DNA of 56,582 bases from an uncultured Eubacteriales bacterium. Lineage in GTDB: Bacteria > Bacillota > Clostridia > Oscillospirales > Acutalibacteraceae. The notes beneath the pieces were generated by a model, which did no database searches, was not told where the DNA came from, and saw only the letters and a program-made list of their open reading frames with translations. Shown in pieces: positions 1 to 56,582 of the stretch; within the stretch, counting starts at the first letter, position 1, and each line of letters opens with the position of its first letter. The stretch is taken from contig ONAX01000026.1 in NCBI GenBank assembly GCA_900315875.1, forward strand, positions 11,990-68,571. The letters run 5' to 3'. Made by a program: the position numbers and the translations under genes.

Positions 1-312
1 TCCGGAAGCGTTGAAATGGCAAAAGAGGTAGTGCGACTTGGAATGTACATAGGTATCGGCGGTGTGGTAACCTTCAAAAACGCAAGAAAGACCGTCGAGG
101 TCGCTGCGGAGATACCGCTTGAACGCATTGTTCTGGAAACAGACTGCCCGTACCTTGCACCGGTGCCCTTCAGGGGAAAGCGCAATGATTCCGGTATGAT
201 TCTGCAGACTGCGCGGCGCATTGCAGAAATCAGAAATACAGATGTCGATGAAATACTTTCTGTTACAAAGAAAAATGCCGAAATGATATATCTCGGAGGT
301 GAAGTAATATGA
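1..312 (+). CDS. TatD family hydrolase, C-terminal fragment (cut by window edge)
   Basis: This is the last ~100 residues of a TatD-type metal-dependent hydrolase/DNase; the reading frame is open to base 1, so the start lies outside the window. The visible part holds the family's late motif 'LETDCPYLAP', whose Asp is a metal ligand of the TIM-barrel amidohydrolase fold, followed by the usual 'RGKRND' loop. TatD proteins act on DNA ends in the cytoplasm; the true substrate here is unknown. Its stop overlaps the start of the next gene (ATGA), so the two are probably translated together. Confidence 0.9.
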   Translation, partial: SGSVEMAKEVVRLGMYIGIGGVVTFKNARKTVEVAAEIPLERIVLETDCPYLAPVPFRGKRNDSGMILQTARRIAEIRNTDVDEILSVTKKNAEMIYLGGEVI

Positions 313-1061
313 AGGCGCTGATAACCGGGGCAAGCTCCGGTATTGGTAGAGATATTGCAAGGGCTCTTGTGTGCCGCGGATGGGATGTTATTCTTGTGGC
401 AAGAAGAGCCGACAGACTTCTTGAACTCAAAAAAGAGCTTGGCAAGCATGCACGCTGCGTGCGGTGCGATGTTTCCAAGGAAGAGGAATGTATAAAGCTA
501 CATGAGGTTATGCAGGGCGAGGACATCGAAATGCTTGTTAACTGCGCAGGCTTCGGACTGTGCGGATACTTTACGGAAACCTCTCTTGACAGGGAGCTGC
601 AGATGATAGACACTAATATCCGTGGTCTGCATATACTGACAAAGCTTTTCCTGGGGGATTTTGTGCTGAAGGACAGCGGCTATATACTGAACGTTGCTTC
701 AATTGCCGGCTTTATGTCCGGCCCGCTTATGGCAACATATTACGCAACGAAAAACTATGTTGTAGCGCTGACAGGCGCTATCTATGAGGAGCTTAGGCGT
801 AAGGGCAGCAAGGTGAAGATCGGTGCTCTTTGTCCGGGACCGGTTGATACGGAATTCAATTCGGTTGCCCATGTGCGTTTTGCTGTGGCTGCTCTTGACA
901 GCAAGAGCGCTGCGTCTGCTGCAATAGACGGCGTAATGGATGGTAAGCTGTACGTTGTACCGACGTTCAAAATAAAGTGTGTACACCTTGCAAGCAAACT
1001 GCTTCCCGATAAATTCATGGCAAGATGCTGCTACAGTATGCAGAAAAAGAAAAGGAGTTAA
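309..1061 (+). CDS. Short-chain dehydrogenase/reductase (SDR)
   Basis: A 250-residue classical SDR oxidoreductase using NAD(P)H on an unknown substrate. The Rossmann TGxxxGIG motif is at residues 6-13, a variant NCAG (usually NNAG) at 78-81, the NVAS strand with the catalytic Ser near 131, and the catalytic Y144-xxx-K148. The 'CPGPVDTEF' segment near 175 is the usual cofactor-binding loop. The ATG overlaps the TatD stop by four bases. The length is normal for the family and all catalytic residues are present, so activity is likely; substrate specificity cannot be read from the sequence. Confidence 0.9.
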   Translation: MKALITGASSGIGRDIARALVCRGWDVILVARRADRLLELKKELGKHARCVRCDVSKEEECIKLHEVMQGEDIEMLVNCAGFGLCGYFTETSLDRELQMIDTNIRGLHILTKLFLGDFVLKDSGYILNVASIAGFMSGPLMATYYATKNYVVALTGAIYEELRRKGSKVKIGALCPGPVDTEFNSVAHVRFAVAALDSKSAASAAIDGVMDGKLYVVPTFKIKCVHLASKLLPDKFMARCCYSMQKKKRS

Positions 1062-1063
1062 AA

Positions 1064-1693
1064 ATGCTTACATATAATAATACAGAAGTAATGAACCTTC
1101 ATAATGCGATGAGGGGCGCCAGGAATCCCCTCAACAGCTGGGCACGCTCCGACAGCAGCTTCAACGATGAGGGAGATTATATCCTCGGCGAAAATGATCT
1201 CAGCCTTGCTATGCGGCTGCGCCGTGCCGGCAGCGACCACAGAAAGTTCCTTCGTCAGGTCTTTGTCAGTGTGGATATCACCGCTCCGATGTACTGGTGG
1301 AAGGAATACGACACATATAAGGTAGGAACTGTCGCAAATTCAACGAGTACAATGCATAAGATAGCTTCCGCGCCGTTTGAGCTTTCTCATTTCAGTACTG
1401 ACAAAATGGACGCGCCGACTCTTGAATTCATGCAGACAGTTATTGACCGCCTTGAGCAGCTCAGACTAAGCTATCTTGAAACAAAGGATAAGCAGCTCTG
1501 GTACGACATGATACAGCTTCTGCCCTCAAGCTACAATCAGATGCGTACCTGCACGATGAATTATGAAAATCTTATCGGCATTTACTATGCGAGACGTGCG
1601 CACAAGCTTGACGAATGGCACGTATTCTGCGATTTTATCCGTTCTCTGCCGTATTCCGAAGAGCTTATTATCTGCCCTGACATGGAAAAGTAA
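1064..1693 (+). CDS. Uncharacterised protein with ThyX-like features
   Basis: A 209-residue protein. ATG 1064 is preferred over the in-frame upstream ATG at 1025 because an AAAGGAG site lies 7 bases before it and the upstream start would run deep into the SDR gene. It has no signal peptide or membrane segment. The order of conserved blocks (FLRQVFVSVDITAPMYWW, KVGTVANSTSTMHK, then LPSSYNQ...NYENLIGIYYARRAHKLDEW) resembles the flavin-dependent thymidylate synthase fold, in which a helix carrying 'R..aR' follows an LP segment. The classical ThyX signature RHRxxSxNExSxR is absent, so thymidylate synthase activity is doubtful. Similar proteins, as I recall, are common in gut Firmicutes and their phages. 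The ThyX link is inference. Confidence 0.6.
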   Translation: MLTYNNTEVMNLHNAMRGARNPLNSWARSDSSFNDEGDYILGENDLSLAMRLRRAGSDHRKFLRQVFVSVDITAPMYWWKEYDTYKVGTVANSTSTMHKIASAPFELSHFSTDKMDAPTLEFMQTVIDRLEQLRLSYLETKDKQLWYDMIQLLPSSYNQMRTCTMNYENLIGIYYARRAHKLDEWHVFCDFIRSLPYSEELIICPDMEK

Positions 1694-1730
1694 CACGACT
1701 TTAGGCGCAAATGTAACAAATTGAACATAA

Positions 1731-1766
1731 AACACTGCCCTGAAATGCCCGGGCAGTGTTTTTTTG
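1731..1766 (+). terminator. Intrinsic terminator after the ThyX-like gene
   Basis: A perfect 10-base stem (AACACTGCCC / GGGCAGTGTT) with a 10-base loop is followed by a T run. It closes the tatD-SDR-ThyX-like unit. Confidence 0.85.
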
Positions 1767-2307
1767 ACTGCAAAGGTTACATCGCTGTAACAATATTTCA
1801 TAATTCTGATACAAAGTTTATGCAAAACATTCTGTATAAAAAATGATGTATAACAAGCTTTATGCTACAAAAATGACCGGAGAAACAGATCGGAAAAGGT
1901 CGGAATTCGCATAAATAAGCCATTTTATAGATCCGGGATTGTTGCTCCGGCTTATACAAAATGAACCTCATATTACGTTACAAACTGAATAATCTGTTAT
2001 GATTTTAACATATTTTTTTGCTTGAAATTCTGTAAAAGAGTTTTGATTTCACATTTTATAATAGAATACAAATTCAGTATTTATGGTGGTTTCAAGAATA
2101 TCTTAATGAAAATTGTGAACGTAATATATAAAAATTACACTTAGTTTGCATTAGTAACAAATCTGTAACTGGCTGTTTTCTGCGTTTTGCACATAAAAAC
2201 TGCATATATTATTCTACAAAAGAAAATAACAAAAAGAAAAAGGTAAAAATTGGCAGGAAACGGGGTAATACTTCGTCAATTTGCATAAATTTCAACCGTT
2301 TTTTTGT
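1767..2307. other. Long AT-rich gap without a recognised gene
   Basis: About 540 bases of AT-rich sequence with stops in all frames. A short GC-richer patch at about 1875-1960 contains several CCGG/GATC-like short repeats but no fold that matches a riboswitch I know. Nothing else can be supported here. Confidence 0.5.
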
Positions 2308-2336
2308 TTGACAATAACGCTAAAAGAGCTTATAAT
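2308..2336 (+). promoter_or_regulatory. Consensus sigma-A promoter of the G5/3D protein
   Basis: Perfect TTGACA (2308-2313) and perfect TATAAT (2331-2336) with a 17-base spacer. The transcript would start near 2343 and its leader contains a CACCG...CGGTG hairpin (about 2356-2383) just before the ribosome site, which may affect translation. Confidence 0.85.
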
Positions 2337-2402
2337 ACAAACATCAAATGAAAAACACCGCGCAACCGGTCAGCCGGGCGGTGATAAATAAGGAGATAAC
2401 TT

Positions 2403-3545
2403 ATGAGTAGTCAGAAACAGAAGAAACAATACGCACTGAAGAAGACAGCAGCAGTCGTAATCATGGGCTCACTGATCCTCACAGCAGCATTGTCTGTAGC
2501 GGCTTTCACCAAACCTAATGAGTCCAATATTGAAACAGAAGCACAGTTAGCTGCAACCGATAATAACTCTGAAGAAACAGTTGAATATGATGCAGAGGCA
2601 AGCCTCTCACTTTCAAATGCTTTCGATATGACAGCAAACGAAGTAAGCATGATCGAAAACCAGAGCGAAAAGGCAGCTCTCGGACAGGGCAAGGAAGGCT
2701 CTGATGTTGAGATCAACATTCAGAACTGGGTGAAGCTTGAGATTGACCTCAGAGGAAAGAAGATCACCAAGGACGTTCCTGAAGGCACTGTAGCAGATGC
2801 GCTTGCATATCTTAATATCAAGACAACAAAGAACGATAAGCTCAGCGTTGCCGAGAACCTTCAGGTTACAGACGGCATGAAGCTCGAGATCGTTGAAATA
2901 AAGACAAAGACAGTCAAGAAGACAGAAGCTGTCGCATTCAAGACTGTTGAAAAAGAGAGCTCAACTCTTTACATAGGCGAAACCTCTGTTGAAACAGAAG
3001 GCGTTGAAGGTGAGCGCACAATCGTTACTAAGGAAACTTATGAAAACGGTGAAAAGACAGATACCGAAGAGGTAAGCAACGAAATTACAAAGAAGCCTGT
3101 TGACAAGGTTGTTCTTGTAGGCACTGCCGAGAAGGTAAACGACTTCAATAATGACGGCGACAAGGTAAGCGTTAACTCCTCAGGCAACACAATTACCGAC
3201 AAGTTCGGCAACGAGATCAGCTATTCATACTGCCTCAGCGGTCCGGCTACTGCATACTATGCAGACGCTGGCGCAGGCACTGCAACCGGCAGACTCGCTC
3301 GCTACGGTGTCGTTGCTGTTGACCCTGACGAGATTCCCTACGGTTCTATCCTTTACATCGTATCTGATGACGGCTTTGTATACGGCTATGCTGTAGCAGG
3401 CGATACAGGCGGATTCATTTACTACACAGATGTCCTCGTTGACCTTTTCTTCCCGACATATGATGATTGCTGCAACTTTGGTCTGCGCAACGTTAATGTA
3501 TATGTTCTCGAGGGTGTAAGCGAAGACATGACATACTGCAACTGA
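2403..3545 (+). CDS. Secreted G5 and 3D domain protein (Rpf/YabE-like cell-wall protein)
   Basis: A 380-residue exported protein. Residues ~14-36 form a signal/anchor helix after a Lys-rich N-terminus; then a low-complexity acidic linker, a short DUF348-like segment (LEIDLRGKKITKDVPEGT), a G5 domain at about 165-245, and a C-terminal 3D domain at about 280-370 with its conserved Asp residues (VDPDEIPYGS, AGDTGG, DVLVD). In this family the 3D domain is a lytic-transglycosylase-like barrel acting on peptidoglycan, and such proteins act in wall remodelling or spore/resuscitation processes. ATG 2403 follows AAGGAGATAACTT. It stands alone between a consensus promoter and a terminator, suggesting strong constitutive expression. 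Confidence 0.88.
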   Translation: MSSQKQKKQYALKKTAAVVIMGSLILTAALSVAAFTKPNESNIETEAQLAATDNNSEETVEYDAEASLSLSNAFDMTANEVSMIENQSEKAALGQGKEGSDVEINIQNWVKLEIDLRGKKITKDVPEGTVADALAYLNIKTTKNDKLSVAENLQVTDGMKLEIVEIKTKTVKKTEAVAFKTVEKESSTLYIGETSVETEGVEGERTIVTKETYENGEKTDTEEVSNEITKKPVDKVVLVGTAEKVNDFNNDGDKVSVNSSGNTITDKFGNEISYSYCLSGPATAYYADAGAGTATGRLARYGVVAVDPDEIPYGSILYIVSDDGFVYGYAVAGDTGGFIYYTDVLVDLFFPTYDDCCNFGLRNVNVYVLEGVSEDMTYCN

Positions 3546-3550
3546 TAATT

Positions 3551-3580
3551 AATGCCGCTCCGCATGGGGCGGCATTTTTG
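3551..3580 (+). terminator. Intrinsic terminator of the 3D protein gene
   Basis: Stem AATGCCGCTC / GGGCGGCATT (one G-T pair) followed by a T run. Confidence 0.85.
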
Positions 3581-3693
3581 CTATCATAATTAACATAGCA
3601 CAACATCTTCTTTTAGTGGATAACACAATAAAAATATCATCGTTGCAGCAATATATATAAAATACTTGCCAATTATTTGTGCAACAATTACAC

Positions 3694-3722
3694 TTGCAAT
3701 TACCGTTCCCATATGCTATACT
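3694..3722 (+). promoter_or_regulatory. Promoter of tRNA-Pro
   Basis: TTGCAA (3694-3699) and TATACT (3717-3722) with a 17-base spacer, 15 bases before the tRNA. Confidence 0.7.
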
Positions 3723-3737
3723 ATTTAAGTAATATTT

Positions 3738-3811
3738 CCGGGTGTAGCGCAGATTGGTAGCGCGCTTGAATGGGGTTCAAGAGGCCGCAGGTTCGACTCC
3801 TGTCACTCGGA
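3738..3811 (+). tRNA. tRNA-Pro (anticodon GGG)
   Basis: Full cloverleaf: acceptor CCGGGTG/CACTCGG with one G-T pair, D arm GCGC...GCGC, anticodon stem CTTGA/TCAAG with loop ATGGGGT giving anticodon GGG and G37, T arm GCAGG-TTCGACT-CCTGT, discriminator A. CCA is not encoded, unlike the three other tRNAs in the window. Confidence 0.93.
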
Positions 3812-3819
3812 CGTTAGCA

Positions 3820-3850
3820 AAATCCTGACACGAAAGTGTCGGGATTTTTT
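3820..3850 (+). terminator. Terminator of tRNA-Pro
   Basis: Stem AAATCCTGACAC / GTGTCGGGATTT with a GAAA loop and T run. A near copy of this hairpin also ends the tRNA-Asn transcript at about 10.5 kb. Confidence 0.9.
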
Positions 3851-3945
3851 GCGTTTATTTATCAGCGCAGATGGATTTGTCAACAGCAAGTTGCTTGTTT
3901 TAATTTGTGCGTTATGTTAGAATAAATATAAAGGAGGCGGTCGTA

Positions 3946-4710
3946 ATGCAGACAAAAGAAATACTTTATGAGCTTCGGACAAAAAACGGATTGTCACAGG
4001 ACGCACTTGCGGAAAAGGTATTTGTAACACGTCAGGCGGTTTCACGCTGGGAAAACGGTGATACTGTACCGGGTACGGAAACACTGAAGCTTTTGTCAGA
4101 GCTGTTCGGTGTATCCATCAACACTCTTTTGGGTTCTCCGCGCAAGCTTATCTGCCAATGCTGCGGCATGCCCCTTGAGGATACGTTTATCAGCCGGGAA
4201 AAGGACGGCTCGCTAAACGAGGATTACTGCAAGTGGTGTTATGCTGACGGTGAGTATATGTACAGCAATATGGATGACCTTATTGATGTATGCGTGCGGA
4301 ATATGGCGAATGAAGAGCATTCCGAAGCTGAGATGCGCAGCTATCTGAGGGATATGCTGCCGAAGCTGGACTACTGGAAACGATACAAGGAACTTGGCGG
4401 CGACGGTGCGTTTGAGAAGTTCAAAAAACAGCTTATAGACGAAATCAATGCTTTGAATATTGAGGGAATGCCGAGGCTTGAAAAGCTTAATGCACTTGTC
4501 GGAAGCTATGTAAATCTTGCATACAGGCTGCCCGGCGGAAATACTGTAAAATTTCTGGACGACAATGCTACATATCTCGGGAATCAGCTTGAAAGCGAAT
4601 TCGGCTCAGGCAGGTGCTTTGGGATACTCGCAAATATGGACTTTATTCTGATTTCCACATATGAAGAAAACGGCGAGAATCCGGAACTGGTGCTGTATAA
4701 AAAGAGATAA
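3946..4710 (+). CDS. XRE-type helix-turn-helix regulator with zinc-ribbon segment
   Basis: A 254-residue protein. Residues 1-66 are a Cro/C1 HTH domain (LSQDALAEKVFVTRQAVSRWENG). It is followed by a putative zinc ribbon with CxCC near residue 68 and CxxC near 95 (CQCCGMPL...YCKWC) and a C-terminal helical domain of unknown function. ATG 3946 is chosen because AAGGAGG lies 10 bases upstream; the in-frame GTG at 3907 would place that site inside the coding region. A weak promoter TTGTTT-17-TAGAAT lies at 3895-3923. This HTH plus 'putative zinc ribbon' layout is common in Clostridia, with ligand and targets unknown. It is a cytoplasmic regulator, possibly acting on itself. Confidence 0.85.
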   Translation: MQTKEILYELRTKNGLSQDALAEKVFVTRQAVSRWENGDTVPGTETLKLLSELFGVSINTLLGSPRKLICQCCGMPLEDTFISREKDGSLNEDYCKWCYADGEYMYSNMDDLIDVCVRNMANEEHSEAEMRSYLRDMLPKLDYWKRYKELGGDGAFEKFKKQLIDEINALNIEGMPRLEKLNALVGSYVNLAYRLPGGNTVKFLDDNATYLGNQLESEFGSGRCFGILANMDFILISTYEENGENPELVLYKKR

Positions 4711-4733
4711 TTCTGAAAAAAGGGGACTTCGCA

Positions 4734-5597
4734 TTGAAAATAGGCTTTATAGGAGCAGGAAAGGCAGGCTTTACACTCGGCAGATATTTTGCAGAAAACG
4801 GGGTGGAGCTTTCGGGATATTTCAGCAGGAGCCGTCAGTCGGCAGAGGAGGCTGCAAGCTTTGCCGGCGGTAATGTATTCGATGATGCGCAACAGCTTGT
4901 AATGGCAAGCGACGCTGTGTTTATTACCACACCGGACGCTGCGATCAGGCAGACATATCTTTCACTGCGCGATGTTGATCTGAACGGAAAACAGATCTGT
5001 CACTGCAGCGGGGCACTGTGCGCAAAGGAGGCCTTTCCGGATATACGTGAGCGTGGGGGAAGGGGCTATTCTATACATCCGCTTTTCCCGATAAGCAGCA
5101 AATATGAATCCTATAAGGCTATCGGCAGCGCGTATTTTACAATTGAGGGCGACGGCTTTGATACTGATGAATGGAGGGCATTCTTTGAAAGGCTCGGCAA
5201 TTCGGTAAAAATTCTTTCCGGCGAACATAAGACGGGGTATCATGCCGCCTGCGCCGTTTCGAGCAATCTTGTCTGCGCGCTTATTGCACAGAGTACCGGT
5301 CTTCTTGCGGAATGCGGCTTTTCTCAGGAGCAGGCGCTTCTCGCACTTAAACCGCTTATTACTGCTAATATCGAAAACGTGCTGAAAACCGACCCGACTA
5401 CAGCCCTTACAGGACCTGTCGAGCGCTGCGACTGTGAAACCGTTCGCAGGCATATGGACTGCTTTGATAATGAAACTGACCTTTCGCTTTACCGTTCGGC
5501 TTCGTTGAAGCTTGTCGGAATGGCACAGAAAAAACATCCGGAAACTGATTATTCGGAGCTTGAAAGAATACTGAAAAAAACCGCACCCTCGGACTGA
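4734..5597 (+). CDS. Rossmann-fold DUF2520 dehydrogenase-like protein, pan-linked
   Basis: A 287-residue protein with an N-terminal NAD(P)-binding GxGxxG (GFIGAGKAG, residues 4-12) and a C-terminal helical DUF2520 domain (HPLFPISS... then GYHAACAVSSNLVCALIA). The fold resembles 6-phosphogluconate and ketopantoate reductases. The start is TTG 4734 behind AAAGGGGAC. It faces panD-panC-panB tail to tail, and no panE is visible. Families with this build often sit beside pan genes in Clostridia (recalled, not searched), so a ketopantoate reductase role is a reasonable inference, not shown. The last bases overlap a shared terminator hairpin. Confidence 0.8.
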   Translation: MKIGFIGAGKAGFTLGRYFAENGVELSGYFSRSRQSAEEAASFAGGNVFDDAQQLVMASDAVFITTPDAAIRQTYLSLRDVDLNGKQICHCSGALCAKEAFPDIRERGGRGYSIHPLFPISSKYESYKAIGSAYFTIEGDGFDTDEWRAFFERLGNSVKILSGEHKTGYHAACAVSSNLVCALIAQSTGLLAECGFSQEQALLALKPLITANIENVLKTDPTTALTGPVERCDCETVRRHMDCFDNETDLSLYRSASLKLVGMAQKKHPETDYSELERILKKTAPSD

Positions 5598-5608
5598 AGG
5601 TGCGGTTT
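5578..5608. terminator. Shared terminator between DUF2520 gene and panD
   Basis: Stem AAACCGCACC / GGTGCGGTTT. On the minus strand the T run (TTTTTTT) is strong and ends the pan operon; on the plus strand the T tract is short. The hairpin overlaps the last 20 bases of the DUF2520 gene. Confidence 0.85.
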
Positions 5609-5612
5609 GCTG

Positions 5613-5996
5613 TTATGCGAGTTCGCCGTGCTTTTCGTATTTCGCAGTACGTACTATTCTGTTGTTGTCGTCAACGAAAACTACCTGCGGCTGGTGTGAC
5701 TTAGCTTCCTGCGGCGTCATTGAAGCATAGGACATGATTATTACAAGGTCGCCCTTCTGACCGGAGCGTGCCGCTGCGCCGTTTAGGCAGATCATGCCGC
5801 TTCCGCGCTCACCTGCTATGACGTAGGTTTCAATCCGGCTTCCGCTGTTTACGTTTACGATGTGAACACGCTCGTATTCGTACAGCCCTGCCGCATCCAT
5901 CAGATCCTCGTCGATGGTAACGCTGCCAACGTAGTTCAGCTCTGCCTGAGTAACTACGGCGCGGTGTATCTTACATTTCAGCATTGATAATTCCAT
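5613..5996 (-). CDS. panD: Aspartate 1-decarboxylase
   Basis: A 127-residue pyruvoyl enzyme making beta-alanine from aspartate for pantothenate. The self-cleavage pair G24-S25 sits in 'YVGSVTID', giving the pyruvoyl group after cleavage; Lys9 and Tyr-containing segments match the family. Start ATG 5996 (MELSMLKC) has AAGGAG 6 bases upstream; a start 7 codons earlier is less likely because it would swallow that site. Last gene of panB-panC-panD, 68 bases after panC. Confidence 0.96.
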
Positions 5997-6064
5997 TGAT
6001 TTCTCCTTTTTTCTCATTGCACATATAACCGTTATCTGCTGCGGTGCATATTCTGAAGCGGTGC

Positions 6065-6919
6065 TCAGTCTGTGACATCCTCGGTAAAGAAATTGTCAAT
6101 AAGCCTTGTTTTGCCGATGAACACAGCAATTGCACAAAGCGCCGGACGGTCGAGCTTTTCTATCTGCTGCATTGTCGCAAGATCAACTATCTTTACGTAA
6201 TCGATTTTTGCGAGCGGCTCGGCATTGATGTGCTGTGTCATTGCGCTGATGATTGCGGAGCAGTCCTTTTCGCCGTTTCTGACCATCTCTGAGCCGAGTT
6301 TAATCGACTGTGAAAGCACAAGTGCTGCCTTTCTCTCGTCCTCGTTCAGATAGGTATTTCTTGAGCTTTTTGCCAGACCGTCATCCTCACGGATTATGGG
6401 ACAGCCGACTATTTCAATATCGATATTCAGGTCGTCAACCATATGCTTTATTACTGCAAGCTGCTGCGCGTCCTTTTTGCCGAAATATGCGCGGTCAGGT
6501 TTTACAATATTGAAAAGCTTTGAAACGACTGTGCAGACTCCTCTGAAATGAATGGGACGACTCAGTCCGCAAAGCTCCTGGGTAAGTACTGTCATATCCA
6601 CGAATGAGGAAAAACCTTCGTGATACATTTCGGAAGGCTCCGGGTGGAAAATCATGTCGCAGCCGTGCTCCTCAGCCAGAGCTGCATCATGCTCAAGATC
6701 TCTGGGGTAGCTTTCAAGATCCTCTGTGGGACCGAACTGCATGGGGTTTACGAAATCGGAAACAACAGTTCTGTCGTTATCTCTGTGCGAAGCGTCAATC
6801 AGGCTTGCATGTCCCTCGTGAAGGTAACCCATAGTAGGAACAAGACCGACGGAAAGACCTTCGGCTCTCCACTTTCTGACCTGTGCGCGTACTTCATCTA
6901 TTGTAGAAACTATTTTCAT
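6065..6919 (-). CDS. panC: Pantothenate synthetase
   Basis: A 284-residue ATP-dependent ligase joining pantoate and beta-alanine. Nucleotide-binding motif [10 protein letters not shown] at residues 28-37 (HxGH type), FVNPMQFGP near 56, FGKKDAQQL near 150 and the KMSKS-like LAKSSRN are all present. The ATG overlaps the panB stop by one base, indicating coupled translation. Length is normal for the family, and it makes the final compound of the operon's pathway. Confidence 0.97.
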
Positions 6920-7758
6920 TATTTATTCTCCTCCAGGATTTTGCTTATTACATCATTGTCAATTGCGTAGGTGTGTTCCTCTGCCGGGAATGCACCGCTT
7001 TTTGTTTCGCTTATATATGAGTTTATTCCTTCCCTCATCAGATCGCCCAGATTTGCAAAGCGTTTAACGAACTTTGCAGTATGTCCGGTGGTCAGCCCCA
7101 GCATATCCTGATATACCAGAACCTGACCGTCGCAGCCGTTTCCGGCGCCGATACCTATTGTGGGAATGAACAGCTTTTTTGTAATGATATCCGCAAGCTT
7201 TGCGGGAATTCCTTCGAGAACTACAGCGCATGCGCCTGCCTGCTGAATTTTCAGTGCGTCGTCAATAAGCTTCTGAGCCTTATCCAGGCTTTTTCCCTGA
7301 ACCTTGAAGCCGCCGAAGGCATTGACTGACTGCGGTGTAAGTCCGAGATGAGCGACAACCGGGATGGAAGCATTTACGATAGCCTCAATCTGCTCGCAGA
7401 CCTCAGCACCGCCCTCAAGCTTTATGGCATTCGCTCCGCCTTCTTTGATAAGTCTGCCGGCGTTTATGACAGCCTCCTGCACGCTGACCTGATATGACAT
7501 AAAGGGCATATCAGCAACGATGAAGGCATTTTCAGCGCCTCTTGATACAGCCGCCGTATGGTGGATCATATCCTCCATTGTAACGGGAATGGTGTTTTCA
7601 TAACCCAGCATCACCATTCCGAGAGAATCACCGACGAGAATCGAATTGATACCGCATTCATCGATGATTTTTGCCGTTGTGTAGTCGTACGCAGTAAGCA
7701 TCGTTATCTTGTCGCCTGATTGCTTCTGCTGCAAAAGGGTGGAAACGGTGTTTTTCAT
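6919..7758 (-). CDS. panB: 3-methyl-2-oxobutanoate hydroxymethyltransferase
   Basis: A 279-residue TIM-barrel enzyme making ketopantoate from 2-oxoisovalerate and methylene-tetrahydrofolate. Metal and substrate motifs are intact: LVGDSLGMV (Asp44), [13 protein letters not shown], and the late GIGAG. Start ATG 7758 (MKNTVS) has AAAGGAG upstream; a longer in-frame reading to 7872 would cover the promoter. First gene of the pan operon. The next pathway step, ketopantoate reduction, has no classical gene here, which draws attention to the facing DUF2520 gene. Confidence 0.97.
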
Positions 7759-7843
7759 ATTAGTTTTCTCCTTTACATAATGTTGTCTTTCCGCTTTTGC
7801 GGATAAGGCACAGTCAGGAACGGCACACACTGCCGCTGATTTA

Positions 7844-7872
7844 GTTATATCACAACAGCAAACCAAAGTCAA
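7844..7872 (-). promoter_or_regulatory. Promoter of panBCD
   Basis: On the minus strand TTGACT (7872-7867) and TATAAC (7849-7844) with a 17-base spacer, about 85 bases before panB. A CCGC...GCGG hairpin lies in the leader. Confidence 0.75.
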
Positions 7873-8081
7873 GACAAACCCACTTTCTACGGCGCAGAGC
7901 CTGCGCTACCATTTCCGGCAATCGCTACACTCCGTTTCTCTCTGAATGCGAGCCGTAAGTTTTCTTGTCGTAGGGCACATTATTGTCAATCAGTTATATA
8001 AAACATTAATTCTGAAAACTCCTGGAATTATTTAGACTAACCCGTTTTATAGGATTTGACCGTGAACGGTTTGAGGTCTGC
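7873..8081. other. Gap between pan promoter and ldh terminator
   Basis: No gene is seen. The patch around 7889-7980 is GC-richer (CGCAGAGCCTGCG inverted repeat) and does not look coding in any frame. Confidence 0.4.
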
Positions 8082-8110
8082 AAAAAAGGGGCTGCCATGC
8101 GGCAGTCCCC
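8082..8110 (-). terminator. Terminator of ldh
   Basis: Minus-strand stem GGGGACTGCC / GGCAGCCCC followed by TTTTTT, 23 bases after the ldh stop. Confidence 0.88.
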
Positions 8111-8132
8111 GGTTCTGAATCAGTTTTATTTT

Positions 8133-9077
8133 TTACAGTACATCGTCGAGAACGGCTTTCAGCGTGTCAGCGGAACGCTTGAGCGCTGCCTTTTCCTCGT
8201 CACTCAGCTCAATGGGAACCAGATCCTCAACGCCGTTTTTGCCTACAATTGCAGGCATGCTGAGAGCTACTCCGTTTATTTCTTCGGTATTTTGTATGCT
8301 GGAAACGGGCAGAACCGATTTTTCGTCCCTGACGATCGCCTCACAAATACGCTTGACGGACATTGCAATGCCGTAGTAGGTCGCCTTTTTCTTGTTGATT
8401 ATTTCATATGCGCTGTTTTTAACGCCCTCTGCGATTTTTTCGGTAGCATTATCATGATCGAAATGTCCCCTCATTTCGCAGAATTTGTGCAGCGGAACAC
8501 CTGAAACATTAGCGCTGCTCCATGCTGCGATCTCGCTGTCGCCGTGTTCGCCGATAATGAATGCGTGTATGCTTCTGCTGTCTACCTGGAGATGCTCGCC
8601 GAGCAGGTATTTAAGCCTTGCTGTGTCAAGAACCGTGCCCGAGCCGAAAACGCGGTTTGCCGGGAAGCCGCTGAGCTTCTGCGCCGTGTAGGTGAGAATA
8701 TCAACCGGATTGGCAACTATCAGGAGTATGCCCTGAGTATTGTATTTTGCGATTTCAGGGATAATGGATTTGAATATCCCGACATTTTTCTTTACAAGAT
8801 CCAGCCTTGTTTCGCCGGGTTTCTGACCTGCGCCTGCAGTTACGATAACTACTGCAGCATCGCTGATGTCCTCATATCCGCCTGCATATATCTGCATAGG
8901 CTTGGAAAAGGGCAGACCGTGGCTGATATCAAGAGCCTCGCCCTCAGCTCTGTTTCTGTCGGCGTCAATCAGTACAAGCTCTGAAAAAAGTCCGCTTTCC
9001 ATAAGTGCAAATGCCGTTGCTGAGCCAACAAATCCGCATCCGACAATTGCTGCCTTTCTGCTGTTCATTTCTGCCAT
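8133..9077 (-). CDS. ldh: L-lactate dehydrogenase
   Basis: A 314-residue NAD-dependent enzyme reducing pyruvate to lactate. It has the dinucleotide motif GCGFVGSA (G13, G15, G18), the substrate-side VTAGAGQKPGETRLDL loop (Arg at the position that favours lactate over malate is preceded by Q, the LDH type), the FGSGTVLDTAR segment and the catalytic His in IGEHGDSE. Start ATG 9077 has AAGGAG upstream. It stands alone with its own promoter, a 16-base perfect palindrome just upstream and its own terminator. Confidence 0.95.
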   Translation of the reverse strand: MAEMNSRKAAIVGCGFVGSATAFALMESGLFSELVLIDADRNRAEGEALDISHGLPFSKPMQIYAGGYEDISDAAVVIVTAGAGQKPGETRLDLVKKNVGIFKSIIPEIAKYNTQGILLIVANPVDILTYTAQKLSGFPANRVFGSGTVLDTARLKYLLGEHLQVDSRSIHAFIIGEHGDSEIAAWSSANVSGVPLHKFCEMRGHFDHDNATEKIAEGVKNSAYEIINKKKATYYGIAMSVKRICEAIVRDEKSVLPVSSIQNTEEINGVALSMPAIVGKNGVEDLVPIELSDEEKAALKRSADTLKAVLDDVL

Positions 9078-9109
9078 TGTGAATCACTCCTTATTTAGTT
9101 TCTGTAATT

Positions 9110-9152
9110 ATTATATAGTTTATTCAATATTTTTTCTGTTGCCATGGCAACA
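9110..9152 (-). promoter_or_regulatory. ldh promoter region with 16-base palindromic operator
   Basis: A TATAAT -10 box lies at 9115-9110 (minus strand). TGTTGCCATGGCAACA at 9137-9152 is a perfect palindrome whose edge overlaps the expected -35 region; no good -35 hexamer is visible. This placement suits a repressor or activator dimer site. It does not match the Rex (TTGTTAANNNNTTAACAA) or CcpA consensus. Confidence 0.6.
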
Positions 9153-9155
9153 CAA

Positions 9156-9416
9156 TTATGGATAAAGTAAAATAAGCGAAATATAAAACGGCAAAAACGC
9201 CGCCAACGGTATTATGCGCTGGAGCATGCTGTGTGAGTATAGAAGATTATATACATCGTAGGCTGCGATTTCAGCAGCATATACGAGAATAAGCCACTGC
9301 AGATTTTTATACAGAGAGAAGCCGTCGTGATAGATCTTATCCCTGATCTGATACGAAAAGGGAAGGGCGGCAAGCTCTGAAATACCGTTTTTCAGCAGAA
9401 GACAAAGCGTTATCAC
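9156..9416 (-). CDS. Small membrane protein or truncated remnant
   Basis: An 86-codon frame beginning at a GTG with only a GGGG patch as ribosome site. It encodes hydrophobic helices near residues 37-55 and 66-85. The same frame stays open about 35 codons further upstream, where it encodes a charged stretch and another hydrophobic helix but offers no ATG, GTG or TTG before an in-frame TAA. This suggests the 5' part of a multi-helix membrane protein was lost. No family is recognised. It is upstream of ldh on the same strand. Confidence 0.35.
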   Translation of the reverse strand: MITLCLLLKNGISELAALPFSYQIRDKIYHDGFSLYKNLQWLILVYAAEIAAYDVYNLLYSHSMLQRIIPLAAFLPFYISLILLYP

Positions 9417-9751
9417 TGCGGCCCCATTGACCAGAAAAATTAAAACTGTAATAACACAGGGCAGGATGATGCGGCTTTTTTCTGAAGGTTCAGCAGCTTC
9501 GTTACGCTTTTTTACTGCTGCTTAATACTTCACTTTACGGCTGTTCGGTTGTAAACGGCATACTTTATGATTTTGCCATACGTTAATTATACAAAATTAA
9601 AAAACCAAAAGCAAGGAGTATATGTTTTTTTGTAATATTGCCCGAAGTGTCATGCTTGTATTTGTGAATAATGGCACTATCTTGATCAAAGCCTTGTACG
9701 TGGATTTCGAGACGCCGTGTTAATCGAGGAGAGAAAACAGATAGAGACATC
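9417..9751. other. AT-rich gap before mntA-hepT
   Basis: Holds the possible lost 5' part of the small membrane ORF and, on the minus strand, a 66-codon frame at 9583-9783 without ribosome site or family likeness. Nothing further is supported. Confidence 0.35.
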
Positions 9752-9780
9752 TTGATAATTATCATCATTTGAAGTATAAT
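9752..9780 (+). promoter_or_regulatory. Promoter of mntA-hepT
   Basis: TTGATA (9752-9757) and TATAAT (9775-9780) with a 17-base spacer. The ATAATTATCAT stretch inside the spacer is a short inverted repeat that could be an autorepression site. Confidence 0.75.
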
Positions 9781-9814
9781 CATAGTAAGAATGATTTATC
9801 AGGAGGGGTTGTTA

Positions 9815-10117
9815 ATGACAGATACGATTTATTCCATTCCTAAAATAGTATCTTTGTTGACACCTGTTTTTGACGAGTACAAAATAAAAAAGGCTGTTCT
9901 TTTTGGTTCCTATGCTAAAGGAAAAGCTGTTCAGAACAGCGATGTTGATATTCTTGTTGACAGCGGAATGAAGGGTTTGGCTTTTTTTGGATTAGTAGAA
10001 GATATTGTAACTGCTCTTGACAAAGATGCTGATATACTTGATGTAAGTCAGATCATTCCTGATTCAGAGGTTGAACGTGAGATTAATGAAACAGGGGTGC
10101 TGATTTATGGAAACTAA
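9815..10117 (+). CDS. mntA: MntA-type minimal nucleotidyltransferase antitoxin
   Basis: A 100-residue polymerase-beta-like nucleotidyltransferase. The catalytic pattern GS-x10-DxD is complete: GSYAKG from residue 31, D43 and D45, with a third acidic residue near 77-79 (DADILDV). ATG 9815 has AGGAGG upstream. In characterised MntA-HepT systems this protein AMPylates the HepT toxin on its active-site Tyr and silences it. The gene overlaps hepT by 11 bases, the typical order for the pair. Confidence 0.9.
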   Translation: MTDTIYSIPKIVSLLTPVFDEYKIKKAVLFGSYAKGKAVQNSDVDILVDSGMKGLAFFGLVEDIVTALDKDADILDVSQIIPDSEVEREINETGVLIYGN

Positions 10118-10445
10118 AGACAGACAGGTGCTTGAAAAAATAAGTCGTCATATTTCTGCGGTATTGAATTATTGTCAGGATTGTTCCTCTCTGGAGGATT
10201 TTGAAAGAAGTTCAATGCGTGTCGAAGCTTGTGTTTTTAATCTTATGCAAATCGGGGAGCTTGCAAAAACGGCTCTATCGGATGAAGCAAAAGCAAACAT
10301 TACCACGATTCCGTGGAAACAGCTTTACGGTATGAGAAACAGAATTGTTCACGGTTACTCCGGTGTGGATATGAGTATTGTATGGGATACCATAAACGAT
10401 GATCTTGAACCATTAAAAGCAGAAATAGTCAAATATATCGTATAA
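10107..10445 (+). CDS. hepT: HepT-type HEPN RNase toxin
   Basis: A 112-residue all-helical HEPN protein. The ribonuclease motif RX4HXY is intact at R77-RNRIVHGY-Y84, with H82 and the Tyr84 that is the AMPylation target. It is expected to act as a homodimer in the cytoplasm. Paired with mntA (11-base overlap). The operon is followed by tRNA-Asn on the opposite strand, a common neighbourhood for mobile defence or addiction modules. Confidence 0.92.
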   Translation: METKDRQVLEKISRHISAVLNYCQDCSSLEDFERSSMRVEACVFNLMQIGELAKTALSDEAKANITTIPWKQLYGMRNRIVHGYSGVDMSIVWDTINDDLEPLKAEIVKYIV

Positions 10446-10483
10446 CAGTTTAGTGAAGACTTAAAAATGTATAATACAAAACA

Positions 10484-10513
10484 AAAATCCTGCCACTTTC
10501 GTGTCAGGATTTT
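10484..10513. terminator. Bidirectional terminator between hepT and tRNA-Asn
   Basis: Stem AAATCCTGCCAC / GTGTCAGGATTT. On the minus strand it is followed by TTTTTGTTTT and ends the tRNA-Asn transcript. It closely resembles the tRNA-Pro terminator at 3820. Confidence 0.85.
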
Positions 10514-10518
10514 CGCTT

Positions 10519-10594
10519 TGGCTCCCCCAACTGGGCTCGAACCAGTGACATCATGATTAACAGTCATGCGCTCTACCGACTGAGCTATGGAGGA
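10519..10594 (-). tRNA. tRNA-Asn (anticodon GTT)
   Basis: Acceptor TCCTCCA/TGGGGGA, D arm with GTCGGTA loop, anticodon stem CATGA/TCATG with loop CTGTTAA (anticodon GTT), T arm CACTGG-TTCGAGC-CCAGT. The 3' CCA is encoded. Confidence 0.95.
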
Positions 10595-10721
<127 letters not shown>

Positions 10722-10841
10722 ACTATCTGTATATATTTTGCTTTGGTTTTCCTGTGTGGACCCGCAGACATTCTGGCAGTAACAGCCGATACATGTTGCT
10801 GCTTTTGGCATTCAGCGGGCTGCAAGAAAATTCAGGTCATA

Positions 10842-10878
10842 GAAAATGTCCGGAACAGCGATAAATCTGCCCCGGACA
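10842..10878 (-). terminator. Terminator of aspS
   Basis: Minus-strand stem TGTCCGG / CCGGACA with an 18-base loop followed by TTTTCT, 35 bases after the aspS stop. Confidence 0.7.
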
Positions 10879-10912
10879 GTGTTTTATTCATCAGCCAAAC
10901 TGACGCGTGAAA

Positions 10913-12697
10913 TCATTCCTCGCCGGCTACAACCTGAATTCCGAGATCAGCAAGCTGTCCGGCGTCAACATCAGCCGGAGCATTGGTCATAGGCTCGCTG
11001 GCGTTCTGAACCTTCGGGAATGCAACAACGTCGCGCAGTGTGGGTGCGCCGAGCATCTGCATGACAAGTCTGTCCAGACCGATGCCCATTCCGCCGTGGG
11101 GCGGTGCGCCGTATTTGAATGCATCCATAAGAAAACCGAATTTTGCATATGCCTGCTCGTCGGTCATGCCGAGCATTTCAAACATCTTCTTCTGCAGGTC
11201 GGGATTCGTGATACGGATAGAACCGCTCGAAAGCTCAATTCCATTGAGAACCATATCGTAGGCCTTTGCGTAAACCTCGCCCTTGTCACCGTCGAGCTTG
11301 TCAAGACAGTCATCTGTCGGGGAGGTGAAGGGGTGGTGCATTGCGATCCACTCGCCGCTTTCCTTATCGAATTCAAAGAATGGGAATTTTACCACCCAAA
11401 GGAAGTTGTAGCCCTCGCCGATAATGTCAAGCTTTTTGGCAGCTTCCAGACGAACTGCACCGAGTGTCGAAAGCACGGTATTGTTATCTGTATCGGCTAC
11501 AATGAATACTACGTCGCCCTTTTCAGCGCCTGCGGTGCTCAGGATGGCGTTCATTTCATCCTCTGTCATGAACTTTGCAAAGCTTGAAGCAATGCCGTCG
11601 TCGGTCATTCTGATCCATGCAAGACCCTTTGCACCGATTCCGCGGACAAATTCAGTAAGCTTGTCGATTTCTTTTCTTGTGTAGGTTTTAACAGCGCCCT
11701 TTGCAGTGATACCGCGAACAGAACCGCCGCCTTCAACAGCACTGCTGAATACGCCGAAGCCGCAGCCGCGCACAGCGTCAGTAATATCGAAAAGCTCCAT
11801 GCCAAATCGGGTATCGGGCTTATCGGAGCCGAAGCGCTCCATAACTTCGTTGTATGTGTATCTGGGAAACGGGGTGGGGATGTCGATATTCATTACTTCC
11901 TTGAATACTCTTTTGATATAGCCTTCGCCTATCTCGAGAACGTCCTCCATGTCCACAAATGACATTTCAAGGTCGATCTGAGTGAATTCAGGCTGTCTGT
12001 CTGCTCTGAGGTCCTCGTCACGGAAGCAGCGCGCAATCTGCATGTAACGGTCAAAGCCGGATACCATGCAAAGCTGCTTGTACATCTGCGGCGACTGAGG
12101 CAGAGCATAGAAGGAGCCCTTGTGGATTCTCGAGGGAACCAGGAAGTCACGGGCACCCTCGGGGGTGGATTTGATAAGCATGGGTGTTTCAAGCTCAATA
12201 AAGCCGTTTTCGTCAAAATAGTCGCGTGTAACCTTAGCAACCTTGTGACGGAAAATAAGGTTCTGCTGCAGGGCAGGACGGCGAAGGTCGAGGTAACGGT
12301 ATTTAAGCCTTGTAAGCTCGGCGGTCTTGCAGTCGTCCACGATTTCGAAGGGGGGTGTTTCGCTTTTTCCGAGAATGCGAAGCTCTCTTACCTCGATTTC
12401 AATATCACCTGTGGGAATATCCTTATTCTTGCTGCTGCGCTCACGTACAACGCCCTTTGCTGCAAGGACAAATTCGCTTCTGACGGAAAATGCCTTTTCA
12501 AAAACAGCGCGGTCGGTATTGTCGTCAAATGCAAGCTGTACAATGCCTGTGCGGTCGCGCAGGTCGATAAAGATAAGCTGTCCGAGGTCGCGCTGGCGCT
12601 GTGTCCAGCCGCAGACAGTGACTTCCTCACCGATGTTGCTGCTGCGAAGCTCGCCGCAATAGCAGCTGCGCTTCATTCCTGTCAAAAATTCTGCCAT
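10913..12697 (-). CDS. aspS: Aspartyl-tRNA synthetase
   Basis: A 594-residue class II synthetase of the bacterial type. It has an N-terminal OB-fold anticodon-binding domain (residues ~15-115), motif 2 around RCFRDEDLRADRQPEFTQID, the bacterial insertion (GAD) domain at ~300-420, and motif 3 GMGIGLDRLVM near 535. Full length, all motifs present. Start ATG 12697 has a GAAAGAAG site; an internal Met at residue 8 is an alternative. It follows hisS by 26 bases, so the two form one operon. It charges tRNA-Asp, and the lack of visible asnS here says nothing about a discriminating or non-discriminating type. Confidence 0.97.
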   Translation of the reverse strand: MAEFLTGMKRSCYCGELRSSNIGEEVTVCGWTQRQRDLGQLIFIDLRDRTGIVQLAFDDNTDRAVFEKAFSVRSEFVLAAKGVVRERSSKNKDIPTGDIEIEVRELRILGKSETPPFEIVDDCKTAELTRLKYRYLDLRRPALQQNLIFRHKVAKVTRDYFDENGFIELETPMLIKSTPEGARDFLVPSRIHKGSFYALPQSPQMYKQLCMVSGFDRYMQIARCFRDEDLRADRQPEFTQIDLEMSFVDMEDVLEIGEGYIKRVFKEVMNIDIPTPFPRYTYNEVMERFGSDKPDTRFGMELFDITDAVRGCGFGVFSSAVEGGGSVRGITAKGAVKTYTRKEIDKLTEFVRGIGAKGLAWIRMTDDGIASSFAKFMTEDEMNAILSTAGAEKGDVVFIVADTDNNTVLSTLGAVRLEAAKKLDIIGEGYNFLWVVKFPFFEFDKESGEWIAMHHPFTSPTDDCLDKLDGDKGEVYAKAYDMVLNGIELSSGSIRITNPDLQKKMFEMLGMTDEQAYAKFGFLMDAFKYGAPPHGGMGIGLDRLVMQMLGAPTLRDVVAFPKVQNASEPMTNAPADVDAGQLADLGIQVVAGEE

Positions 12698-12723
12698 TTC
12701 AATTACTTCTTTCTTTTTATATA

Positions 12724-14037
12724 TTATACAAGACCGAGCTTTTCCATAAAGCTGTCGTTTGCTCCGTTAACATACATTGCAAAGAATGCATCATAGAAGC
12801 CCTCATCAAGCGGAACTTCCTTTTTAGCTCCGTTAAGCATATTCTTAACAGTTGCCTTTCCTGCAGCAAGCTCGTCGTCACCGATAACAACGCTGAATTT
12901 AGCTTCTATCTTGTCAGCGTATTTCATCTGAGCCTTTATGCTTCTGCCGACTATGTCGCCCTCAGCAATAAGTGAGGAATTTCGCACACCCTCGACAAGC
13001 TCGAATGCCTTGATCTTTGCCTTATCTCCTATGCCGATCACGTACAGGTCGCACACGGGCGGCTTTTCAAGCTCGATGCCCTGAGTGTCAAGCAGCAGAA
13101 GAAGTCTTTCAATGCCCATTCCGAATCCGAGCGACGGGGTGCTCTGACCGCCAAGCTCTTCGATAAGACCATCGTAGCGTCCGCCGCCGCAGACGGTTCC
13201 CTGGGCACCTATGTCATTTGAAACGAATTCAAATACTGTTCTTGTATAGTAATCAAGTCCGCGCACGATGCGGGGATTGACCTTGAACGGGACTTTTACA
13301 GCGTCAAGGCAGCTTTTTACTCCCTCGAAATGCTCGCGGCAGTCGTCGCAGATATAGTCGAGAACTGTCGGTGCCTTTGCGGCAATCTCAGAGCAGACGG
13401 GGCTTTTGCAGTCGAGAATACGCATCGGATTGCGCTCCAGACGGCTGCGGCAGGTATCGCAAAGCTCTGATTCGTGTGCAGAGAAATATTCCTTGAGTGC
13501 AGCATGATATTTCGGACGGCAATCCTTGCAGCCAATTGAGTTAAGCTCCAGAGAAAGATTCTGAACGCCGAGACGGTCAAAGATAGAATGAGCGCAGCAG
13601 ATAACCTCTGCGTCTGCGTAGAAGGATGGCGCACCGTAAACCTCAATGCCGAACTGGTGGAATTCGCGCTGTCTGCCCTTCTGGGGCTTTTCGTAGCGGT
13701 AGCATGAGGTCAGGTAATAAACCTTAACGGGGTAGCCGTCGTTATATACGCCGTGTTCGAGCATTGCTCTTGCAGCGCCTGCAGTACCCTCGGGGCGAAG
13801 AGTGACAGATTCGCCGCCCTTTGTTTCGAATGTGTACATTTCCTTCTGTACAACATCAGTCGTATCACCTACAGAGCGGTTAAAAAGCTCCGTATGTTCA
13901 AAAACAGGGGTGCGTATCTCCTTAAAGCCGTAGGACTGCGCCTGACCGCGCATAATATCCTCGACAAACTGCCACTTATAGCTTTCTGATGGCAGGATAT
14001 CCTCTGTACCCTTGATACCATTGGTAATAAGCTTCAT
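12724..14037 (-). CDS. hisS: Histidyl-tRNA synthetase
   Basis: A 437-residue class II synthetase. Motif 2 is TLRPEGTAGAARA, the His-specific loop GLDYYTRTVFEF is near residue 265, motif 3 GMGIERLL near 315, and the C-terminal anticodon-binding domain fills the last ~100 residues. Unlike many Firmicutes synthetase genes it shows no T-box leader: the 5' region is only about 60 bases from promoter to ATG. First gene of hisS-aspS. Confidence 0.97.
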   Translation of the reverse strand: MKLITNGIKGTEDILPSESYKWQFVEDIMRGQAQSYGFKEIRTPVFEHTELFNRSVGDTTDVVQKEMYTFETKGGESVTLRPEGTAGAARAMLEHGVYNDGYPVKVYYLTSCYRYEKPQKGRQREFHQFGIEVYGAPSFYADAEVICCAHSIFDRLGVQNLSLELNSIGCKDCRPKYHAALKEYFSAHESELCDTCRSRLERNPMRILDCKSPVCSEIAAKAPTVLDYICDDCREHFEGVKSCLDAVKVPFKVNPRIVRGLDYYTRTVFEFVSNDIGAQGTVCGGGRYDGLIEELGGQSTPSLGFGMGIERLLLLLDTQGIELEKPPVCDLYVIGIGDKAKIKAFELVEGVRNSSLIAEGDIVGRSIKAQMKYADKIEAKFSVVIGDDELAAGKATVKNMLNGAKKEVPLDEGFYDAFFAMYVNGANDSFMEKLGLV

Positions 14038-14096
14038 AAAATGTTCTTCCTTTCAGTTTTCGTACCTTTCGGTGCAGCAAACACCGATACGTATCT

Positions 14097-14125
14097 ATTC
14101 TACATGATTACGTCAAAAAAATCAA
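14097..14125 (-). promoter_or_regulatory. Promoter of hisS-aspS
   Basis: On the minus strand TTGATT (14125-14120) and TAGAAT (14102-14097) with a 17-base spacer. A CGGTG...CACCG hairpin lies in the short leader. Confidence 0.72.
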
Positions 14126-14340
14126 TCTTTTCTTTCATACAGCGGCGCAGTGCGGCAGTGATAAACCGTATTCTTATTACGTTTGCAGCTCCAATCCGGT
14201 TTATCTGCGTTCGTTCGATCGTTTGGCTGACGGAGCATTCAAAGAAAAAGTCTTTTATGGAAATACTACTTCTTGAAAGCAAATGATTTGTACCCACAAG
14301 GTGCACACCTTCGTGTTGACATAGTGCAGCTTCCGATCGT
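14126..14340. other. Gap between hisS promoter and the RelE remnant
   Basis: No gene is seen. It may hold the decayed 5' end and antitoxin partner of the RelE/ParE remnant, but no antitoxin reading frame can be recognised. Confidence 0.35.
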
Positions 14341-14607
14341 CTTGAGAGTTTAACCGGAAATCCGGCAACAGCAAAAAGAGTGATTGAGTAAATTGCCGGC
14401 AGGATAGAAAGCCTTTCTGAATTCAGCAGTCTGGGTATGGATATTACCGCACTGACAGATGAAATCAGTGGTTACAGGTACCTGATTATTGACAGATATA
14501 TCGTATTCTACAGAGTGATTGAAAGTGAAATTATTGTTGTCAGCATTATTGATGGCAGAACTGATTATATGAAATATCTTTTATCCGGATTGACTGAGGA
14601 AGATTAA
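14341..14607 (+). pseudogene. RelE/ParE-family toxin remnant with in-frame stop
   Basis: Conceptual translation gives LESLTGNPATAKRVIE, a TAA at 14389-14391, then about 70 residues ending with a typical RelE/ParE C-terminus (YRYLIIDRYIVFYRV...IIVVSIIDGRTDYMKYLL). The single stop replaces what is usually a Lys or Arg codon in this helix, and the N-terminal strand is not recognisable upstream, so the toxin is probably inactive. No antitoxin gene is seen beside it. The 3' end overlaps the convergent acetyltransferase gene by four bases. Confidence 0.75.
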
Positions 14608-15242
14608 TCTTCCTCAGCTTTTTTGTCGGCCTTAGCACGGAAGCTTCTGTATTCCTCGTAAACTTCCGTCCAGTAACGCTTATCCTCGTCCGTTATCGGG
14701 CGCATTACTCTGCATGGGTTGCCGACTGCAACGACATTATCGGGAATATCGCGAGTGACGACCGAGCCGGAACCTATCACAACATTGCTGCCGATTGTAA
14801 CACCGGGGTTTATCGTTACGTTTCCGCCAATCCATACATTGTCGCCTATCGTAACAGCCCGTCCGCCTTCAATGCGCTTGTTGCGTATTTCTGCATCAAT
14901 TGGGTGCCACGGGGTGAAAATACAGGTGCGCGGTCCGAAAAGGACATCGTTTCCGATATGAACCGGTGCAACGTCAAGGATTATACAGTCGAAGTTTGCA
15001 TAAAAGCCCTCGCCGATATATGTATTGCAGCCGTAATCGCAGCGAAACGGCGGTTCAATACAGATGTGCTCTCCCACAGAGCCGAAAAGCTGCTTTAAAA
15101 GCTCAGTGCGGTAGTCCAGCTGTTCCTCGGTTGTTGAATTGAAAAGCCTTGTAAGTTGACGTGAGCGGGCCTTGTCATGCAAAAGTTCCGGATCAAGATC
15201 GCAGTAGGGCAGACCGCTGAGCATTCGTTCTTTTTCTGTCAT
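14604..15242 (-). CDS. Maltose/galactoside-type sugar O-acetyltransferase
   Basis: A 212-residue left-handed beta-helix acetyltransferase. The N-terminal Mac domain (MLSGLPYCDLDPEL) is followed by hexapeptide repeats (HIGNDVLFGP, VTIGDNVWIGGNVTINPGVTIGSNVVIGSGSVV) and the catalytic His in TPWHPID. It transfers acetyl groups from acetyl-CoA to a sugar hydroxyl; which sugar is unknown. ATG 15242 has GGGAGG upstream; a longer in-frame reading to 15299 would run through the promoter. Single-gene unit. Confidence 0.92.
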   Translation of the reverse strand: MTEKERMLSGLPYCDLDPELLHDKARSRQLTRLFNSTTEEQLDYRTELLKQLFGSVGEHICIEPPFRCDYGCNTYIGEGFYANFDCIILDVAPVHIGNDVLFGPRTCIFTPWHPIDAEIRNKRIEGGRAVTIGDNVWIGGNVTINPGVTIGSNVVIGSGSVVTRDIPDNVVAVGNPCRVMRPITDEDKRYWTEVYEEYRSFRAKADKKAEED

Positions 15243-15270
15243 GATAATACCTCCCGAAGTTGATATAATA

Positions 15271-15299
15271 ATTTTACAAAATATAATATGTAAATGCAA
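15271..15299 (-). promoter_or_regulatory. Promoter of the sugar acetyltransferase
   Basis: Minus-strand TTGCAT (15299-15294) and TAAAAT (15276-15271), 17-base spacer. Confidence 0.7.
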
Positions 15300-15466
15300 G
15301 GGTTTATAAAAATGCAGGAAAGTGACATAATTTTATTTGTCAGTACAGATATCGGTATCTATGGTCACAAAATGAGGAATAATTTTATGACAACAGTAAA
15401 AAAGTACTTTATTATCGCAGCGCGATGTATTATAATGAATACAGATAACTTTTTGCGAGGTGCGAT

Positions 15467-15943
15467 ATGGAAAAGATAAAGAACAGGATAAATATAGAAA
15501 TAGCAGGCACACGCTTTACGGTGCTGAGCGAGGAAACTGACGCCTATACAAAAAGGCTTGCGTCAAAGCTTACGGATGAAATCGGTGTTATCAGAAAGGC
15601 TGCTCCGGGTCTGTCTCTTTCATCGGCTGCAATGCTTGCGGCTCTCAATTACTGCGACAGCAGCACAAAGGCGCAGGCGGACGCTGACGCTCTGCGCACA
15701 CAGATAAAGGAATACCTGGCTGAAATCACAAAACAGCGCGGAGAGTGTGATGAGCTTGCTGAGGAAAACGAAAAGCTCAGACGCGATATCGAAACCCTCA
15801 GGAAAAGGCTCGGGGAAAGGGGAAAGACCCCGGAAATGCCGGCTCCCGTTTCGCGCACAGTCAAGACCGTAAGAGCGGCCGTCCAGACTGACGAGGCAGC
15901 GGAGGAAATAACGGACTTTTTTGAAAAATTTGAAAAGAAATGA
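15467..15943 (+). CDS. zapA: Cell division protein ZapA
   Basis: A 158-residue ZapA family protein that bundles FtsZ at the division site. The N-terminal globular domain (INIEIAGTRFTVLSEETDAYTKRLASKL) is followed by a coiled coil at about 70-115 and a variable acidic C-tail. ATG 15467 has GAGG nine bases upstream; a TATAAT-like box lies near 15430. It overlaps the U32 peptidase gene by four bases; zapA followed by a U32 gene is a conserved order in Firmicutes. Confidence 0.9.
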   Translation: MEKIKNRINIEIAGTRFTVLSEETDAYTKRLASKLTDEIGVIRKAAPGLSLSSAAMLAALNYCDSSTKAQADADALRTQIKEYLAEITKQRGECDELAEENEKLRRDIETLRKRLGERGKTPEMPAPVSRTVKTVRAAVQTDEAAEEITDFFEKFEKK

Positions 15944-18015
15944 AAGGTATGAAAAAAAACAAAATCGAGATACTTGCCCCCGCTGGCGGTGAGGAAGCTC
16001 TTACAGCGGCGGTGCGCTCAGGCGCAGACGCCGTTTATCTTGGCTCTCAGCGTTTCAGCGCAAGAAGCTCCGCACATAATTTTGACGATGAGCAGCTGAA
16101 AAATGCAGTTGCCTATTGTCATGAAAACGGTGTTGACGTTCATCTTGCGGTAAATACCCTTGTGCGCGATGACGAGCTTGGCGACGCGATGGAGCTTGTG
16201 AAATATGCATGCTCTGTGGGAGTTGACGCGCTTATCGTGCAGGATATGGGGGTCATTTCCCTGATACGCAAAAGCTGCCCTGATATGCCCATACACGCAT
16301 CGACCCAGCTTTCAGTGCATACGCTGAAGGGAGTCGAAATGCTTGCGCGCCTCGGCGTGCAGAGAGTCGTGCTTTCTCGTGAACTGTCATTTGAAGAAAT
16401 AGCCTTGATTACAAAGCACAGTCCTGTAGAAATCGAAGTATTCGTGCACGGTGCGCTTTGCATGTGCGTATCGGGTCAGTGCTACTTCAGCGCCATGCTC
16501 GGTTCCAGAAGCGGTAACCGCGGTCAGTGCGCACAGCCGTGTCGTCTGCCGTTTTTGGTGCGCGGAGGAACGGGCTACGACCTTAGCCTTAAAGACCTGT
16601 CGGTTATTGAGCACCTGAGTATGCTGCAGCAGGCAGGCGTTGCCTCAGCGAAAATTGAAGGACGGATGAAGCGGCCGGAATATGTTGCCGCTGCTACTGC
16701 TGCGTGCCGTCAGTGCCTTGACAGCGGCAGTGCGGATGCAAAACTGATGGAGAATCTGCAGGCGGTTTTTTCGCGCACAGGTTTTACGTCAGGCTATTTC
16801 GACGGAAAAACCGGACGGGATATGTTCGGCATACGCTCCAAGGATGATGTCGGGGCTGCAGATAAAAAGGTATTCAGCGCTCTTCATGAGCTTTATAAAA
16901 GAGAAAGACAGCATGTTCCTGTTAAAATGCATCTTGAAGTACCGGCTGGTGCTGCGAGTACCTTATCGGCTTCTGACGACAGGAAAAACACAGTTACAGT
17001 AAAAGGCAGCGTTCCCGAGCGTGCGGAAAAAGTTGCCCTTGACTACGATAGAGCAGAGCGCAGTCTTGCAAAAACAGGCGGTACACCATATTATCTCGAA
17101 AGCCTTGAATGTGAAATAGGGGAGGGCCTGACCGTTGCTGCCTCGTCTCTGGGCGCAATGCGAAACGAAGCCCTGGCTGTTCTTTCTGAGAAGCGCTCAT
17201 TCCCGCGCCCTGTCAGCTTTTCGGGAATATCGTCTTTGAATACAGAGCCTCACAAAGCAGCATCAATGTCGCTGCGTGCACGTTTTCCCGACGGGAACGT
17301 ACCGGATGAATTCCTTGACTGCGAGCTTATCTATGTTCCGCTGTTTATTCCGGATAAGGCGTTTGACAGGCTTCTCAGCCGCGGTTTTGCTGTTGCGGCA
17401 GAGATTCCTCGCGGGATGTTCGGCATTGAGAAATCAATTCAGAAGCGACTTCGCCGTGTGCAGGAGCTTGGCGTCGATGAGGTCCTCACCGGTAATGTGG
17501 GTGCAGTGCAGAGCGCACTGGAGCTTGGTATGCTTGTTCACGGCGGCTTCGGACTAAATATCACGAATACACAGAGCCTTGCTCATTTTCGTGAACTTGG
17601 TCTTATCGATGCAGAGCTTTCATTTGAGCTGACATTGCAGCAGATTTCGGCTATCGGTGACAGCCTTCCGAGGGGAATAATTACCTATGGTCGTCTGCCG
17701 CTGATGCTGACGCGAAACTGTCCGGCTCAAAACGACGGAAGGGGATGCAAGCACTGCAGCACGCCGCCTGTTATACGCGACAGAAAGGGAATAGAATTCC
17801 CGATGCAGTGCTTCGGAGCATGTACGGAAATACTCAACAGCACGCCCCTGACGCTTGCCGACAGGCGACAGGAAATATCAGGTGCGGATTTCGAGGTTTT
17901 GCGTTTTTCCACAGAAAACGGAGCGCAGCGCGCGGAAATGCTGCGCAGATATATTTCCGGAAAAACACCAGACGGCGGTCATACAAGAGGGCTGTACTAC
18001 AGAGGTGTATATTAA
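15940..18015 (+). CDS. U32 family peptidase / tRNA-modification type protein
   Basis: A 691-residue U32 protein. The N-terminal TIM-barrel (EILAPAGGEEAL, GADAVYLG) leads to the family signature EVFVHGALCMCVSGQCYFS near residue 170 and the Cys cluster SGNRGQCAQPCR, then a DUF3656 collagenase-like insertion (about 320-460) and a second barrel-like part with CKHC near 606. U32 members of this type are linked to tRNA wobble hydroxylation (TrhP) or to proteolysis; the iron-sulfur-like cysteines favour the RNA role, but this is inference. ATGA overlap with zapA. Confidence 0.88.
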   Translation: MKGMKKNKIEILAPAGGEEALTAAVRSGADAVYLGSQRFSARSSAHNFDDEQLKNAVAYCHENGVDVHLAVNTLVRDDELGDAMELVKYACSVGVDALIVQDMGVISLIRKSCPDMPIHASTQLSVHTLKGVEMLARLGVQRVVLSRELSFEEIALITKHSPVEIEVFVHGALCMCVSGQCYFSAMLGSRSGNRGQCAQPCRLPFLVRGGTGYDLSLKDLSVIEHLSMLQQAGVASAKIEGRMKRPEYVAAATAACRQCLDSGSADAKLMENLQAVFSRTGFTSGYFDGKTGRDMFGIRSKDDVGAADKKVFSALHELYKRERQHVPVKMHLEVPAGAASTLSASDDRKNTVTVKGSVPERAEKVALDYDRAERSLAKTGGTPYYLESLECEIGEGLTVAASSLGAMRNEALAVLSEKRSFPRPVSFSGISSLNTEPHKAASMSLRARFPDGNVPDEFLDCELIYVPLFIPDKAFDRLLSRGFAVAAEIPRGMFGIEKSIQKRLRRVQELGVDEVLTGNVGAVQSALELGMLVHGGFGLNITNTQSLAHFRELGLIDAELSFELTLQQISAIGDSLPRGIITYGRLPLMLTRNCPAQNDGRGCKHCSTPPVIRDRKGIEFPMQCFGACTEILNSTPLTLADRRQEISGADFEVLRFSTENGAQRAEMLRRYISGKTPDGGHTRGLYYRGVY

Positions 18016-18031
18016 AAATTCTTTCTTGCTG

Positions 18032-18063
18032 AAAGGGGCTGTGAATTTCTTCACAGCCCCTTT
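18032..18063. terminator. Bidirectional terminator between U32 gene and glgP
   Basis: Stem AAAGGGGCTGTGAA / TTCACAGCCCCTTT with a 4-base loop, flanked by short A and T runs; serves the convergent U32 and glgP transcripts. Confidence 0.85.
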
Positions 18064-18082
18064 GTAGGTTGAATATTTTCTA

Positions 18083-20384
18083 TCAGCCGAGCTTTACAGG
18101 CTTTGAATGCCAGATTGTGTCGGCATAGTCTCTGATGGAACGGTCTGATGCGAAACGTCCTGCCTTTGCGATGTTTACAAGCGACATGCGGTTCCAGACC
18201 TTCTTGTCCTCATACAGACGGGAAGCCTTCTGCTGGGTGTTAGCATAGTCTGCAAAATCAGCAAGAACCATGTACGGGTCAATTGTTGAAAGAGATACGG
18301 CAATGTCGTTGAAGCGCTCGCCGAATTCGTTTCTGATACCGTCTACAGCAGCACGGATAATGTGGTTGTTGTTGTACGGTATGCCCGGGTTGTAGCCCTG
18401 CTTTTTAAGCTGATTAACCTCCGGTGTTGTCATACCGAAGATGAGGGCATTGTCGTCGCCGACAACGTCGTGTATCTCTACGTTAGCGCCGTCGAGGGTT
18501 CCGAGTGTAATTGCACCGTTTATCATGAACTTCATGTTTGATGTACCGGAAGCCTCTGTGCCTGCAAGTGAAATCTGTTCGCTGATTTCTGCTGCAGGAA
18601 TGAGCTTTTCAGCAACGGATACACGCGGGTGCAGCCTTTGCGCCGAAGATGTAGGTCTTGGGCTTGTAATCTGCGTCAGGGTTGTCGCGCAGCCACTGAT
18701 AGGTGCTGTATATGTGCAGAGCGTTGAGAAGCTGTCTCTTGTACTCGTGCAGTCTCTTTACCTGAACGTCGAAGATGGATTCGGGGTCAACCTTGATTCC
18801 GTTCTGCTCAAGAATGTACTTGGCCATCTTTTCCTTGTTGTGCTTCTTGATTACAGCAAGCTTTGCGAGCACTACTGCGTCGCTCTTGTAAGCCATAAGT
18901 CCCTCGAGAGCGTTTGCATCCTTTGTGAAGCGGTCGCCGATAAGCTCGGTGATAAGGGAAGCAAGCTCCGGGTTGGACTGATTGAGCCAACGTCTGTGAG
19001 CGATACCGTTTGTGACATTCTTGAATTTTTCCGGTGTTACAGCGTAGAAATCGCTGAATACGCTGTCCTTGAGGATTTCGCTGTGAAGCTTTGAAACGCC
19101 GTTTACAGAATGTGAAGCGATAACGGCAAGGTTAGCCATTCTGACGATACCGTCATTGATAACAGCCATTCTGCCGATTTTCCAGCCTTCAACGCCGAGC
19201 TTGTTCATTTCCTCGCAGAAGCGGCGGTTGATTTCCTCAACGATCTGGTAGATTCTCGGGAGTCTTCTCTGGAAGAGGTCTACCTGCCAGCACTCGAGAG
19301 CTTCGCTCATTACGGTGTGGTTGGTGTATGCGATGGTGCGTGTTACGATATCCCACGCCTTGTCCCATTCGTAGCCGCATTCGTCAAGCATAATACGCAT
19401 AAGCTCAGGGATTGCGAGAACGGGGTGGGTGTCGTTAAGGTGAATGGCAACAAGTTCCGGAAGGTTATCAAGGGAGTGGTTATGTCTGAGGTGACGCTGG
19501 ATGATATCCTGGATAGTAGCGGATACAAGGAAGTACTGCTGTGAAAGACGCAGGCTCTTACCCTCGGAATGGTTATCCTCCGGATAAAGTACTCTTGTAA
19601 TGCTCTCTGCGAGCGCCTTCTGCTCCATAGCGCGGACATAGTCGCCGGAGTTAAAGAGCTTCATATCAAAATTATCCGAGGTTGCAGCCCAGAGACGGAG
19701 TCTTGCAACACCCTTGCCGTCCGCACCGGGTACGAGCATATCATAGGGGGTAGCGATGATCTTCGTCGGGTTTTCAATCTCGATTGAATGGTGTGTTTCG
19801 TGCCAGGTTTCCTTGATTCTGCCGTCGAAGTAAACGGGAATGCTCTTCTCGGGGTGAGCCTGCAGCCATACAGAGCCGCCGGGCAGCCAGAAATCGGGAA
19901 GCTCGGTCTGCCAGCCGTCAACAAGTCGCTGGCGGAAAATACCGTATTCATAGCGCAGTGAGTAGCCCATAGCGCTGTACTTCTGTGTTGCAAGACCATC
20001 AAGGAAGCAAGCGGCAAGTCTGCCCAGACCGCCGTTTCCGAGACCTGCGTCGGGTTCCTGCTCATAGATATTTTCAAGCTTTATATCCATGCTCTTGAGA
20101 GCCTGCTCGATGGTTTCCTCGAGACCGAGATTATAAAGGTTATTTTTGAGTGAACGGCCCATGAGGAATTCCATGCAAAGGTAGTAAACTGTTTTGCTGC
20201 CCTGCTTTTCAGCAGCGGCTACGAATTCCTTATGCTCTGCACGCATGATATCGCGCAGAACGAGAGCAACTGCCTTATAATAGTGCTCATCTGTTGCGTC
20301 CTGGGGTGTAACGCCGAAATTATGTGAAAGCTTAGCAATGATAAGCTCTCTTGCCTCGCCCGGTGAAAGCTTGGACTTTGACAT
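18083..20384 (-). pseudogene. glgP: Glycogen phosphorylase, broken by out-of-frame deletion
   Basis: Two reading frames together give most of an ~800-residue glycogen phosphorylase, which releases glucose-1-phosphate from glycogen. The 5' piece (20384-18609) is intact from the start (AAGGAGG before ATG) to 'TYIFGAKAAP'; the 3' piece resumes in another frame at 'RVSVAEKLIPAAEIS' and holds the PLP lysine in SNMKFMING. In the family about 37 residues lie between these points, so ~110 bases are missing with loss of frame near 18622-18628. Without the PLP site the 5' protein cannot work. Either a true pseudogene or an assembly fault. Confidence 0.9.
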
Positions 20385-20465
20385 AGTAATGACCTCCTTT
20401 TGATTGCGGCATGCCTCCTTTTACAGCAATGCCGTCAATGAACTGCTCAAAAACAATTCCATATT

Positions 20466-20494
20466 ATTTTATCATAAACTTGCACATAAATCAA
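20466..20494 (-). promoter_or_regulatory. Promoter of glgP
   Basis: Minus-strand TTGATT (20494-20489) and TAAAAT (20471-20466), 17-base spacer. The rest of the 306-base divergent gap to the kinase gene is AT-rich; a TAGAAT box at about 20643 may be the -10 of the rightward cassette. Confidence 0.72.
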
Positions 20495-20690
20495 GGAAAA
20501 AATAAGCATTTTATAATTAAAAACAGATAAAAAACATAATTTTATGCTCTGAATAGGCAGTATAATGCTATTGTTTAACCTGAACGGATAAAAAATATCC
20601 TGCATTGTCGAAAATGATACTGTTATTTTATCGGAAAGTGTGGTAGAATAGTATCTTGAGAAATCAGCGCTAAAAATTAGGAGCGTCAGT

Positions 20691-21425
20691 ATGAAAAGAA
20701 ACTACAGGATTGCGGACAAAACAATAGAAATAATCTCGCTGTATGATGAAGTGCACGATTACTGCAGGGACTATCTTACGGAAGATGACGCCGATTTCAG
20801 CGTTGTGATAAACCCTGACGTTATTGAGTATGAGCGAAAACGTTCGGCAAGCAATGATATAGCAGAGGGTCGCAGCGTCCGAGACTGGGATGACAGCTAC
20901 CTTGAGGAGCTTGCTGTGTACCGTAAAATAGCGGAGAAAATGCCGGAATATGATACCTTCCTTTTTCACGGCTCAGTTGTAGCTGTTGACGGCGAGGGTT
21001 ATGTGTTTACGGCGAAATCAGGCACCGGCAAATCGACGCATGCAAGACTCTGGCGTGAGCTGCTCGGCAGCCGTGCCGTCATGGTAAACGACGATAAGCC
21101 GCTGATCAGGGTGAATGAAGGCGGCGTTACAGTTTTTGGCACGCCCTATAACGGCAAGCACCGTCTCGGCAGCAATATTTCGGTTTCACTCAGGTCTGTG
21201 TGCATTATACGGCGCGCTGACGAAAACTGCATCAGCAGGATAACAAAATCTCAGGCATATGCAATGCTGCTTCAGCAAAGCTATCGCCCGTCTGATGCCG
21301 CAGCTCTTGCGAAAACGCTGCATCTTATTGATAAAATGGCGGATTCCGTAGAGCTCTGGCAGCTCGGATGCAATATGGATATCTCCGCAGCAGAGCTTGC
21401 TTACAATACAATGAAAGGAATTTGA
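20691..21425 (+). CDS. HPr-kinase-like serine kinase of peptide-maturation clusters
   Basis: A 244-residue protein with the P-loop SGTGKST at residues 110-116 after a HGSVVAVDG strand, and the VNDDKPL segment at 132-138 that matches the HPr kinase/PEPCK fold. Homologues accompany PqqD proteins in lasso-peptide clusters, where such a kinase (for example PadeK of the paeninodin cluster) phosphorylates the precursor; others are free-standing. Here it opens a five-gene cassette with PqqD two bases downstream. Substrate unknown. It lacks the N-terminal HPr-K domain, so a role on HPr itself is unlikely. Confidence 0.82.
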   Translation: MKRNYRIADKTIEIISLYDEVHDYCRDYLTEDDADFSVVINPDVIEYERKRSASNDIAEGRSVRDWDDSYLEELAVYRKIAEKMPEYDTFLFHGSVVAVDGEGYVFTAKSGTGKSTHARLWRELLGSRAVMVNDDKPLIRVNEGGVTVFGTPYNGKHRLGSNISVSLRSVCIIRRADENCISRITKSQAYAMLLQQSYRPSDAAALAKTLHLIDKMADSVELWQLGCNMDISAAELAYNTMKGI

Positions 21426-21427
21426 AT

Positions 21428-21688
21428 ATGAAGCTGAATAAGAATTTTCTTGTACACAAAACCGGCGGTGAAACCGTTGTTGTTCCAACAGGCAACGCTG
21501 ACTTTTCCGGTATTGTAAAGGGCAACAAAACACTTGGTGCAATACTTGACCTTATGAAAAATGATACAGATGAACAGCAGATAATCGACGCCATGGCTGA
21601 ACGCTTTGAGGCTCCGCGTGACGTTATTGAGAAGGATGTTGCCAATGTTATAATAAAACTTCGCAGTATTGGTGCTATCGATGAGTAA
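21428..21688 (+). CDS. PqqD family peptide-binding chaperone
   Basis: An 86-residue PqqD/RRE-type protein (winged-helix fold) that in RiPP clusters binds the leader of a precursor peptide and hands it to enzymes. The conserved layout NFLVHKTGGETVVVP...GNKTLGAILDLM...IIDAMAERF is visible. ATG 21428 has AAAGGAA upstream and starts two bases after the kinase stop. The 3' end overlaps the next gene by eight bases. Its presence argues that the cassette handles a peptide with a leader. Confidence 0.88.
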   Translation: MKLNKNFLVHKTGGETVVVPTGNADFSGIVKGNKTLGAILDLMKNDTDEQQIIDAMAERFEAPRDVIEKDVANVIIKLRSIGAIDE

Positions 21689-22115
21689 GTCCAGCTTTGA
21701 AGAGGTTATCCAGCGCGAAGGACGGCTTGTCTATGTTAATAAGGGCGACAGTATGATGCCGCTTATAAAGCAGGACCGGGATCTTCTTGTGATTGAACGC
21801 ACGAACGGCAGGCTCAGACGATTCGACGTGCCGCTTTATAAACGAGACAGCGGTCAGTATGTTTTACACAGGATCGTGAGAGTTCGGAAGAATGATTACG
21901 TTATCTGCGGTGACAATAGGGTGACTTTTGAATACGGTATTACAGATCGTCATATAATCGGTGTTCTGACTGCGGTTGTAAGAGATGGCAAAGAGCTTCC
22001 TGTCACAAGCATAAAATACAGGCTTTATGTATTTTTGTGGTATATGCTGTTTCCTGAGCGTTATCTGATTGTAAAAGCAGGCAGACTATTAAAAAGAATT
22101 GTAAAGCGAAAATAA
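21681..22115 (+). CDS. S26 (SipW/S24-like) signal peptidase-type protein
   Basis: A 144-residue protein with the nucleophile motif KGDSMMP (Ser24), the second catalytic region YVLHRIV with His63 where bacterial type I peptidases have Lys, and CGDNR at 76-80. A Ser-His arrangement is that of SipW/ER-type signal peptidases. A hydrophobic stretch near residues 120-135 may tether it to the membrane. Overlap with pqqD points to coupled translation. In this setting it may cut a leader or signal from the cassette's peptide cargo (inference). Confidence 0.78.
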   Translation: MSKSSFEEVIQREGRLVYVNKGDSMMPLIKQDRDLLVIERTNGRLRRFDVPLYKRDSGQYVLHRIVRVRKNDYVICGDNRVTFEYGITDRHIIGVLTAVVRDGKELPVTSIKYRLYVFLWYMLFPERYLIVKAGRLLKRIVKRK

Positions 22116-22260
22116 CGAATAATGACAGATTATCTGTAAACAGTCTTTTCTGCTTATAATACTGTGATTCTTGAACGCTCCGGTCATCTTCTGTATGCGG
22201 TGCAGGATGATTTATTTACATATTCGTATTTCATATTATATTTGATGAAGGAAAAGTGCT
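22116..22260. other. Gap inside the peptide cassette
   Basis: A TATAAT-like box at about 22157 may drive the ABC gene separately. A 36-codon GTG-started frame across the gap (ending in the ABC start) has no ribosome site and is not convincing as a precursor peptide. Confidence 0.35.
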
Positions 22261-23988
22261 TTGGATACTCGTAAATCAATAAATAAAAATGCAATAAAAT
22301 GGATATATAAAGTTGCCGGTACAAAAAAGGCGTATATACTTATACTGATTTTTATCCAGATGATACACGGTGCAAGCGGTGTGCTCTATGCTCTGCTTCT
22401 CCGCAATATAGTTGACAGCGCTGTCGGCAAGGATATCAACGGCTTTACTGTGAATGTTATTCTTGTAATACTTCTGGTCATTGCACAGCTTGCCATGCGT
22501 GCTGCTTTAAGATACCTGGATGAGCTTTCCAGATCCTCACTGGAAAATATCTTCAAGCAGCGGCTTATGCATAATCTTATGACGAAGAATTTTGCCGCAG
22601 TAGATGCAGTTCATTCCGGAGAATGGCTGAACAGGCTTACAAATGATACCGTTGTTGTAGCGAACGGCTGCACGGATATTATACCCGGAATTTCCGGTAT
22701 GTCGGTAAAAATGATAAGCGCAGTAATAATGATAATTATTCTGCAGCCGTGGTTTACATGGATAATCCTGCCAGGCGGTGCGGTCATGGTTGCCCTGACA
22801 TATGCATTCAGAAAGATTCTGAAAAAGCTTCATAAAAACGTACAGGAAAAGGATGGTGCGCTGCGCATCTTTCTGCAGGAAACTCTCGGAAATATGATGA
22901 TGATACGCTCCTTTGCTGCAGAGGAACAGACAGAGCATGAAATGAAAGACAAGGCCGGTGCACATAAAAGTGCGAGGATGAGGAAAAATCGCTTTTCGAA
23001 TTTCTGCAATATAGGTTTCGGCACAGCAATTCACGGAATGTATCTTTTCGGAGTTTGCTGGTGCGGATGGGGTATTCTGACAGGTGTCATAACTCTCGGA
23101 ACTCTGACAGCAGTAACACAGCTTATCTCTCAGATACAGTCGCCGTTTGCGAACATTACTGGTTATCTCCCGAGGTTTTATGCCATGACTGCAAGCGCTG
23201 AGCGACTGATGGAAATAGAGTATTTTGAAGAAGAGGAAACCGAGCCTGCATTGCCGCTTGATGAAATAAATAATCTATATAACGACAAGCTTCTGGAAAT
23301 AGGACTGAGTGATGTCTGCTTCACATATTACCCTCCGTCAGAAAAGGTAAATGAGCTTTCAAAGGACGGCATGCCGGTTGTACTGAACGGAATAAATGTT
23401 AGTGTCAGGAACGGTGAATATGTTGCCTTTACAGGACACAGCGGCTGCGGTAAATCAACTGTAATAAAGCTTCTTATGAGCATATACAGCCCGGACAGCG
23501 GAGAATGTTTTATTCGCACAAATGACGGCATCAGTCCACTTACAAACCGCTTTCACAGACTTTTTGCCTATGTTCCGCAGGGAAACAAGCTTATGACCGG
23601 AACCGTAAGGGAGGCAGTAGCCTTTGCTGATAAATCAAGAATGCACGATGACGAAAAAATAGAGCAGGCTCTTAAAGTAGCCTGTGCGTATGAATTTGTT
23701 TCAGAGCTGGAAAACGGAGCGGATACGCTTCTCGGCGAAAGGGGAACAGGTCTTTCCGAGGGTCAGATGCAGCGCATTGCCGTTGCAAGGGCAGTTTTTT
23801 CAGAAAGTCCGGTGCTGATTCTGGATGAAGCCACAAGCTCTCTTGACACTGCAACTGAGCAGCGCCTGCTGCAGAATCTTCGCAGTATGACTGACAAAAC
23901 CGTAATAATAGTCACTCACAGACCTGCAGCTCTTGAAATATGTGACAGGGTGATGAAATTCACGGAGAAGGGGGTAGAGGAAATATGA
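22261..23988 (+). CDS. ABC transporter with fused membrane and ATPase domains
   Basis: A 575-residue half-transporter. Residues ~20-310 hold about six hydrophobic helices of the exporter (type IV) fold; the ATPase has Walker A GHSGCGKST at 392-400, the signature LSEGQMQR near 498, Walker B VLILDEA near 517 and the switch His in VTHRP near 552. It lacks an N-terminal C39 peptidase domain, so it does not cut leaders itself. Start TTG 22261 has GAAGGAAAAG upstream. It overlaps the nucleotidyltransferase gene by four bases. Likely exports the cassette's product as a homodimer. Confidence 0.9.
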   Translation: MDTRKSINKNAIKWIYKVAGTKKAYILILIFIQMIHGASGVLYALLLRNIVDSAVGKDINGFTVNVILVILLVIAQLAMRAALRYLDELSRSSLENIFKQRLMHNLMTKNFAAVDAVHSGEWLNRLTNDTVVVANGCTDIIPGISGMSVKMISAVIMIIILQPWFTWIILPGGAVMVALTYAFRKILKKLHKNVQEKDGALRIFLQETLGNMMMIRSFAAEEQTEHEMKDKAGAHKSARMRKNRFSNFCNIGFGTAIHGMYLFGVCWCGWGILTGVITLGTLTAVTQLISQIQSPFANITGYLPRFYAMTASAERLMEIEYFEEEETEPALPLDEINNLYNDKLLEIGLSDVCFTYYPPSEKVNELSKDGMPVVLNGINVSVRNGEYVAFTGHSGCGKSTVIKLLMSIYSPDSGECFIRTNDGISPLTNRFHRLFAYVPQGNKLMTGTVREAVAFADKSRMHDDEKIEQALKVACAYEFVSELENGADTLLGERGTGLSEGQMQRIAVARAVFSESPVLILDEATSSLDTATEQRLLQNLRSMTDKTVIIVTHRPAALEICDRVMKFTEKGVEEI

Positions 23989-25106
23989 ATGTTGAAGAGT
24001 ATGAAAAGGCGATAAATGATGTAATATGGCTTGCAGGCTGCGTAATGAATGAAACAATTCCAGACCGTGACCGACTTGATAGAACAGATCTTTCACTCTT
24101 ATACAACGCAGCAAATAAGCATATGCTGACTGCTATAGTCGGATATGCGCTGGAAAAGGCAGGAATTTATGACGAACGTTTTGTTCAGGCAAAGGCTAAA
24201 TCCATTCGCAAGATAACGGTGATGGAAATTGATAAGCAGCGCCTTTTTGAAAGGTTTGAAGAGGAAAAGATCCGGTATATGCCGCTGAAAGGTGCAGTAA
24301 TAAAGGATTATTACCCGTCCGTCGGTCTGCGTCAGCTGTCTGATTATGACATATGGTTCGACAGAGCGTACGCAGAAAAAGTACGTGAAATTATGACGGA
24401 GCTTGGTTTTACATGCGAGCATTTCGGGGAAAATAATCATGATGTATATTTCAAACAACCCGTCAGCAATTTTGAAATGCATACCTTTCTGTTTAACGAG
24501 ATGCACAAAACGGAATTATTTAAATATTACGAAAATATTGATAGCAAACTGATAAAGGATGAGGGTAACGCCTACGGTTATCATTTCAGCAATGAAGATT
24601 TGTATATATATCTGACTGCACATGAATACAAGCATTTTTCCAGAAGAGGAACCGGACTCCGGTCTGTACTGGATACTTATCTTTTTCTTAAGAGATTTGG
24701 CAGTCAGCTGGATATGGAGTATGTCAAAGCTGAAGCAGCAAAGCTGGATATTGCGGAATTTGAAAGGAAAAGCCGCTCACTTGCCATGGACCTTTTTGTG
24801 GGCAACGATCTGAGTGAGGAAAACAAGGAAATGCTCAGATATATTGTTTTTTCCGGTACGTATGGCACCTTGCAAAACAAGCTTGAAAACCATGTGCTTG
24901 AATATGGTGGCGGAAGTGGCGGAAAAAGAAGGTTTTTGCTTAGAAGGCTATTTCCTACTATGAAAGAGATAAAGAAATACTATCCAAGCTTTTACAAATA
25001 TAAGATTCTCATTCCTTTTCTTCCATTTTACAAAAGCGTCGAGGCGATGACTGTAAAACGAAAACAGACAAAGGAAAAGCTGAAGATTCTGAAAAATATT
25101 AAATAA
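23985..25106 (+). CDS. PF14907-type nucleotidyltransferase of peptide clusters
   Basis: A 373-residue protein with the family core LKGAVIKDYYP near residues 99-110 and LSDYDIWF near 119, in which the paired Asp residues bind metal, then a variable helical C-terminus. Members (such as PadeN in paeninodin-like clusters) recur with PqqD, HPr-like kinase and an ABC exporter; their substrate is mostly unknown, possibly transferring a nucleotide or sugar-nucleotide group to the peptide. It is the last gene of the cassette and is followed directly by a terminator. Confidence 0.82.
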   Translation: MNVEEYEKAINDVIWLAGCVMNETIPDRDRLDRTDLSLLYNAANKHMLTAIVGYALEKAGIYDERFVQAKAKSIRKITVMEIDKQRLFERFEEEKIRYMPLKGAVIKDYYPSVGLRQLSDYDIWFDRAYAEKVREIMTELGFTCEHFGENNHDVYFKQPVSNFEMHTFLFNEMHKTELFKYYENIDSKLIKDEGNAYGYHFSNEDLYIYLTAHEYKHFSRRGTGLRSVLDTYLFLKRFGSQLDMEYVKAEAAKLDIAEFERKSRSLAMDLFVGNDLSEENKEMLRYIVFSGTYGTLQNKLENHVLEYGGGSGGKRRFLLRRLFPTMKEIKKYYPSFYKYKILIPFLPFYKSVEAMTVKRKQTKEKLKILKNIK

Positions 25107-25108
25107 CC

Positions 25109-25143
25109 AAAAGTCGGTGGACAGAATGTTCATCGACTTTTTT
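25109..25143 (+). terminator. Terminator of the peptide cassette (repeat-family copy 1)
   Basis: Stem AAAAGTCGGTG / CATCGACTTTT with T run. It shares sequence with terminators at 27449 and 47772. Confidence 0.82.
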
Positions 25144-25202
25144 AATGATTTACTATAAAATGAATCACGCAGATATGGATATGTAATTAAATAATTCAAA
25201 GC

Positions 25203-25239
25203 AAAAAAAGGAGCCCCCTGTGCGTTTAGCATCAGGGGG
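25203..25239 (-). terminator. Terminator of the sigma-fusion gene
   Basis: Minus-strand stem CCCCCTG / CAGGGGG with a 12-base loop, then CTCCTTTTTTT. The GC stem resembles the arms of the palindromic repeat at 37.1 kb. Confidence 0.75.
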
Positions 25240-25277
25240 TGACAAAGGGGGTAAGTTATACGCGTGTTCAGTGAGGA

Positions 25278-27338
25278 TTATTCCTCCTGCAGGCTTTCTG
25301 CAAGCATTTTTGCGCACTTTGAAGCTTCGCTGTTGTGCGACTGATCCTCGGAATCGTCAACATATCCGAAAACAACGGTTTCGCCGTTGTAATGAAGCTG
25401 CGTGTAGTAATATACAAAATACATCGGACGGGTCTTGATTTTTCCGTCGGAAAGATCCTTATAATGTGCTGTGAAAATACCCTCAACTCTTGTCATTCTG
25501 TATCCGTTTATACTGACTGAATCGTCGTCGGTAATTCGGACAAATTCATCCTTGAAATATTCGTGATCCTTCAGATAATCGTCGGCATATACGGTGTCCT
25601 TGTATTCCGGGTCTGATGATTTATAGAAATTCATCACGCTAAGTGAGTCGCGCAGAAATACATATCTTCTCGGGTCGTCGACAAGCTCTGATTCGTATAT
25701 AGAAGGATCGTTTGTATACACGCAGTCTATCAGATGCGGACCCTGCAGACCCATTGACCGTACGCCGTAATTTATACTGTTGTTTCTTTCAGGCAGCTCG
25801 AATGACACTATAGATTCATTGTCAATCTGCGGATTTATTGATACAAGCTCAAGCTTGTACGTACCGTTGTCATTTTTTATCGGTGAATATGTGTAATCCG
25901 CGGTCGTTTCGCGGAAGGTGCGTGCCATTCTGTCATCATTCAGCTGAGCTGCAGCGTAGTTTTCAGGTTTGCCGGAGGTATTCATGCAAAGCCAGTATAC
26001 GGTTGCATTATTCTCTTTCAGCGTAGTAGCATATGCACAGAACTGACGGTAGTAGTATTTATCCGGATCAGCATACTGTGCTGTCGGCACCTCGCTGCAT
26101 TCATATCTGATCATATCGTAGCCGTTTATTGTAACGGTCTGCGCTGAATCTATTTTCCAGTCGTATTGTCCCAGCCAGTTGCTCAGAGTACTTTTAAGCA
26201 CGCTGAAATTGCCCGGGAATTTTTCGGTGGAGTAGCTGATTTCGTCAGGTGCAGCGTTTTCAAGGTTTATTCCGCCGTGCATAACGAGCGTTCCGTCGCC
26301 CTGATAGGCATAGGCGAGCGAAGATTCGGTAAAGGTGCGTATGCGGGGTACGTTGACTGCATAATACGCATAGGAAGAATTATAATAAACGGAATTAACA
26401 TCCGCAACCCCCCAGTTGTTATAATTGATATCCTCAAGCGCAATGCTGTCATCGGTATTCAGAAAGTAGGTGTTTGCAATATAAATACCGCCGATCGTAC
26501 ATCCTATCGCAACCGCAGCGCATATCGCCCCGATACCTATTTTCGCTGATAATGTCAGATCACCTGCCTCTCCTGCCGCAGTCACAGCCGACGCGGCATT
26601 TATTGCGGTTGCTCCTGCCGCAGCCGAAGCTGTAGCAGAGAACAGTGAATCAGCCGGAATAACATTTATTTCTGCTCTTTGTGCCTGATAAAGCAGATAC
26701 AGAAACGGCAGAACTGTAAGGCACCTGAGACGGAAGCCGTTGTTTTCAAGCTTTTCGACTTCCTTTTTCATAAACTGTCTTGCATAGCGCAGTCTGCTTT
26801 TAATGGTATTTTCGCTGCAGCCGTACATCTCTGCGATTTCACGTGTGCTCATGCTTTCGTAATAGAACAGGAAAAGCGACTGCCGCTGCTCCTCGGGCAG
26901 ACGGGAGATTATTTCCTCGAGGGTATCCCTGATATCGGAATCAATGGTTGTTTCCTCAGGATCAGGCTCGGAATTCTGCTCATCTGACAGACGTATTATC
27001 TCATCGTCAGTTTCAAGAACAAGTCGCTTGCTCTTTTTCAGATAATTGATGGACAGGTTCGCAGCAATGCGTCTGATCCATGCTTCAAAGCTGAGCGGAT
27101 CCGAAAGCTTATCCAGAGAAGAATATGCCTTGAAAAATGTATCCTGTGTAATATCCTCGGCGTTTTCCTTTGAATCGAGGATATTATAGCTTACGTAGTA
27201 TGCGTCGCTGTAATAAGCTTTGTACAGGATATCAAAATCCTCTTTGCTTCCGTGCTTTGCCGCTTCAATAAGCTTCGGGAGATATTTTCGTCTTGTATCG
27301 GGAAGTGTGATAAATGAGTTTATTTCCTTTTCTGTCAT
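25278..27338 (-). CDS. ECF-like sigma factor fused to a membrane helix and a large outer domain
   Basis: A 686-residue protein. Region sigma2 (about 25-100: DAYYVSYNILDSKENAEDITQDTFFKA, SFEAWIRRIAANLSINYLKK) and sigma4 (about 135-190: LPEEQRQSLFLFYYESMSTREIAEMYGCSENTIKSRLRYAR) are complete. A hydrophobic patch near 205-220, an Ala-rich linker, and a clear membrane helix at about 263-290 (IGAICAAVAIGCTIGGIYI) follow, then ~390 residues that would be outside the cell and match nothing I know. ATG 27338 has GAGGG upstream. No separate anti-sigma gene follows, so the outer part may hold or release the sigma domain (inference). Confidence 0.85.
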   Translation of the reverse strand: MTEKEINSFITLPDTRRKYLPKLIEAAKHGSKEDFDILYKAYYSDAYYVSYNILDSKENAEDITQDTFFKAYSSLDKLSDPLSFEAWIRRIAANLSINYLKKSKRLVLETDDEIIRLSDEQNSEPDPEETTIDSDIRDTLEEIISRLPEEQRQSLFLFYYESMSTREIAEMYGCSENTIKSRLRYARQFMKKEVEKLENNGFRLRCLTVLPFLYLLYQAQRAEINVIPADSLFSATASAAAGATAINAASAVTAAGEAGDLTLSAKIGIGAICAAVAIGCTIGGIYIANTYFLNTDDSIALEDINYNNWGVADVNSVYYNSSYAYYAVNVPRIRTFTESSLAYAYQGDGTLVMHGGINLENAAPDEISYSTEKFPGNFSVLKSTLSNWLGQYDWKIDSAQTVTINGYDMIRYECSEVPTAQYADPDKYYYRQFCAYATTLKENNATVYWLCMNTSGKPENYAAAQLNDDRMARTFRETTADYTYSPIKNDNGTYKLELVSINPQIDNESIVSFELPERNNSINYGVRSMGLQGPHLIDCVYTNDPSIYESELVDDPRRYVFLRDSLSVMNFYKSSDPEYKDTVYADDYLKDHEYFKDEFVRITDDDSVSINGYRMTRVEGIFTAHYKDLSDGKIKTRPMYFVYYYTQLHYNGETVVFGYVDDSEDQSHNSEASKCAKMLAESLQEE

Positions 27339-27448
27339 ATAAATCCCTCGCTTTTTCCTTTCATATATGTAGACAATCATTTCGCAGAAATAGTTTTATG
27401 ATTTTGAAAAAAATTTTAAATTTTTTATGTTATTTTACAAATATAAAG

Positions 27449-27487
27449 AAAAAAGTCGGTGAACCGGAATAATTCATCGACTTTTTT
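27449..27487 (-). terminator. Terminator of pckA (repeat-family copy 2)
   Basis: Stem AAAAAAGTCGATGAA / TTCACCGACTTTTTT on the minus strand, 32 bases after the pckA stop. Confidence 0.85.
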
Positions 27488-27518
27488 GTTATTTATTGGG
27501 TTTGTGTACTATTTATTC

Positions 27519-29132
27519 TCAGATCTGCGGACCTGCGGAAACAAGGGCCTTACCTGCTTCGTTTGTTTCGTACTTCTTGAAGTTCTTGACAAATCTCTGA
27601 GCAAGATCCTTTGCCTTTTCTTCCCACTGTGCAGCATCTGCATATGTGTCTCTCGGATCGAGGATGCCTGTGTCAACGCCCGGAAGCTCTGTGGGTACTT
27701 CAAAATCGAAGTAGGGGATCTTCTTTGTGGGAGCGTTCTTGATATCGCCGCTGAGGATAGCGTCGATGATACCTCTTGTATCCTTGATTGTAATTCTCTT
27801 GCCTGTGCCGTTCCAGCCGGTGTTTACAAGATAAGCCTTAGCGCCGCTTGCCTGCATCTTCTTAACGAGCTCTTCAGCGTACTTTGTCGGATGAAGCTCG
27901 AGGAATGCCTGACCGAAGCATGCTGAGAAGGTGGGGGTAGGCTCGGTGATTCCGCGCTCTGTACCTGCAAGCTTTGCAGTAAAGCCGGAAAGGAAGTAAT
28001 ACTGGGTCTGCTCAGGTGTAAGGATTGAAACAGGGGGCAGTACGCCGAATGCATCTGCTGAAAGGAAGATTACATTCTCTGCTGCAGGACCTGAGGAAAC
28101 CTTGTTTACGTTCTTAGCAATCTTTTCAATGTGCTCGATCGGGTAGGAAACACGGGTGTTTTCTGTAACACTCTTGTCGTCGAAATCAATTGTGCCGTCT
28201 TCAGCAACAGTTACGTTCTCGAGAAGTGCATTTCTCTTGATAGCGTTGTAGATATCCGGCTCGCTTTCCTTGTCAAGACCGATTACCTTTGCATAGCAGC
28301 CGCCCTCGAGGTTGAAGATACCGTTGTCGTCCCAGCCGTGCTCGTCGTCGCCGATAAGAAGACGCTTCGGGTCGGTGGAAAGTGTGGTCTTACCTGTGCC
28401 GGAAAGGCCGAAGAAGATTGCTGTGTGCTCACCGTTCATGTCGGTGTTTGCGGAGCAGTGCATTGAAGCCATACCCTGAAGCGGGAGGAAGTAGTTCTGC
28501 ATTGAGAACATGCCCTTCTTCATTTCGCCGCCGTACCAGGTGTTGAGGATAACCTGCTCGCGTGTGCTTACGTTGAAGAGAACAGCAGTCTCGGAGTTGA
28601 GGCCGAGCTCCTTGTAGTTTTCAACCTTAGCCTTGGAAGCTGTATAAACAACGAAGTTCGGCTCGAAGTTTTCCTGCTCCTCAGCTGTGGGCTTGATGAA
28701 CATGTTCTCTACGAAATGAGCCTGCCATGCAACCTCCATGATGAAACGTACAGCCATACGTGTGTCCTTGTTTGCGCCGCAGAATGCGTCTACAACGTAG
28801 AGCTTCTTGCCTGAAAGCTGCTCGAGAGCGAGCTTCTTGCATTCATCCCATGCCTGCTGTGAAGCGGGGTGGTTATCGTTTGGATATTCGGGTGTTGTCC
28901 ACCATACTGTATCCTTGGACTTGTCGTCCATTACGATGAACTTATCTTTGGGTGAACGGCCTGTGTAAATGCCGGTCATTACGTTAACTGCGCCGAGCTC
29001 AGTAACCTGTCCCTTATCAAAACCCTCGAGTGAAGGATCTGTTTCATCCTTAAAAAGGGTTTCGTAAGAGGGATTGTATACGATCTCTTTTACGTCGGTA
29101 ATGCCGTATTTTGTGATATCAACGTTTGACAT
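27519..29132 (-). CDS. pckA: Phosphoenolpyruvate carboxykinase (ATP)
   Basis: A 537-residue enzyme converting oxaloacetate and ATP to PEP and CO2, or running in the CO2-fixing direction in rumen and gut anaerobes. The P-loop [11 protein letters not shown], metal-binding [11 protein letters not shown], substrate loop and KRITIKDTR are all present. ATG 29132 (MSNVDI) has AAGGAG eight bases upstream; an ATG two codons earlier is possible. Codon use is strongly biased, as in a highly expressed gene, consistent with its perfect -35 box. Confidence 0.97.
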
Positions 29133-29169
29133 GATCATTTCTCCTTTTCTTTCAAAAAAATACACTTAT

Positions 29170-29198
29170 ATAATACATCAAAGCAATTTAATTGTCAA
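29170..29198 (-). promoter_or_regulatory. Promoter of pckA
   Basis: Minus-strand TTGACA (29198-29193) and TATTAT (29175-29170) with a 17-base spacer. A GTCGGCG/CGCCGGC hairpin at 29204-29219 just upstream may end the regulator transcript. Confidence 0.82.
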
Positions 29199-29246
29199 GA
29201 CAAGCCGGCGTGCGCCGACAGAAATTGCTACGGTTTTCGGACATAA

Positions 29247-29936
29247 TTATTCACCCGTTGCAAGCTCTCTCAGCTTTTCCCGGTCGGATATTTTTATGCC
29301 CTTTCTTGACAGCTCAACAATGCCCTCAGCCGCAAAGTATTTCAGCATTCTTGTAACAGCTTCTCTTGCGGAGCTTATATACCTTGCTATCTGCTCATGG
29401 GTGAGGGAGAGGGTATCGCTGCCGGTGCGGGAAAACTCGTCCCACAGAAAGACCGCGATCCGCTTGTCGAGACTGAAAAACATTATCTGCTGCATAACCC
29501 ATACCACGTCTGAAAAGCGTGCAACAGCGTTGTCCAGGGCGTAATTCGCGACAAACAGGTTGTCCTCGGCAACCTTTGCCATAACGTCGCCCCTGACGAT
29601 ATAAACGCTGCTGTCCTCTTCTGCGTCGATAATGACGTCGAACGTTATGGAGCGGAGAACGCAGGAGGCGGAAAGCATGCATACCTCGCCGGGCCTATAG
29701 CGGTAAAGGGTTATTTCCTTTCCGTTTTCCGACAGCAGATAGGCTCTCAGCGTTCCGCTGATAACCATAATCGCACCGGTGCAGTTTCCGCTTGTGCCGT
29801 GGATGTTGGTGCCCTTTTTATAGCTGAATTCGCCTGTATTGGCGCAAAGCAGCTCCCTTTGCTCATCCGTCAGCTTTTCCCAGAATGGGAAGTACTGCCT
29901 GTATACAAGCCTGCACTGTCCGAGCTCAATGGACAT
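29247..29936 (-). CDS. Crp/Fnr family transcription regulator
   Basis: A 229-residue regulator with an N-terminal cyclic-nucleotide-binding-like barrel (residues ~20-130) and a C-terminal winged helix (SLTHEQIARYISSAREAVTRMLKYFAAEGIVELSRKGIKI, about 175-215). The Fnr-type N-terminal cysteine cluster is absent (only scattered Cys), and the cAMP-contact Arg-Ser pair is not clear, so the ligand is unknown. It follows alaS by 17 bases on the same strand and is upstream of pckA, whose control is a possible role (inference from position). Confidence 0.88.
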   Translation of the reverse strand: MSIELGQCRLVYRQYFPFWEKLTDEQRELLCANTGEFSYKKGTNIHGTSGNCTGAIMVISGTLRAYLLSENGKEITLYRYRPGEVCMLSASCVLRSITFDVIIDAEEDSSVYIVRGDVMAKVAEDNLFVANYALDNAVARFSDVVWVMQQIMFFSLDKRIAVFLWDEFSRTGSDTLSLTHEQIARYISSAREAVTRMLKYFAAEGIVELSRKGIKISDREKLRELATGE

Positions 29937-29953
29937 GCTCTCACCCCATTTAA

Positions 29954-32597
29954 TTATTTCAGATTAGCTGTAACGATGTCCCCGACCTTTGTCATTGCTT
30001 CATTTATTTTTGAAATGTCGCCGACGCCTGCCATTGCTCTTTCGGGCTTTCCGCCGCCGCGTCCGCCGACAAGCTCTGCCACAGCCTTTATGAGCTTTCC
30101 TGCATGTGCGCCGTGGGATAGTGCATCCTTGCCGCATGCTACGGAAATGTTAGCCTTGTCGCCGTCTACTGCGAACATTACTGCAACGCAGTCCGGAGCG
30201 CTTTCCAGTACTGTATCCGTCATTGTCTTGAGGGTCTGGCTGTTTGTGCCGTTGAAGCGTGAGCAAGCGACGCGTACATCTCCGTACTGCTTTGCGCCGG
30301 AGAGCATGTTCTCTACGCCCTGGGATGAAAGCTTGGCCGTAAGAGCTTCAATCTCTTTGTCCTTAGCCTTGTTTTCTTCTGCAAGTTTTTCAAGAGCGTC
30401 GCTGAATTTCGAAATGCTATTGATCTTCATTACCTTCATTGCGTCGTTCATTGTCTTGTCATAGGAATCAAGAAGCTCGATAATACCCCAGCCGGTAACA
30501 GCTTCTATTCTTCTTACACCCGCAGCAACGGAGTTTTCTGATGTTATGCGGAAAAGTCCCAGCTTTGCAGTATTGTCCATATGTGTGCCGCCGCAGAATT
30601 CCCTTGAGAATTCACCAGCCATAACGACACGTACTACATCGCCGTATTTCTCGCCGAACAGAGCCATAGCACCAAGCTTTTTGGCTTCCTCAATCGGCAT
30701 TTCCTTTGTTACAACCGGATATGCCTTTGCGATTTCCTTATTTACCAGATATTCAACCTTTTTCAGCTCCTGAGGTGTCAGTGCTGAGAAGTGTGTAAAG
30801 TCAAAGCGCAGCTTTTCGTCAGTTACGAGCTGCCCCGCCTGCTCAACATGTGTTCCGAGAACCTGTCTCAGTGCAGCCTGCAGCAGGTGAGCAGCTGTGT
30901 GGTTACGCATTATTGCAAAACGTGAAACACGGTTTACCTCTGCCTTTACGGCAGCACCGGTCTCTATAGTGCCCTCGTCGATATGGCAGCGGTGCATGTA
31001 TATGCCGTTATTGTCCTTCACTGTGTCAACTACAGATATCTTTGCATCTGCTGTTCTGATTGAGCCTACGTCGCCTATCTGTCCGCCGCTTTCTGCATAG
31101 AAGGGGGTTTCGTCAAGGACGATAATAACATCCTCTCCTGTGCCGCCGAACTGTACCTTTTCGCCTTCCTTGACGATAGCCTTGACGGTGGCGTCGGCGT
31201 GAAGGGTATTGTAGCCGACAAATACAGTTTTATCGATACCGCTGAAGTCCACTGCATCGCTGAGCCATGCTTCGGTATCAGATTTCTTTCTTGCTTCCTT
31301 TGCGCGTTTTTTCTGTTCCTGCAGAAGCTTGTCGTAGCCGGCAATATCGACTATCATTCCGCGCTCTGCTGCTATTTCCTTTATGAGATCTACCGGGAAG
31401 CCGAAGGTATCGTTAAGCTTGAATGCATCCTCGCCGGAAATACGGTTGATCTCCGATTTTTCAATTATGTCGTTGAGAAGTGCAAAGCCCTGGTCGAGAG
31501 TTCTGCCGAAGGATTCTTCCTCTGTTGCGATTACCTTTGTAATGATCTCTCGCTTTTCGGCAAGCTCGGGATAAGCCGGGTTTTCAGCAATTACGGTATC
31601 TACTACCTTATAAAGGAATGAATCCTTCATGCCGAGAAGTCTGCCGTGACGTGCGGCTCTTCTGAGGAGTCTGCGAAGTACATAGCCTCTGCTTTCGTTT
31701 GAGGGCATAACGCCGTCGCCGATCATGAAGGTTACTGAGCGGATGTGGTCGGTGATAACCCGAAGCGAGATATCCGTTTTTTCGCTTTCGCCGTAGCTGA
31801 CGCCTACAAGCTCGCTGATCTTCTTCATTATGTTCTGCACGGTATCGACGAGGAAAAGATTATCCACGCCCTGCATGATGCATGCAAGTCTTTCAAGACC
31901 CATACCGGTATCGATATTCGGGTGGTCAAGTGGAGTGTAATTGCCCTTGCCGTCGTTGTCAAACTGTGTGAAAACGTTATTCCAGAATTCAACATATCCA
32001 GAATTCAACATATCTGTCGCAGTCGCAGCCGACGCCGCAGGTAGGCTTGCCGCAGCCGTATTTTTCGCCTCTGTCGAAATACAGCTCGGAGCAGGGACCG
32101 CAGGGACCCTCGCCGTGCTCCCAGAAATTATCCTCTTTGCCGAGGCGTACTATTCTGTCGGGAGAAACGCCGACCTTCTTTGTCCAGATGTCAAAAGCTT
32201 CGTCGTCATTCTCGTAGATGGATACCCATATCTTATCAACCGGAAGCTGCAGAACCTCGGTGCAGAATTCCCATGCCCATGAAGTAGCCTCAGGCTTGAA
32301 ATAATCGCCGAAGGAGAAGTTTCCGAGCATTTCAAAGAATGTGCCGTGACGTGCAGTAATGCCGACGCGCTCAATGTCAGGTGTGCGGATGCACTTCTGG
32401 CATGTGGTTACTCTTTTTCTCGGGGGAGTTACTTCGCCGGTAAAGTACTTTTTCATCGGCGCCATACCGGAGTTTATGAGCAGAAGGCTCTTATCATCCT
32501 TCGGTATAAGCGGAAAGCTCGGCAGACGAAGATGTCCCTTGGATTCAAAGAAGGAAAGATATTTTTCCCTCAGTTCGTTCAGTCCTGTCCATTCCAT
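29954..32597 (-). pseudogene. alaS: Alanyl-tRNA synthetase, frameshifted by 16-base duplication
   Basis: Apart from one lesion this is a complete AlaRS of about 875 residues: catalytic domain with [18 protein letters not shown] (class II), editing domain with HTAAHLLQAAL and CGGTH metal motif, and C-Ala domain ending GGGKPERAMAGVG. At 31982-32013 a 16-base unit occurs twice in tandem, so the protein from GTG/ATG near 32597 stops after 'DRYVEFWIC' while '[13 protein letters not shown]' resumes in another frame. ATG 32597 has AAAGG eight bases upstream. The gene is normally essential and has an intact T-box leader, so an assembly error is as likely as real loss. Confidence 0.9.
31982..32013. 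repeat. 16-base perfect tandem duplication inside alaS
   Basis: CCAGAATTCAACATAT occurs at 31982-31997 and again at 31998-32013 without a gap. Removing one copy restores the alaS frame exactly. Confidence 0.97.
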
Positions 32598-32628
32598 TTC
32601 AATCACCTTTTCTCAGTATTTTTGCGGG

Positions 32629-32860
32629 CAAAAACAAAAGGATCCCTTCGTATGGGACGAAAGGATCCGTGTTACCACCCAAATTGCATATGTCAATATG
32701 CCGCTCTGTGACCGTAACGAGGTCTGACGCTGCGTTTTGCGCAGTGGCTCCGAGTCAGCCCGAGCAGCCTTTCATAGGAATATCACACCATTGCTTCCCT
32801 CTCTGAAATGACGGTTTTGCTCTTTTTCTCATCACAGCCGTAAATATTTAATTACACCAT
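32629..32860 (-). promoter_or_regulatory. T-box leader of alaS
   Basis: The minus-strand leader has a long stem I with the AGAGAGGGAAG stretch, a candidate Ala specifier GCT/GCC in GGCTGCTCGGGCTGAC, the T-box core GGGTGGTAAC (32680-32671) and a terminator hairpin GGATCCTTTCG / CGAAGGGATCC (32667-32640) followed by a T-rich tract. In this RNA class uncharged tRNA-Ala binding stabilises an antiterminator. Edges are approximate. Confidence 0.88.
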
Positions 32861-32863
32861 TAT

Positions 32864-32891
32864 ATTATAGCGCATTTTTCCGGATTGTCAA
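32864..32891 (-). promoter_or_regulatory. Promoter of alaS T-box leader
   Basis: Minus-strand TTGACA (32891-32886) and TATAAT (32869-32864), 16-base spacer. Confidence 0.8.
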
Positions 32892-32920
32892 GCCTTAAAC
32901 ATTAGTGACAATCTGCATTT

Positions 32921-33730
32921 TTATTTACAGGGATACTCGATCTTAATGGTATCCTCTTCTAACGCAATGCCGGGGCTTCTGGTAATGGCCAGCTGCTCCT
33001 GCTCAGAAAAGCCGATGGTATCTCCGTCCTTCAGTACAGCGTCACATTCGATCGTGTACAGAGCAATATCCGAAATAAAATCCCGTATTTCTTCCATTTC
33101 AGCTTTGTCTCTCGGCACAAAGACCTCTATTTCATCACGACCGAATTTTTTCATGCCGGATGTATAGAAGCCAGCCAGCTTATCATTTGCATAGGGTCCG
33201 AACCATACAAGATTAACGATGGGAAATTCATTATCCATCATTACTTCAGCGACCGCTTTGTAAAATCGCGGCTCATACACGGCGCCGTCTGTGTAAACAG
33301 CCAAAGCATGCTTTTGTGAAAGAGCACAGCAAACAGCCATAACAAACAGCTTTGCCTTATCACAGATATCCGCCATATCGGTGTGTTCGCCCAAAACGGA
33401 AATCAGAATCTGCGCCTTGTGGGCATCTGCCATTCGCTCAGCGTCGCTCCAGAGATAATTTCCTTTTGCATAATACTGCGTTTCTCCGTCGGGAATCGGT
33501 GCAGGAATAAAGGATACCAGCAGTCTTTTACCGTCAAGATCGGTGACAATGATATCCTCCTCATTATCCTCGGCATCCTCTTCGGAAATTTCGATATTCC
33601 ATTCACTTTTCATATCATTAATGAATTGTGTTTTATCCCATTCAGGCTTCCCGAGAAGCACAAATCCCAAAAAGGAACCAATGTGATTTGTTTCTTTTTC
33701 CTGCGTCGGCAGATTATTGTTATTATTCAC
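32921..33730 (-). CDS. DUF4261 domain protein
   Basis: A 269-residue cytoplasmic protein with no signal peptide or membrane helix. The C-terminal ~100 residues (FPIVNLVWFGPYANDK...GFSEQEQLAITRSPG) match what I recall of DUF4261; the N-terminal half is also conserved in that family. Start is GTG 33730 with GGAGTGA serving both as its ribosome site and the stop of the gene upstream. Last gene of the four-gene operon with the alarmone synthetase; function unknown. Confidence 0.75.
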   Translation of the reverse strand: MNNNNNLPTQEKETNHIGSFLGFVLLGKPEWDKTQFINDMKSEWNIEISEEDAEDNEEDIIVTDLDGKRLLVSFIPAPIPDGETQYYAKGNYLWSDAERMADAHKAQILISVLGEHTDMADICDKAKLFVMAVCCALSQKHALAVYTDGAVYEPRFYKAVAEVMMDNEFPIVNLVWFGPYANDKLAGFYTSGMKKFGRDEIEVFVPRDKAEMEEIRDFISDIALYTIECDAVLKDGDTIGFSEQEQLAITRSPGIALEEDTIKIEYPCK

Positions 33731-33736
33731 CTGAAA

Positions 33737-34477
33737 TCACTCCGTTTCTGTTTTCTGTTCACTGCCCGAATTCAGCAGATTCCTGACATTCTGCATCCTG
33801 CTGTCAAGCGAGGAGCTGATATTTGCACAGTCAATAAGCTCCGAGCGCAGCATCTCCTTCATCTGCGGAGTGATGTTTTTCTTATACTGCAGCTTGTGCT
33901 CAAGACTTGCCCAGAAATCCATTGCGATTGTGCGCAGCTGAACCTCAACCTTAACGTCCTTTTTTTCGTTTTCAAGGAAAATGGGCACGGAAACTATAAG
34001 GTGCAGGCTCCTGTAGCCCGAGGGCTTGGGGTTCTTTATGTAATCCTTGCGGCGGATGAGGGTGATATCATCCTGCTGCAGCAGACAGTCAGCCAGACGA
34101 TAAATATCATCCACGAATGAGCATATCACGCGCACGCCTGCAATGTCGTTTACATTTTTTTCGATTGATTCAAGGTCGCGGGGAATATTCTTTCTGACGA
34201 CCTTGCGGATAAGACTGTCGTAATCCTTGACTCGTGAGTGTATGGATTCAATCGGGTTGCCGTCGTATTTCAGGGAAAACTGTTCGTTCAGAACCTTGAA
34301 TTTCGTTTCTATTTCCATAATCGCACAGGTGTAATTTGCAAAAAACTGCTCCACGGGCAGCATGCTTTCCTGCATAAAGTCCAGAAATGTCTCTTCGTTC
34401 AGCCCCTGTGTCTGCGTAAGGCTGACAAGCTCCTTTGCAACCTTATTGGCTGTGTTCATGATTTCTTCTTCATTCAT
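33737..34477 (-). CDS. Small alarmone synthetase (RelA/SpoT synthetase domain only)
   Basis: A 246-residue (p)ppGpp synthetase of the YjbM/YwaC type: no HD hydrolase, TGS or ACT domain. Motifs seen are DYDSLIRKVV, DIAGVRVICSF, GYRSLHLIV (catalytic region) and VEVQLRTIAMDFWASLEHKL. It would make (p)ppGpp from ATP and GDP/GTP, probably as a tetramer and controlled mainly by transcription. ATG 34477 has GGGAGATG upstream. It sits between an Rsm22-like gene (4-base gap) and DUF4261. Confidence 0.93.
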   Translation of the reverse strand: MNEEEIMNTANKVAKELVSLTQTQGLNEETFLDFMQESMLPVEQFFANYTCAIMEIETKFKVLNEQFSLKYDGNPIESIHSRVKDYDSLIRKVVRKNIPRDLESIEKNVNDIAGVRVICSFVDDIYRLADCLLQQDDITLIRRKDYIKNPKPSGYRSLHLIVSVPIFLENEKKDVKVEVQLRTIAMDFWASLEHKLQYKKNITPQMKEMLRSELIDCANISSSLDSRMQNVRNLLNSGSEQKTETE

Positions 34478-34481
34478 GTTT

Positions 34482-35435
34482 TCATCTCCCTATCATATCG
34501 CCGCACTGAGCCTTTCGGGCGGATTTATAAAGCGGCGAGCTTTTTGTTATTGTAACTTCGCGGTTTTCATCCTTTTCGCATAGTGAAAGCGTAACCCGTC
34601 CCTTTGCGGTAACAGGATGCCGCAGCACTCTTGCGACGCCGTGCATTACATCTTTACGGGACAGCGCAAGGTAAGCAAATTTTTCGTCCTCATATGGTAC
34701 GTCGCCGCCTTTGATAAGCTTGTGCAGACGGCTTCTGGCTACGCGTGCCGTAAAGTGGCACCAGTCGCCTTTGCTGATACGGCATATATCCTCGTGCGGG
34801 CAGGGCGCTGCGATATGTGCTCCGGCTTCGAGCAGCTGAGATCTTGCCTGCCGCAGCACGTCAAAGCCCTCGGGGGTTCCCGGTTCGACCAGAAGCAAAA
34901 TCTCCTGCGTGCTGTCCCAGAGTTTATTTATTACTTCTTCGCGCAGGGCGGGGGACAGCTCATTGAGCATATATGATTCGCAAACGAGCTGAGCGCTGCG
35001 GTTTTTTGTATCGGTTGTAATGTCCGCGTCCTCCCAGACTGCACCGGACAAGCCGCACTGTGACATAAGCTCCTGCCCGAGTCGGTGCATTGCACCCTCG
35101 CGCTCAAGGCAAACAGCGTTTTTTATATCGCACAGCTCGTGTGCAGCCCAGACGGCGGCGCCTGTTCCGGAACCGATATCAAGCATTGTCTGCGGCATTA
35201 TATCTGCAGTCTCAAGCGCATATCCAAGGGCAGCCCCGACAGCCGCAAAGGTGGCCGGCATACGCACAATGGAATAGACAAGTGCGTCAACGTCGCTTGC
35301 GATAAGCCTTGAACCTGTTTTGTCGGCGCTTTTGTAACGCCTTGTGATATCGGCAGAGGTGTTTTTCAGAACGGACGGCTGCCATGCGGCAGCGCGCATT
35401 TCTACAGCCCGTCTGACACTTTCCGGGAATTCCAT
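34482..35435 (-). CDS. Rsm22-like SAM-dependent methyltransferase
   Basis: A 317-residue protein with the SAM-binding motif LDIGSGTGAAVWAA near residue 82 and, further on, CPHEDIC...WCHF, the cysteine pattern typical of the mitochondrial/bacterial Rsm22 family that acts on or helps assemble the small ribosomal subunit. The YMLNELSP segment is the motif near the active site. It is the second gene of the operon, four bases after the NUDIX gene. Its exact RNA target is not known. Confidence 0.85.
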   Translation of the reverse strand: MEFPESVRRAVEMRAAAWQPSVLKNTSADITRRYKSADKTGSRLIASDVDALVYSIVRMPATFAAVGAALGYALETADIMPQTMLDIGSGTGAAVWAAHELCDIKNAVCLEREGAMHRLGQELMSQCGLSGAVWEDADITTDTKNRSAQLVCESYMLNELSPALREEVINKLWDSTQEILLLVEPGTPEGFDVLRQARSQLLEAGAHIAAPCPHEDICRISKGDWCHFTARVARSRLHKLIKGGDVPYEDEKFAYLALSRKDVMHGVARVLRHPVTAKGRVTLSLCEKDENREVTITKSSPLYKSARKAQCGDMIGR

Positions 35436-35439
35436 GCGC

Positions 35440-35955
35440 TCACCTCCTGATAAGTCCGTTTTTTATGTAGTAGTCCATGTATCTTTCGGTCAGAAGATCT
35501 ATGTCTTTTCCGGAATTCAGGAAATCATTATATTCGTCGGGTGAAATCCAGCGGTAGCCCTCAGTTTCACCGGGCTGCAATACAACTGAGTTTTTGTCGC
35601 AGTCGATGGTTGTGACAAAGGAGTAGAAAATGGACTTATATTTCTCGTTCAGTCTCCGGTCAACAAGTTCCAGCCGGCCTGCTGTAAGTCCGGTTTCCTC
35701 CTTCAGCTCGCGCACAACGCACTGCTCAGGTGTTTCGCCGCTTTGCGCGGAGCCGCCGGCGGTATTTTCGTAGAATCCGCCGTATTCCTTTTTGGAGTGC
35801 GCACGCTTCATAAGGAGTATATCGCCGTCCACATGCCGGACCATGACTTCGCAGCTTATATGGTACAGTCCCTGCGGAATACGCTCGCTTCCGTGCCGGT
35901 CGATTGTTTTACCGGTAAAGGTACCGTCGGGTGTATACAGATCCCAGAGTTCCAT
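35440..35955 (-). CDS. NUDIX hydrolase (isopentenyl-diphosphate isomerase-like)
   Basis: A 171-residue NUDIX protein. The Nudix box is GGSAQSGETPEQCVVRELKEETGL (near residues 70-93, shown here only as its outline G-x5-E-x7-REx2EExGx); an early MELWDLY and 'MKRAHSKKEYGGFYENTAGG' resemble the IPP isomerase-like subgroup, but the protein could equally clean up modified nucleotides. ATG 35955 has TTGGAGG upstream. First gene of the operon with Rsm22-like, alarmone synthetase and DUF4261 genes. Confidence 0.88.
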   Translation of the reverse strand: MELWDLYTPDGTFTGKTIDRHGSERIPQGLYHISCEVMVRHVDGDILLMKRAHSKKEYGGFYENTAGGSAQSGETPEQCVVRELKEETGLTAGRLELVDRRLNEKYKSIFYSFVTTIDCDKNSVVLQPGETEGYRWISPDEYNDFLNSGKDIDLLTERYMDYYIKNGLIRR

Positions 35956-35989
35956 TATATCCTCCAAAAATTGCTGAATTATTTAGTTA

Positions 35990-36018
35990 ATTTTACACTA
36001 ATTATTCAAAAATGTCAA
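35990..36018 (-). promoter_or_regulatory. Promoter of the NUDIX-Rsm22-alarmone operon
   Basis: Minus-strand TTGACA (36018-36013) and TAAAAT (35995-35990), 17-base spacer. Confidence 0.82.
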
Positions 36019-36030
36019 TATCATACACCG

Positions 36031-36603
36031 GGCTTTCAGGATGTCCTTTTCGACCCGAAGACAAAGACGATCTACACTCCGAATATGAATCAGACGATGC
36101 AGATGAGCGAATCCAAGCTTCCGGAAACAGTCAAAAATCCTGTTGACAATCAGGGACAGGGTGGTATAATTGAGTCAAGGGAATTCAATGAAGATCAGCC
36201 GAGAAACGAGAAAGGCGAATGGACGAGTACCGGAGGAGTTTCGGACGGATCGGGAAATCTTCCCGCCACATTAAAACTTGATGATATTCATATTCATCGG
36301 TCTGTCGGAGCAAAAGCAAAAAACTATGACATAATGGATCTGAAAACAGGAGAAAAATTCCAATTAGCAGAAGGAACCAGTCTTCAGAATGTCGAAGTTT
36401 TTGCAGGTAAGGGTGTAAAAACACCATATCGAAAAGCATCAGTATTTGCTGCCAAGTATGGCGGAAAAGAAAGTGATTGGCAACACGTCAAAGGCAGAGC
36501 TGTCATAGATTATTACGGGGAATCAAGAAAAGCAGAAATACATTGGTCACAGTGTGCCGGAATCGGTGAGGTTGATTTTTTTGTCAAGGAGTGGGTAGAA
36601 TGA
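36031..36603 (+). pseudogene. Phage minor-head-like protein, 3' remnant
   Basis: An open frame with coding character starting at GFQDVLFDPKTK but no start in place; the first ATG is 36085. It reads 'REFNEDQPRNEKGEWTSTGG', the linker typical of phage minor capsid/Mu-F-type proteins, then a compact C-terminal domain (EGTSLQNVEVFAGKGV, KYGGKESDWQHVKG, AEIHWSQC, FFVKEWVE) seen in Clostridia prophages, which may be a nuclease or toxin-like domain. The N-terminal head part is missing, so this is a truncated gene from a lost prophage. It overlaps the next small ORF by four bases as in live phages. Confidence 0.7.
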
Positions 36604-36761
36604 AAGTTAAGTATATAGGACATGATTATCTTGACACAGCTTTTGAAAAGGATAAGCCTTACGAGGTATTGTCTATTGAAAAAGGTTGGTATAGAATTAT
36701 GATAGAGCTTGACGAAGATTATCTTTTTCCGCCGGAGTTATTTGAGGTCGTTGAAGAATGA
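36600..36761 (+). CDS. Small phage-associated protein
   Basis: A 53-residue frame starting ATG 36600 (overlapping the stop before it): MKVKYIGHDY...KGWYRIMIELDEDYLFPPELFEVVEE. Its SH3-like beta pattern and its place directly after the minor-head-type gene are typical of Clostridia prophages. Function unknown. Confidence 0.7.
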   Translation: MKVKYIGHDYLDTAFEKDKPYEVLSIEKGWYRIMIELDEDYLFPPELFEVVEE

Positions 36762-36770
36762 GGTGACACA

Positions 36771-37026
36771 TTGGAACTCAAAGATACAATAGAATTGATG
36801 ACAAGCGATGATTACAAGCGATGATTACAAGGACAGATTCCGAGCAGAATATCAGCAGACAAAAATCAGATATGATAAACTGCACAAAATGTTGATAAAA
36901 TACGATGCCGGCACACTGCCATTCGAGCCTGTAAATATAAGCGTGCTCAGAAATCAGGCTGCTGCAATGGGGCGCTATCTTTACATTCTTGAAACAAGAG
37001 CTGAAATCGAAAAAAATGATATCTGA
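36771..37026 (+). pseudogene. Small phage protein with 13-base frameshifting duplication
   Basis: TTG 36771 (after GAGGTGAC) reads MELKDTIELMTSDDYK and stops at once because ACAAGCGATGATT is duplicated at 36801-36826; removing one copy joins it to DRFRAEYQQTKIRYDKLHKMLIKYDAGTLPFEP...GRYLYILETRAEIEKNDI. That pattern is the small helical protein crack-like 'crossover' ORF often found at phage module ends. Translation could restart at ATG 36808 and give 72 residues. Confidence 0.75.
36801..36826. repeat. 13-base perfect tandem duplication in a phage gene
   Basis: ACAAGCGATGATT at 36801-36813 and 36814-36826. Confidence 0.96.
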
Positions 37027-37050
37027 CCGCCCCCGCCTAGGGCGGTTTCT
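37026..37050 (+). terminator. Terminator after the phage remnant
   Basis: Stem ACCGCCC / GGGCGGT followed by TTCTTT; overlaps the stop of the last phage ORF. Confidence 0.8.
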
Positions 37051-37062
37051 TTATGCTCGTTT

Positions 37063-37163
37063 TACTCCCTCAGTCGCCTACGGCGCCAGCTCCCCCAATG
37101 AGGGAGCCTTTTAAAGTCCCCCTCACCGAGGAGGATGTCAGCGAAGCTGACAGGGGGAGTTTT
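37063..37163. repeat. Palindromic intergenic repeat
   Basis: Two adjacent GC-rich hairpins: GTCGCCTACGGCG with the arms GCTCCC/GGGAGC, then CCCCCTCACCG...GTCAGCGAAGCTGACAGGGGGAG. This layout is typical of dispersed repeats in Ruminococcaceae genomes. The GTCAGC-GAA-GCTGAC core is a perfect stem. A related CCCCCTG/CAGGGGG stem lies at 25214-25239. Confidence 0.7.
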
Positions 37164-37293
37164 GCAAAGTTTTTTATGCCCTGCGCGCCTGTCTGAGCAC
37201 GAAAACACGCGCGGGAATATAATTTCATATCAAACGCGGAAAACACGTTACAGTGCCGTTATAGGCGCTATTTTTATGCCCGGAATAAATAGA
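37164..37293. other. Gap after the palindromic repeat
   Basis: No gene seen; contains short CGCGC-rich inverted repeats around 37180-37220. Confidence 0.35.
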
Positions 37294-37340
37294 GAAAAAT
37301 GAGAGCGCCATACGCCGAACATAGCGTAAGCTGCTCTCAT
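37294..37340 (-). terminator. Terminator of the CDF transporter gene
   Basis: Minus-strand stem ATGAGAGC / GCTCTCAT around a secondary hairpin, followed by TTTTTC. Confidence 0.78.
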
Positions 37341-37358
37341 CTTATTATACAATATCTG

Positions 37359-38276
37359 TTAATTTATATTATCTTTAATGTCCGGGTTGACATGCACCAT
37401 GCAGTGCTTGACGCCGGGGAATTCTTTTTCTATCGCATTGTGTACGGTTTCCGCGGTTTCATGGGCTTCAATCAGGGTCTTTGAGGAATCCATCAGTATT
37501 TCGACCTCAACATATATCCTCGAGCCGAACAACCTTGTTTTGATTTCGTCAATGCCGATAACGCCGTCAGTGCCGAGGATAACCTCTTTCATTTTTTCTA
37601 CGGTTTCCTCGGGGCATGCCTTGTCAATCATCTTATCAACAGCGTCGCGGAAAATATCAACGGCAGCCTTTTCAATGAATACGCAGATTATGACGCTCGC
37701 CAGCGGATCAAGCATAGGAAAGCCCATCCTTGCGCCGAGTATACCTGCAAAGGCGCCGACAGAGGACAGTGCGTCCGAGCGGTGGTGCCACGCGTCAGCC
37801 ATGAGTGCGCCGGAATTGATTTTTTTCGCTGCAATGCGCGTGTACTGGTACATTATTTCCTTGACAATGATAGAAACAACCGCAGCAATCAGTGCAGCCG
37901 TTCCGGGAACAGCCGGTGTCTGACCTGCGGAGCTGGTAATGCATTCTATACCCTTAAAGCCTATTCCGGCACCGGTTACGGCGAGTATTACGGCAAGCAG
38001 CATGGAAGCGACGCATTCGAAGCGCTCGTGCCCGTAGGGGTGCTCCTTGTCGGGCTTTTTCTTTGAAATGCTCATTCCGATCATGACAACGACTGTACTG
38101 AAAACATCTGACGCCGAATGTACCGCATCGGATATCATGGCGCCGGAGCGCGCGAATATCCCGGCAAGCAGCTTCAGAACAGACAGCAAAAGGTTAATGA
38201 CAATGCTTACAACAGAAACCTTCATGGCAATTGCGCTCTGTTCTTCGGCTGTTATGATCTTGTCTTCACTTTTCAT
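37359..38276 (-). CDS. Cation diffusion facilitator (CDF) efflux protein
   Basis: A 305-residue inner-membrane divalent-cation/proton antiporter. Six hydrophobic helices; metal-site motifs DAVHSASD in helix 2 and DAWHHRSD in helix 5 (HxxxD pattern). The KKKPDKEHPYGHERFE loop and the C-terminal cytoplasmic ferredoxin-like domain (about 215-300) are typical. The DAxHxxxD/DAWHHRSD combination suggests zinc, iron or manganese; which one cannot be told. Stands alone, ATG 38276 with GGGAGGCGAGAGC upstream. Confidence 0.92.
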   Translation of the reverse strand: MKSEDKIITAEEQSAIAMKVSVVSIVINLLLSVLKLLAGIFARSGAMISDAVHSASDVFSTVVVMIGMSISKKKPDKEHPYGHERFECVASMLLAVILAVTGAGIGFKGIECITSSAGQTPAVPGTAALIAAVVSIIVKEIMYQYTRIAAKKINSGALMADAWHHRSDALSSVGAFAGILGARMGFPMLDPLASVIICVFIEKAAVDIFRDAVDKMIDKACPEETVEKMKEVILGTDGVIGIDEIKTRLFGSRIYVEVEILMDSSKTLIEAHETAETVHNAIEKEFPGVKHCMVHVNPDIKDNIN

Positions 38277-38554
38277 GCTCTCGCCTCCCTGTACAGTGTA
38301 TGTATCTCCGGGTTATAAAAAAACCTGCAAAGCAGCATTTTGCATAACTGCTTTACAGATGTTCATAGTCTGATTCTTATTGATATATTTTAATTCAATG
38401 CATACCGCTTGTCAATGATTTTTTGCAAAAAAGCAAATAAAAAATCCTGCCGTTTAAATGACAGAATTTCATCACTTTTTAAAATAATCAGACCTCCACT
38501 GAAGTGAGGTATCTTTATGTCAACAGAGTACGAAAAAATATTTCTTGCGGCACG
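38277..38554. other. Gap upstream of the CDF gene
   Basis: AT-rich; contains the CDF leader and, at about 38440-38475, an imperfect AAAATCCTGCC hairpin like the tRNA terminators. No gene is supported. Confidence 0.4.
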
Positions 38555-38589
38555 GAAAAAAATATCGCGTCCGACAAAAGTCGAACGCG
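38555..38589 (-). terminator. Terminator of the tRNA-Leu-Val transcript
   Basis: Minus-strand stem CGCGTTCGAC / GTCGGACGCG with a 4-base loop, then ATATTTTTTT. Confidence 0.88.
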
Positions 38590-38612
38590 AATTAGGTGCG
38601 GCGATTCGCCGT

Positions 38613-38688
38613 TGGTGGGAACAATAGGACTCGAACCTATGACCCTCTGCTTGTAAGGCAGATGCTCTCCCAGCTGAGCTATGCTCCC
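38613..38688 (-). tRNA. tRNA-Val (anticodon TAC)
   Basis: Acceptor GGGAGCA/TGTTCCC, anticodon stem TCTGC/GCAGA with loop CTTACAA (anticodon TAC), T arm CATAGG-TTCGAGT-CCTAT. 3' CCA encoded. Confidence 0.95.
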
Positions 38689-38715
38689 GAATCTGACATC
38701 GGAAATACGGAATAA

Positions 38716-38802
38716 TGGTGCGGGTAACAGGACTTGAACCTGCACCTCCTTGCGAAGACTAGCACCTGAAGCTAGCGCGTCTGCCAATTCCGCCATACCC
38801 GC
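38716..38802 (-). tRNA. tRNA-Leu (anticodon CAG)
   Basis: Class II tRNA with long variable arm; acceptor GCGGGTA/TACCCGC, anticodon stem CTAGC/GCTAG with loop TTCAGGT (anticodon CAG). 3' CCA encoded. Confidence 0.95.
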
Positions 38803-38853
38803 ATATCCGGCGACGTGACCGTTTTATCGGGTCGCCTTTCCGACTGCCTTATT

Positions 38854-38882
38854 ATAATATCACACAGGGATACTCTTGTCAA
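38854..38882 (-). promoter_or_regulatory. Promoter of tRNA-Leu-Val
   Basis: Minus-strand TTGACA (38882-38877) and TATTAT (38859-38854), 17-base spacer. The -35 lies inside the inverted repeat ACTCTTGACAAGAGT. Confidence 0.85.
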
Positions 38883-38900
38883 GAGTTTTTTTCTCTTTTT

Positions 38901-39494
38901 TTATTTACCGGTTCTGCCGCTGTTCATAAGCTCAGGATAGGGAATAACTCTTCCCGGTGTTTCAATATGCGAACCCAGGACCTTTTCAAGCCAGACAATG
39001 CTGTACCATCTGCCGAATTTGAATCCGGAGCGCGGAAACTCTCCCACCGGTACAAAGCCTGTGTGCCGGTGGAAATCAAGGCTGTTTCTCGTCAGGTATT
39101 CGTCGTCCTTTTCAGGACAGGCTACGCAGGCATAGGCATTTATTATGCCCATTTCGGATAGTATCCTTTCAAGCTCGGAGTAGAGCATCCGTCCGCCGCC
39201 GGTTCTGCGGCAGCCGCGCTCAAGATATACCGTAAGCTCTGCGCACCATGCGAATGCTGCTCTGGGGTGAAATGCTCCGGCGTAGGCATAGCCGATTATC
39301 CTGCCATCCTGCTCCAGCACCAGATAGGGGTATTTTTTCAGCGTGTTTTCAATCCTGCTTTCAAACTCCTCCGGTGTCGGCACGTCGTATTCAAAGGTCA
39401 CCGCGGTATTTTCAATATAGTAGCTGTATATTTCAAGCAGCTTTTTCGCGTCCTGAGTGCATGCAGGACGTATTGTCATTGATGATGCCGTCAT
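38901..39494 (-). CDS. GNAT N-acetyltransferase (phosphinothricin-type)
   Basis: A 197-residue GNAT enzyme resembling phosphinothricin/methionine-sulfoximine acetyltransferases: MTIRPACTQDAKKLLEIYSYYIENTAVTFEYDVPTPEEF at the start, acetyl-CoA-binding ERGCRRTGGGRMLYSEL (R-x-x-G-x-G variant), then HRHTGFVPVGEFPRSGFKFGRW. ATG overlaps the galK stop (ATGA). The acceptor amine is unknown. Last gene of the long leftward run. Confidence 0.88.
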   Translation of the reverse strand: MTASSMTIRPACTQDAKKLLEIYSYYIENTAVTFEYDVPTPEEFESRIENTLKKYPYLVLEQDGRIIGYAYAGAFHPRAAFAWCAELTVYLERGCRRTGGGRMLYSELERILSEMGIINAYACVACPEKDDEYLTRNSLDFHRHTGFVPVGEFPRSGFKFGRWYSIVWLEKVLGSHIETPGRVIPYPELMNSGRTGK

Positions 39495-40777
39495 CCTTCC
39501 GACCTCCTGAGCTCTGCTCCGCCTGTGGGACGGATACGCACTGCGCTGCAGCTGCCGCTGCCGAAAAATTCATCCATCTTCTCAGCGTACAGTTCCGCTT
39601 TGTCTGTCGGAACGATGGCCTGTACCGTTCCTGCAAAGCCGCCGCCGTGCACTCTTACAGGGCAATCCTCACCGAGTATCATACGGCTGAGCATAATTCC
39701 GAGCGTTATACCCTGTCTGTCGGGGTGAGCGGATGAATACAGGTTTTGCAGCAGCTCCGAAGATGAGCGTGCGCTGGATTTGTACAGAGCAATAAAGCGC
39801 TCTACGTCATTGTCCTGCAGTGCCTGCGCCTGCAAAACGGCACGCTGGTTTTCGTCAAAGAAATGGGCTGCACGCAGTATTGCGCGGTCGCTCATTTTTC
39901 CGTGAAGTGACGGCAGAGCATTCAGAAAATCCTGACGGTCAACTTCTCTCAGCACGCTTTTGCCGAAATACTCAGCGACAAGCCTCATTTCTCCGGGCAC
40001 GGCTGTATAATCCTCCGTCAGGTCGCTGTGACTGCCCTTTGTATCGGTAATGCACACGCAGTAGCCTGCTTTTTCAAAATCGAAATCAAAGCTTTGTATT
40101 ACGGGTGCTGCACTGTCCCTGAAATCAAGGAAAACAAGTCCGCCCGAAGCGCACACAGCCTGGTCGAGCAGACCGCAGCTTTTTCCGAAATATCGGTTTT
40201 CGGCATATTGACCGATTTTTGCAATCACTGCCGGAGACAGGGGAGAGCCGGCACTAAGTGAAATTATGGTGCCGATAAGTGTTTCAAACGCAGCCGATGA
40301 TGATAGACCGCTGCCTCCGGGGACGTCCGACACGGTATATGCGTCAAAGCCGCAGGTGTTTATTCCTCTTTCACGCATGCCGGCATTAATGCCGCGAATG
40401 AGTGCAGCAGTTGTACCATATTCATCCGGATCCGGATCGGTTTTGCAGACGTCAACCTCGCTCATGCCGAAGCCCTCGGAATAAAGACGTATTTTCCCGC
40501 TGTCGTTAAATGATACTACAGCCGCCATGTCAAGGCTGACAGCTGCTGCAAGGGCGCAGCCGCACTGATGATCGGTGTGATTTCCCCCAAGCTCTGTTCT
40601 GCCGGGTGCAGAAAACAAACGGATATCATCATCGCACGGAAAAAGCTCACAGAATCGATTCACCGCAGCTTCATATCTCTTTTTCTGATACGAAAGCCTG
40701 CTGCCGCCGTAAAGGTAGGCAAGCTCCATGTCGAAATAATCCGAATTCAGCTTTGATATCATTTCATCGGTTTTCAT
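39491..40777 (-). CDS. galK: Galactokinase
   Basis: A 428-residue GHMP kinase phosphorylating galactose at C1. The galactokinase signature PGRTELGGNHTDHQ, ATP-binding PGGSGLSSSAA near residue 155 and the third motif HGGGFAGTVQAI near 385 are present, as is the catalytic Asp segment GLLDQAVCASGG. ATG 40777 has ACGGAGG upstream. No galT or galE is next to it. GNAT follows with a four-base overlap. Confidence 0.95.
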   Translation of the reverse strand: MKTDEMISKLNSDYFDMELAYLYGGSRLSYQKKRYEAAVNRFCELFPCDDDIRLFSAPGRTELGGNHTDHQCGCALAAAVSLDMAAVVSFNDSGKIRLYSEGFGMSEVDVCKTDPDPDEYGTTAALIRGINAGMRERGINTCGFDAYTVSDVPGGSGLSSSAAFETLIGTIISLSAGSPLSPAVIAKIGQYAENRYFGKSCGLLDQAVCASGGLVFLDFRDSAAPVIQSFDFDFEKAGYCVCITDTKGSHSDLTEDYTAVPGEMRLVAEYFGKSVLREVDRQDFLNALPSLHGKMSDRAILRAAHFFDENQRAVLQAQALQDNDVERFIALYKSSARSSSELLQNLYSSAHPDRQGITLGIMLSRMILGEDCPVRVHGGGFAGTVQAIVPTDKAELYAEKMDEFFGSGSCSAVRIRPTGGAELRRSEG

Positions 40778-40795
40778 ACCGGCACCTCCGTTTTT

Positions 40796-41462
40796 TTATG
40801 CGTGTATAAGAGCCGGGAAGGACATTATCTCCGGCAGGTCAGAAATGATCTGATCGCCAAGAATGAAGAAGGTGGTGTCCTCCTCTTTGTAAAGATACTT
40901 TTCAAGATCTGAGCAGTCCTCCGGGATAAATGCAAAGCTTACGATCTTTACGTCACCACCGAAGCAGCGCGCAATTCCCAGCGGATCTGCCGGCTTATCC
41001 GAAAGGATGTCATATATTGTAAGACTGTCTGCGTCCTTTTCTGATATTACATAGCAGTCAGGGTTGTTGATTTTGTAGACACATTCGTTCATGAACTGTG
41101 TAAGATAGAACATCAGAAGGTCGTTTGTATCTGTTATTACGCGACTTCTGCTGGAAAGACTGCTCTTTGCACTGAGAAAGGCTGCAAAGACCGCGGTTAC
41201 GGTAATTATCGTCAGTCATTATCGTGCCGAGCTGAATATAGCGACACTTTTTTCCGCCGACAGTGCAGTCGATTATATTAACTGAAACATTGGAAACGAT
41301 CCTGTCATCCATCAGCACTGAGTAGGGGATATACTTTTCGTTCCAGAAGCCGTTTTTATACCATCCTTCAAAATCGATCCCGAAGGTTGCTTTTGAAATC
41401 TCATTGAAAAGACCTCTGAGTCTGTCGTCATTTCTGTAATTGCTGATAATTTCGTATTGCAT
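40796..41462 (-). pseudogene. GNAT-like acetyltransferase, broken by internal deletion
   Basis: The 5' part (MQYEIISNYRNDDRLRGLFNEI...YIQLGTIMTDDNYRNRGL) and the 3' part (AKSSLSSRSRVITDTNDLLMFYLTQFMNECVYKI...EEDTTFFILGDQ...FPALIHA) belong to one ~270-residue GNAT/sterol-carrier-like protein common in Clostridia, but are joined near 41181-41192 with about 70 residues missing and in different frames. The acetyl-CoA site and the 'FANDSVLDFYPKFGF' region are gone, so it cannot be active. Confidence 0.85.
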
Positions 41463-41471
41463 AATTATTCA

Positions 41472-42134
41472 TTATATTAATTGTATTTCAAGTTTTTTTA
41501 CTGCATCCGGCAGCTCATACGGCGAGCTAATCACAATATCGCATACGCGTCGCTCAGCCTCTGTTCCGAAGCCGTATGCGCAGCCGATAACGGGTATGCC
41601 GTGCGCAGTTCCGACAAGGAAATCCGAATCCCTGTCGCCTGTTATGATATGAGCTTTGCCGTGACGCTTTACTATTTCCGGATAAATATCCTGTTTCGGG
41701 ATAAAATCATAATCCTCGGCACAGAAATAATCCGAAAACCAGCGGTCAAGTCCGAAGCGCTTACGGTGAGCGTCCATATACCGTGTGCGGCAGTTGGAGA
41801 GTATCACCAGCTTGTGTCCGTCGCTTTTCAGTTTGTCGAGAGATTGCGTTATTCCGTCGAAAAGCCGTGCATCTCCGTGTACAACGCTTTCTATCATTTC
41901 CCTTCCGACAGCACGGCTTGAGCGTTTCTTTACCTCTTCGGGCAGCTCCGGCATAAAGTCGTTCCACATATCCGGTGCGTTTACGCCGAGATATCTGGAA
42001 ACGCTGTCGTCACTCAGATCCTGCGGTACCTCAAAGCCCTCCGCGGTCAGTCCGGCGCAGACCTTGCGCAGCGCACAGCCGTACAGATGCTTTGTGTCGT
42101 GAAGGGTACCGTCGAAATCAAAAATAAGTAACAT
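41472..42134 (-). CDS. HAD-family phosphatase at the end of the rib genes
   Basis: A 220-residue HAD hydrolase: motif I DFDGTLHDT at residues 5-13, motif II ILSNC, motif III Lys in PKQD and motif IV GDRDSDF. The cap is of the C1 type as in phosphoglycolate phosphatases. It begins four bases after ribH, so it probably shares the riboflavin operon; HAD enzymes supply the missing dephosphorylation of the ribitylamino-uracil phosphate in other bacteria, a good but unproven role here. ATG 42134 is used; a longer frame to 42239 would overlap ribH. Confidence 0.88.
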   Translation of the reverse strand: MLLIFDFDGTLHDTKHLYGCALRKVCAGLTAEGFEVPQDLSDDSVSRYLGVNAPDMWNDFMPELPEEVKKRSSRAVGREMIESVVHGDARLFDGITQSLDKLKSDGHKLVILSNCRTRYMDAHRKRFGLDRWFSDYFCAEDYDFIPKQDIYPEIVKRHGKAHIITGDRDSDFLVGTAHGIPVIGCAYGFGTEAERRVCDIVISSPYELPDAVKKLEIQLI

Positions 42135-42138
42135 TATA

Positions 42139-42609
42139 TTATACCTTGCGCATGAGGTTGACCATTTCGATTGCACCCAGTGCGCAGTCATAGCCCTTGT
42201 TGCCGGCCTTCGTTCCGCTGCGCTCGATAGCCTGCTCAATGTTTTCCGTAGCGATTACGCCAAAGAGAACCGGAATGCCGCTTTTCAGTCCGACCTGAGC
42301 AATGCCCTTTGTCGTTTCATTTACAACAAGCTCATAATGTGAGGTTGAGCCGCGGATAACAGCTCCGACACAGATAACGGCGTCGTATTTTCCGGACTCT
42401 GCCATTCTCTGAGCAATAACCGGAATTTCAAACGCACCCGGAACCCATGCGGCATCGATGTTTTCTTCATCTACGCCGTGACGCACAAGACCGTCAACAG
42501 CACCGTCAAGCAGCTTCTGTACAATAAAGCTGTTGAAACGTGATGCAACTATGCCCACACGCATACCCTCAGGTGCAACTACCTTGCCTTCGATTACATT
42601 GATTGCCAT
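42139..42609 (-). CDS. ribH: Lumazine synthase
   Basis: A 156-residue enzyme condensing ribitylamino-uracil with dihydroxybutanone phosphate. Family landmarks [14 protein letters not shown], the WVPGAFEIP loop, [14 protein letters not shown] and the catalytic His within it are intact. It forms 60-subunit or pentameric shells in relatives. Starts 24 bases after ribBA. ATG 42609 with AGGAGGAATAATT upstream. Confidence 0.96.
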
Positions 42610-42633
42610 AATTATTCCTCCTGTATAAAATTA

Positions 42634-43860
42634 TTATTTTTCACTATCTCCGAGATCGATCTCATTGAAGATATGTCCCATTCTGTCCTTCTTGGTGCGC
42701 AGATACCGCTCGTCGTATTTGCCGGGAGCAATTTCTATCGGTATACGCTCTTTTATAGTGAAGCCGAAGCCGTCGAGTCCGTATATCTTGCTGGGGTTGT
42801 TGGTAAGCAGGCGCAGCGATTTGACGCCAAGGCTTTTGAGTATCTGTGCGCCGCTCCAGTATTCGCGAAGGTCGGGCGCAAAGCCAAGCTCGATATTTGC
42901 ATCTACCGTGTCGTAGCCGTTTTCCTGTAGCTCATATGCGCGCAGCTTGTTGATAAGACCTATTCCTCTGCCTTCCTGGCGCATATAGAGGATGATGCCG
43001 CGTCCCTCTTTCTGTACCATGCGCATGGCGGTGTGAAGCTGCTCTCCGCAGTCGCAGCGTGCCGAGCCGAAAACATCTCCGGTCAGGCATTCAGAATGAA
43101 CCCTGCACAGGATATCCTCGCCGTCGCCGATCTCGCCGCATACAAGGGCAACATGGTGCTCTCCTGTAATGTCATTTACGAATCCGTATATGCGGAAATC
43201 TCCGTATTCTGTCGGCAGCTTTGCGTTTGCCTTCTGAATCATGTGGTTTTCATGGCGTCTGAGGTAATCCTGAAGATCCTTTATGGTGATAAAACACAGT
43301 CCGTGCTCATGTGCCAGCTCCCACAGCTCAGGTGTCCTCATCATTGTGCCGTCGCTTCGCATTATTTCGCAGCAAAGTCCGCACTCTGTCAGACCTGCCA
43401 GACGGCAAAGGTCAACGGTTGCCTCGGTGTGCCCGTTGCGGACTAAAACTCCTCCGCGGCGCGATGTCAGGGGAAACACATGTCCCGGGCGGCGAAGCTG
43501 CTCCGGACGTGTTGCTGGGTCTGCACATGCACGGCAGGTAAAGCCTCGCTCTACAGCAGAAATACCGGTAGTGGTATCAACATGGTCAATAGACACAGTA
43601 AAGGCTGTGCTGTGGTTGTCGGTGTTTTCGCTCACCATCTGCGGAAGATTCAGTCTGTGGGCTATATCCTCCGACATAGGGGTGCAGATCAGACCTCTGC
43701 CGACGGACGCCATGAAATTGACGTTCTCCGTTGTCGCAAACTGAGCGGCGCAGATGAAATCGCCCTCATTTTCCCTGTCAGGGTCATCCGTACACAGGAT
43801 GATCTTTCCGTTTCTCAGCGCCTCAAGCGCTTCAGGTATGGTATTGTACTTGTATTCCAT
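42634..43860 (-). CDS. ribBA: Bifunctional dihydroxybutanone-phosphate synthase / GTP cyclohydrolase II
   Basis: A 408-residue fusion. The N-terminal RibB half has [21 protein letters not shown], and [13 protein letters not shown]; the C-terminal RibA half (from ~205) has the zinc site [15 protein letters not shown], the QEGRGIGL loop and LLTNNPSK. Both half-enzymes look complete. It supplies both branches of riboflavin synthesis. ATG 43860 is preceded by GAGGGACAATTA, 15 bases after ribE. Confidence 0.97.
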
Positions 43861-43875
43861 TAATTGTCCCTCCTA

Positions 43876-44520
43876 TTAAAGAAAACCGTATTTCAGCAGG
43901 AATTCCTCGTCCATTTCCGGGTGTGGCTCTTCCTTTTCAGGAACTGCAGAGCCGAGCAGCCGTTGAACATATTTTCCTACAATATCGTTTTCAAGATTTA
44001 CCTTATCACCCGGCCTTCTGGAAAGCAGGGTGGTTTCTTCTCCGGTGTGGGGAATGACCGAAACGGAAAAGCTCTTTTCATCAAGTGCTGCAACAGTAAG
44101 GCTGATTCCGTCGATTGCTATTGAGCCCTTTTCTACTATCAGTGACAGTATCTGCCTGTCCGCTTCTATTTTTACCCATACGGCATTTCCTTCGTTTTTC
44201 TTGGAAATAACCGTTCCCGTTCCGTCAATATGGCCGGATACTATATGTCCGCCGAAACGCCCGTCGGCTGCCATTGCGCGCTCAGTATTAACTCTGTCGC
44301 CGCTTTTTAGTGAGCCAAGGTTGGAACGCCTCAACGTTTCCGGCATTACATCGGCAGTGAAGCCCGTGCCGTCAAGGCTCGTTACGGTAAGGCATACACC
44401 GTTCACGGCTATCGAATCGCCGACTTTTGTACCCTCAAGTACTTTTTTTACGGAAAGCTCAAGCCGTCCGTCCGACACACGTCTTACGGTGCCGATTTCC
44501 TCAATAATTCCCGTAAACAA
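43876..44520 (-). CDS. ribE: Riboflavin synthase alpha chain
   Basis: A 214-residue enzyme dismutating lumazine to riboflavin, built from two similar barrels: MFTGIIEEIG...AVNGVCLTV...MPETLRRSNLG and GTGTVISKKNEG...AIDGISLTV...IPHTGEETTLL. Start is TTG 44520 with AAAGGAAGTGATG upstream. It lies after a 140-base gap from ribD that holds no gene or clear terminator. Confidence 0.95.
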   Translation of the reverse strand: MFTGIIEEIGTVRRVSDGRLELSVKKVLEGTKVGDSIAVNGVCLTVTSLDGTGFTADVMPETLRRSNLGSLKSGDRVNTERAMAADGRFGGHIVSGHIDGTGTVISKKNEGNAVWVKIEADRQILSLIVEKGSIAIDGISLTVAALDEKSFSVSVIPHTGEETTLLSRRPGDKVNLENDIVGKYVQRLLGSAVPEKEEPHPEMDEEFLLKYGFL

Positions 44521-44660
44521 GCCGCATCACTTCCTTTCATGTATTACAGATATTAAAGCAGCATGCTTTTTATTTTTTCAAGCTTCTTTACAAAATAAGG
44601 GTTTTCACCTATTATTTCATTTCAATCCTGTCACATTTCAGACAGATATTATTCTCCTGA

Positions 44661-45776
44661 TTATTTCTTTTTCGTGCAGTCAAATTCCAAAAGAATATCG
44701 TCTTCGAAAAAGCTGAGCTTTCTGTTTGTCAGCTTTACCGCCGCATCGGGACTTTCAAAGCCCATGCCTCCGACAGGCGTCTTTGCGCCGGTGCCGCCCA
44801 TGAGCATGGGTGCTATATAAGCGTAGATGTGGTCAGCTTCTCCTGCGCGGAGCAGCGCATCGTGTATTTCTCCGCCGCCCTCGACGAGAACGCCGGAGAT
44901 TTTCATTTCTCCGAGTTTTTCCATCAGAGCAGTCATGCTGACGTGACCGCTGCCGTCTATTGGCAGCACCTCCACGGCAGCTCCGCTTTTCCTGAGCCTT
45001 TCCGCTTTTGTCATATCAGCTTTTTCGGTACATGCAATCATGGTAGGGAAGTCCGCGGCTGTTTTAACGATGCTGCAGTTCTCGGATATTCTCAGCGAGG
45101 AATCCGCGATTATTCTCAGCGGCTGGTGTGCACCTTCAATGCGGCAGTTCAGTCTTGGGTCGTCTGCAAGCACGGTGCCTATTCCTGCAAGAATTCCTGC
45201 GTAAAAGCCGCGCAGGGTCTGAACATGTGCACGGGATTTTTCATTTGTAATCCATTTTGAGATTCCTGCAGATGAAGCAATTTTTCCGTCCAGCGTCATT
45301 GCATATTTCAGTGCAACGTATGGCTTCCCGGTGGTTATGAATTTGAAAAATACTGGATTCAGCTCATCACATTCGTTTTTCATGAAATCCTCAGTGACTA
45401 TGATCCCGTGTTCGCGCAGCATAGCAGCGCCTTTTCCGGAAACAAGCGGGTTCGGGTCTCTTGAGCCTATGAAAACCCGGGCAATACCGTGCTCTATAAT
45501 AGCCTGTGTGCAAGGCGGGGTACGCCCATAGTGGCAGCAAGGCTCAAGTGTGACATACATGTCGGCGCCTGCTGCATCCTCGGTAAGTGATGAAAAGGCA
45601 TTCCGTTCCGCGTGCAGTTCTCCGCATTTTTTGTGATAGCCTTCTCCGATTATCCTTCCGTTTTTTACGATCACAGCTCCCACAAGGGGATTCGGAGATG
45701 CCCAGCCCGAGGCAAGGCGTGCCAGATCTATGGCTCTTTGCATATAGGCTTTTGCCTTTGCATCATGTTCCGTCAT
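44661..45776 (-). CDS. ribD: Riboflavin biosynthesis deaminase/reductase
   Basis: A 371-residue two-domain enzyme. The N-terminal cytidine-deaminase-like domain has HAERNAF and PCCHYGRTPPC zinc motifs; the C-terminal dihydrofolate-reductase-like domain (from ~145) has TLDGKIASSAGISKWITNE and VEGGGEIHDALLRAGEAD. It catalyses the second and third steps of the pathway. First gene downstream of the FMN riboswitch; ATG 45776 with AAGGAAGTG upstream. Confidence 0.96.
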   Translation of the reverse strand: MTEHDAKAKAYMQRAIDLARLASGWASPNPLVGAVIVKNGRIIGEGYHKKCGELHAERNAFSSLTEDAAGADMYVTLEPCCHYGRTPPCTQAIIEHGIARVFIGSRDPNPLVSGKGAAMLREHGIIVTEDFMKNECDELNPVFFKFITTGKPYVALKYAMTLDGKIASSAGISKWITNEKSRAHVQTLRGFYAGILAGIGTVLADDPRLNCRIEGAHQPLRIIADSSLRISENCSIVKTAADFPTMIACTEKADMTKAERLRKSGAAVEVLPIDGSGHVSMTALMEKLGEMKISGVLVEGGGEIHDALLRAGEADHIYAYIAPMLMGGTGAKTPVGGMGFESPDAAVKLTNRKLSFFEDDILLEFDCTKKK

Positions 45777-45792
45777 AAAAACACTTCCTTAT

Positions 45793-45820
45793 AATAAAAG
45801 CCCTGCCGGTAAAGCAGGGC
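45793..45820 (-). terminator. Riboswitch-controlled terminator before ribD
   Basis: Minus-strand stem GCCCTGC / GCAGGGC with a 7-base loop then TTTTATT. It is the expression platform of the FMN riboswitch. Confidence 0.9.
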
Positions 45821-45856
45821 GTATGTGTCAAAAGCTTTGTCGTCTGACAATAATAC

Positions 45857-45962
45857 ACTTCTCTCATCCGGACTATACCGTCGGCTCCGGAATTACAACG
45901 GATCAACAGGAAAACCTGTGTGCGGGCTGTACCGCCGGTGGGGACTTTCACCCCGCCCTGAA
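45857..45962 (-). promoter_or_regulatory. FMN riboswitch (RFN element)
   Basis: On the minus strand the conserved blocks are all present: AGGGCGGGGTGAAAGTCCCC, ACCGGCGGT, AGCCCGC, GATCCG, then CCGGAGCCGACGGTATAGTC and CGGATGAGAGAAG. High FMN should favour the terminator that follows, shutting off the rib genes. Confidence 0.96.
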
Positions 45963-45973
45963 GCTACACATAT

Positions 45974-46002
45974 ATTCTATCACTTTTCTGCCTTTTTGTA
46001 AA
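45974..46002 (-). promoter_or_regulatory. Promoter of the riboflavin operon
   Basis: Minus-strand TTTACA (46002-45997) and TAGAAT (45979-45974), 17-base spacer, just before the riboswitch. Confidence 0.8.
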
Positions 46003-46263
46003 TACAAAAAAGCACCGGCGAGCAGCCGCTGCCGATAGGCGGCTTTGCCGCTTGTTACACTCGCTTTGAACTCGCACTCAAAGTTTATCGCCGCGTTTCA
46101 CATTTATCCCAAAAAATATTTTACACTAACGGCATCCGTTGCGTATAGTCCGGACTTTTAATCTGCGCAGCGTAATGCCGGACACGATTGATGAAAGCTT
46201 CCTGCGGCCCCGGATAAGCTTGTTGTTATCGAAAGAAATGAATTATGACGCAGTAAGATTTTG
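46003..46263. other. Divergent gap between rib promoter and lipoprotein promoter
   Basis: Contains GC-rich short inverted repeats (GCGGC...GCCGC around 46020-46050, GTCCGGA...TCCGG around 46155-46185) but no recognised gene or RNA. Confidence 0.4.
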
Positions 46264-46292
46264 TTGACAATTGGAGAAAACGGTCTTATACT
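46264..46292 (+). promoter_or_regulatory. Promoter of the RsiV-like lipoprotein gene
   Basis: TTGACA (46264-46269) and TATACT (46287-46292), 17-base spacer. Confidence 0.82.
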
Positions 46293-46355
46293 GTTATCTT
46301 GAACGGGGGTATGGATCTGCTCAAAGATAATACACATAACGGAGGTACATATTTA

Positions 46356-47600
46356 ATGTATAACAATAGATCAAAAGCAATAATTGCAGCTGTTATGGCT
46401 GCGTCTGTTCTGTTTACGGGTTGTTCGCTCGCTTCCGGAGATAACGGCGGCAAAGAGGATGAAAAAAGCTCCGCCTCGTCTGCAGTAAGTCAGGTAAGCG
46501 CACCGGATACAGATGAAAAGTCAGATACAATTACAATCCGCGGCAATGTTATCGACGAGTCCGATAATATTCTTGAGGGCTTTACCGTTAAACTTGAGGG
46601 TGCTGTGAAGGATACATCGGTTACGGATTCCAACGGTTTCTACAGCTTTACCATCGATAAGGATAAGGCAGGGGAGTACAAGCTCAGCGTTAGCAAGGAC
46701 GGCTATGACGACTACTCCGAAACAATAACGGTAGGGGACAGCAACGTTACAAAGGGCATTTTTCTTGTAAGGGATAAAAACTATTTCGGCGATCTTCAAA
46801 TCGAAACCGGAACGCTTACAGATGCCGATGTAAAATCCAGCTGGAAAACAGTAACATCCATAAAGGATGTGGATTATCCGATCTACAGTACAGGAAATGC
46901 TGATCTCAAGAAATATCTTGAAGGCCTTCTGTCTAAGGAAACCATGCTTGAGAGCATCGGAAAGGCACCTTATGAAACAATATACGGTTCATTTGAGTAC
47001 AGCACACCTATCGAGGGCTATCTGCAGATGCGCACGGTTCTTTCCGGATATTCAAAGGGCATGCCTCATCCGCAGTCAGGTTCAAGCTGCTACTTTGTAG
47101 ATCTTGCGGAGAAAAAGAATCTGACGCTTTGCGATCTTTTCAAGGAAAAGGACAGTGACATCAAAAAGGAGATAGCTGCCAAGGCATACAAATATATGGA
47201 CAGCGCACTTAAGAAGAGCGAGGTAAAAAGCCTTAATGCCGGCAGTATCTATGACGGTATCGTTTTCTATGTTACAGATGATAACCTCACAATAGAATTT
47301 GCCCCCTATGCAATTGCAAGCTATGCTGCAGGATATATCAAGTGCACTATCCCGTGGAAGGATATCAGCCTGCACTGCGTAATTGACGGAATTGAAACCG
47401 CTGCAAAGGGCGAATATGTTGAATCCTCAGCCGAAGCAAGCAGCAAAGCCGAAAACAGTAAACCTGAAAGCGGCAAGGAGGAAAGCAGTAAATCCGAAAG
47501 CAGCAAGGAAGAAAGCAAGTCGGAATCCGGAAAGGAAGAAACTCAGCCTGAAAGCTCAGCTGAGGAAAAGAGCGCTGCATCCGACAGCAGTAAGGCATAA
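46356..47600 (+). CDS. Lipoprotein with carboxypeptidase-regulatory-like and DUF3298-like domains
   Basis: A 414-residue lipoprotein: signal helix then lipobox LFTGC (Cys near residue 23). After a Ser-rich linker comes a beta-sandwich of the carboxypeptidase regulatory type (ITIRGNVIDESDNILEGFTVKLEGA...VTDSNGFYSFTI), then a DUF3298/RsiV-like domain (MPHPQSGSSCYFVDLAEKKNLTLCDLFKE), and a low-complexity Ser/Lys/Glu tail with repeats of SSKxES. ATG 46356 has CGGAGG upstream; an earlier in-frame Met lacks one. Function unknown; RsiV-like domains bind lysozyme or sense the wall in other proteins. Confidence 0.8.
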   Translation: MYNNRSKAIIAAVMAASVLFTGCSLASGDNGGKEDEKSSASSAVSQVSAPDTDEKSDTITIRGNVIDESDNILEGFTVKLEGAVKDTSVTDSNGFYSFTIDKDKAGEYKLSVSKDGYDDYSETITVGDSNVTKGIFLVRDKNYFGDLQIETGTLTDADVKSSWKTVTSIKDVDYPIYSTGNADLKKYLEGLLSKETMLESIGKAPYETIYGSFEYSTPIEGYLQMRTVLSGYSKGMPHPQSGSSCYFVDLAEKKNLTLCDLFKEKDSDIKKEIAAKAYKYMDSALKKSEVKSLNAGSIYDGIVFYVTDDNLTIEFAPYAIASYAAGYIKCTIPWKDISLHCVIDGIETAAKGEYVESSAEASSKAENSKPESGKEESSKSESSKEESKSESGKEETQPESSAEEKSAASDSSKA

Positions 47601-47629
47601 AATCGGAGTTGTCGTATTTTATATGGATT

Positions 47630-47675
47630 CGCCCACCTTTTCAAGGGCGGCGGGGGCTATGGTGCGAAGCCCCCG
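47630..47675 (+). terminator. Paired hairpins after the lipoprotein gene
   Basis: CGCCC / GGGCG (47630-47649) and CGGGGGCT / AGCCCCCG (47651-47675). No T run follows, so they may be 3' stabilisers with the real stop at 47772. Confidence 0.5.
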
Positions 47676-47771
47676 GTTGTACTCCGCAAAGTGCGAAATC
47701 TCCGGTGCTTCAATCCATAGGAAAGTTAGCAAAGCATAAAGCGGAGCGACTAATTATTTGACGAACAAAAT

Positions 47772-47808
47772 AAAAAAGTCGATGAACTGAAACATTCATC
47801 GACTTTTT
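47772..47808. terminator. Bidirectional terminator (repeat-family copy 3)
   Basis: Near-perfect stem AAAAAAGTCGATGAA / TTCATCGACTTTTT with an 8-base loop, between the lipoprotein and the convergent RodA gene. Confidence 0.88.
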
Positions 47809-47866
47809 GTGTTATTATGAGGTATGATACATTATTATAATGTGATAGCCTCTTGCATTATCATTT

Positions 47867-49045
47867 TTATGGTGCGAATATGCTTCCCTGGATCGTTTTT
47901 GATATTTCTACCTTGACCGGCTTGTCGCGATCCTCTGTCGGGTGCATGAATACGCTTTGCACAAGACCTACTCCGAGATACAGGCAGGCAGCGGACGAAC
48001 CGCCGGAGCTGAAAAACGGCAGTGTGATGCCGACAACCGGCAGAAAGCCGAGAACCATTCCGAGGTTTATAACAAGCTGGCTTGCAATCAGAGCAAAGTA
48101 GCCGAAGCAGATACAGCGGCCGAGCGTATTGTTTGACGACAGCGCATTGTGCACGAGCCTGAAGAGAATCAGAATGAACAGCAGCAGTATTGCACCGCAG
48201 CCCACTAGTCCGAGTTCCTCACCTGCAACGGTGAAAATGAAGTCGTTTTCCTGATAGGGGACTATTTCGCGCTCAACGCGCGGTCCGTTGAACAGGCCTT
48301 TTCCGAGCAGCCCTCCGGAGGCTATTGATACCTTGCCCTGGTACTGCTGCCATCCGTAGCTCATAAGCATTTCGTCGTCACTGCCGAAAAGTACGGCAAG
48401 TCGGTTTTTCTGGTCATCGTTGAGCATCTTTGTCCATACTAAGGGCAGAGCAGCAGCAATAAGGGAGAAGAATATTATGAAATATCTCAGCTGAACTCCT
48501 GCAGCATAGCTCATGATGAGGAACATGCAGCCGAAAATGAGAGCTGCACCGTCGTCGCCCTGCATATGTATGAGTGCAATCGGAATACCGGCATGAATTA
48601 CAAGCGACAGAACTCCGACAAAGCTGTGCAGCCGGTCACGGTCGATAAGAAATGTCAGATGCTTTGAAAAAGTTACGATAAAGCAGATTTTCGTAAGCTC
48701 CGACGGCTGGAAGGTCATTCCTCCCGGCAGCGAGATCCAGCCGACGTCGTCTGTGCCCTCGATGCGGATGCCTATAAAGAACACCGCAAAGGTCAGAGCG
48801 AGCGCCACCCCGCCAATCAGCCACCAGCAGCTTGCAATGAAGTTGTAGTCTATCAGGGAAATCACGACAGCTGCGGCATAACCAAGGCAGACTGCCATGA
48901 TCTGGGTTCTGAGAAAGTTAACATCGCCCGCACGCTGCTGGCTTGCTATCAGCAGACAGCCGTAAAACGTCGCGACGATGGTGAGAAGCCAGAATATGAT
49001 ATCCGTGCGTTTGAAATAATCACCAATGGATCTGAATATACCCAT
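47867..49045 (-). CDS. RodA/FtsW/SpoVE family peptidoglycan glycosyltransferase
   Basis: A 392-residue SEDS protein with about ten membrane helices. The conserved long outer loop contains GTDDVGWISLPGGMTFQPSELTK early, MSYGWQQYQGKVSIASGGLLGKGLFNG, and the late PVVGITLPFFSSGGSS motif; the catalytic Asp region is in the loop before helix 8. It polymerises lipid II with a partner class B PBP. RodA is more likely than FtsW because the gene is alone and lacks division-cluster neighbours, but this is inference. ATG 49045 with AAAGGAGC upstream. Confidence 0.9.
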   Translation of the reverse strand: MGIFRSIGDYFKRTDIIFWLLTIVATFYGCLLIASQQRAGDVNFLRTQIMAVCLGYAAAVVISLIDYNFIASCWWLIGGVALALTFAVFFIGIRIEGTDDVGWISLPGGMTFQPSELTKICFIVTFSKHLTFLIDRDRLHSFVGVLSLVIHAGIPIALIHMQGDDGAALIFGCMFLIMSYAAGVQLRYFIIFFSLIAAALPLVWTKMLNDDQKNRLAVLFGSDDEMLMSYGWQQYQGKVSIASGGLLGKGLFNGPRVEREIVPYQENDFIFTVAGEELGLVGCGAILLLFILILFRLVHNALSSNNTLGRCICFGYFALIASQLVINLGMVLGFLPVVGITLPFFSSGGSSAACLYLGVGLVQSVFMHPTEDRDKPVKVEISKTIQGSIFAP

Positions 49046-49077
49046 AGCATGCTCCTTTCCGCTTTTTCAGCATTATA

Positions 49078-49106
49078 ATTTTACCACACAGACGCAGCCA
49101 ATGCAA
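49078..49106 (-). promoter_or_regulatory. Promoter of the RodA-like gene
   Basis: Minus-strand TTGCAT (49106-49101) and TAAAAT (49083-49078), 17-base spacer. Confidence 0.72.
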
Positions 49107-49291
49107 GGGCAGCAGTATTTTTCGTATTTATTGATAATTTTTGATGCATTCAGAGCCGATTTTTTGAGATAGGGGAAAAGCTTCTGAAATAAAATACATT
49201 ATAATAAGTGCTGCGGTAAAATCAGGTCGCTGATAAGGTAACTGACGTAAAAGAATAATTCTGCTTTTTAGAAAAAATATTTAGAAATCGC

Positions 49292-49320
49292 TTGACAAAT
49301 GAAATCATAAATGATATACT
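49292..49320 (+). promoter_or_regulatory. Promoter of infC-rpmI-rplT
   Basis: TTGACA (49292-49297) and TATACT (49315-49320), 17-base spacer. Confidence 0.85.
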
Positions 49321-49327
49321 ACTTGAG

Positions 49328-49470
49328 TAAAACAAAGTAAAGCTATGCTTTCACCTGTATAGTTTCGTCTGGTACGGGTCAATAGTCGGAGCCTTCCCGG
49401 TTGGGGATGCTTTATTGCTGTTGATGCGCGGACGATGGGTGAATGTCCGTGCTTTTTTTGTATATTGTTT
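49328..49470 (+). promoter_or_regulatory. L20-type leader with attenuator before infC
   Basis: A structured 150-base leader before infC. It ends in a strong terminator: stem GCGCGGAC / GTCCGTGC (49426-49452) followed by TTTTTTT (49453-49459), upstream of the infC ribosome site. In related Firmicutes L20 binding to such leaders promotes early termination. The upstream pairing partner was not fully traced. Edges approximate. Confidence 0.78.
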
Positions 49471-49485
49471 TGGAGGTGCTTTAAG

Positions 49486-50004
49486 ATTAGCAAGCAGGAT
49501 ATTCAGATCAATGACGAGATTCGTGATAAGGAAGTGCGTGTGATCGGTGCTGACGGTGCTCAGCTTGGAATAATGACCGGTGCAAAGGCACTTGCAATGG
49601 CAGAAGCAGCAGAGCTCGATCTGGTGAAGATCGCTCCTCAGGCGCAGCCGCCAGTCTGCAAGATCATGGACTACGGCAAATATCGCTTTGAACAGGCTAA
49701 GCGTGAAAAGGAAGCCAGAAAGAATCAGAGAGTTGTCGATATCAAGGAAGTCAGACTTTCACTGAACATCGATACCCATGATTTCAATACAAAGATTACA
49801 CATGCTCAGCGTTTTATCAAAAGCGGAGATAAGGTAAAGGTTTCCATTCGTTTCAGAGGACGTGAAATGGGTCATCCGGAGCTTGGCGTGGAAATTATGA
49901 AGAAATTTGCCGACGCTTGTCAGGAATTCGCAGTGGTGGAAAAGCCTGCAAAGCTTGAAGGACGTAACATGCTTATGTTCCTTGCACCTAGACCTAACAA
50001 ATAA
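49486..50004 (+). CDS. infC: Translation initiation factor IF-3 (AUU start)
   Basis: A 172-residue IF-3: N-domain [24 protein letters not shown], linker rich in Lys/Arg, and C-domain with [18 protein letters not shown]...[10 protein letters not shown]. The start is the rare codon ATT 49486, with GGAGG (49472-49476) 9 bases before it; no ATG, GTG or TTG lies between the attenuator and the conserved N-terminus. An AUU start allows IF-3 to limit its own synthesis, as in other bacteria. It keeps the initiator tRNA check on the 30S subunit. First gene of infC-rpmI-rplT. Confidence 0.95.
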
Positions 50005-50029
50005 AAAGAAAACCAAGGAGGACATAACA

Positions 50030-50227
50030 ATGCCTAAGATCAAGACACACAGCGGAGCAAAAAAGCGTTTTAAGCTCTCTAAGAATGGTAAGGTAATGCG
50101 TGCACACGCTAACAAGTCGCATATACTCAACAAAAAGACCACAAAGCGCAAGAGAGGTCTTCGCAAGACGGTTGCTGCCGATAAGACAAATGTTGCAGCA
50201 GTAAAGCAGCTCATCCCTTACAAATAA
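50030..50227 (+). CDS. rpmI: Ribosomal protein L35
   Basis: A 65-residue basic protein of the large subunit, [20 protein letters not shown] at the start, with the typical [12 protein letters not shown] middle. ATG 50030 has AAGGAGG 7 bases upstream. Canonical place between infC and rplT. Confidence 0.97.
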
Positions 50228-50281
50228 TTTAACGCAGGGAAACAGGCTGTCAGAAAATGAGTTAATCGGAGGTAATATAAT

Positions 50282-50635
50282 ATGGCACGTGTAAAGGGTG
50301 CGCTGGCTACGCGCAAGAGAAGAAAAAAGATCCTGAAGCTCGCTAAGGGTTACTGGGGCGCAAAGAGCAAGCATTTCAAGATGGCTAAGGAAGCCGTAAT
50401 GAAGAGCGGCAACTATGCATATATCGGCAGAAAGCAGAGAAAGAGAGATTTCAGAAGACTCTGGATCACCCGTATTTCTGCAGGCTGCAAGGCAAACGGC
50501 ATCAACTATTCTTCATTCATGAACGGTCTGAAGAAGGCAGGCATCACACTCAACAGAAAGATGCTGTCTGAGATCGCCATTGCTGATGCAGAGGCTTTTA
50601 CAGCTCTCGTAGAGCAGGCAAAGGCTGCACTTTAA
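50282..50635 (+). CDS. rplT: Ribosomal protein L20
   Basis: A 117-residue protein binding 23S rRNA early in assembly and the likely feedback regulator of this operon. [20 protein letters not shown] start, [20 protein letters not shown] and [10 protein letters not shown] late. ATG 50282 has CGGAGGTAATATA upstream. Followed by a strong terminator. Confidence 0.97.
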
Positions 50636-50652
50636 TAGAATACTTTCAAAAC

Positions 50653-50679
50653 AGGGGATGCCTTCGGGCGTCCCCTTTT
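50653..50679 (+). terminator. Terminator of infC-rpmI-rplT
   Basis: Stem AGGGGATGCC / GGCGTCCCCT with a TTCG tetraloop, then TTT. Confidence 0.88.
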
Positions 50680-50696
50680 AAGCAGGAGGAATAATT

Positions 50697-50954
50697 ATGC
50701 TATGTGAAGAGCTTCCGCAGATCATGTGGTTTCAGAATGATAACGACTATACGGAATGTCATTATCTTTTTCATTACCGGATTATACCGGATGTGGCAGA
50801 CGAATCGATGAAGGTCGTCATCTGGCACAGCGAATATTGCTACGACAAATGCAAGGACGAAATAGTATCCGAGCGGACCTTTCCCATGACGAAAGAGGGA
50901 AGGGACGAAATGATCGAATACATTCGTCAGGAGGACTGGGATTACAGACAATAG
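50697..50954 (+). CDS. Hypothetical protein
   Basis: An 85-residue acidic protein starting MLCEELPQIMWFQ, rich in Tyr, Asp, Glu, with no signal or membrane segment. ATG 50697 has AGGAGGAATAATT, a strong ribosome site, just after the rplT terminator, so it may be read through at low level. No family recognised. Confidence 0.65.
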   Translation: MLCEELPQIMWFQNDNDYTECHYLFHYRIIPDVADESMKVVIWHSEYCYDKCKDEIVSERTFPMTKEGRDEMIEYIRQEDWDYRQ

Positions 50955-51304
50955 ATTTTGTTCCGGGGTAATACATGCTGCGACTTTTCGTCGATCGGAA
51001 CAAATCGAGAATTATTTATTTCTTTGCGAATTCCGATATGATGTTTTAAAATTCTTTCATAATTTTTCTTAAAATCAGGAGAAAATGCACTTTGCAACCG
51101 CCGGTTGAAGTATAGACAAAAAAGCCTGATATGCTGCTCTGAATTCAGAACTTATAACATAATGCCTTGAATAACCGTTATTGTACCACTTACGGCATAA
51201 AAATATTACAAAATTGTAAAATAATTGTAGAAATTTGTAAATATTTGTGCTATAATAGTAAAAAGCTACTTGCGCGATTATGATAATCGGAAGGAAGGTA
51301 CAAT
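50955..51304 (+). promoter_or_regulatory. AT-rich gap with promoter of the GH31 gene
   Basis: A TATAAT box is at 51251-51256 but no good -35 is seen. Several TTGTAAA/TTGTAGA half-repeats lie at 51205-51250 and could be an operator. No gene is seen. Confidence 0.5.
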
Positions 51305-53371
51305 ATGATAAAAAGGTATATCTACGGAAATCCTATCCCTACAAATGCCGTTGCGGCAACTGATATCGAAAACGGCGAGGGAGAGCTGCAGTATTTCAGT
51401 GAAATTGAAATGGGCGGCAAAATCATCCTCAGCTATGCCATGAATGACGACGATATCGTCTACGGACTTGGCGAAGCAAACAGGGGACTTAATAAAAGGG
51501 GCGGACTTTACAGCTCGTATTGTACCGATGACCCGAACCAGACAGAGGAAAAGCAGTCTTTTTACGGTGCTCATAATTTCCTTGTGATATCAGGAATGAT
51601 AAGCGTCGGCGTATTTATCGACTGTCCCGGTGAAGTAACCTTTGATATAGGCTATACTTCACCTAATATGCTGAATATTAAGCCCGGTACAGGTGACTTT
51701 GTACTGTATCTGATCGAGGGCAAAAGTGCATACGATGTTGTCCGCCAGTTCCGTGCAATGATTGGCAGAAGCTACATTGCGCCGAGATGGGCGTTCGGTT
51801 TCCAGCAGAGCCGCTGGAGCTATATGGACGAGGATGAAATCCGCGAGGTAGTACGCCGTCACAGAGAAAAGGGAATACCTCTTGACGCTGTGTACCTCGA
51901 TATTGATTATATGGACGGCTATAAGGACTTTACCGTAAGCGACGAGCGCTTCCCGGATTTTCCTGCATTCGTTCAGGAAATGCGTTCTCAGGGTGTAAGG
52001 CTTGTCCCGATAATTGACGCCGGCGTCAAGATCGAAGAGGGCTACGATATTTACGAGGAAGGCAGACAGCACGGCCTTTTCTGTAAGCGCTCCGACGGCA
52101 GTGATTTTGTTGCAGGTGTATGGCCGGGCAAAACACATTTCCCGGATTTTATGAACAGCAATGCGCGCGCATGGTTCGGTTCCAAATACAAGGTTCTGAT
52201 CGATGCCGGAATAGAAGGCTTCTGGAATGATATGAACGAGCCTGCTATGTTCTATACGGAAGAGGGCATTGAGGAGGCAAAGCAGTATATTGCCGATTTT
52301 GATTTCGACTGCGGCGATCCAGGCAAATATTTTGAGCTTGCCGGCAAGCTGACGCATATGTCGAACCGCAAAAAGGATTACGAAAGCTTCTATCATAATA
52401 TGGACGGCACAGTAGTATGCCACGATCAGGTGCATAATCTCTACGGCGCATATATGACCCGTGCTGCAGGAGAAGCATTTGCTCAGATAGTACCTGATAA
52501 GAGAATGCTCCTGTTCTCCCGTGCGTCATACATCGGAAGCCACCGCTACGGCGGAATCTGGACAGGCGACAACCAGTCATGGTGGTCACATCTGCTTATG
52601 AATATCAAGATGATGCCCTCGCTCAATATGTGCGGATATATGTACAGCGGCGCAGACCTCGGCGGCTTCGGCTCGAACTGCACAAGGGATCTTCTCCTGC
52701 GCTGGCTTGAATTCGGAATATTCACTCCGCTCATGCGCGACCACAGCGCACAGGGCACAAGACGTCAGGAATGCTATGCATTCGGTGAAACAGAGGATTT
52801 CAAGAACATTATTTCCGTTCGCTACAGTCTGCTGCCATATCTTTACAGCGAATATATGAAGGCGTGTCTTTCCGGCGATATGCTGTTCAAGCCGCTTGAA
52901 TTTGAATATCCGTCTGACAATTTCGCGCGTACCGTTGAGGATCAGCTCCTCGTCGGCGACAGCATAATGATAGCTCCCGTTTACGAGCAGAATGCCGTCG
53001 GACGTTATGTTTACCTGCCGGAGGATATGCTGTATGTTGTATTCCGCAGCTCGTCACTCAGACGTTATCAGGTTATGAGCCGTGGACTGCATTTCATCCC
53101 CGCAGCGGTAAACGAGGTTCCGATGTTCATCCGCAAGAATAAGATACTTCCCCTGTGCCGCACAGCTCAGTGCACAGATCAGATCGACACATCCATGTTC
53201 GAGCTTATTGCCTTTGCCGACAGTGCATGTGAATATCGTATGTATGAGGACGATGGTATTTCCTACAATTTCACTTCTCCCGAAAATTATGTACCCTTCC
53301 GCATTGTTGAAAATGAAGGTGTACTGACTGCGGATTCTTCCAAAAAGATCGTTAAGCTGACACTGTATTAA
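51305..53371 (+). CDS. Glycoside hydrolase family 31 (alpha-glucosidase-type)
   Basis: A 688-residue GH31 enzyme. N-terminal beta domain to ~150, catalytic barrel with RWAFGFQQSRWSYMDEDE at its start, nucleophile Asp in GFWNDMNEP near residue 316, acid/base Asp in GGIWTGDNQSWW near 423, and the MCGYMYSGADLGGF loop. No signal peptide, so it acts in the cytoplasm on alpha-linked oligosaccharides that have been imported, complementing glycogen use. ATG 51305 has GGAAGGAAGG upstream. Exact linkage preference cannot be told. Confidence 0.93.
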   Translation: MIKRYIYGNPIPTNAVAATDIENGEGELQYFSEIEMGGKIILSYAMNDDDIVYGLGEANRGLNKRGGLYSSYCTDDPNQTEEKQSFYGAHNFLVISGMISVGVFIDCPGEVTFDIGYTSPNMLNIKPGTGDFVLYLIEGKSAYDVVRQFRAMIGRSYIAPRWAFGFQQSRWSYMDEDEIREVVRRHREKGIPLDAVYLDIDYMDGYKDFTVSDERFPDFPAFVQEMRSQGVRLVPIIDAGVKIEEGYDIYEEGRQHGLFCKRSDGSDFVAGVWPGKTHFPDFMNSNARAWFGSKYKVLIDAGIEGFWNDMNEPAMFYTEEGIEEAKQYIADFDFDCGDPGKYFELAGKLTHMSNRKKDYESFYHNMDGTVVCHDQVHNLYGAYMTRAAGEAFAQIVPDKRMLLFSRASYIGSHRYGGIWTGDNQSWWSHLLMNIKMMPSLNMCGYMYSGADLGGFGSNCTRDLLLRWLEFGIFTPLMRDHSAQGTRRQECYAFGETEDFKNIISVRYSLLPYLYSEYMKACLSGDMLFKPLEFEYPSDNFARTVEDQLLVGDSIMIAPVYEQNAVGRYVYLPEDMLYVVFRSSSLRRYQVMSRGLHFIPAAVNEVPMFIRKNKILPLCRTAQCTDQIDTSMFELIAFADSACEYRMYEDDGISYNFTSPENYVPFRIVENEGVLTADSSKKIVKLTLY

Positions 53372-53406
53372 TTTTCTTTAAAAAACATTCCGGAATAATA
53401 ATCCTG

Positions 53407-53433
53407 AGCGCTCCTGAAGAGGGGCGCTTTTTT
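53407..53433 (+). terminator. Terminator of the GH31 gene
   Basis: Stem AGCGCTCC / GGGGCGCT followed by TTTTT. Confidence 0.85.
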
Positions 53434-53575
53434 ATAGTGCAATTCATACCAAAAAACAGGTTATTTATCAATTTTCTTTATATTTTCTTAATCTAATGAT
53501 ATAATTAGTTCAGTGTATGCGGATATACAAATCATCTTACTGTATGGCAATTAATTATGAAAAGAGGATTATGAT

Positions 53576-54199
53576 ATGCTGAAAAAAATTATAGCTGTGT
53601 CACTTGTTATTTGTTCCGGGGGAATTCTGATGAGTGGATGCAATATGATTCCCCTGGATAAAATTCAGAGAAAAGACTCAAAGGCGGAAAGTGTTGTTTC
53701 AGAGGAAGAAAGCAAAACTAAAGAAAAGCCTGTCGAAAAGACGGAATCTTCTGATACCAGTGTTGTGGAATCTTCACATGTTGTTGAATCATCTTCTGAA
53801 CCCGAAAGCTCTGTTGTGAGTGAAGAGTCAGAACAGATTGATCCCGCGGCAATGAAGAATCTTCAGGATATAAAGCTTCTGCTTGAAAAGAAACATGCAC
53901 TGCAGGAAGAAAATTGTTTTGTAAAGGTTGATCCTGAAAACGAGTATATACGTAATACCTATTATTACTGCGATGCTGTGGTAAAGGATTTCAATCATGA
54001 CGGGAACTATGAAATGATTGTGAAATATGTCGTTCCTCTTGGACTTGCGGGTTCAACTCCGGGAGAACTGGATTATCAGACACATGAATTCAAAAATGCT
54101 TCAACAGTATATGATCTGTTTACTGTACAGGACGGCATTGTTGTTTCAAGTGATTATCTGGATATTCAGCATGTTATACACTACGGATCACAGCTGTGA
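53576..54199 (+). CDS. Lipoprotein with Ser/Glu-rich stalk
   Basis: A 207-residue lipoprotein: signal helix and lipobox LMSGC (Cys near residue 22), then a Lys/Ser/Glu/Val-rich stalk to ~90, and a globular C-part with 'VKDFNHDGNYEMIVKY', a calcium-loop-like DxNxDG repeat as in VCBS/EF-type surface proteins. A TATAAT box lies at 53510-53515; ATG 53576 has AGAGGATTATGAT upstream. First of three adjacent exported proteins; function unknown. Confidence 0.78.
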   Translation: MLKKIIAVSLVICSGGILMSGCNMIPLDKIQRKDSKAESVVSEEESKTKEKPVEKTESSDTSVVESSHVVESSSEPESSVVSEESEQIDPAAMKNLQDIKLLLEKKHALQEENCFVKVDPENEYIRNTYYYCDAVVKDFNHDGNYEMIVKYVVPLGLAGSTPGELDYQTHEFKNASTVYDLFTVQDGIVVSSDYLDIQHVIHYGSQL

Positions 54200-54213
54200 A
54201 TGGAGGAATGAAG

Positions 54214-54933
54214 ATGTTAATTAATAAAAGATCTTTACGTACAATAGTTTCTGTCCTGACGATGGCTGCAATGCTCGGAGGAGCAGTTATGACAGTAAGT
54301 GCGGAACCTTCCGGATTCAGTTATGCTACTGAACCCGGCACGGATGGTAATGATGCGACGAAAATTTATTATGATAAGGATACAGGTGTTTTTTCTGTTC
54401 TTTCCAGCAGTACCTACATTGCCGGCACAACATCACAAAGGTTTTATATGTATGAAATAGATCAGAGCGGTAAGGCGGGTCTGATGCATACCTATCAGTA
54501 CATAAGAGGAAATTCATATAATGAAAGTATATGCCGGATAGATGATGTTGATGTTGACAGAAATGAAATAGGACAGCTCTATGATGATTTTGCTGAAGGA
54601 AAAACAGTGATAGATATGAATTCGCAGGCTGATTTTTATAGTACTAGTAGTTTTATTAATAATTTTAATCAGAGCGGCAGTAATATGAAAACAGCTTTTG
54701 CATATGAAGGAAAACTGACTCATCTGGAAAGCGGTCTTGATCTGAACAGAAGCGATAAGCGCTCAGGCTTATTTGAGATAGAATGGGAAAGCACAGATCC
54801 GTCTGTTGCTGAAGTGACTGCCTCCGGTGCTGTTACGGCAAAAACACCAGGAAGTTGCATTATTCGTGCAAAACTGAAAGAAACAGGCTCATTGATCACA
54901 GAATATTTCTTTACAGTCATGGGAAATAACTGA
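54214..54933 (+). CDS. Secreted protein with C-terminal Big2-like domain
   Basis: A 239-residue exported protein: signal peptide (cut after VSA near residue 31), an uncharacterised middle, and a C-terminal Ig-like Big2 domain (IEWESTDPSVAEVTASGAVTAKTPGSCIIRAKL). ATG 54214 is preferred because GGAGG lies 7 bases upstream; a GTG at 54196 overlaps the gene before. No lipobox or anchor is seen, so it may be released or bound through partners. Confidence 0.75.
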   Translation: MLINKRSLRTIVSVLTMAAMLGGAVMTVSAEPSGFSYATEPGTDGNDATKIYYDKDTGVFSVLSSSTYIAGTTSQRFYMYEIDQSGKAGLMHTYQYIRGNSYNESICRIDDVDVDRNEIGQLYDDFAEGKTVIDMNSQADFYSTSSFINNFNQSGSNMKTAFAYEGKLTHLESGLDLNRSDKRSGLFEIEWESTDPSVAEVTASGAVTAKTPGSCIIRAKLKETGSLITEYFFTVMGNN

Positions 54934-54955
54934 AAATAAATATAGTCAGGAGTAG

Positions 54956-56209
54956 ATGAAAATGAAACGTAGAAATCTAGTATTATCGGCATTGTTAGCG
55001 GTTGTTATTACAACATCTGCGGTTCTTCCGGGATGTAATTATATTAACATGGGGAAAAACGCACAGGTTTCCGACAAAAGTCAGGAGGATGAAATAAGTT
55101 CTGAAAATAATACGGAAAACGTTATTAAAAAGAAAGCACCTGATGTCTCAGAAGACGAAACAAGCGAAGTATCCGTAGAGGTGTCAGAAGCTGTATCCGT
55201 TGAGGAATCAAAAGAAAATGAAGAACAAATCAGATTTGAAGAGGAAGTTTCAGCAGCAGACCAGCGTTGGAAAACTATGGTCGATGAATATGATATTCTT
55301 CGTGAATATAAGGAGATAAACTATCCCGAGTCTTATTTTAAAATTTTTGATGAGAATAATGACGGACATCTGGAAATGTTTATCGGGTGTACAACGTATT
55401 GGGATACATATGGAGCGTGGGATGGAACAAGTCACCCGAATATGTTATGCAGTCTGAACGGAACAAATGTGGAAACCAAAGACCTGATCAGTCCGGATGC
55501 GGTTCGTGGATCATCATATTATCTTGCTGTTATGCCTGAAAAGGATGAAGGTAAAGTTATTGGTGTGGATCGCTATTTGTTTGTCAGACGTTATGGAGAT
55601 ATGTACGAAAGGTATATCAGTTTCGATTCTTTTACTGGTTCCGTTCTGGTATCTGAAAAGGGATACGATATTTCCAGAGATAATATTAATCCCGAGATCG
55701 CCAATTTCAGGTATTCTATAATCGATGGTGAAAGCAGAAATGTATCATTCGAAGAACTGGAGAGTGATTTAAAACAAAATTATGATATGCTTGCTTCTAA
55801 TGATGGTTTTTCCAGTAACTCCGACAATGGTGATAATTCTCTGGTGGATATGGATGGCTACTTTGATGATTATCTTCTTTATGAAAGCGATACAAGAATA
55901 ATAAACAGGGCTGATCTGGAATCTATGCTCCGGCGCAACAAATGTGATGATGATCATTCTAAAAAGCTTTATCTGGAACTTGCCAGAAATGAGATGGCAG
56001 CAAAATACGGGTACAAATTCAAAACAACAGAACTGAAAGATTATTTTGATAATCTTGACTGGTATGCTAAACTTACACAAGACAATTATACCAGCTATGC
56101 TTCACAGAATAATGGAAATACACCTTTGGGTGAGATCGAAAAAGCTAACAATGACATTATCCTGGAATATGAAACAGAATTGGGACTTGATGATATTAAA
56201 TTACAGTGA
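54956..56209 (+). CDS. Lipoprotein with stalk, DxDxDG loop and YARHG domain
   Basis: A 417-residue lipoprotein: lipobox LPGC (Cys near residue 27), acidic Ser/Val stalk to ~95, a middle domain with FKIFDENNDGHLEMFIG similar to the calcium-loop of the lipoprotein at 53576, a spacer, and a C-terminal YARHG domain (LELARNEMAAKYGYKFKTTELKDYFDNLDWY). YARHG domains are found in surface proteins of Clostridia, function unknown. ATG 54956 with CAGGAG upstream; an ATG two codons on is also possible. Last of the three exported proteins. Confidence 0.82.
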   Translation: MKMKRRNLVLSALLAVVITTSAVLPGCNYINMGKNAQVSDKSQEDEISSENNTENVIKKKAPDVSEDETSEVSVEVSEAVSVEESKENEEQIRFEEEVSAADQRWKTMVDEYDILREYKEINYPESYFKIFDENNDGHLEMFIGCTTYWDTYGAWDGTSHPNMLCSLNGTNVETKDLISPDAVRGSSYYLAVMPEKDEGKVIGVDRYLFVRRYGDMYERYISFDSFTGSVLVSEKGYDISRDNINPEIANFRYSIIDGESRNVSFEELESDLKQNYDMLASNDGFSSNSDNGDNSLVDMDGYFDDYLLYESDTRIINRADLESMLRRNKCDDDHSKKLYLELARNEMAAKYGYKFKTTELKDYFDNLDWYAKLTQDNYTSYASQNNGNTPLGEIEKANNDIILEYETELGLDDIKLQ

Positions 56210-56360
56210 AAAAGGGCAGTTAATATGGTAAGTATCCGGAAATGACAGAAATCAGGAGATAAGGGCCTGTTGAGGGACTGAAGCCGGAAGTGTGATGCTG
56301 TGGATACTATGTTGTATAGCAAATATGTAAATGTAAAAATGAGATGATTTAAGTAAGTAT

Positions 56361-56391
56361 TACCCCGTTACCATTGTGACGGGGTATTTTT
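56361..56391 (+). terminator. Terminator after the YARHG lipoprotein
   Basis: Stem TACCCCGT / ACGGGGTA followed by TTTTT. Confidence 0.88.
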
Positions 56392-56426
56392 CTATCACTT
56401 TTGCCATATATTCAAACGGTGATGTA

Positions 56427-56582
56427 ATGAAAAAGGCCTACCCGTTTCTGTCGGTTTTAGTGATCTTTGCATTCGGACTGCTGCTGCGTTTTTCCTTTTC
56501 GCTGTCGGAGCACGCTTCGTGGAGTTATATTGTTTCGTCGGTCAATGCATCCGCTTGGGAGCTCTTCAAGCCCTTTGCACTT
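56427..56582 (+). CDS. Membrane protein, N-terminal fragment (cut by window edge)
   Basis: The first 52 codons of a membrane protein: a hydrophobic helix at ~5-25 (PFLSVLVIFAFGLLLRF) followed by SLSEHASWSYIVSSVNASAWELFKPF, resembling the start of DUF6512-type proteins. ATG 56427 has only a weak GGTGATG site. The remainder lies outside the window. Confidence 0.6.
   Translation, partial: MKKAYPFLSVLVIFAFGLLLRFSFSLSEHASWSYIVSSVNASAWELFKPFAL

What the first reader, a model, noticed from the sequence alone, without database searches (positions are those of the whole stretch)
20691..25106. Lasso-like tailoring and export cassette without cyclase or precursor
Five tightly spaced genes encode an HPr-kinase-like enzyme, a PqqD leader-binding protein, a Ser-His S26 peptidase, an ABC exporter and a PF14907 nucleotidyltransferase. 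In paeninodin-type clusters the kinase, PqqD, exporter and nucleotidyltransferase co-occur with a cyclase and a leader protease; here the cyclase, B2 protease and any clear precursor are missing, and an S26 peptidase takes a place not usual in lasso clusters. This could be a distinct peptide or surface-tag modification system.
Basis: partly seen in the sequence, partly recalled or inferred. Interest (0 to 1): 0.8.

Follow-up and report, generated by a model that had tools for sequence, protein, structure and literature searches.

The report
LPP-like peptide cassette with distant precursor
Five neighbouring genes in a bacterium apparently related to Ruminococcus look like a maturation and export line for a small peptide, much like one described in 2026 from other bacteria, except that the likely peptide gene lies elsewhere in the genome, right behind the gene of a large secreted surface protein.

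Summary
The five genes are real, intact and operon-like at 20691-25106: HprK-like kinase, PqqD/RRE, S26-type Ser-His peptidase, MsbA-like exporter, PF14907 nucleotidyltransferase. They match in content and order the core of LPP (linear polyphosphorylated peptide) clusters described in Bacilli in May 2026 (PMC13381572). No B2 protease or lasso-type cyclase was found in the genome. The 'missing' precursor exists: an undescribed family (Yxx[P/A]E[M/L/I]xVIxF[E/D]xEDVITTS, then a short acidic core) lies beside many homologous cassettes. The window's genome has one copy, on another contig, 39 nt behind a 1087-aa secreted DUF285 protein. Of 78 genomes with a precursor (394 searched), 73 also carry the kinase or the peptidase. 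Of 93 precursor hits, 58 lie within 60 nt downstream of a same-strand gene, often a large secreted protein. So it works like LPP, but the published leader consensus is not met and precursors are dispersed. I file it as a clostridial variant. Phosphorylation, cleavage site and any link to surface proteins are inferred, not shown.

The parts
20691..21425 (+). K: HprK-like peptide kinase (LppK-like), 244 aa
   Evidence: Weak Hpr_kinase_C/HprK hits, below cut-off. His93, Lys114 (P-loop) and Asp135 invariant in 7 of 7 aligned relatives; the window also has Asp134. Compare the His-Lys-Asp-Asp motif of lasso peptide kinases (passage).
21428..21688 (+). D: discrete PqqD-like RiPP recognition element (LppB-like), 86 aa
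   Evidence: PF05402 E 2.7e-11. Asn33 (33 of 33) and Asp70 (at least 90%) align with LppB N33 and D70, which contact the leader (the residue match uses a numbering offset that I inferred).
21681..22115 (+). S: S24/S26-clan Ser-His peptidase, probable leader peptidase (LppS-like), 144 aa, no long N-terminal helix in the model
   Evidence: Ser24, His63, Asp78, Asp89 identical in 80 of 80 sequences; model pLDDT 86.8, nearest folds UmuD', LexA, SipA and signal peptidases, none with E at or below 0.001.
22261..23988 (+). A: MsbA-like ABC exporter without listed peptidase domain (LppD-like), 575 aa, TTG start assumed
   Evidence: ABC_membrane E 2.6e-32, ABC_tran E 1.8e-26, no C39 domain listed.
23985..25106 (+). 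N: PF14907 nucleotidyltransferase (LppN/PsmN-like), 373 aa
   Evidence: PF14907 E 6.1e-43.

Best explanation
The cassette is a RiPP maturation and export line of the LPP type acting in trans. The substrate is a small precursor encoded elsewhere (own genome: contig C26, 27733-27852, minus strand, 39 aa). Inferred steps: the leader's Tyr-x-x-[Pro/Ala/Cys]-x-[Leu/Met/Ile] motif binds the PqqD-like RRE (D); the kinase (K) phosphorylates, perhaps repeatedly, the conserved Ser that ends the ITTS motif; the nucleotidyltransferase (N) caps or glycosylates that phosphate; the Ser-His peptidase (S) removes the leader near VITT/S; the ABC exporter (A) sends out a short acidic linear core. Shown here: the gene set, its order and conservation, no cyclase or B2 found, the precursor family, its co-occurrence with the cassette, and its frequent position behind secreted-protein genes. 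Not shown: any enzymatic step or the product.
For: Same five genes in the same order as the lpp operon A-K-B-S-D-N, in the window and in 23 of 47 flank-complete loci (all five present). S has Ser and His 39 residues apart, as LppS S29/H68. Precursor family with a leader of the RRE-binding type and variable cores; Ser at the end of the motif in 84 of 86 parsed precursors, and by eye in the other 7. P within 4 kb of S in 23 of 51 loci with at least 4 kb upstream. Own-genome copy E 9.8e-13. P in 78 of 394 genomes, 73 of them with K or S. For Bacilli the paper reports that LppK phosphorylates core Ser3 and that LppS cuts the leader with LppB's help.
Against: The leader differs from the LPP consensus (Pro-to-Phe spacing 6, not 9). 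D scores higher against lasso RREs (TbiB1 30.7, TfuB1 26.7, PbaB1 24.8 bits) than against LppB (20.5). The own-genome precursor has Cys where most leaders have Pro or Ala. P was not found within 4 kb of S in 28 of 51 loci, and only 23 of 47 flank-complete loci hold all five genes (3 hold S alone). 5 of 78 precursor genomes have neither K nor S at the thresholds used. No activity data; LppN had no visible effect even in the published system.
Confidence: 0.8

Rival explanations
1. A decayed lasso peptide cluster that has lost its cyclase, B2 protease and precursor.
For: Kinase, PqqD, exporter and PF14907-type genes occur in paeninodin-like clusters.
Against: All five frames are open, catalytic residues are conserved, the set recurs in 23 of 47 flank-complete loci of relatives, and the co-occurring precursors carry Tyr, not the paeninodin WxxP, in the leader.
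Confidence: 0.04
2. The cassette mainly serves the secreted surface proteins (or a lipoprotein), with P as a carrier, targeting or anchoring piece rather than a free end product.
For: 65 of 93 P hits have a same-strand gene within 150 nt upstream; 42 of those 65 look secreted versus 254 of 1359 background genes. In L164 the P motif is fused in frame to the C-terminus of a 345-aa secreted-looking protein. In 10 of 80 S-anchored loci a Ser/Thr/Asp/Glu-rich, mostly lipoprotein-like gene with an ELPF[V/I]P-like tail ends next to K or D.
Against: P has its own leader and conserved Ser like LPP precursors; the P leader profile matches 0 of 65 upstream proteins at E 1e-3; no enzyme that would couple peptide to protein was identified, though none was searched for.
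Confidence: 0.12
3. The product is a secreted signalling or antimicrobial peptide.
For: Short cores presumably exported; patchy distribution (P in 78 of 394 genomes); an ABC-ATPase-like neighbour in 12 of 80 loci, 5 of its members within 6 kb of S, could be an immunity pump and was not examined.
Against: Cores are acidic (median net charge -3, 86 parsed of 93) and often sited behind surface-protein genes. Sensor or immunity genes were not specifically searched.
Confidence: 0.15

Closest known systems
LPP (linear polyphosphorylated peptide) clusters, Popov et al. 2026, PMC13381572 (abstract, passages and sections 6, 7, 8, 9, 11, 12, 16 read; supplements not seen)
   Same: Core genes and order K-B-S-D-N, no cyclase, SipW-like Ser-His peptidase as leader peptidase, discrete RRE, precursors with conserved leader and variable C-terminus, Tyr-based RRE motif, Ser near the start of the core.
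   Different: Leader consensus and spacing; host group (experiments and genome mapping in Bacilli; 'clostridia' and 'ruminococcus' have 0 hits in the main text, although its Bacillota data set may include Clostridia); precursor in trans and often behind secreted-protein genes, whereas published LPPs often co-localise with capsule loci.
Paeninodin/pseudomycoidin-type phosphorylated lasso peptides (passages of PMC9266682; PMC7533575)
   Same: HprK-like kinase, PqqD-like B1, exporter, PsmN nucleotidyltransferase.
   Different: No cyclase or B2 protease found, no WxxP leader; linear product expected; S26-type peptidase in place of B2.

Membership tests
LPP | Core genes kinase, RRE, SpI-like peptidase, MsbA-like exporter, NTP transferase | tested here: met
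   kinase and peptidase by weak family hits plus conserved residues.
LPP | Operon order A-K-B-S-D-N | tested here: met
   K-D-S-A-N in the window (precursor A absent from the operon); exactly P-K-D-S-A-N in 9 of 47 flank-complete loci, K-D-S-A-N without P in 8.
LPP | Leader peptidase with Ser-His-Asp triad (LppS S29, H68, D93) | tested here: met
   S24, H63, D78 and D89 identical in 80 of 80. That D89 equals D93 is inferred from spacing; the LppS sequence was not at hand.
LPP | Precursor leader YxxPxVLxHQxIxFETxxS (Px9Fx[T/A]) | tested here: not met
   Here Yxx[P/A]E[M/L/I]x[V/I][I/V]xF[E/D]x[E/D]D[V/I]ITTS, Pro-to-Phe spacing 6 (published motif).
LPP | Precursor gene inside or within about 5 kb of the cluster | tested here: not met
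   Window: none; own-genome copy on contig C26. Relatives: within 4 kb of S in 23 of 51 loci with at least 4 kb upstream.
LPP | RRE groups with LppB | tested here: inconclusive
   N33 and D70 shared with LppB, but profile scores favour other lasso RREs: 30.7, 26.7, 24.8 versus 20.5 bits. No tree made.
LPP | Kinase-dependent phosphorylation of a core Ser | not testable with these tools
   Ser in 34 of 34 aligned precursors and 84 of 86 parsed of 93; no assay.
Lasso peptide cluster | Macrolactam synthetase (cyclase) | tested here: not met
   PF00733: two MCG-starting AsnB-like proteins, QueC-like, GuaA-like (named by eye), none on the window's contig.
Lasso peptide cluster | B2 transglutaminase-like protease | tested here: not met
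   PF13471: no hit in the own genome.
HprK_rel_A / HprK_rel_B / ScmC systems (NCBIfam) | Kinase over the curated cut-off of TIGR04352, TIGR04355 or TIGR04249 | tested here: not met
   16.3, 19.1 and 18.8 bits against cut-offs 200, 200 and 125.

The most novel reading that the evidence does not exclude
One central K-D-S-A-N cassette serves several dispersed precursors, each made as the last cistron behind a large secreted protein, so that every such surface protein is supplied with its own exported phospho-peptide partner (ligand, anchor or maturation factor): a RiPP system used for surface-protein assembly rather than as a free natural product.
Probability: 0.3. Interest if true: 0.85.

Novelty: new variant of a known kind. 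Interest (0 to 1): 0.6.

Why it matters
LPPs were described in 2026 and their biological role is unknown. A clostridial branch seen in many Ruminococcus-type genomes (467 of 546 pattern matches in a species-level collection encode a relative of S) widens the class. Precursors placed behind identifiable secreted proteins (BspA-type LRR, subtilase, cohesin-bearing, DUF285) give a concrete, testable hint of what such peptides may be for. It also shows that a cluster scored as lacking a precursor may simply have it elsewhere in the genome.

Tried and rejected
Lasso cluster remnant: disfavoured. Single-sequence search of D against solved structures found nothing useful; the profile search worked. 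Profile search of S against solved structures gave only weak hits, and that of K weak HprK and PEP carboxykinase P-loop hits. Fold search of the C-terminal module of the surface proteins gave no match with E at or below 0.001. The ELPF[VI]P tail was sought in the own genome: one DNA match, in no ORF of at least 40 aa. P matches no convincing Pfam or NCBIfam model (three single-member Pfam hits at E 0.046-0.07). Promoter and terminator scans were below the shuffle means (9 against 10.0 and 3 against 4.0), so no regulatory claim is made. Paper searches showed no description of this leader family or of precursors behind secreted proteins; the library holds CC-licensed PMC papers only.

Mends made on re-checking: a first count of flank-complete loci (32 and 26 loci) was wrong because a name-format slip dropped L068-L099; one search replaces it; one search's co-occurrence and signal-peptide counts are not affected. 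The Ser count (80 of 86) included mis-parsed rows; one search replaces it (84 of 86). I did not change any odds for this.

Limits: the signal-peptide test is a home-made hydrophobicity rule (an earlier version on 29 dispersed cases gave 21 of 29 against 53 of 205). The C-terminal-module profile was seeded with 12 of the 65 upstream proteins, the own-genome one among them, so 23 of 65 against 9 of 1359 is partly circular; without seeds it is 11 of 53, and some of those 11 are near-copies of seeds or doubtful. Loci are not independent: some contigs appear under two names, genomes are related, and S-anchored loci are the best 80 of 467. The K place list was cut, so 79 linked genomes is a lower bound. 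Dispersed P loci (L151-L190) were picked from the top of the score list, mostly leaving out those beside K (L190 was included), not at random. For the module model three of 22 non-own proteins were left out by eye and one near-duplicate dropped. QueC-like, GuaA-like and glycogen phosphorylase are names given from recall.
Full report
What is there. The window holds five intact same-strand genes at 20691-25106 with short or overlapping junctions apart from one 145-nt gap. Family searches support PqqD, ABC exporter and PF14907 over cut-off; the kinase and the peptidase are below cut-off and rest on residues: H93, K114 and D135 invariant in 7 of 7 aligned kinases, S24, H63, D78 and D89 identical in 80 of 80 peptidases. 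A model of the peptidase (pLDDT 86.8) resembles UmuD', LexA, SipA and signal peptidases (best E 2.8e-3, none at or below 0.001) and lacks a long N-terminal helix, unlike ordinary membrane-anchored signal peptidase I (that comparison is recalled). The exporter lists no C39 domain, so a separate leader peptidase is expected; S is the natural candidate.

Is it a lasso cluster. No. PF13471 (B2) gives no hit in the genome. PF00733 gives two asparagine-synthase-like proteins with MCG N-termini and two proteins that look QueC-like and GuaA-like, none on the window's contig. Only one PqqD is found in the genome, the one in the cassette.

Conservation. A profile of S found 546 pattern matches in one-genome-per-species contigs, 467 encoding a relative, the best 80 kept; by their titles most are Ruminococcus, Oscillospiraceae or other Clostridia, some Lachnospiraceae, a few odd labels (Alistipes, Bacilli). 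Of these 80 loci 79 had an S call and 47 had at least 3.2 kb upstream and 4.6 kb downstream of S: K in 38, D in 43, A in 30, N in 33, all five in 23, S alone in 3. Orders include P-K-D-S-A-N (9), K-D-S-A-N (8) and D-N-K-S-A (2). In 394 genomes of the order, K is in 126, S in 122, both in 113, within 4 kb on one contig in at least 79.

The precursor. Clustering neighbours exposed a small gene upstream of the cassettes. A profile built from 35 of these peptides finds a clear family, here called P, in the fetched loci. The consensus is Y-x-x-P/A-E-M/L/I-x-V/I-I/V-x-F-E/D-x-E/D-D-V/I-I-T-T-S, then a variable core (median 16 aa, median net charge -3 over 86 parsed of 93). The closing Ser is invariant in 34 of 34 aligned and present in 84 of 86 parsed, plus the 7 unparsed by eye. 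P is within 4 kb of S in 23 of 51 loci that have at least 4 kb upstream, not in the other 28. P has no convincing Pfam or NCBIfam match, and its motif was found in no paper held. The window has no P. The own genome has one match, on contig C26 (E 9.8e-13): MKKQYSKCELEIIEFETDDVITTSGDETDLIDPRKDSTI. P is in 78 of 394 genomes: 67 have K, 73 have K or S, 5 have neither (Fisher p below 1e-28 in both tests, genomes not independent).

Dispersed precursors behind secreted proteins. Over 93 P hits in 82 loci, 77 have a same-strand gene of at least 150 aa within 400 nt upstream, 65 within 150 nt and 58 within 60 nt. Of the 65 upstream proteins 42 pass a simple signal-peptide rule, against 254 of 1359 other genes in the loci; split: 13 of 26 in cassette-anchored loci, 27 of 36 in dispersed loci. 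Median length is 839 against 329 aa. Of 28 such upstream proteins scanned (dispersed loci only), 5 match BspA-type LRR_5, 3 subtilase, 3 cohesin, 1 DUF285; a few look cytoplasmic, e.g. a short-chain dehydrogenase. Some share a C-terminal module (beta domain plus helix pair by model, pLDDT 87.5): 23 of 65 against 9 of 1359, partly circular because 12 of the 65 were seeds. The own-genome P follows, by 39 nt, a 1087-aa DUF285 protein (PF03382 E 4.1e-61) whose C-terminus was one of those seeds. The module has no close fold in the PDB. In one locus (L164) the P motif is fused in frame to the C-terminus of a 345-aa secreted-looking protein; otherwise the P profile matches none of the 65 upstream proteins at E 1e-3.

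What it works like. Popov et al. 2026 (PMC13381572; sections 6-9, 11, 12, 16 read; supplements not seen) describe LPP clusters with precursor, kinase LppK, RRE LppB, SpI-like peptidase LppS, exporter LppD and NTP transferase LppN. They show in B. subtilis that LppK phosphorylates core Ser3 and LppS removes the leader, and in vitro that cleavage needs LppB; LppN had no visible effect. The window's cassette has the same genes in the same order. D keeps N33 and D70, which in LppB contact the leader backbone near Pro and the leader Tyr (residue match inferred from a numbering offset). Per passages of PMC9266682, kinases of phosphorylated lasso peptides carry His-Lys-Asp-Asp, and PsmN is responsible for hexoses on phospho-Ser.

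Is it an LPP. The published leader consensus is not met (Pro-to-Phe spacing 9 there, 6 here), the precursor is not in the cluster, and D scores lower to LppB than to three lasso RREs. So 'works like LPP' is strong; 'is an LPP' is not claimed. I call it a clostridial variant.

Mechanism with status. Shown: gene set, order, conservation, precursor family, co-occurrence, placement. Inferred: D binds the P leader; K phosphorylates the Ser of ITTS; N decorates the phosphate; S cuts near VITT/S; A exports. The role of the product is open. The boldest reading not excluded is that each mature peptide is a partner of the secreted protein encoded just before it.

Noticed in passing
L075 279-776; L083 7485-7880; L091 3585-4013; L099 8487-9002; L116 7173-7559 and 7486-8034; L126 8384-8866; L130 3423-4064; L131 2745-3386; L134 9206-9721; L136 8369-9010: Ser/Thr/Asp/Glu-rich genes (8 of 11 with a lipobox by a crude pattern) whose C-terminus resembles ELPF[V/I]P end within 500 nt of K or D: 11 of 14 tail-pattern hits, from 7768 ORFs of at least 60 aa with the tail test applied to those up to 330 aa. 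Nine of 93 precursors have a similar core end, e.g. L190 P ends IELPIIPVK.
   Followed up: partly
L164 (G189:C23 near 39392-39478): Natural-looking in-frame fusion: P motif at the C-terminus of a 345-aa secreted-looking protein. Assembly error not excluded.
   Followed up: partly
L076, L079, L088, L095, L096, L098, L111, L121, L127 upstream of S: A Radical_SAM-type protein of roughly 450-490 aa (PF04055 in the L098 member) precedes the cassette in 9 loci; possible extra tailoring.
   Followed up: no
L080, L085, L089, L098, L104 just after S: A methyltransferase-like protein (Methyltransf_25 in the L098 member) follows S in 5 loci.
   Followed up: no
L068, L074, L086, L099, L102, L107, L109, L110, L114, L133, L136, L140: An ABC-ATPase-like protein occurs in 12 loci, 5 members within 6 kb of S; not examined.
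   Followed up: no
L046 8511-10556; L048 2369-4468; L049 7694-9755: Same-genus mini-cassettes P-K-N, K-D-N and P-K-N without S or A calls in the fetched stretch.
   Followed up: no
window 25278-27380 (-): ECF-type sigma factor (regions 2 and 4) fused to a long C-terminal part, 700 aa, converging on the cassette.
   Followed up: no
window 18083-20384 (-): A glycogen-phosphorylase-like gene (name recalled, not searched) appears split into a 591-aa and a 150-aa ORF; frameshift or assembly error not checked.
   Followed up: no
G290, G116: Some genomes carry many dispersed precursors (8 and 7 matches); G290 has neither K nor S at the thresholds used.
   Followed up: partly
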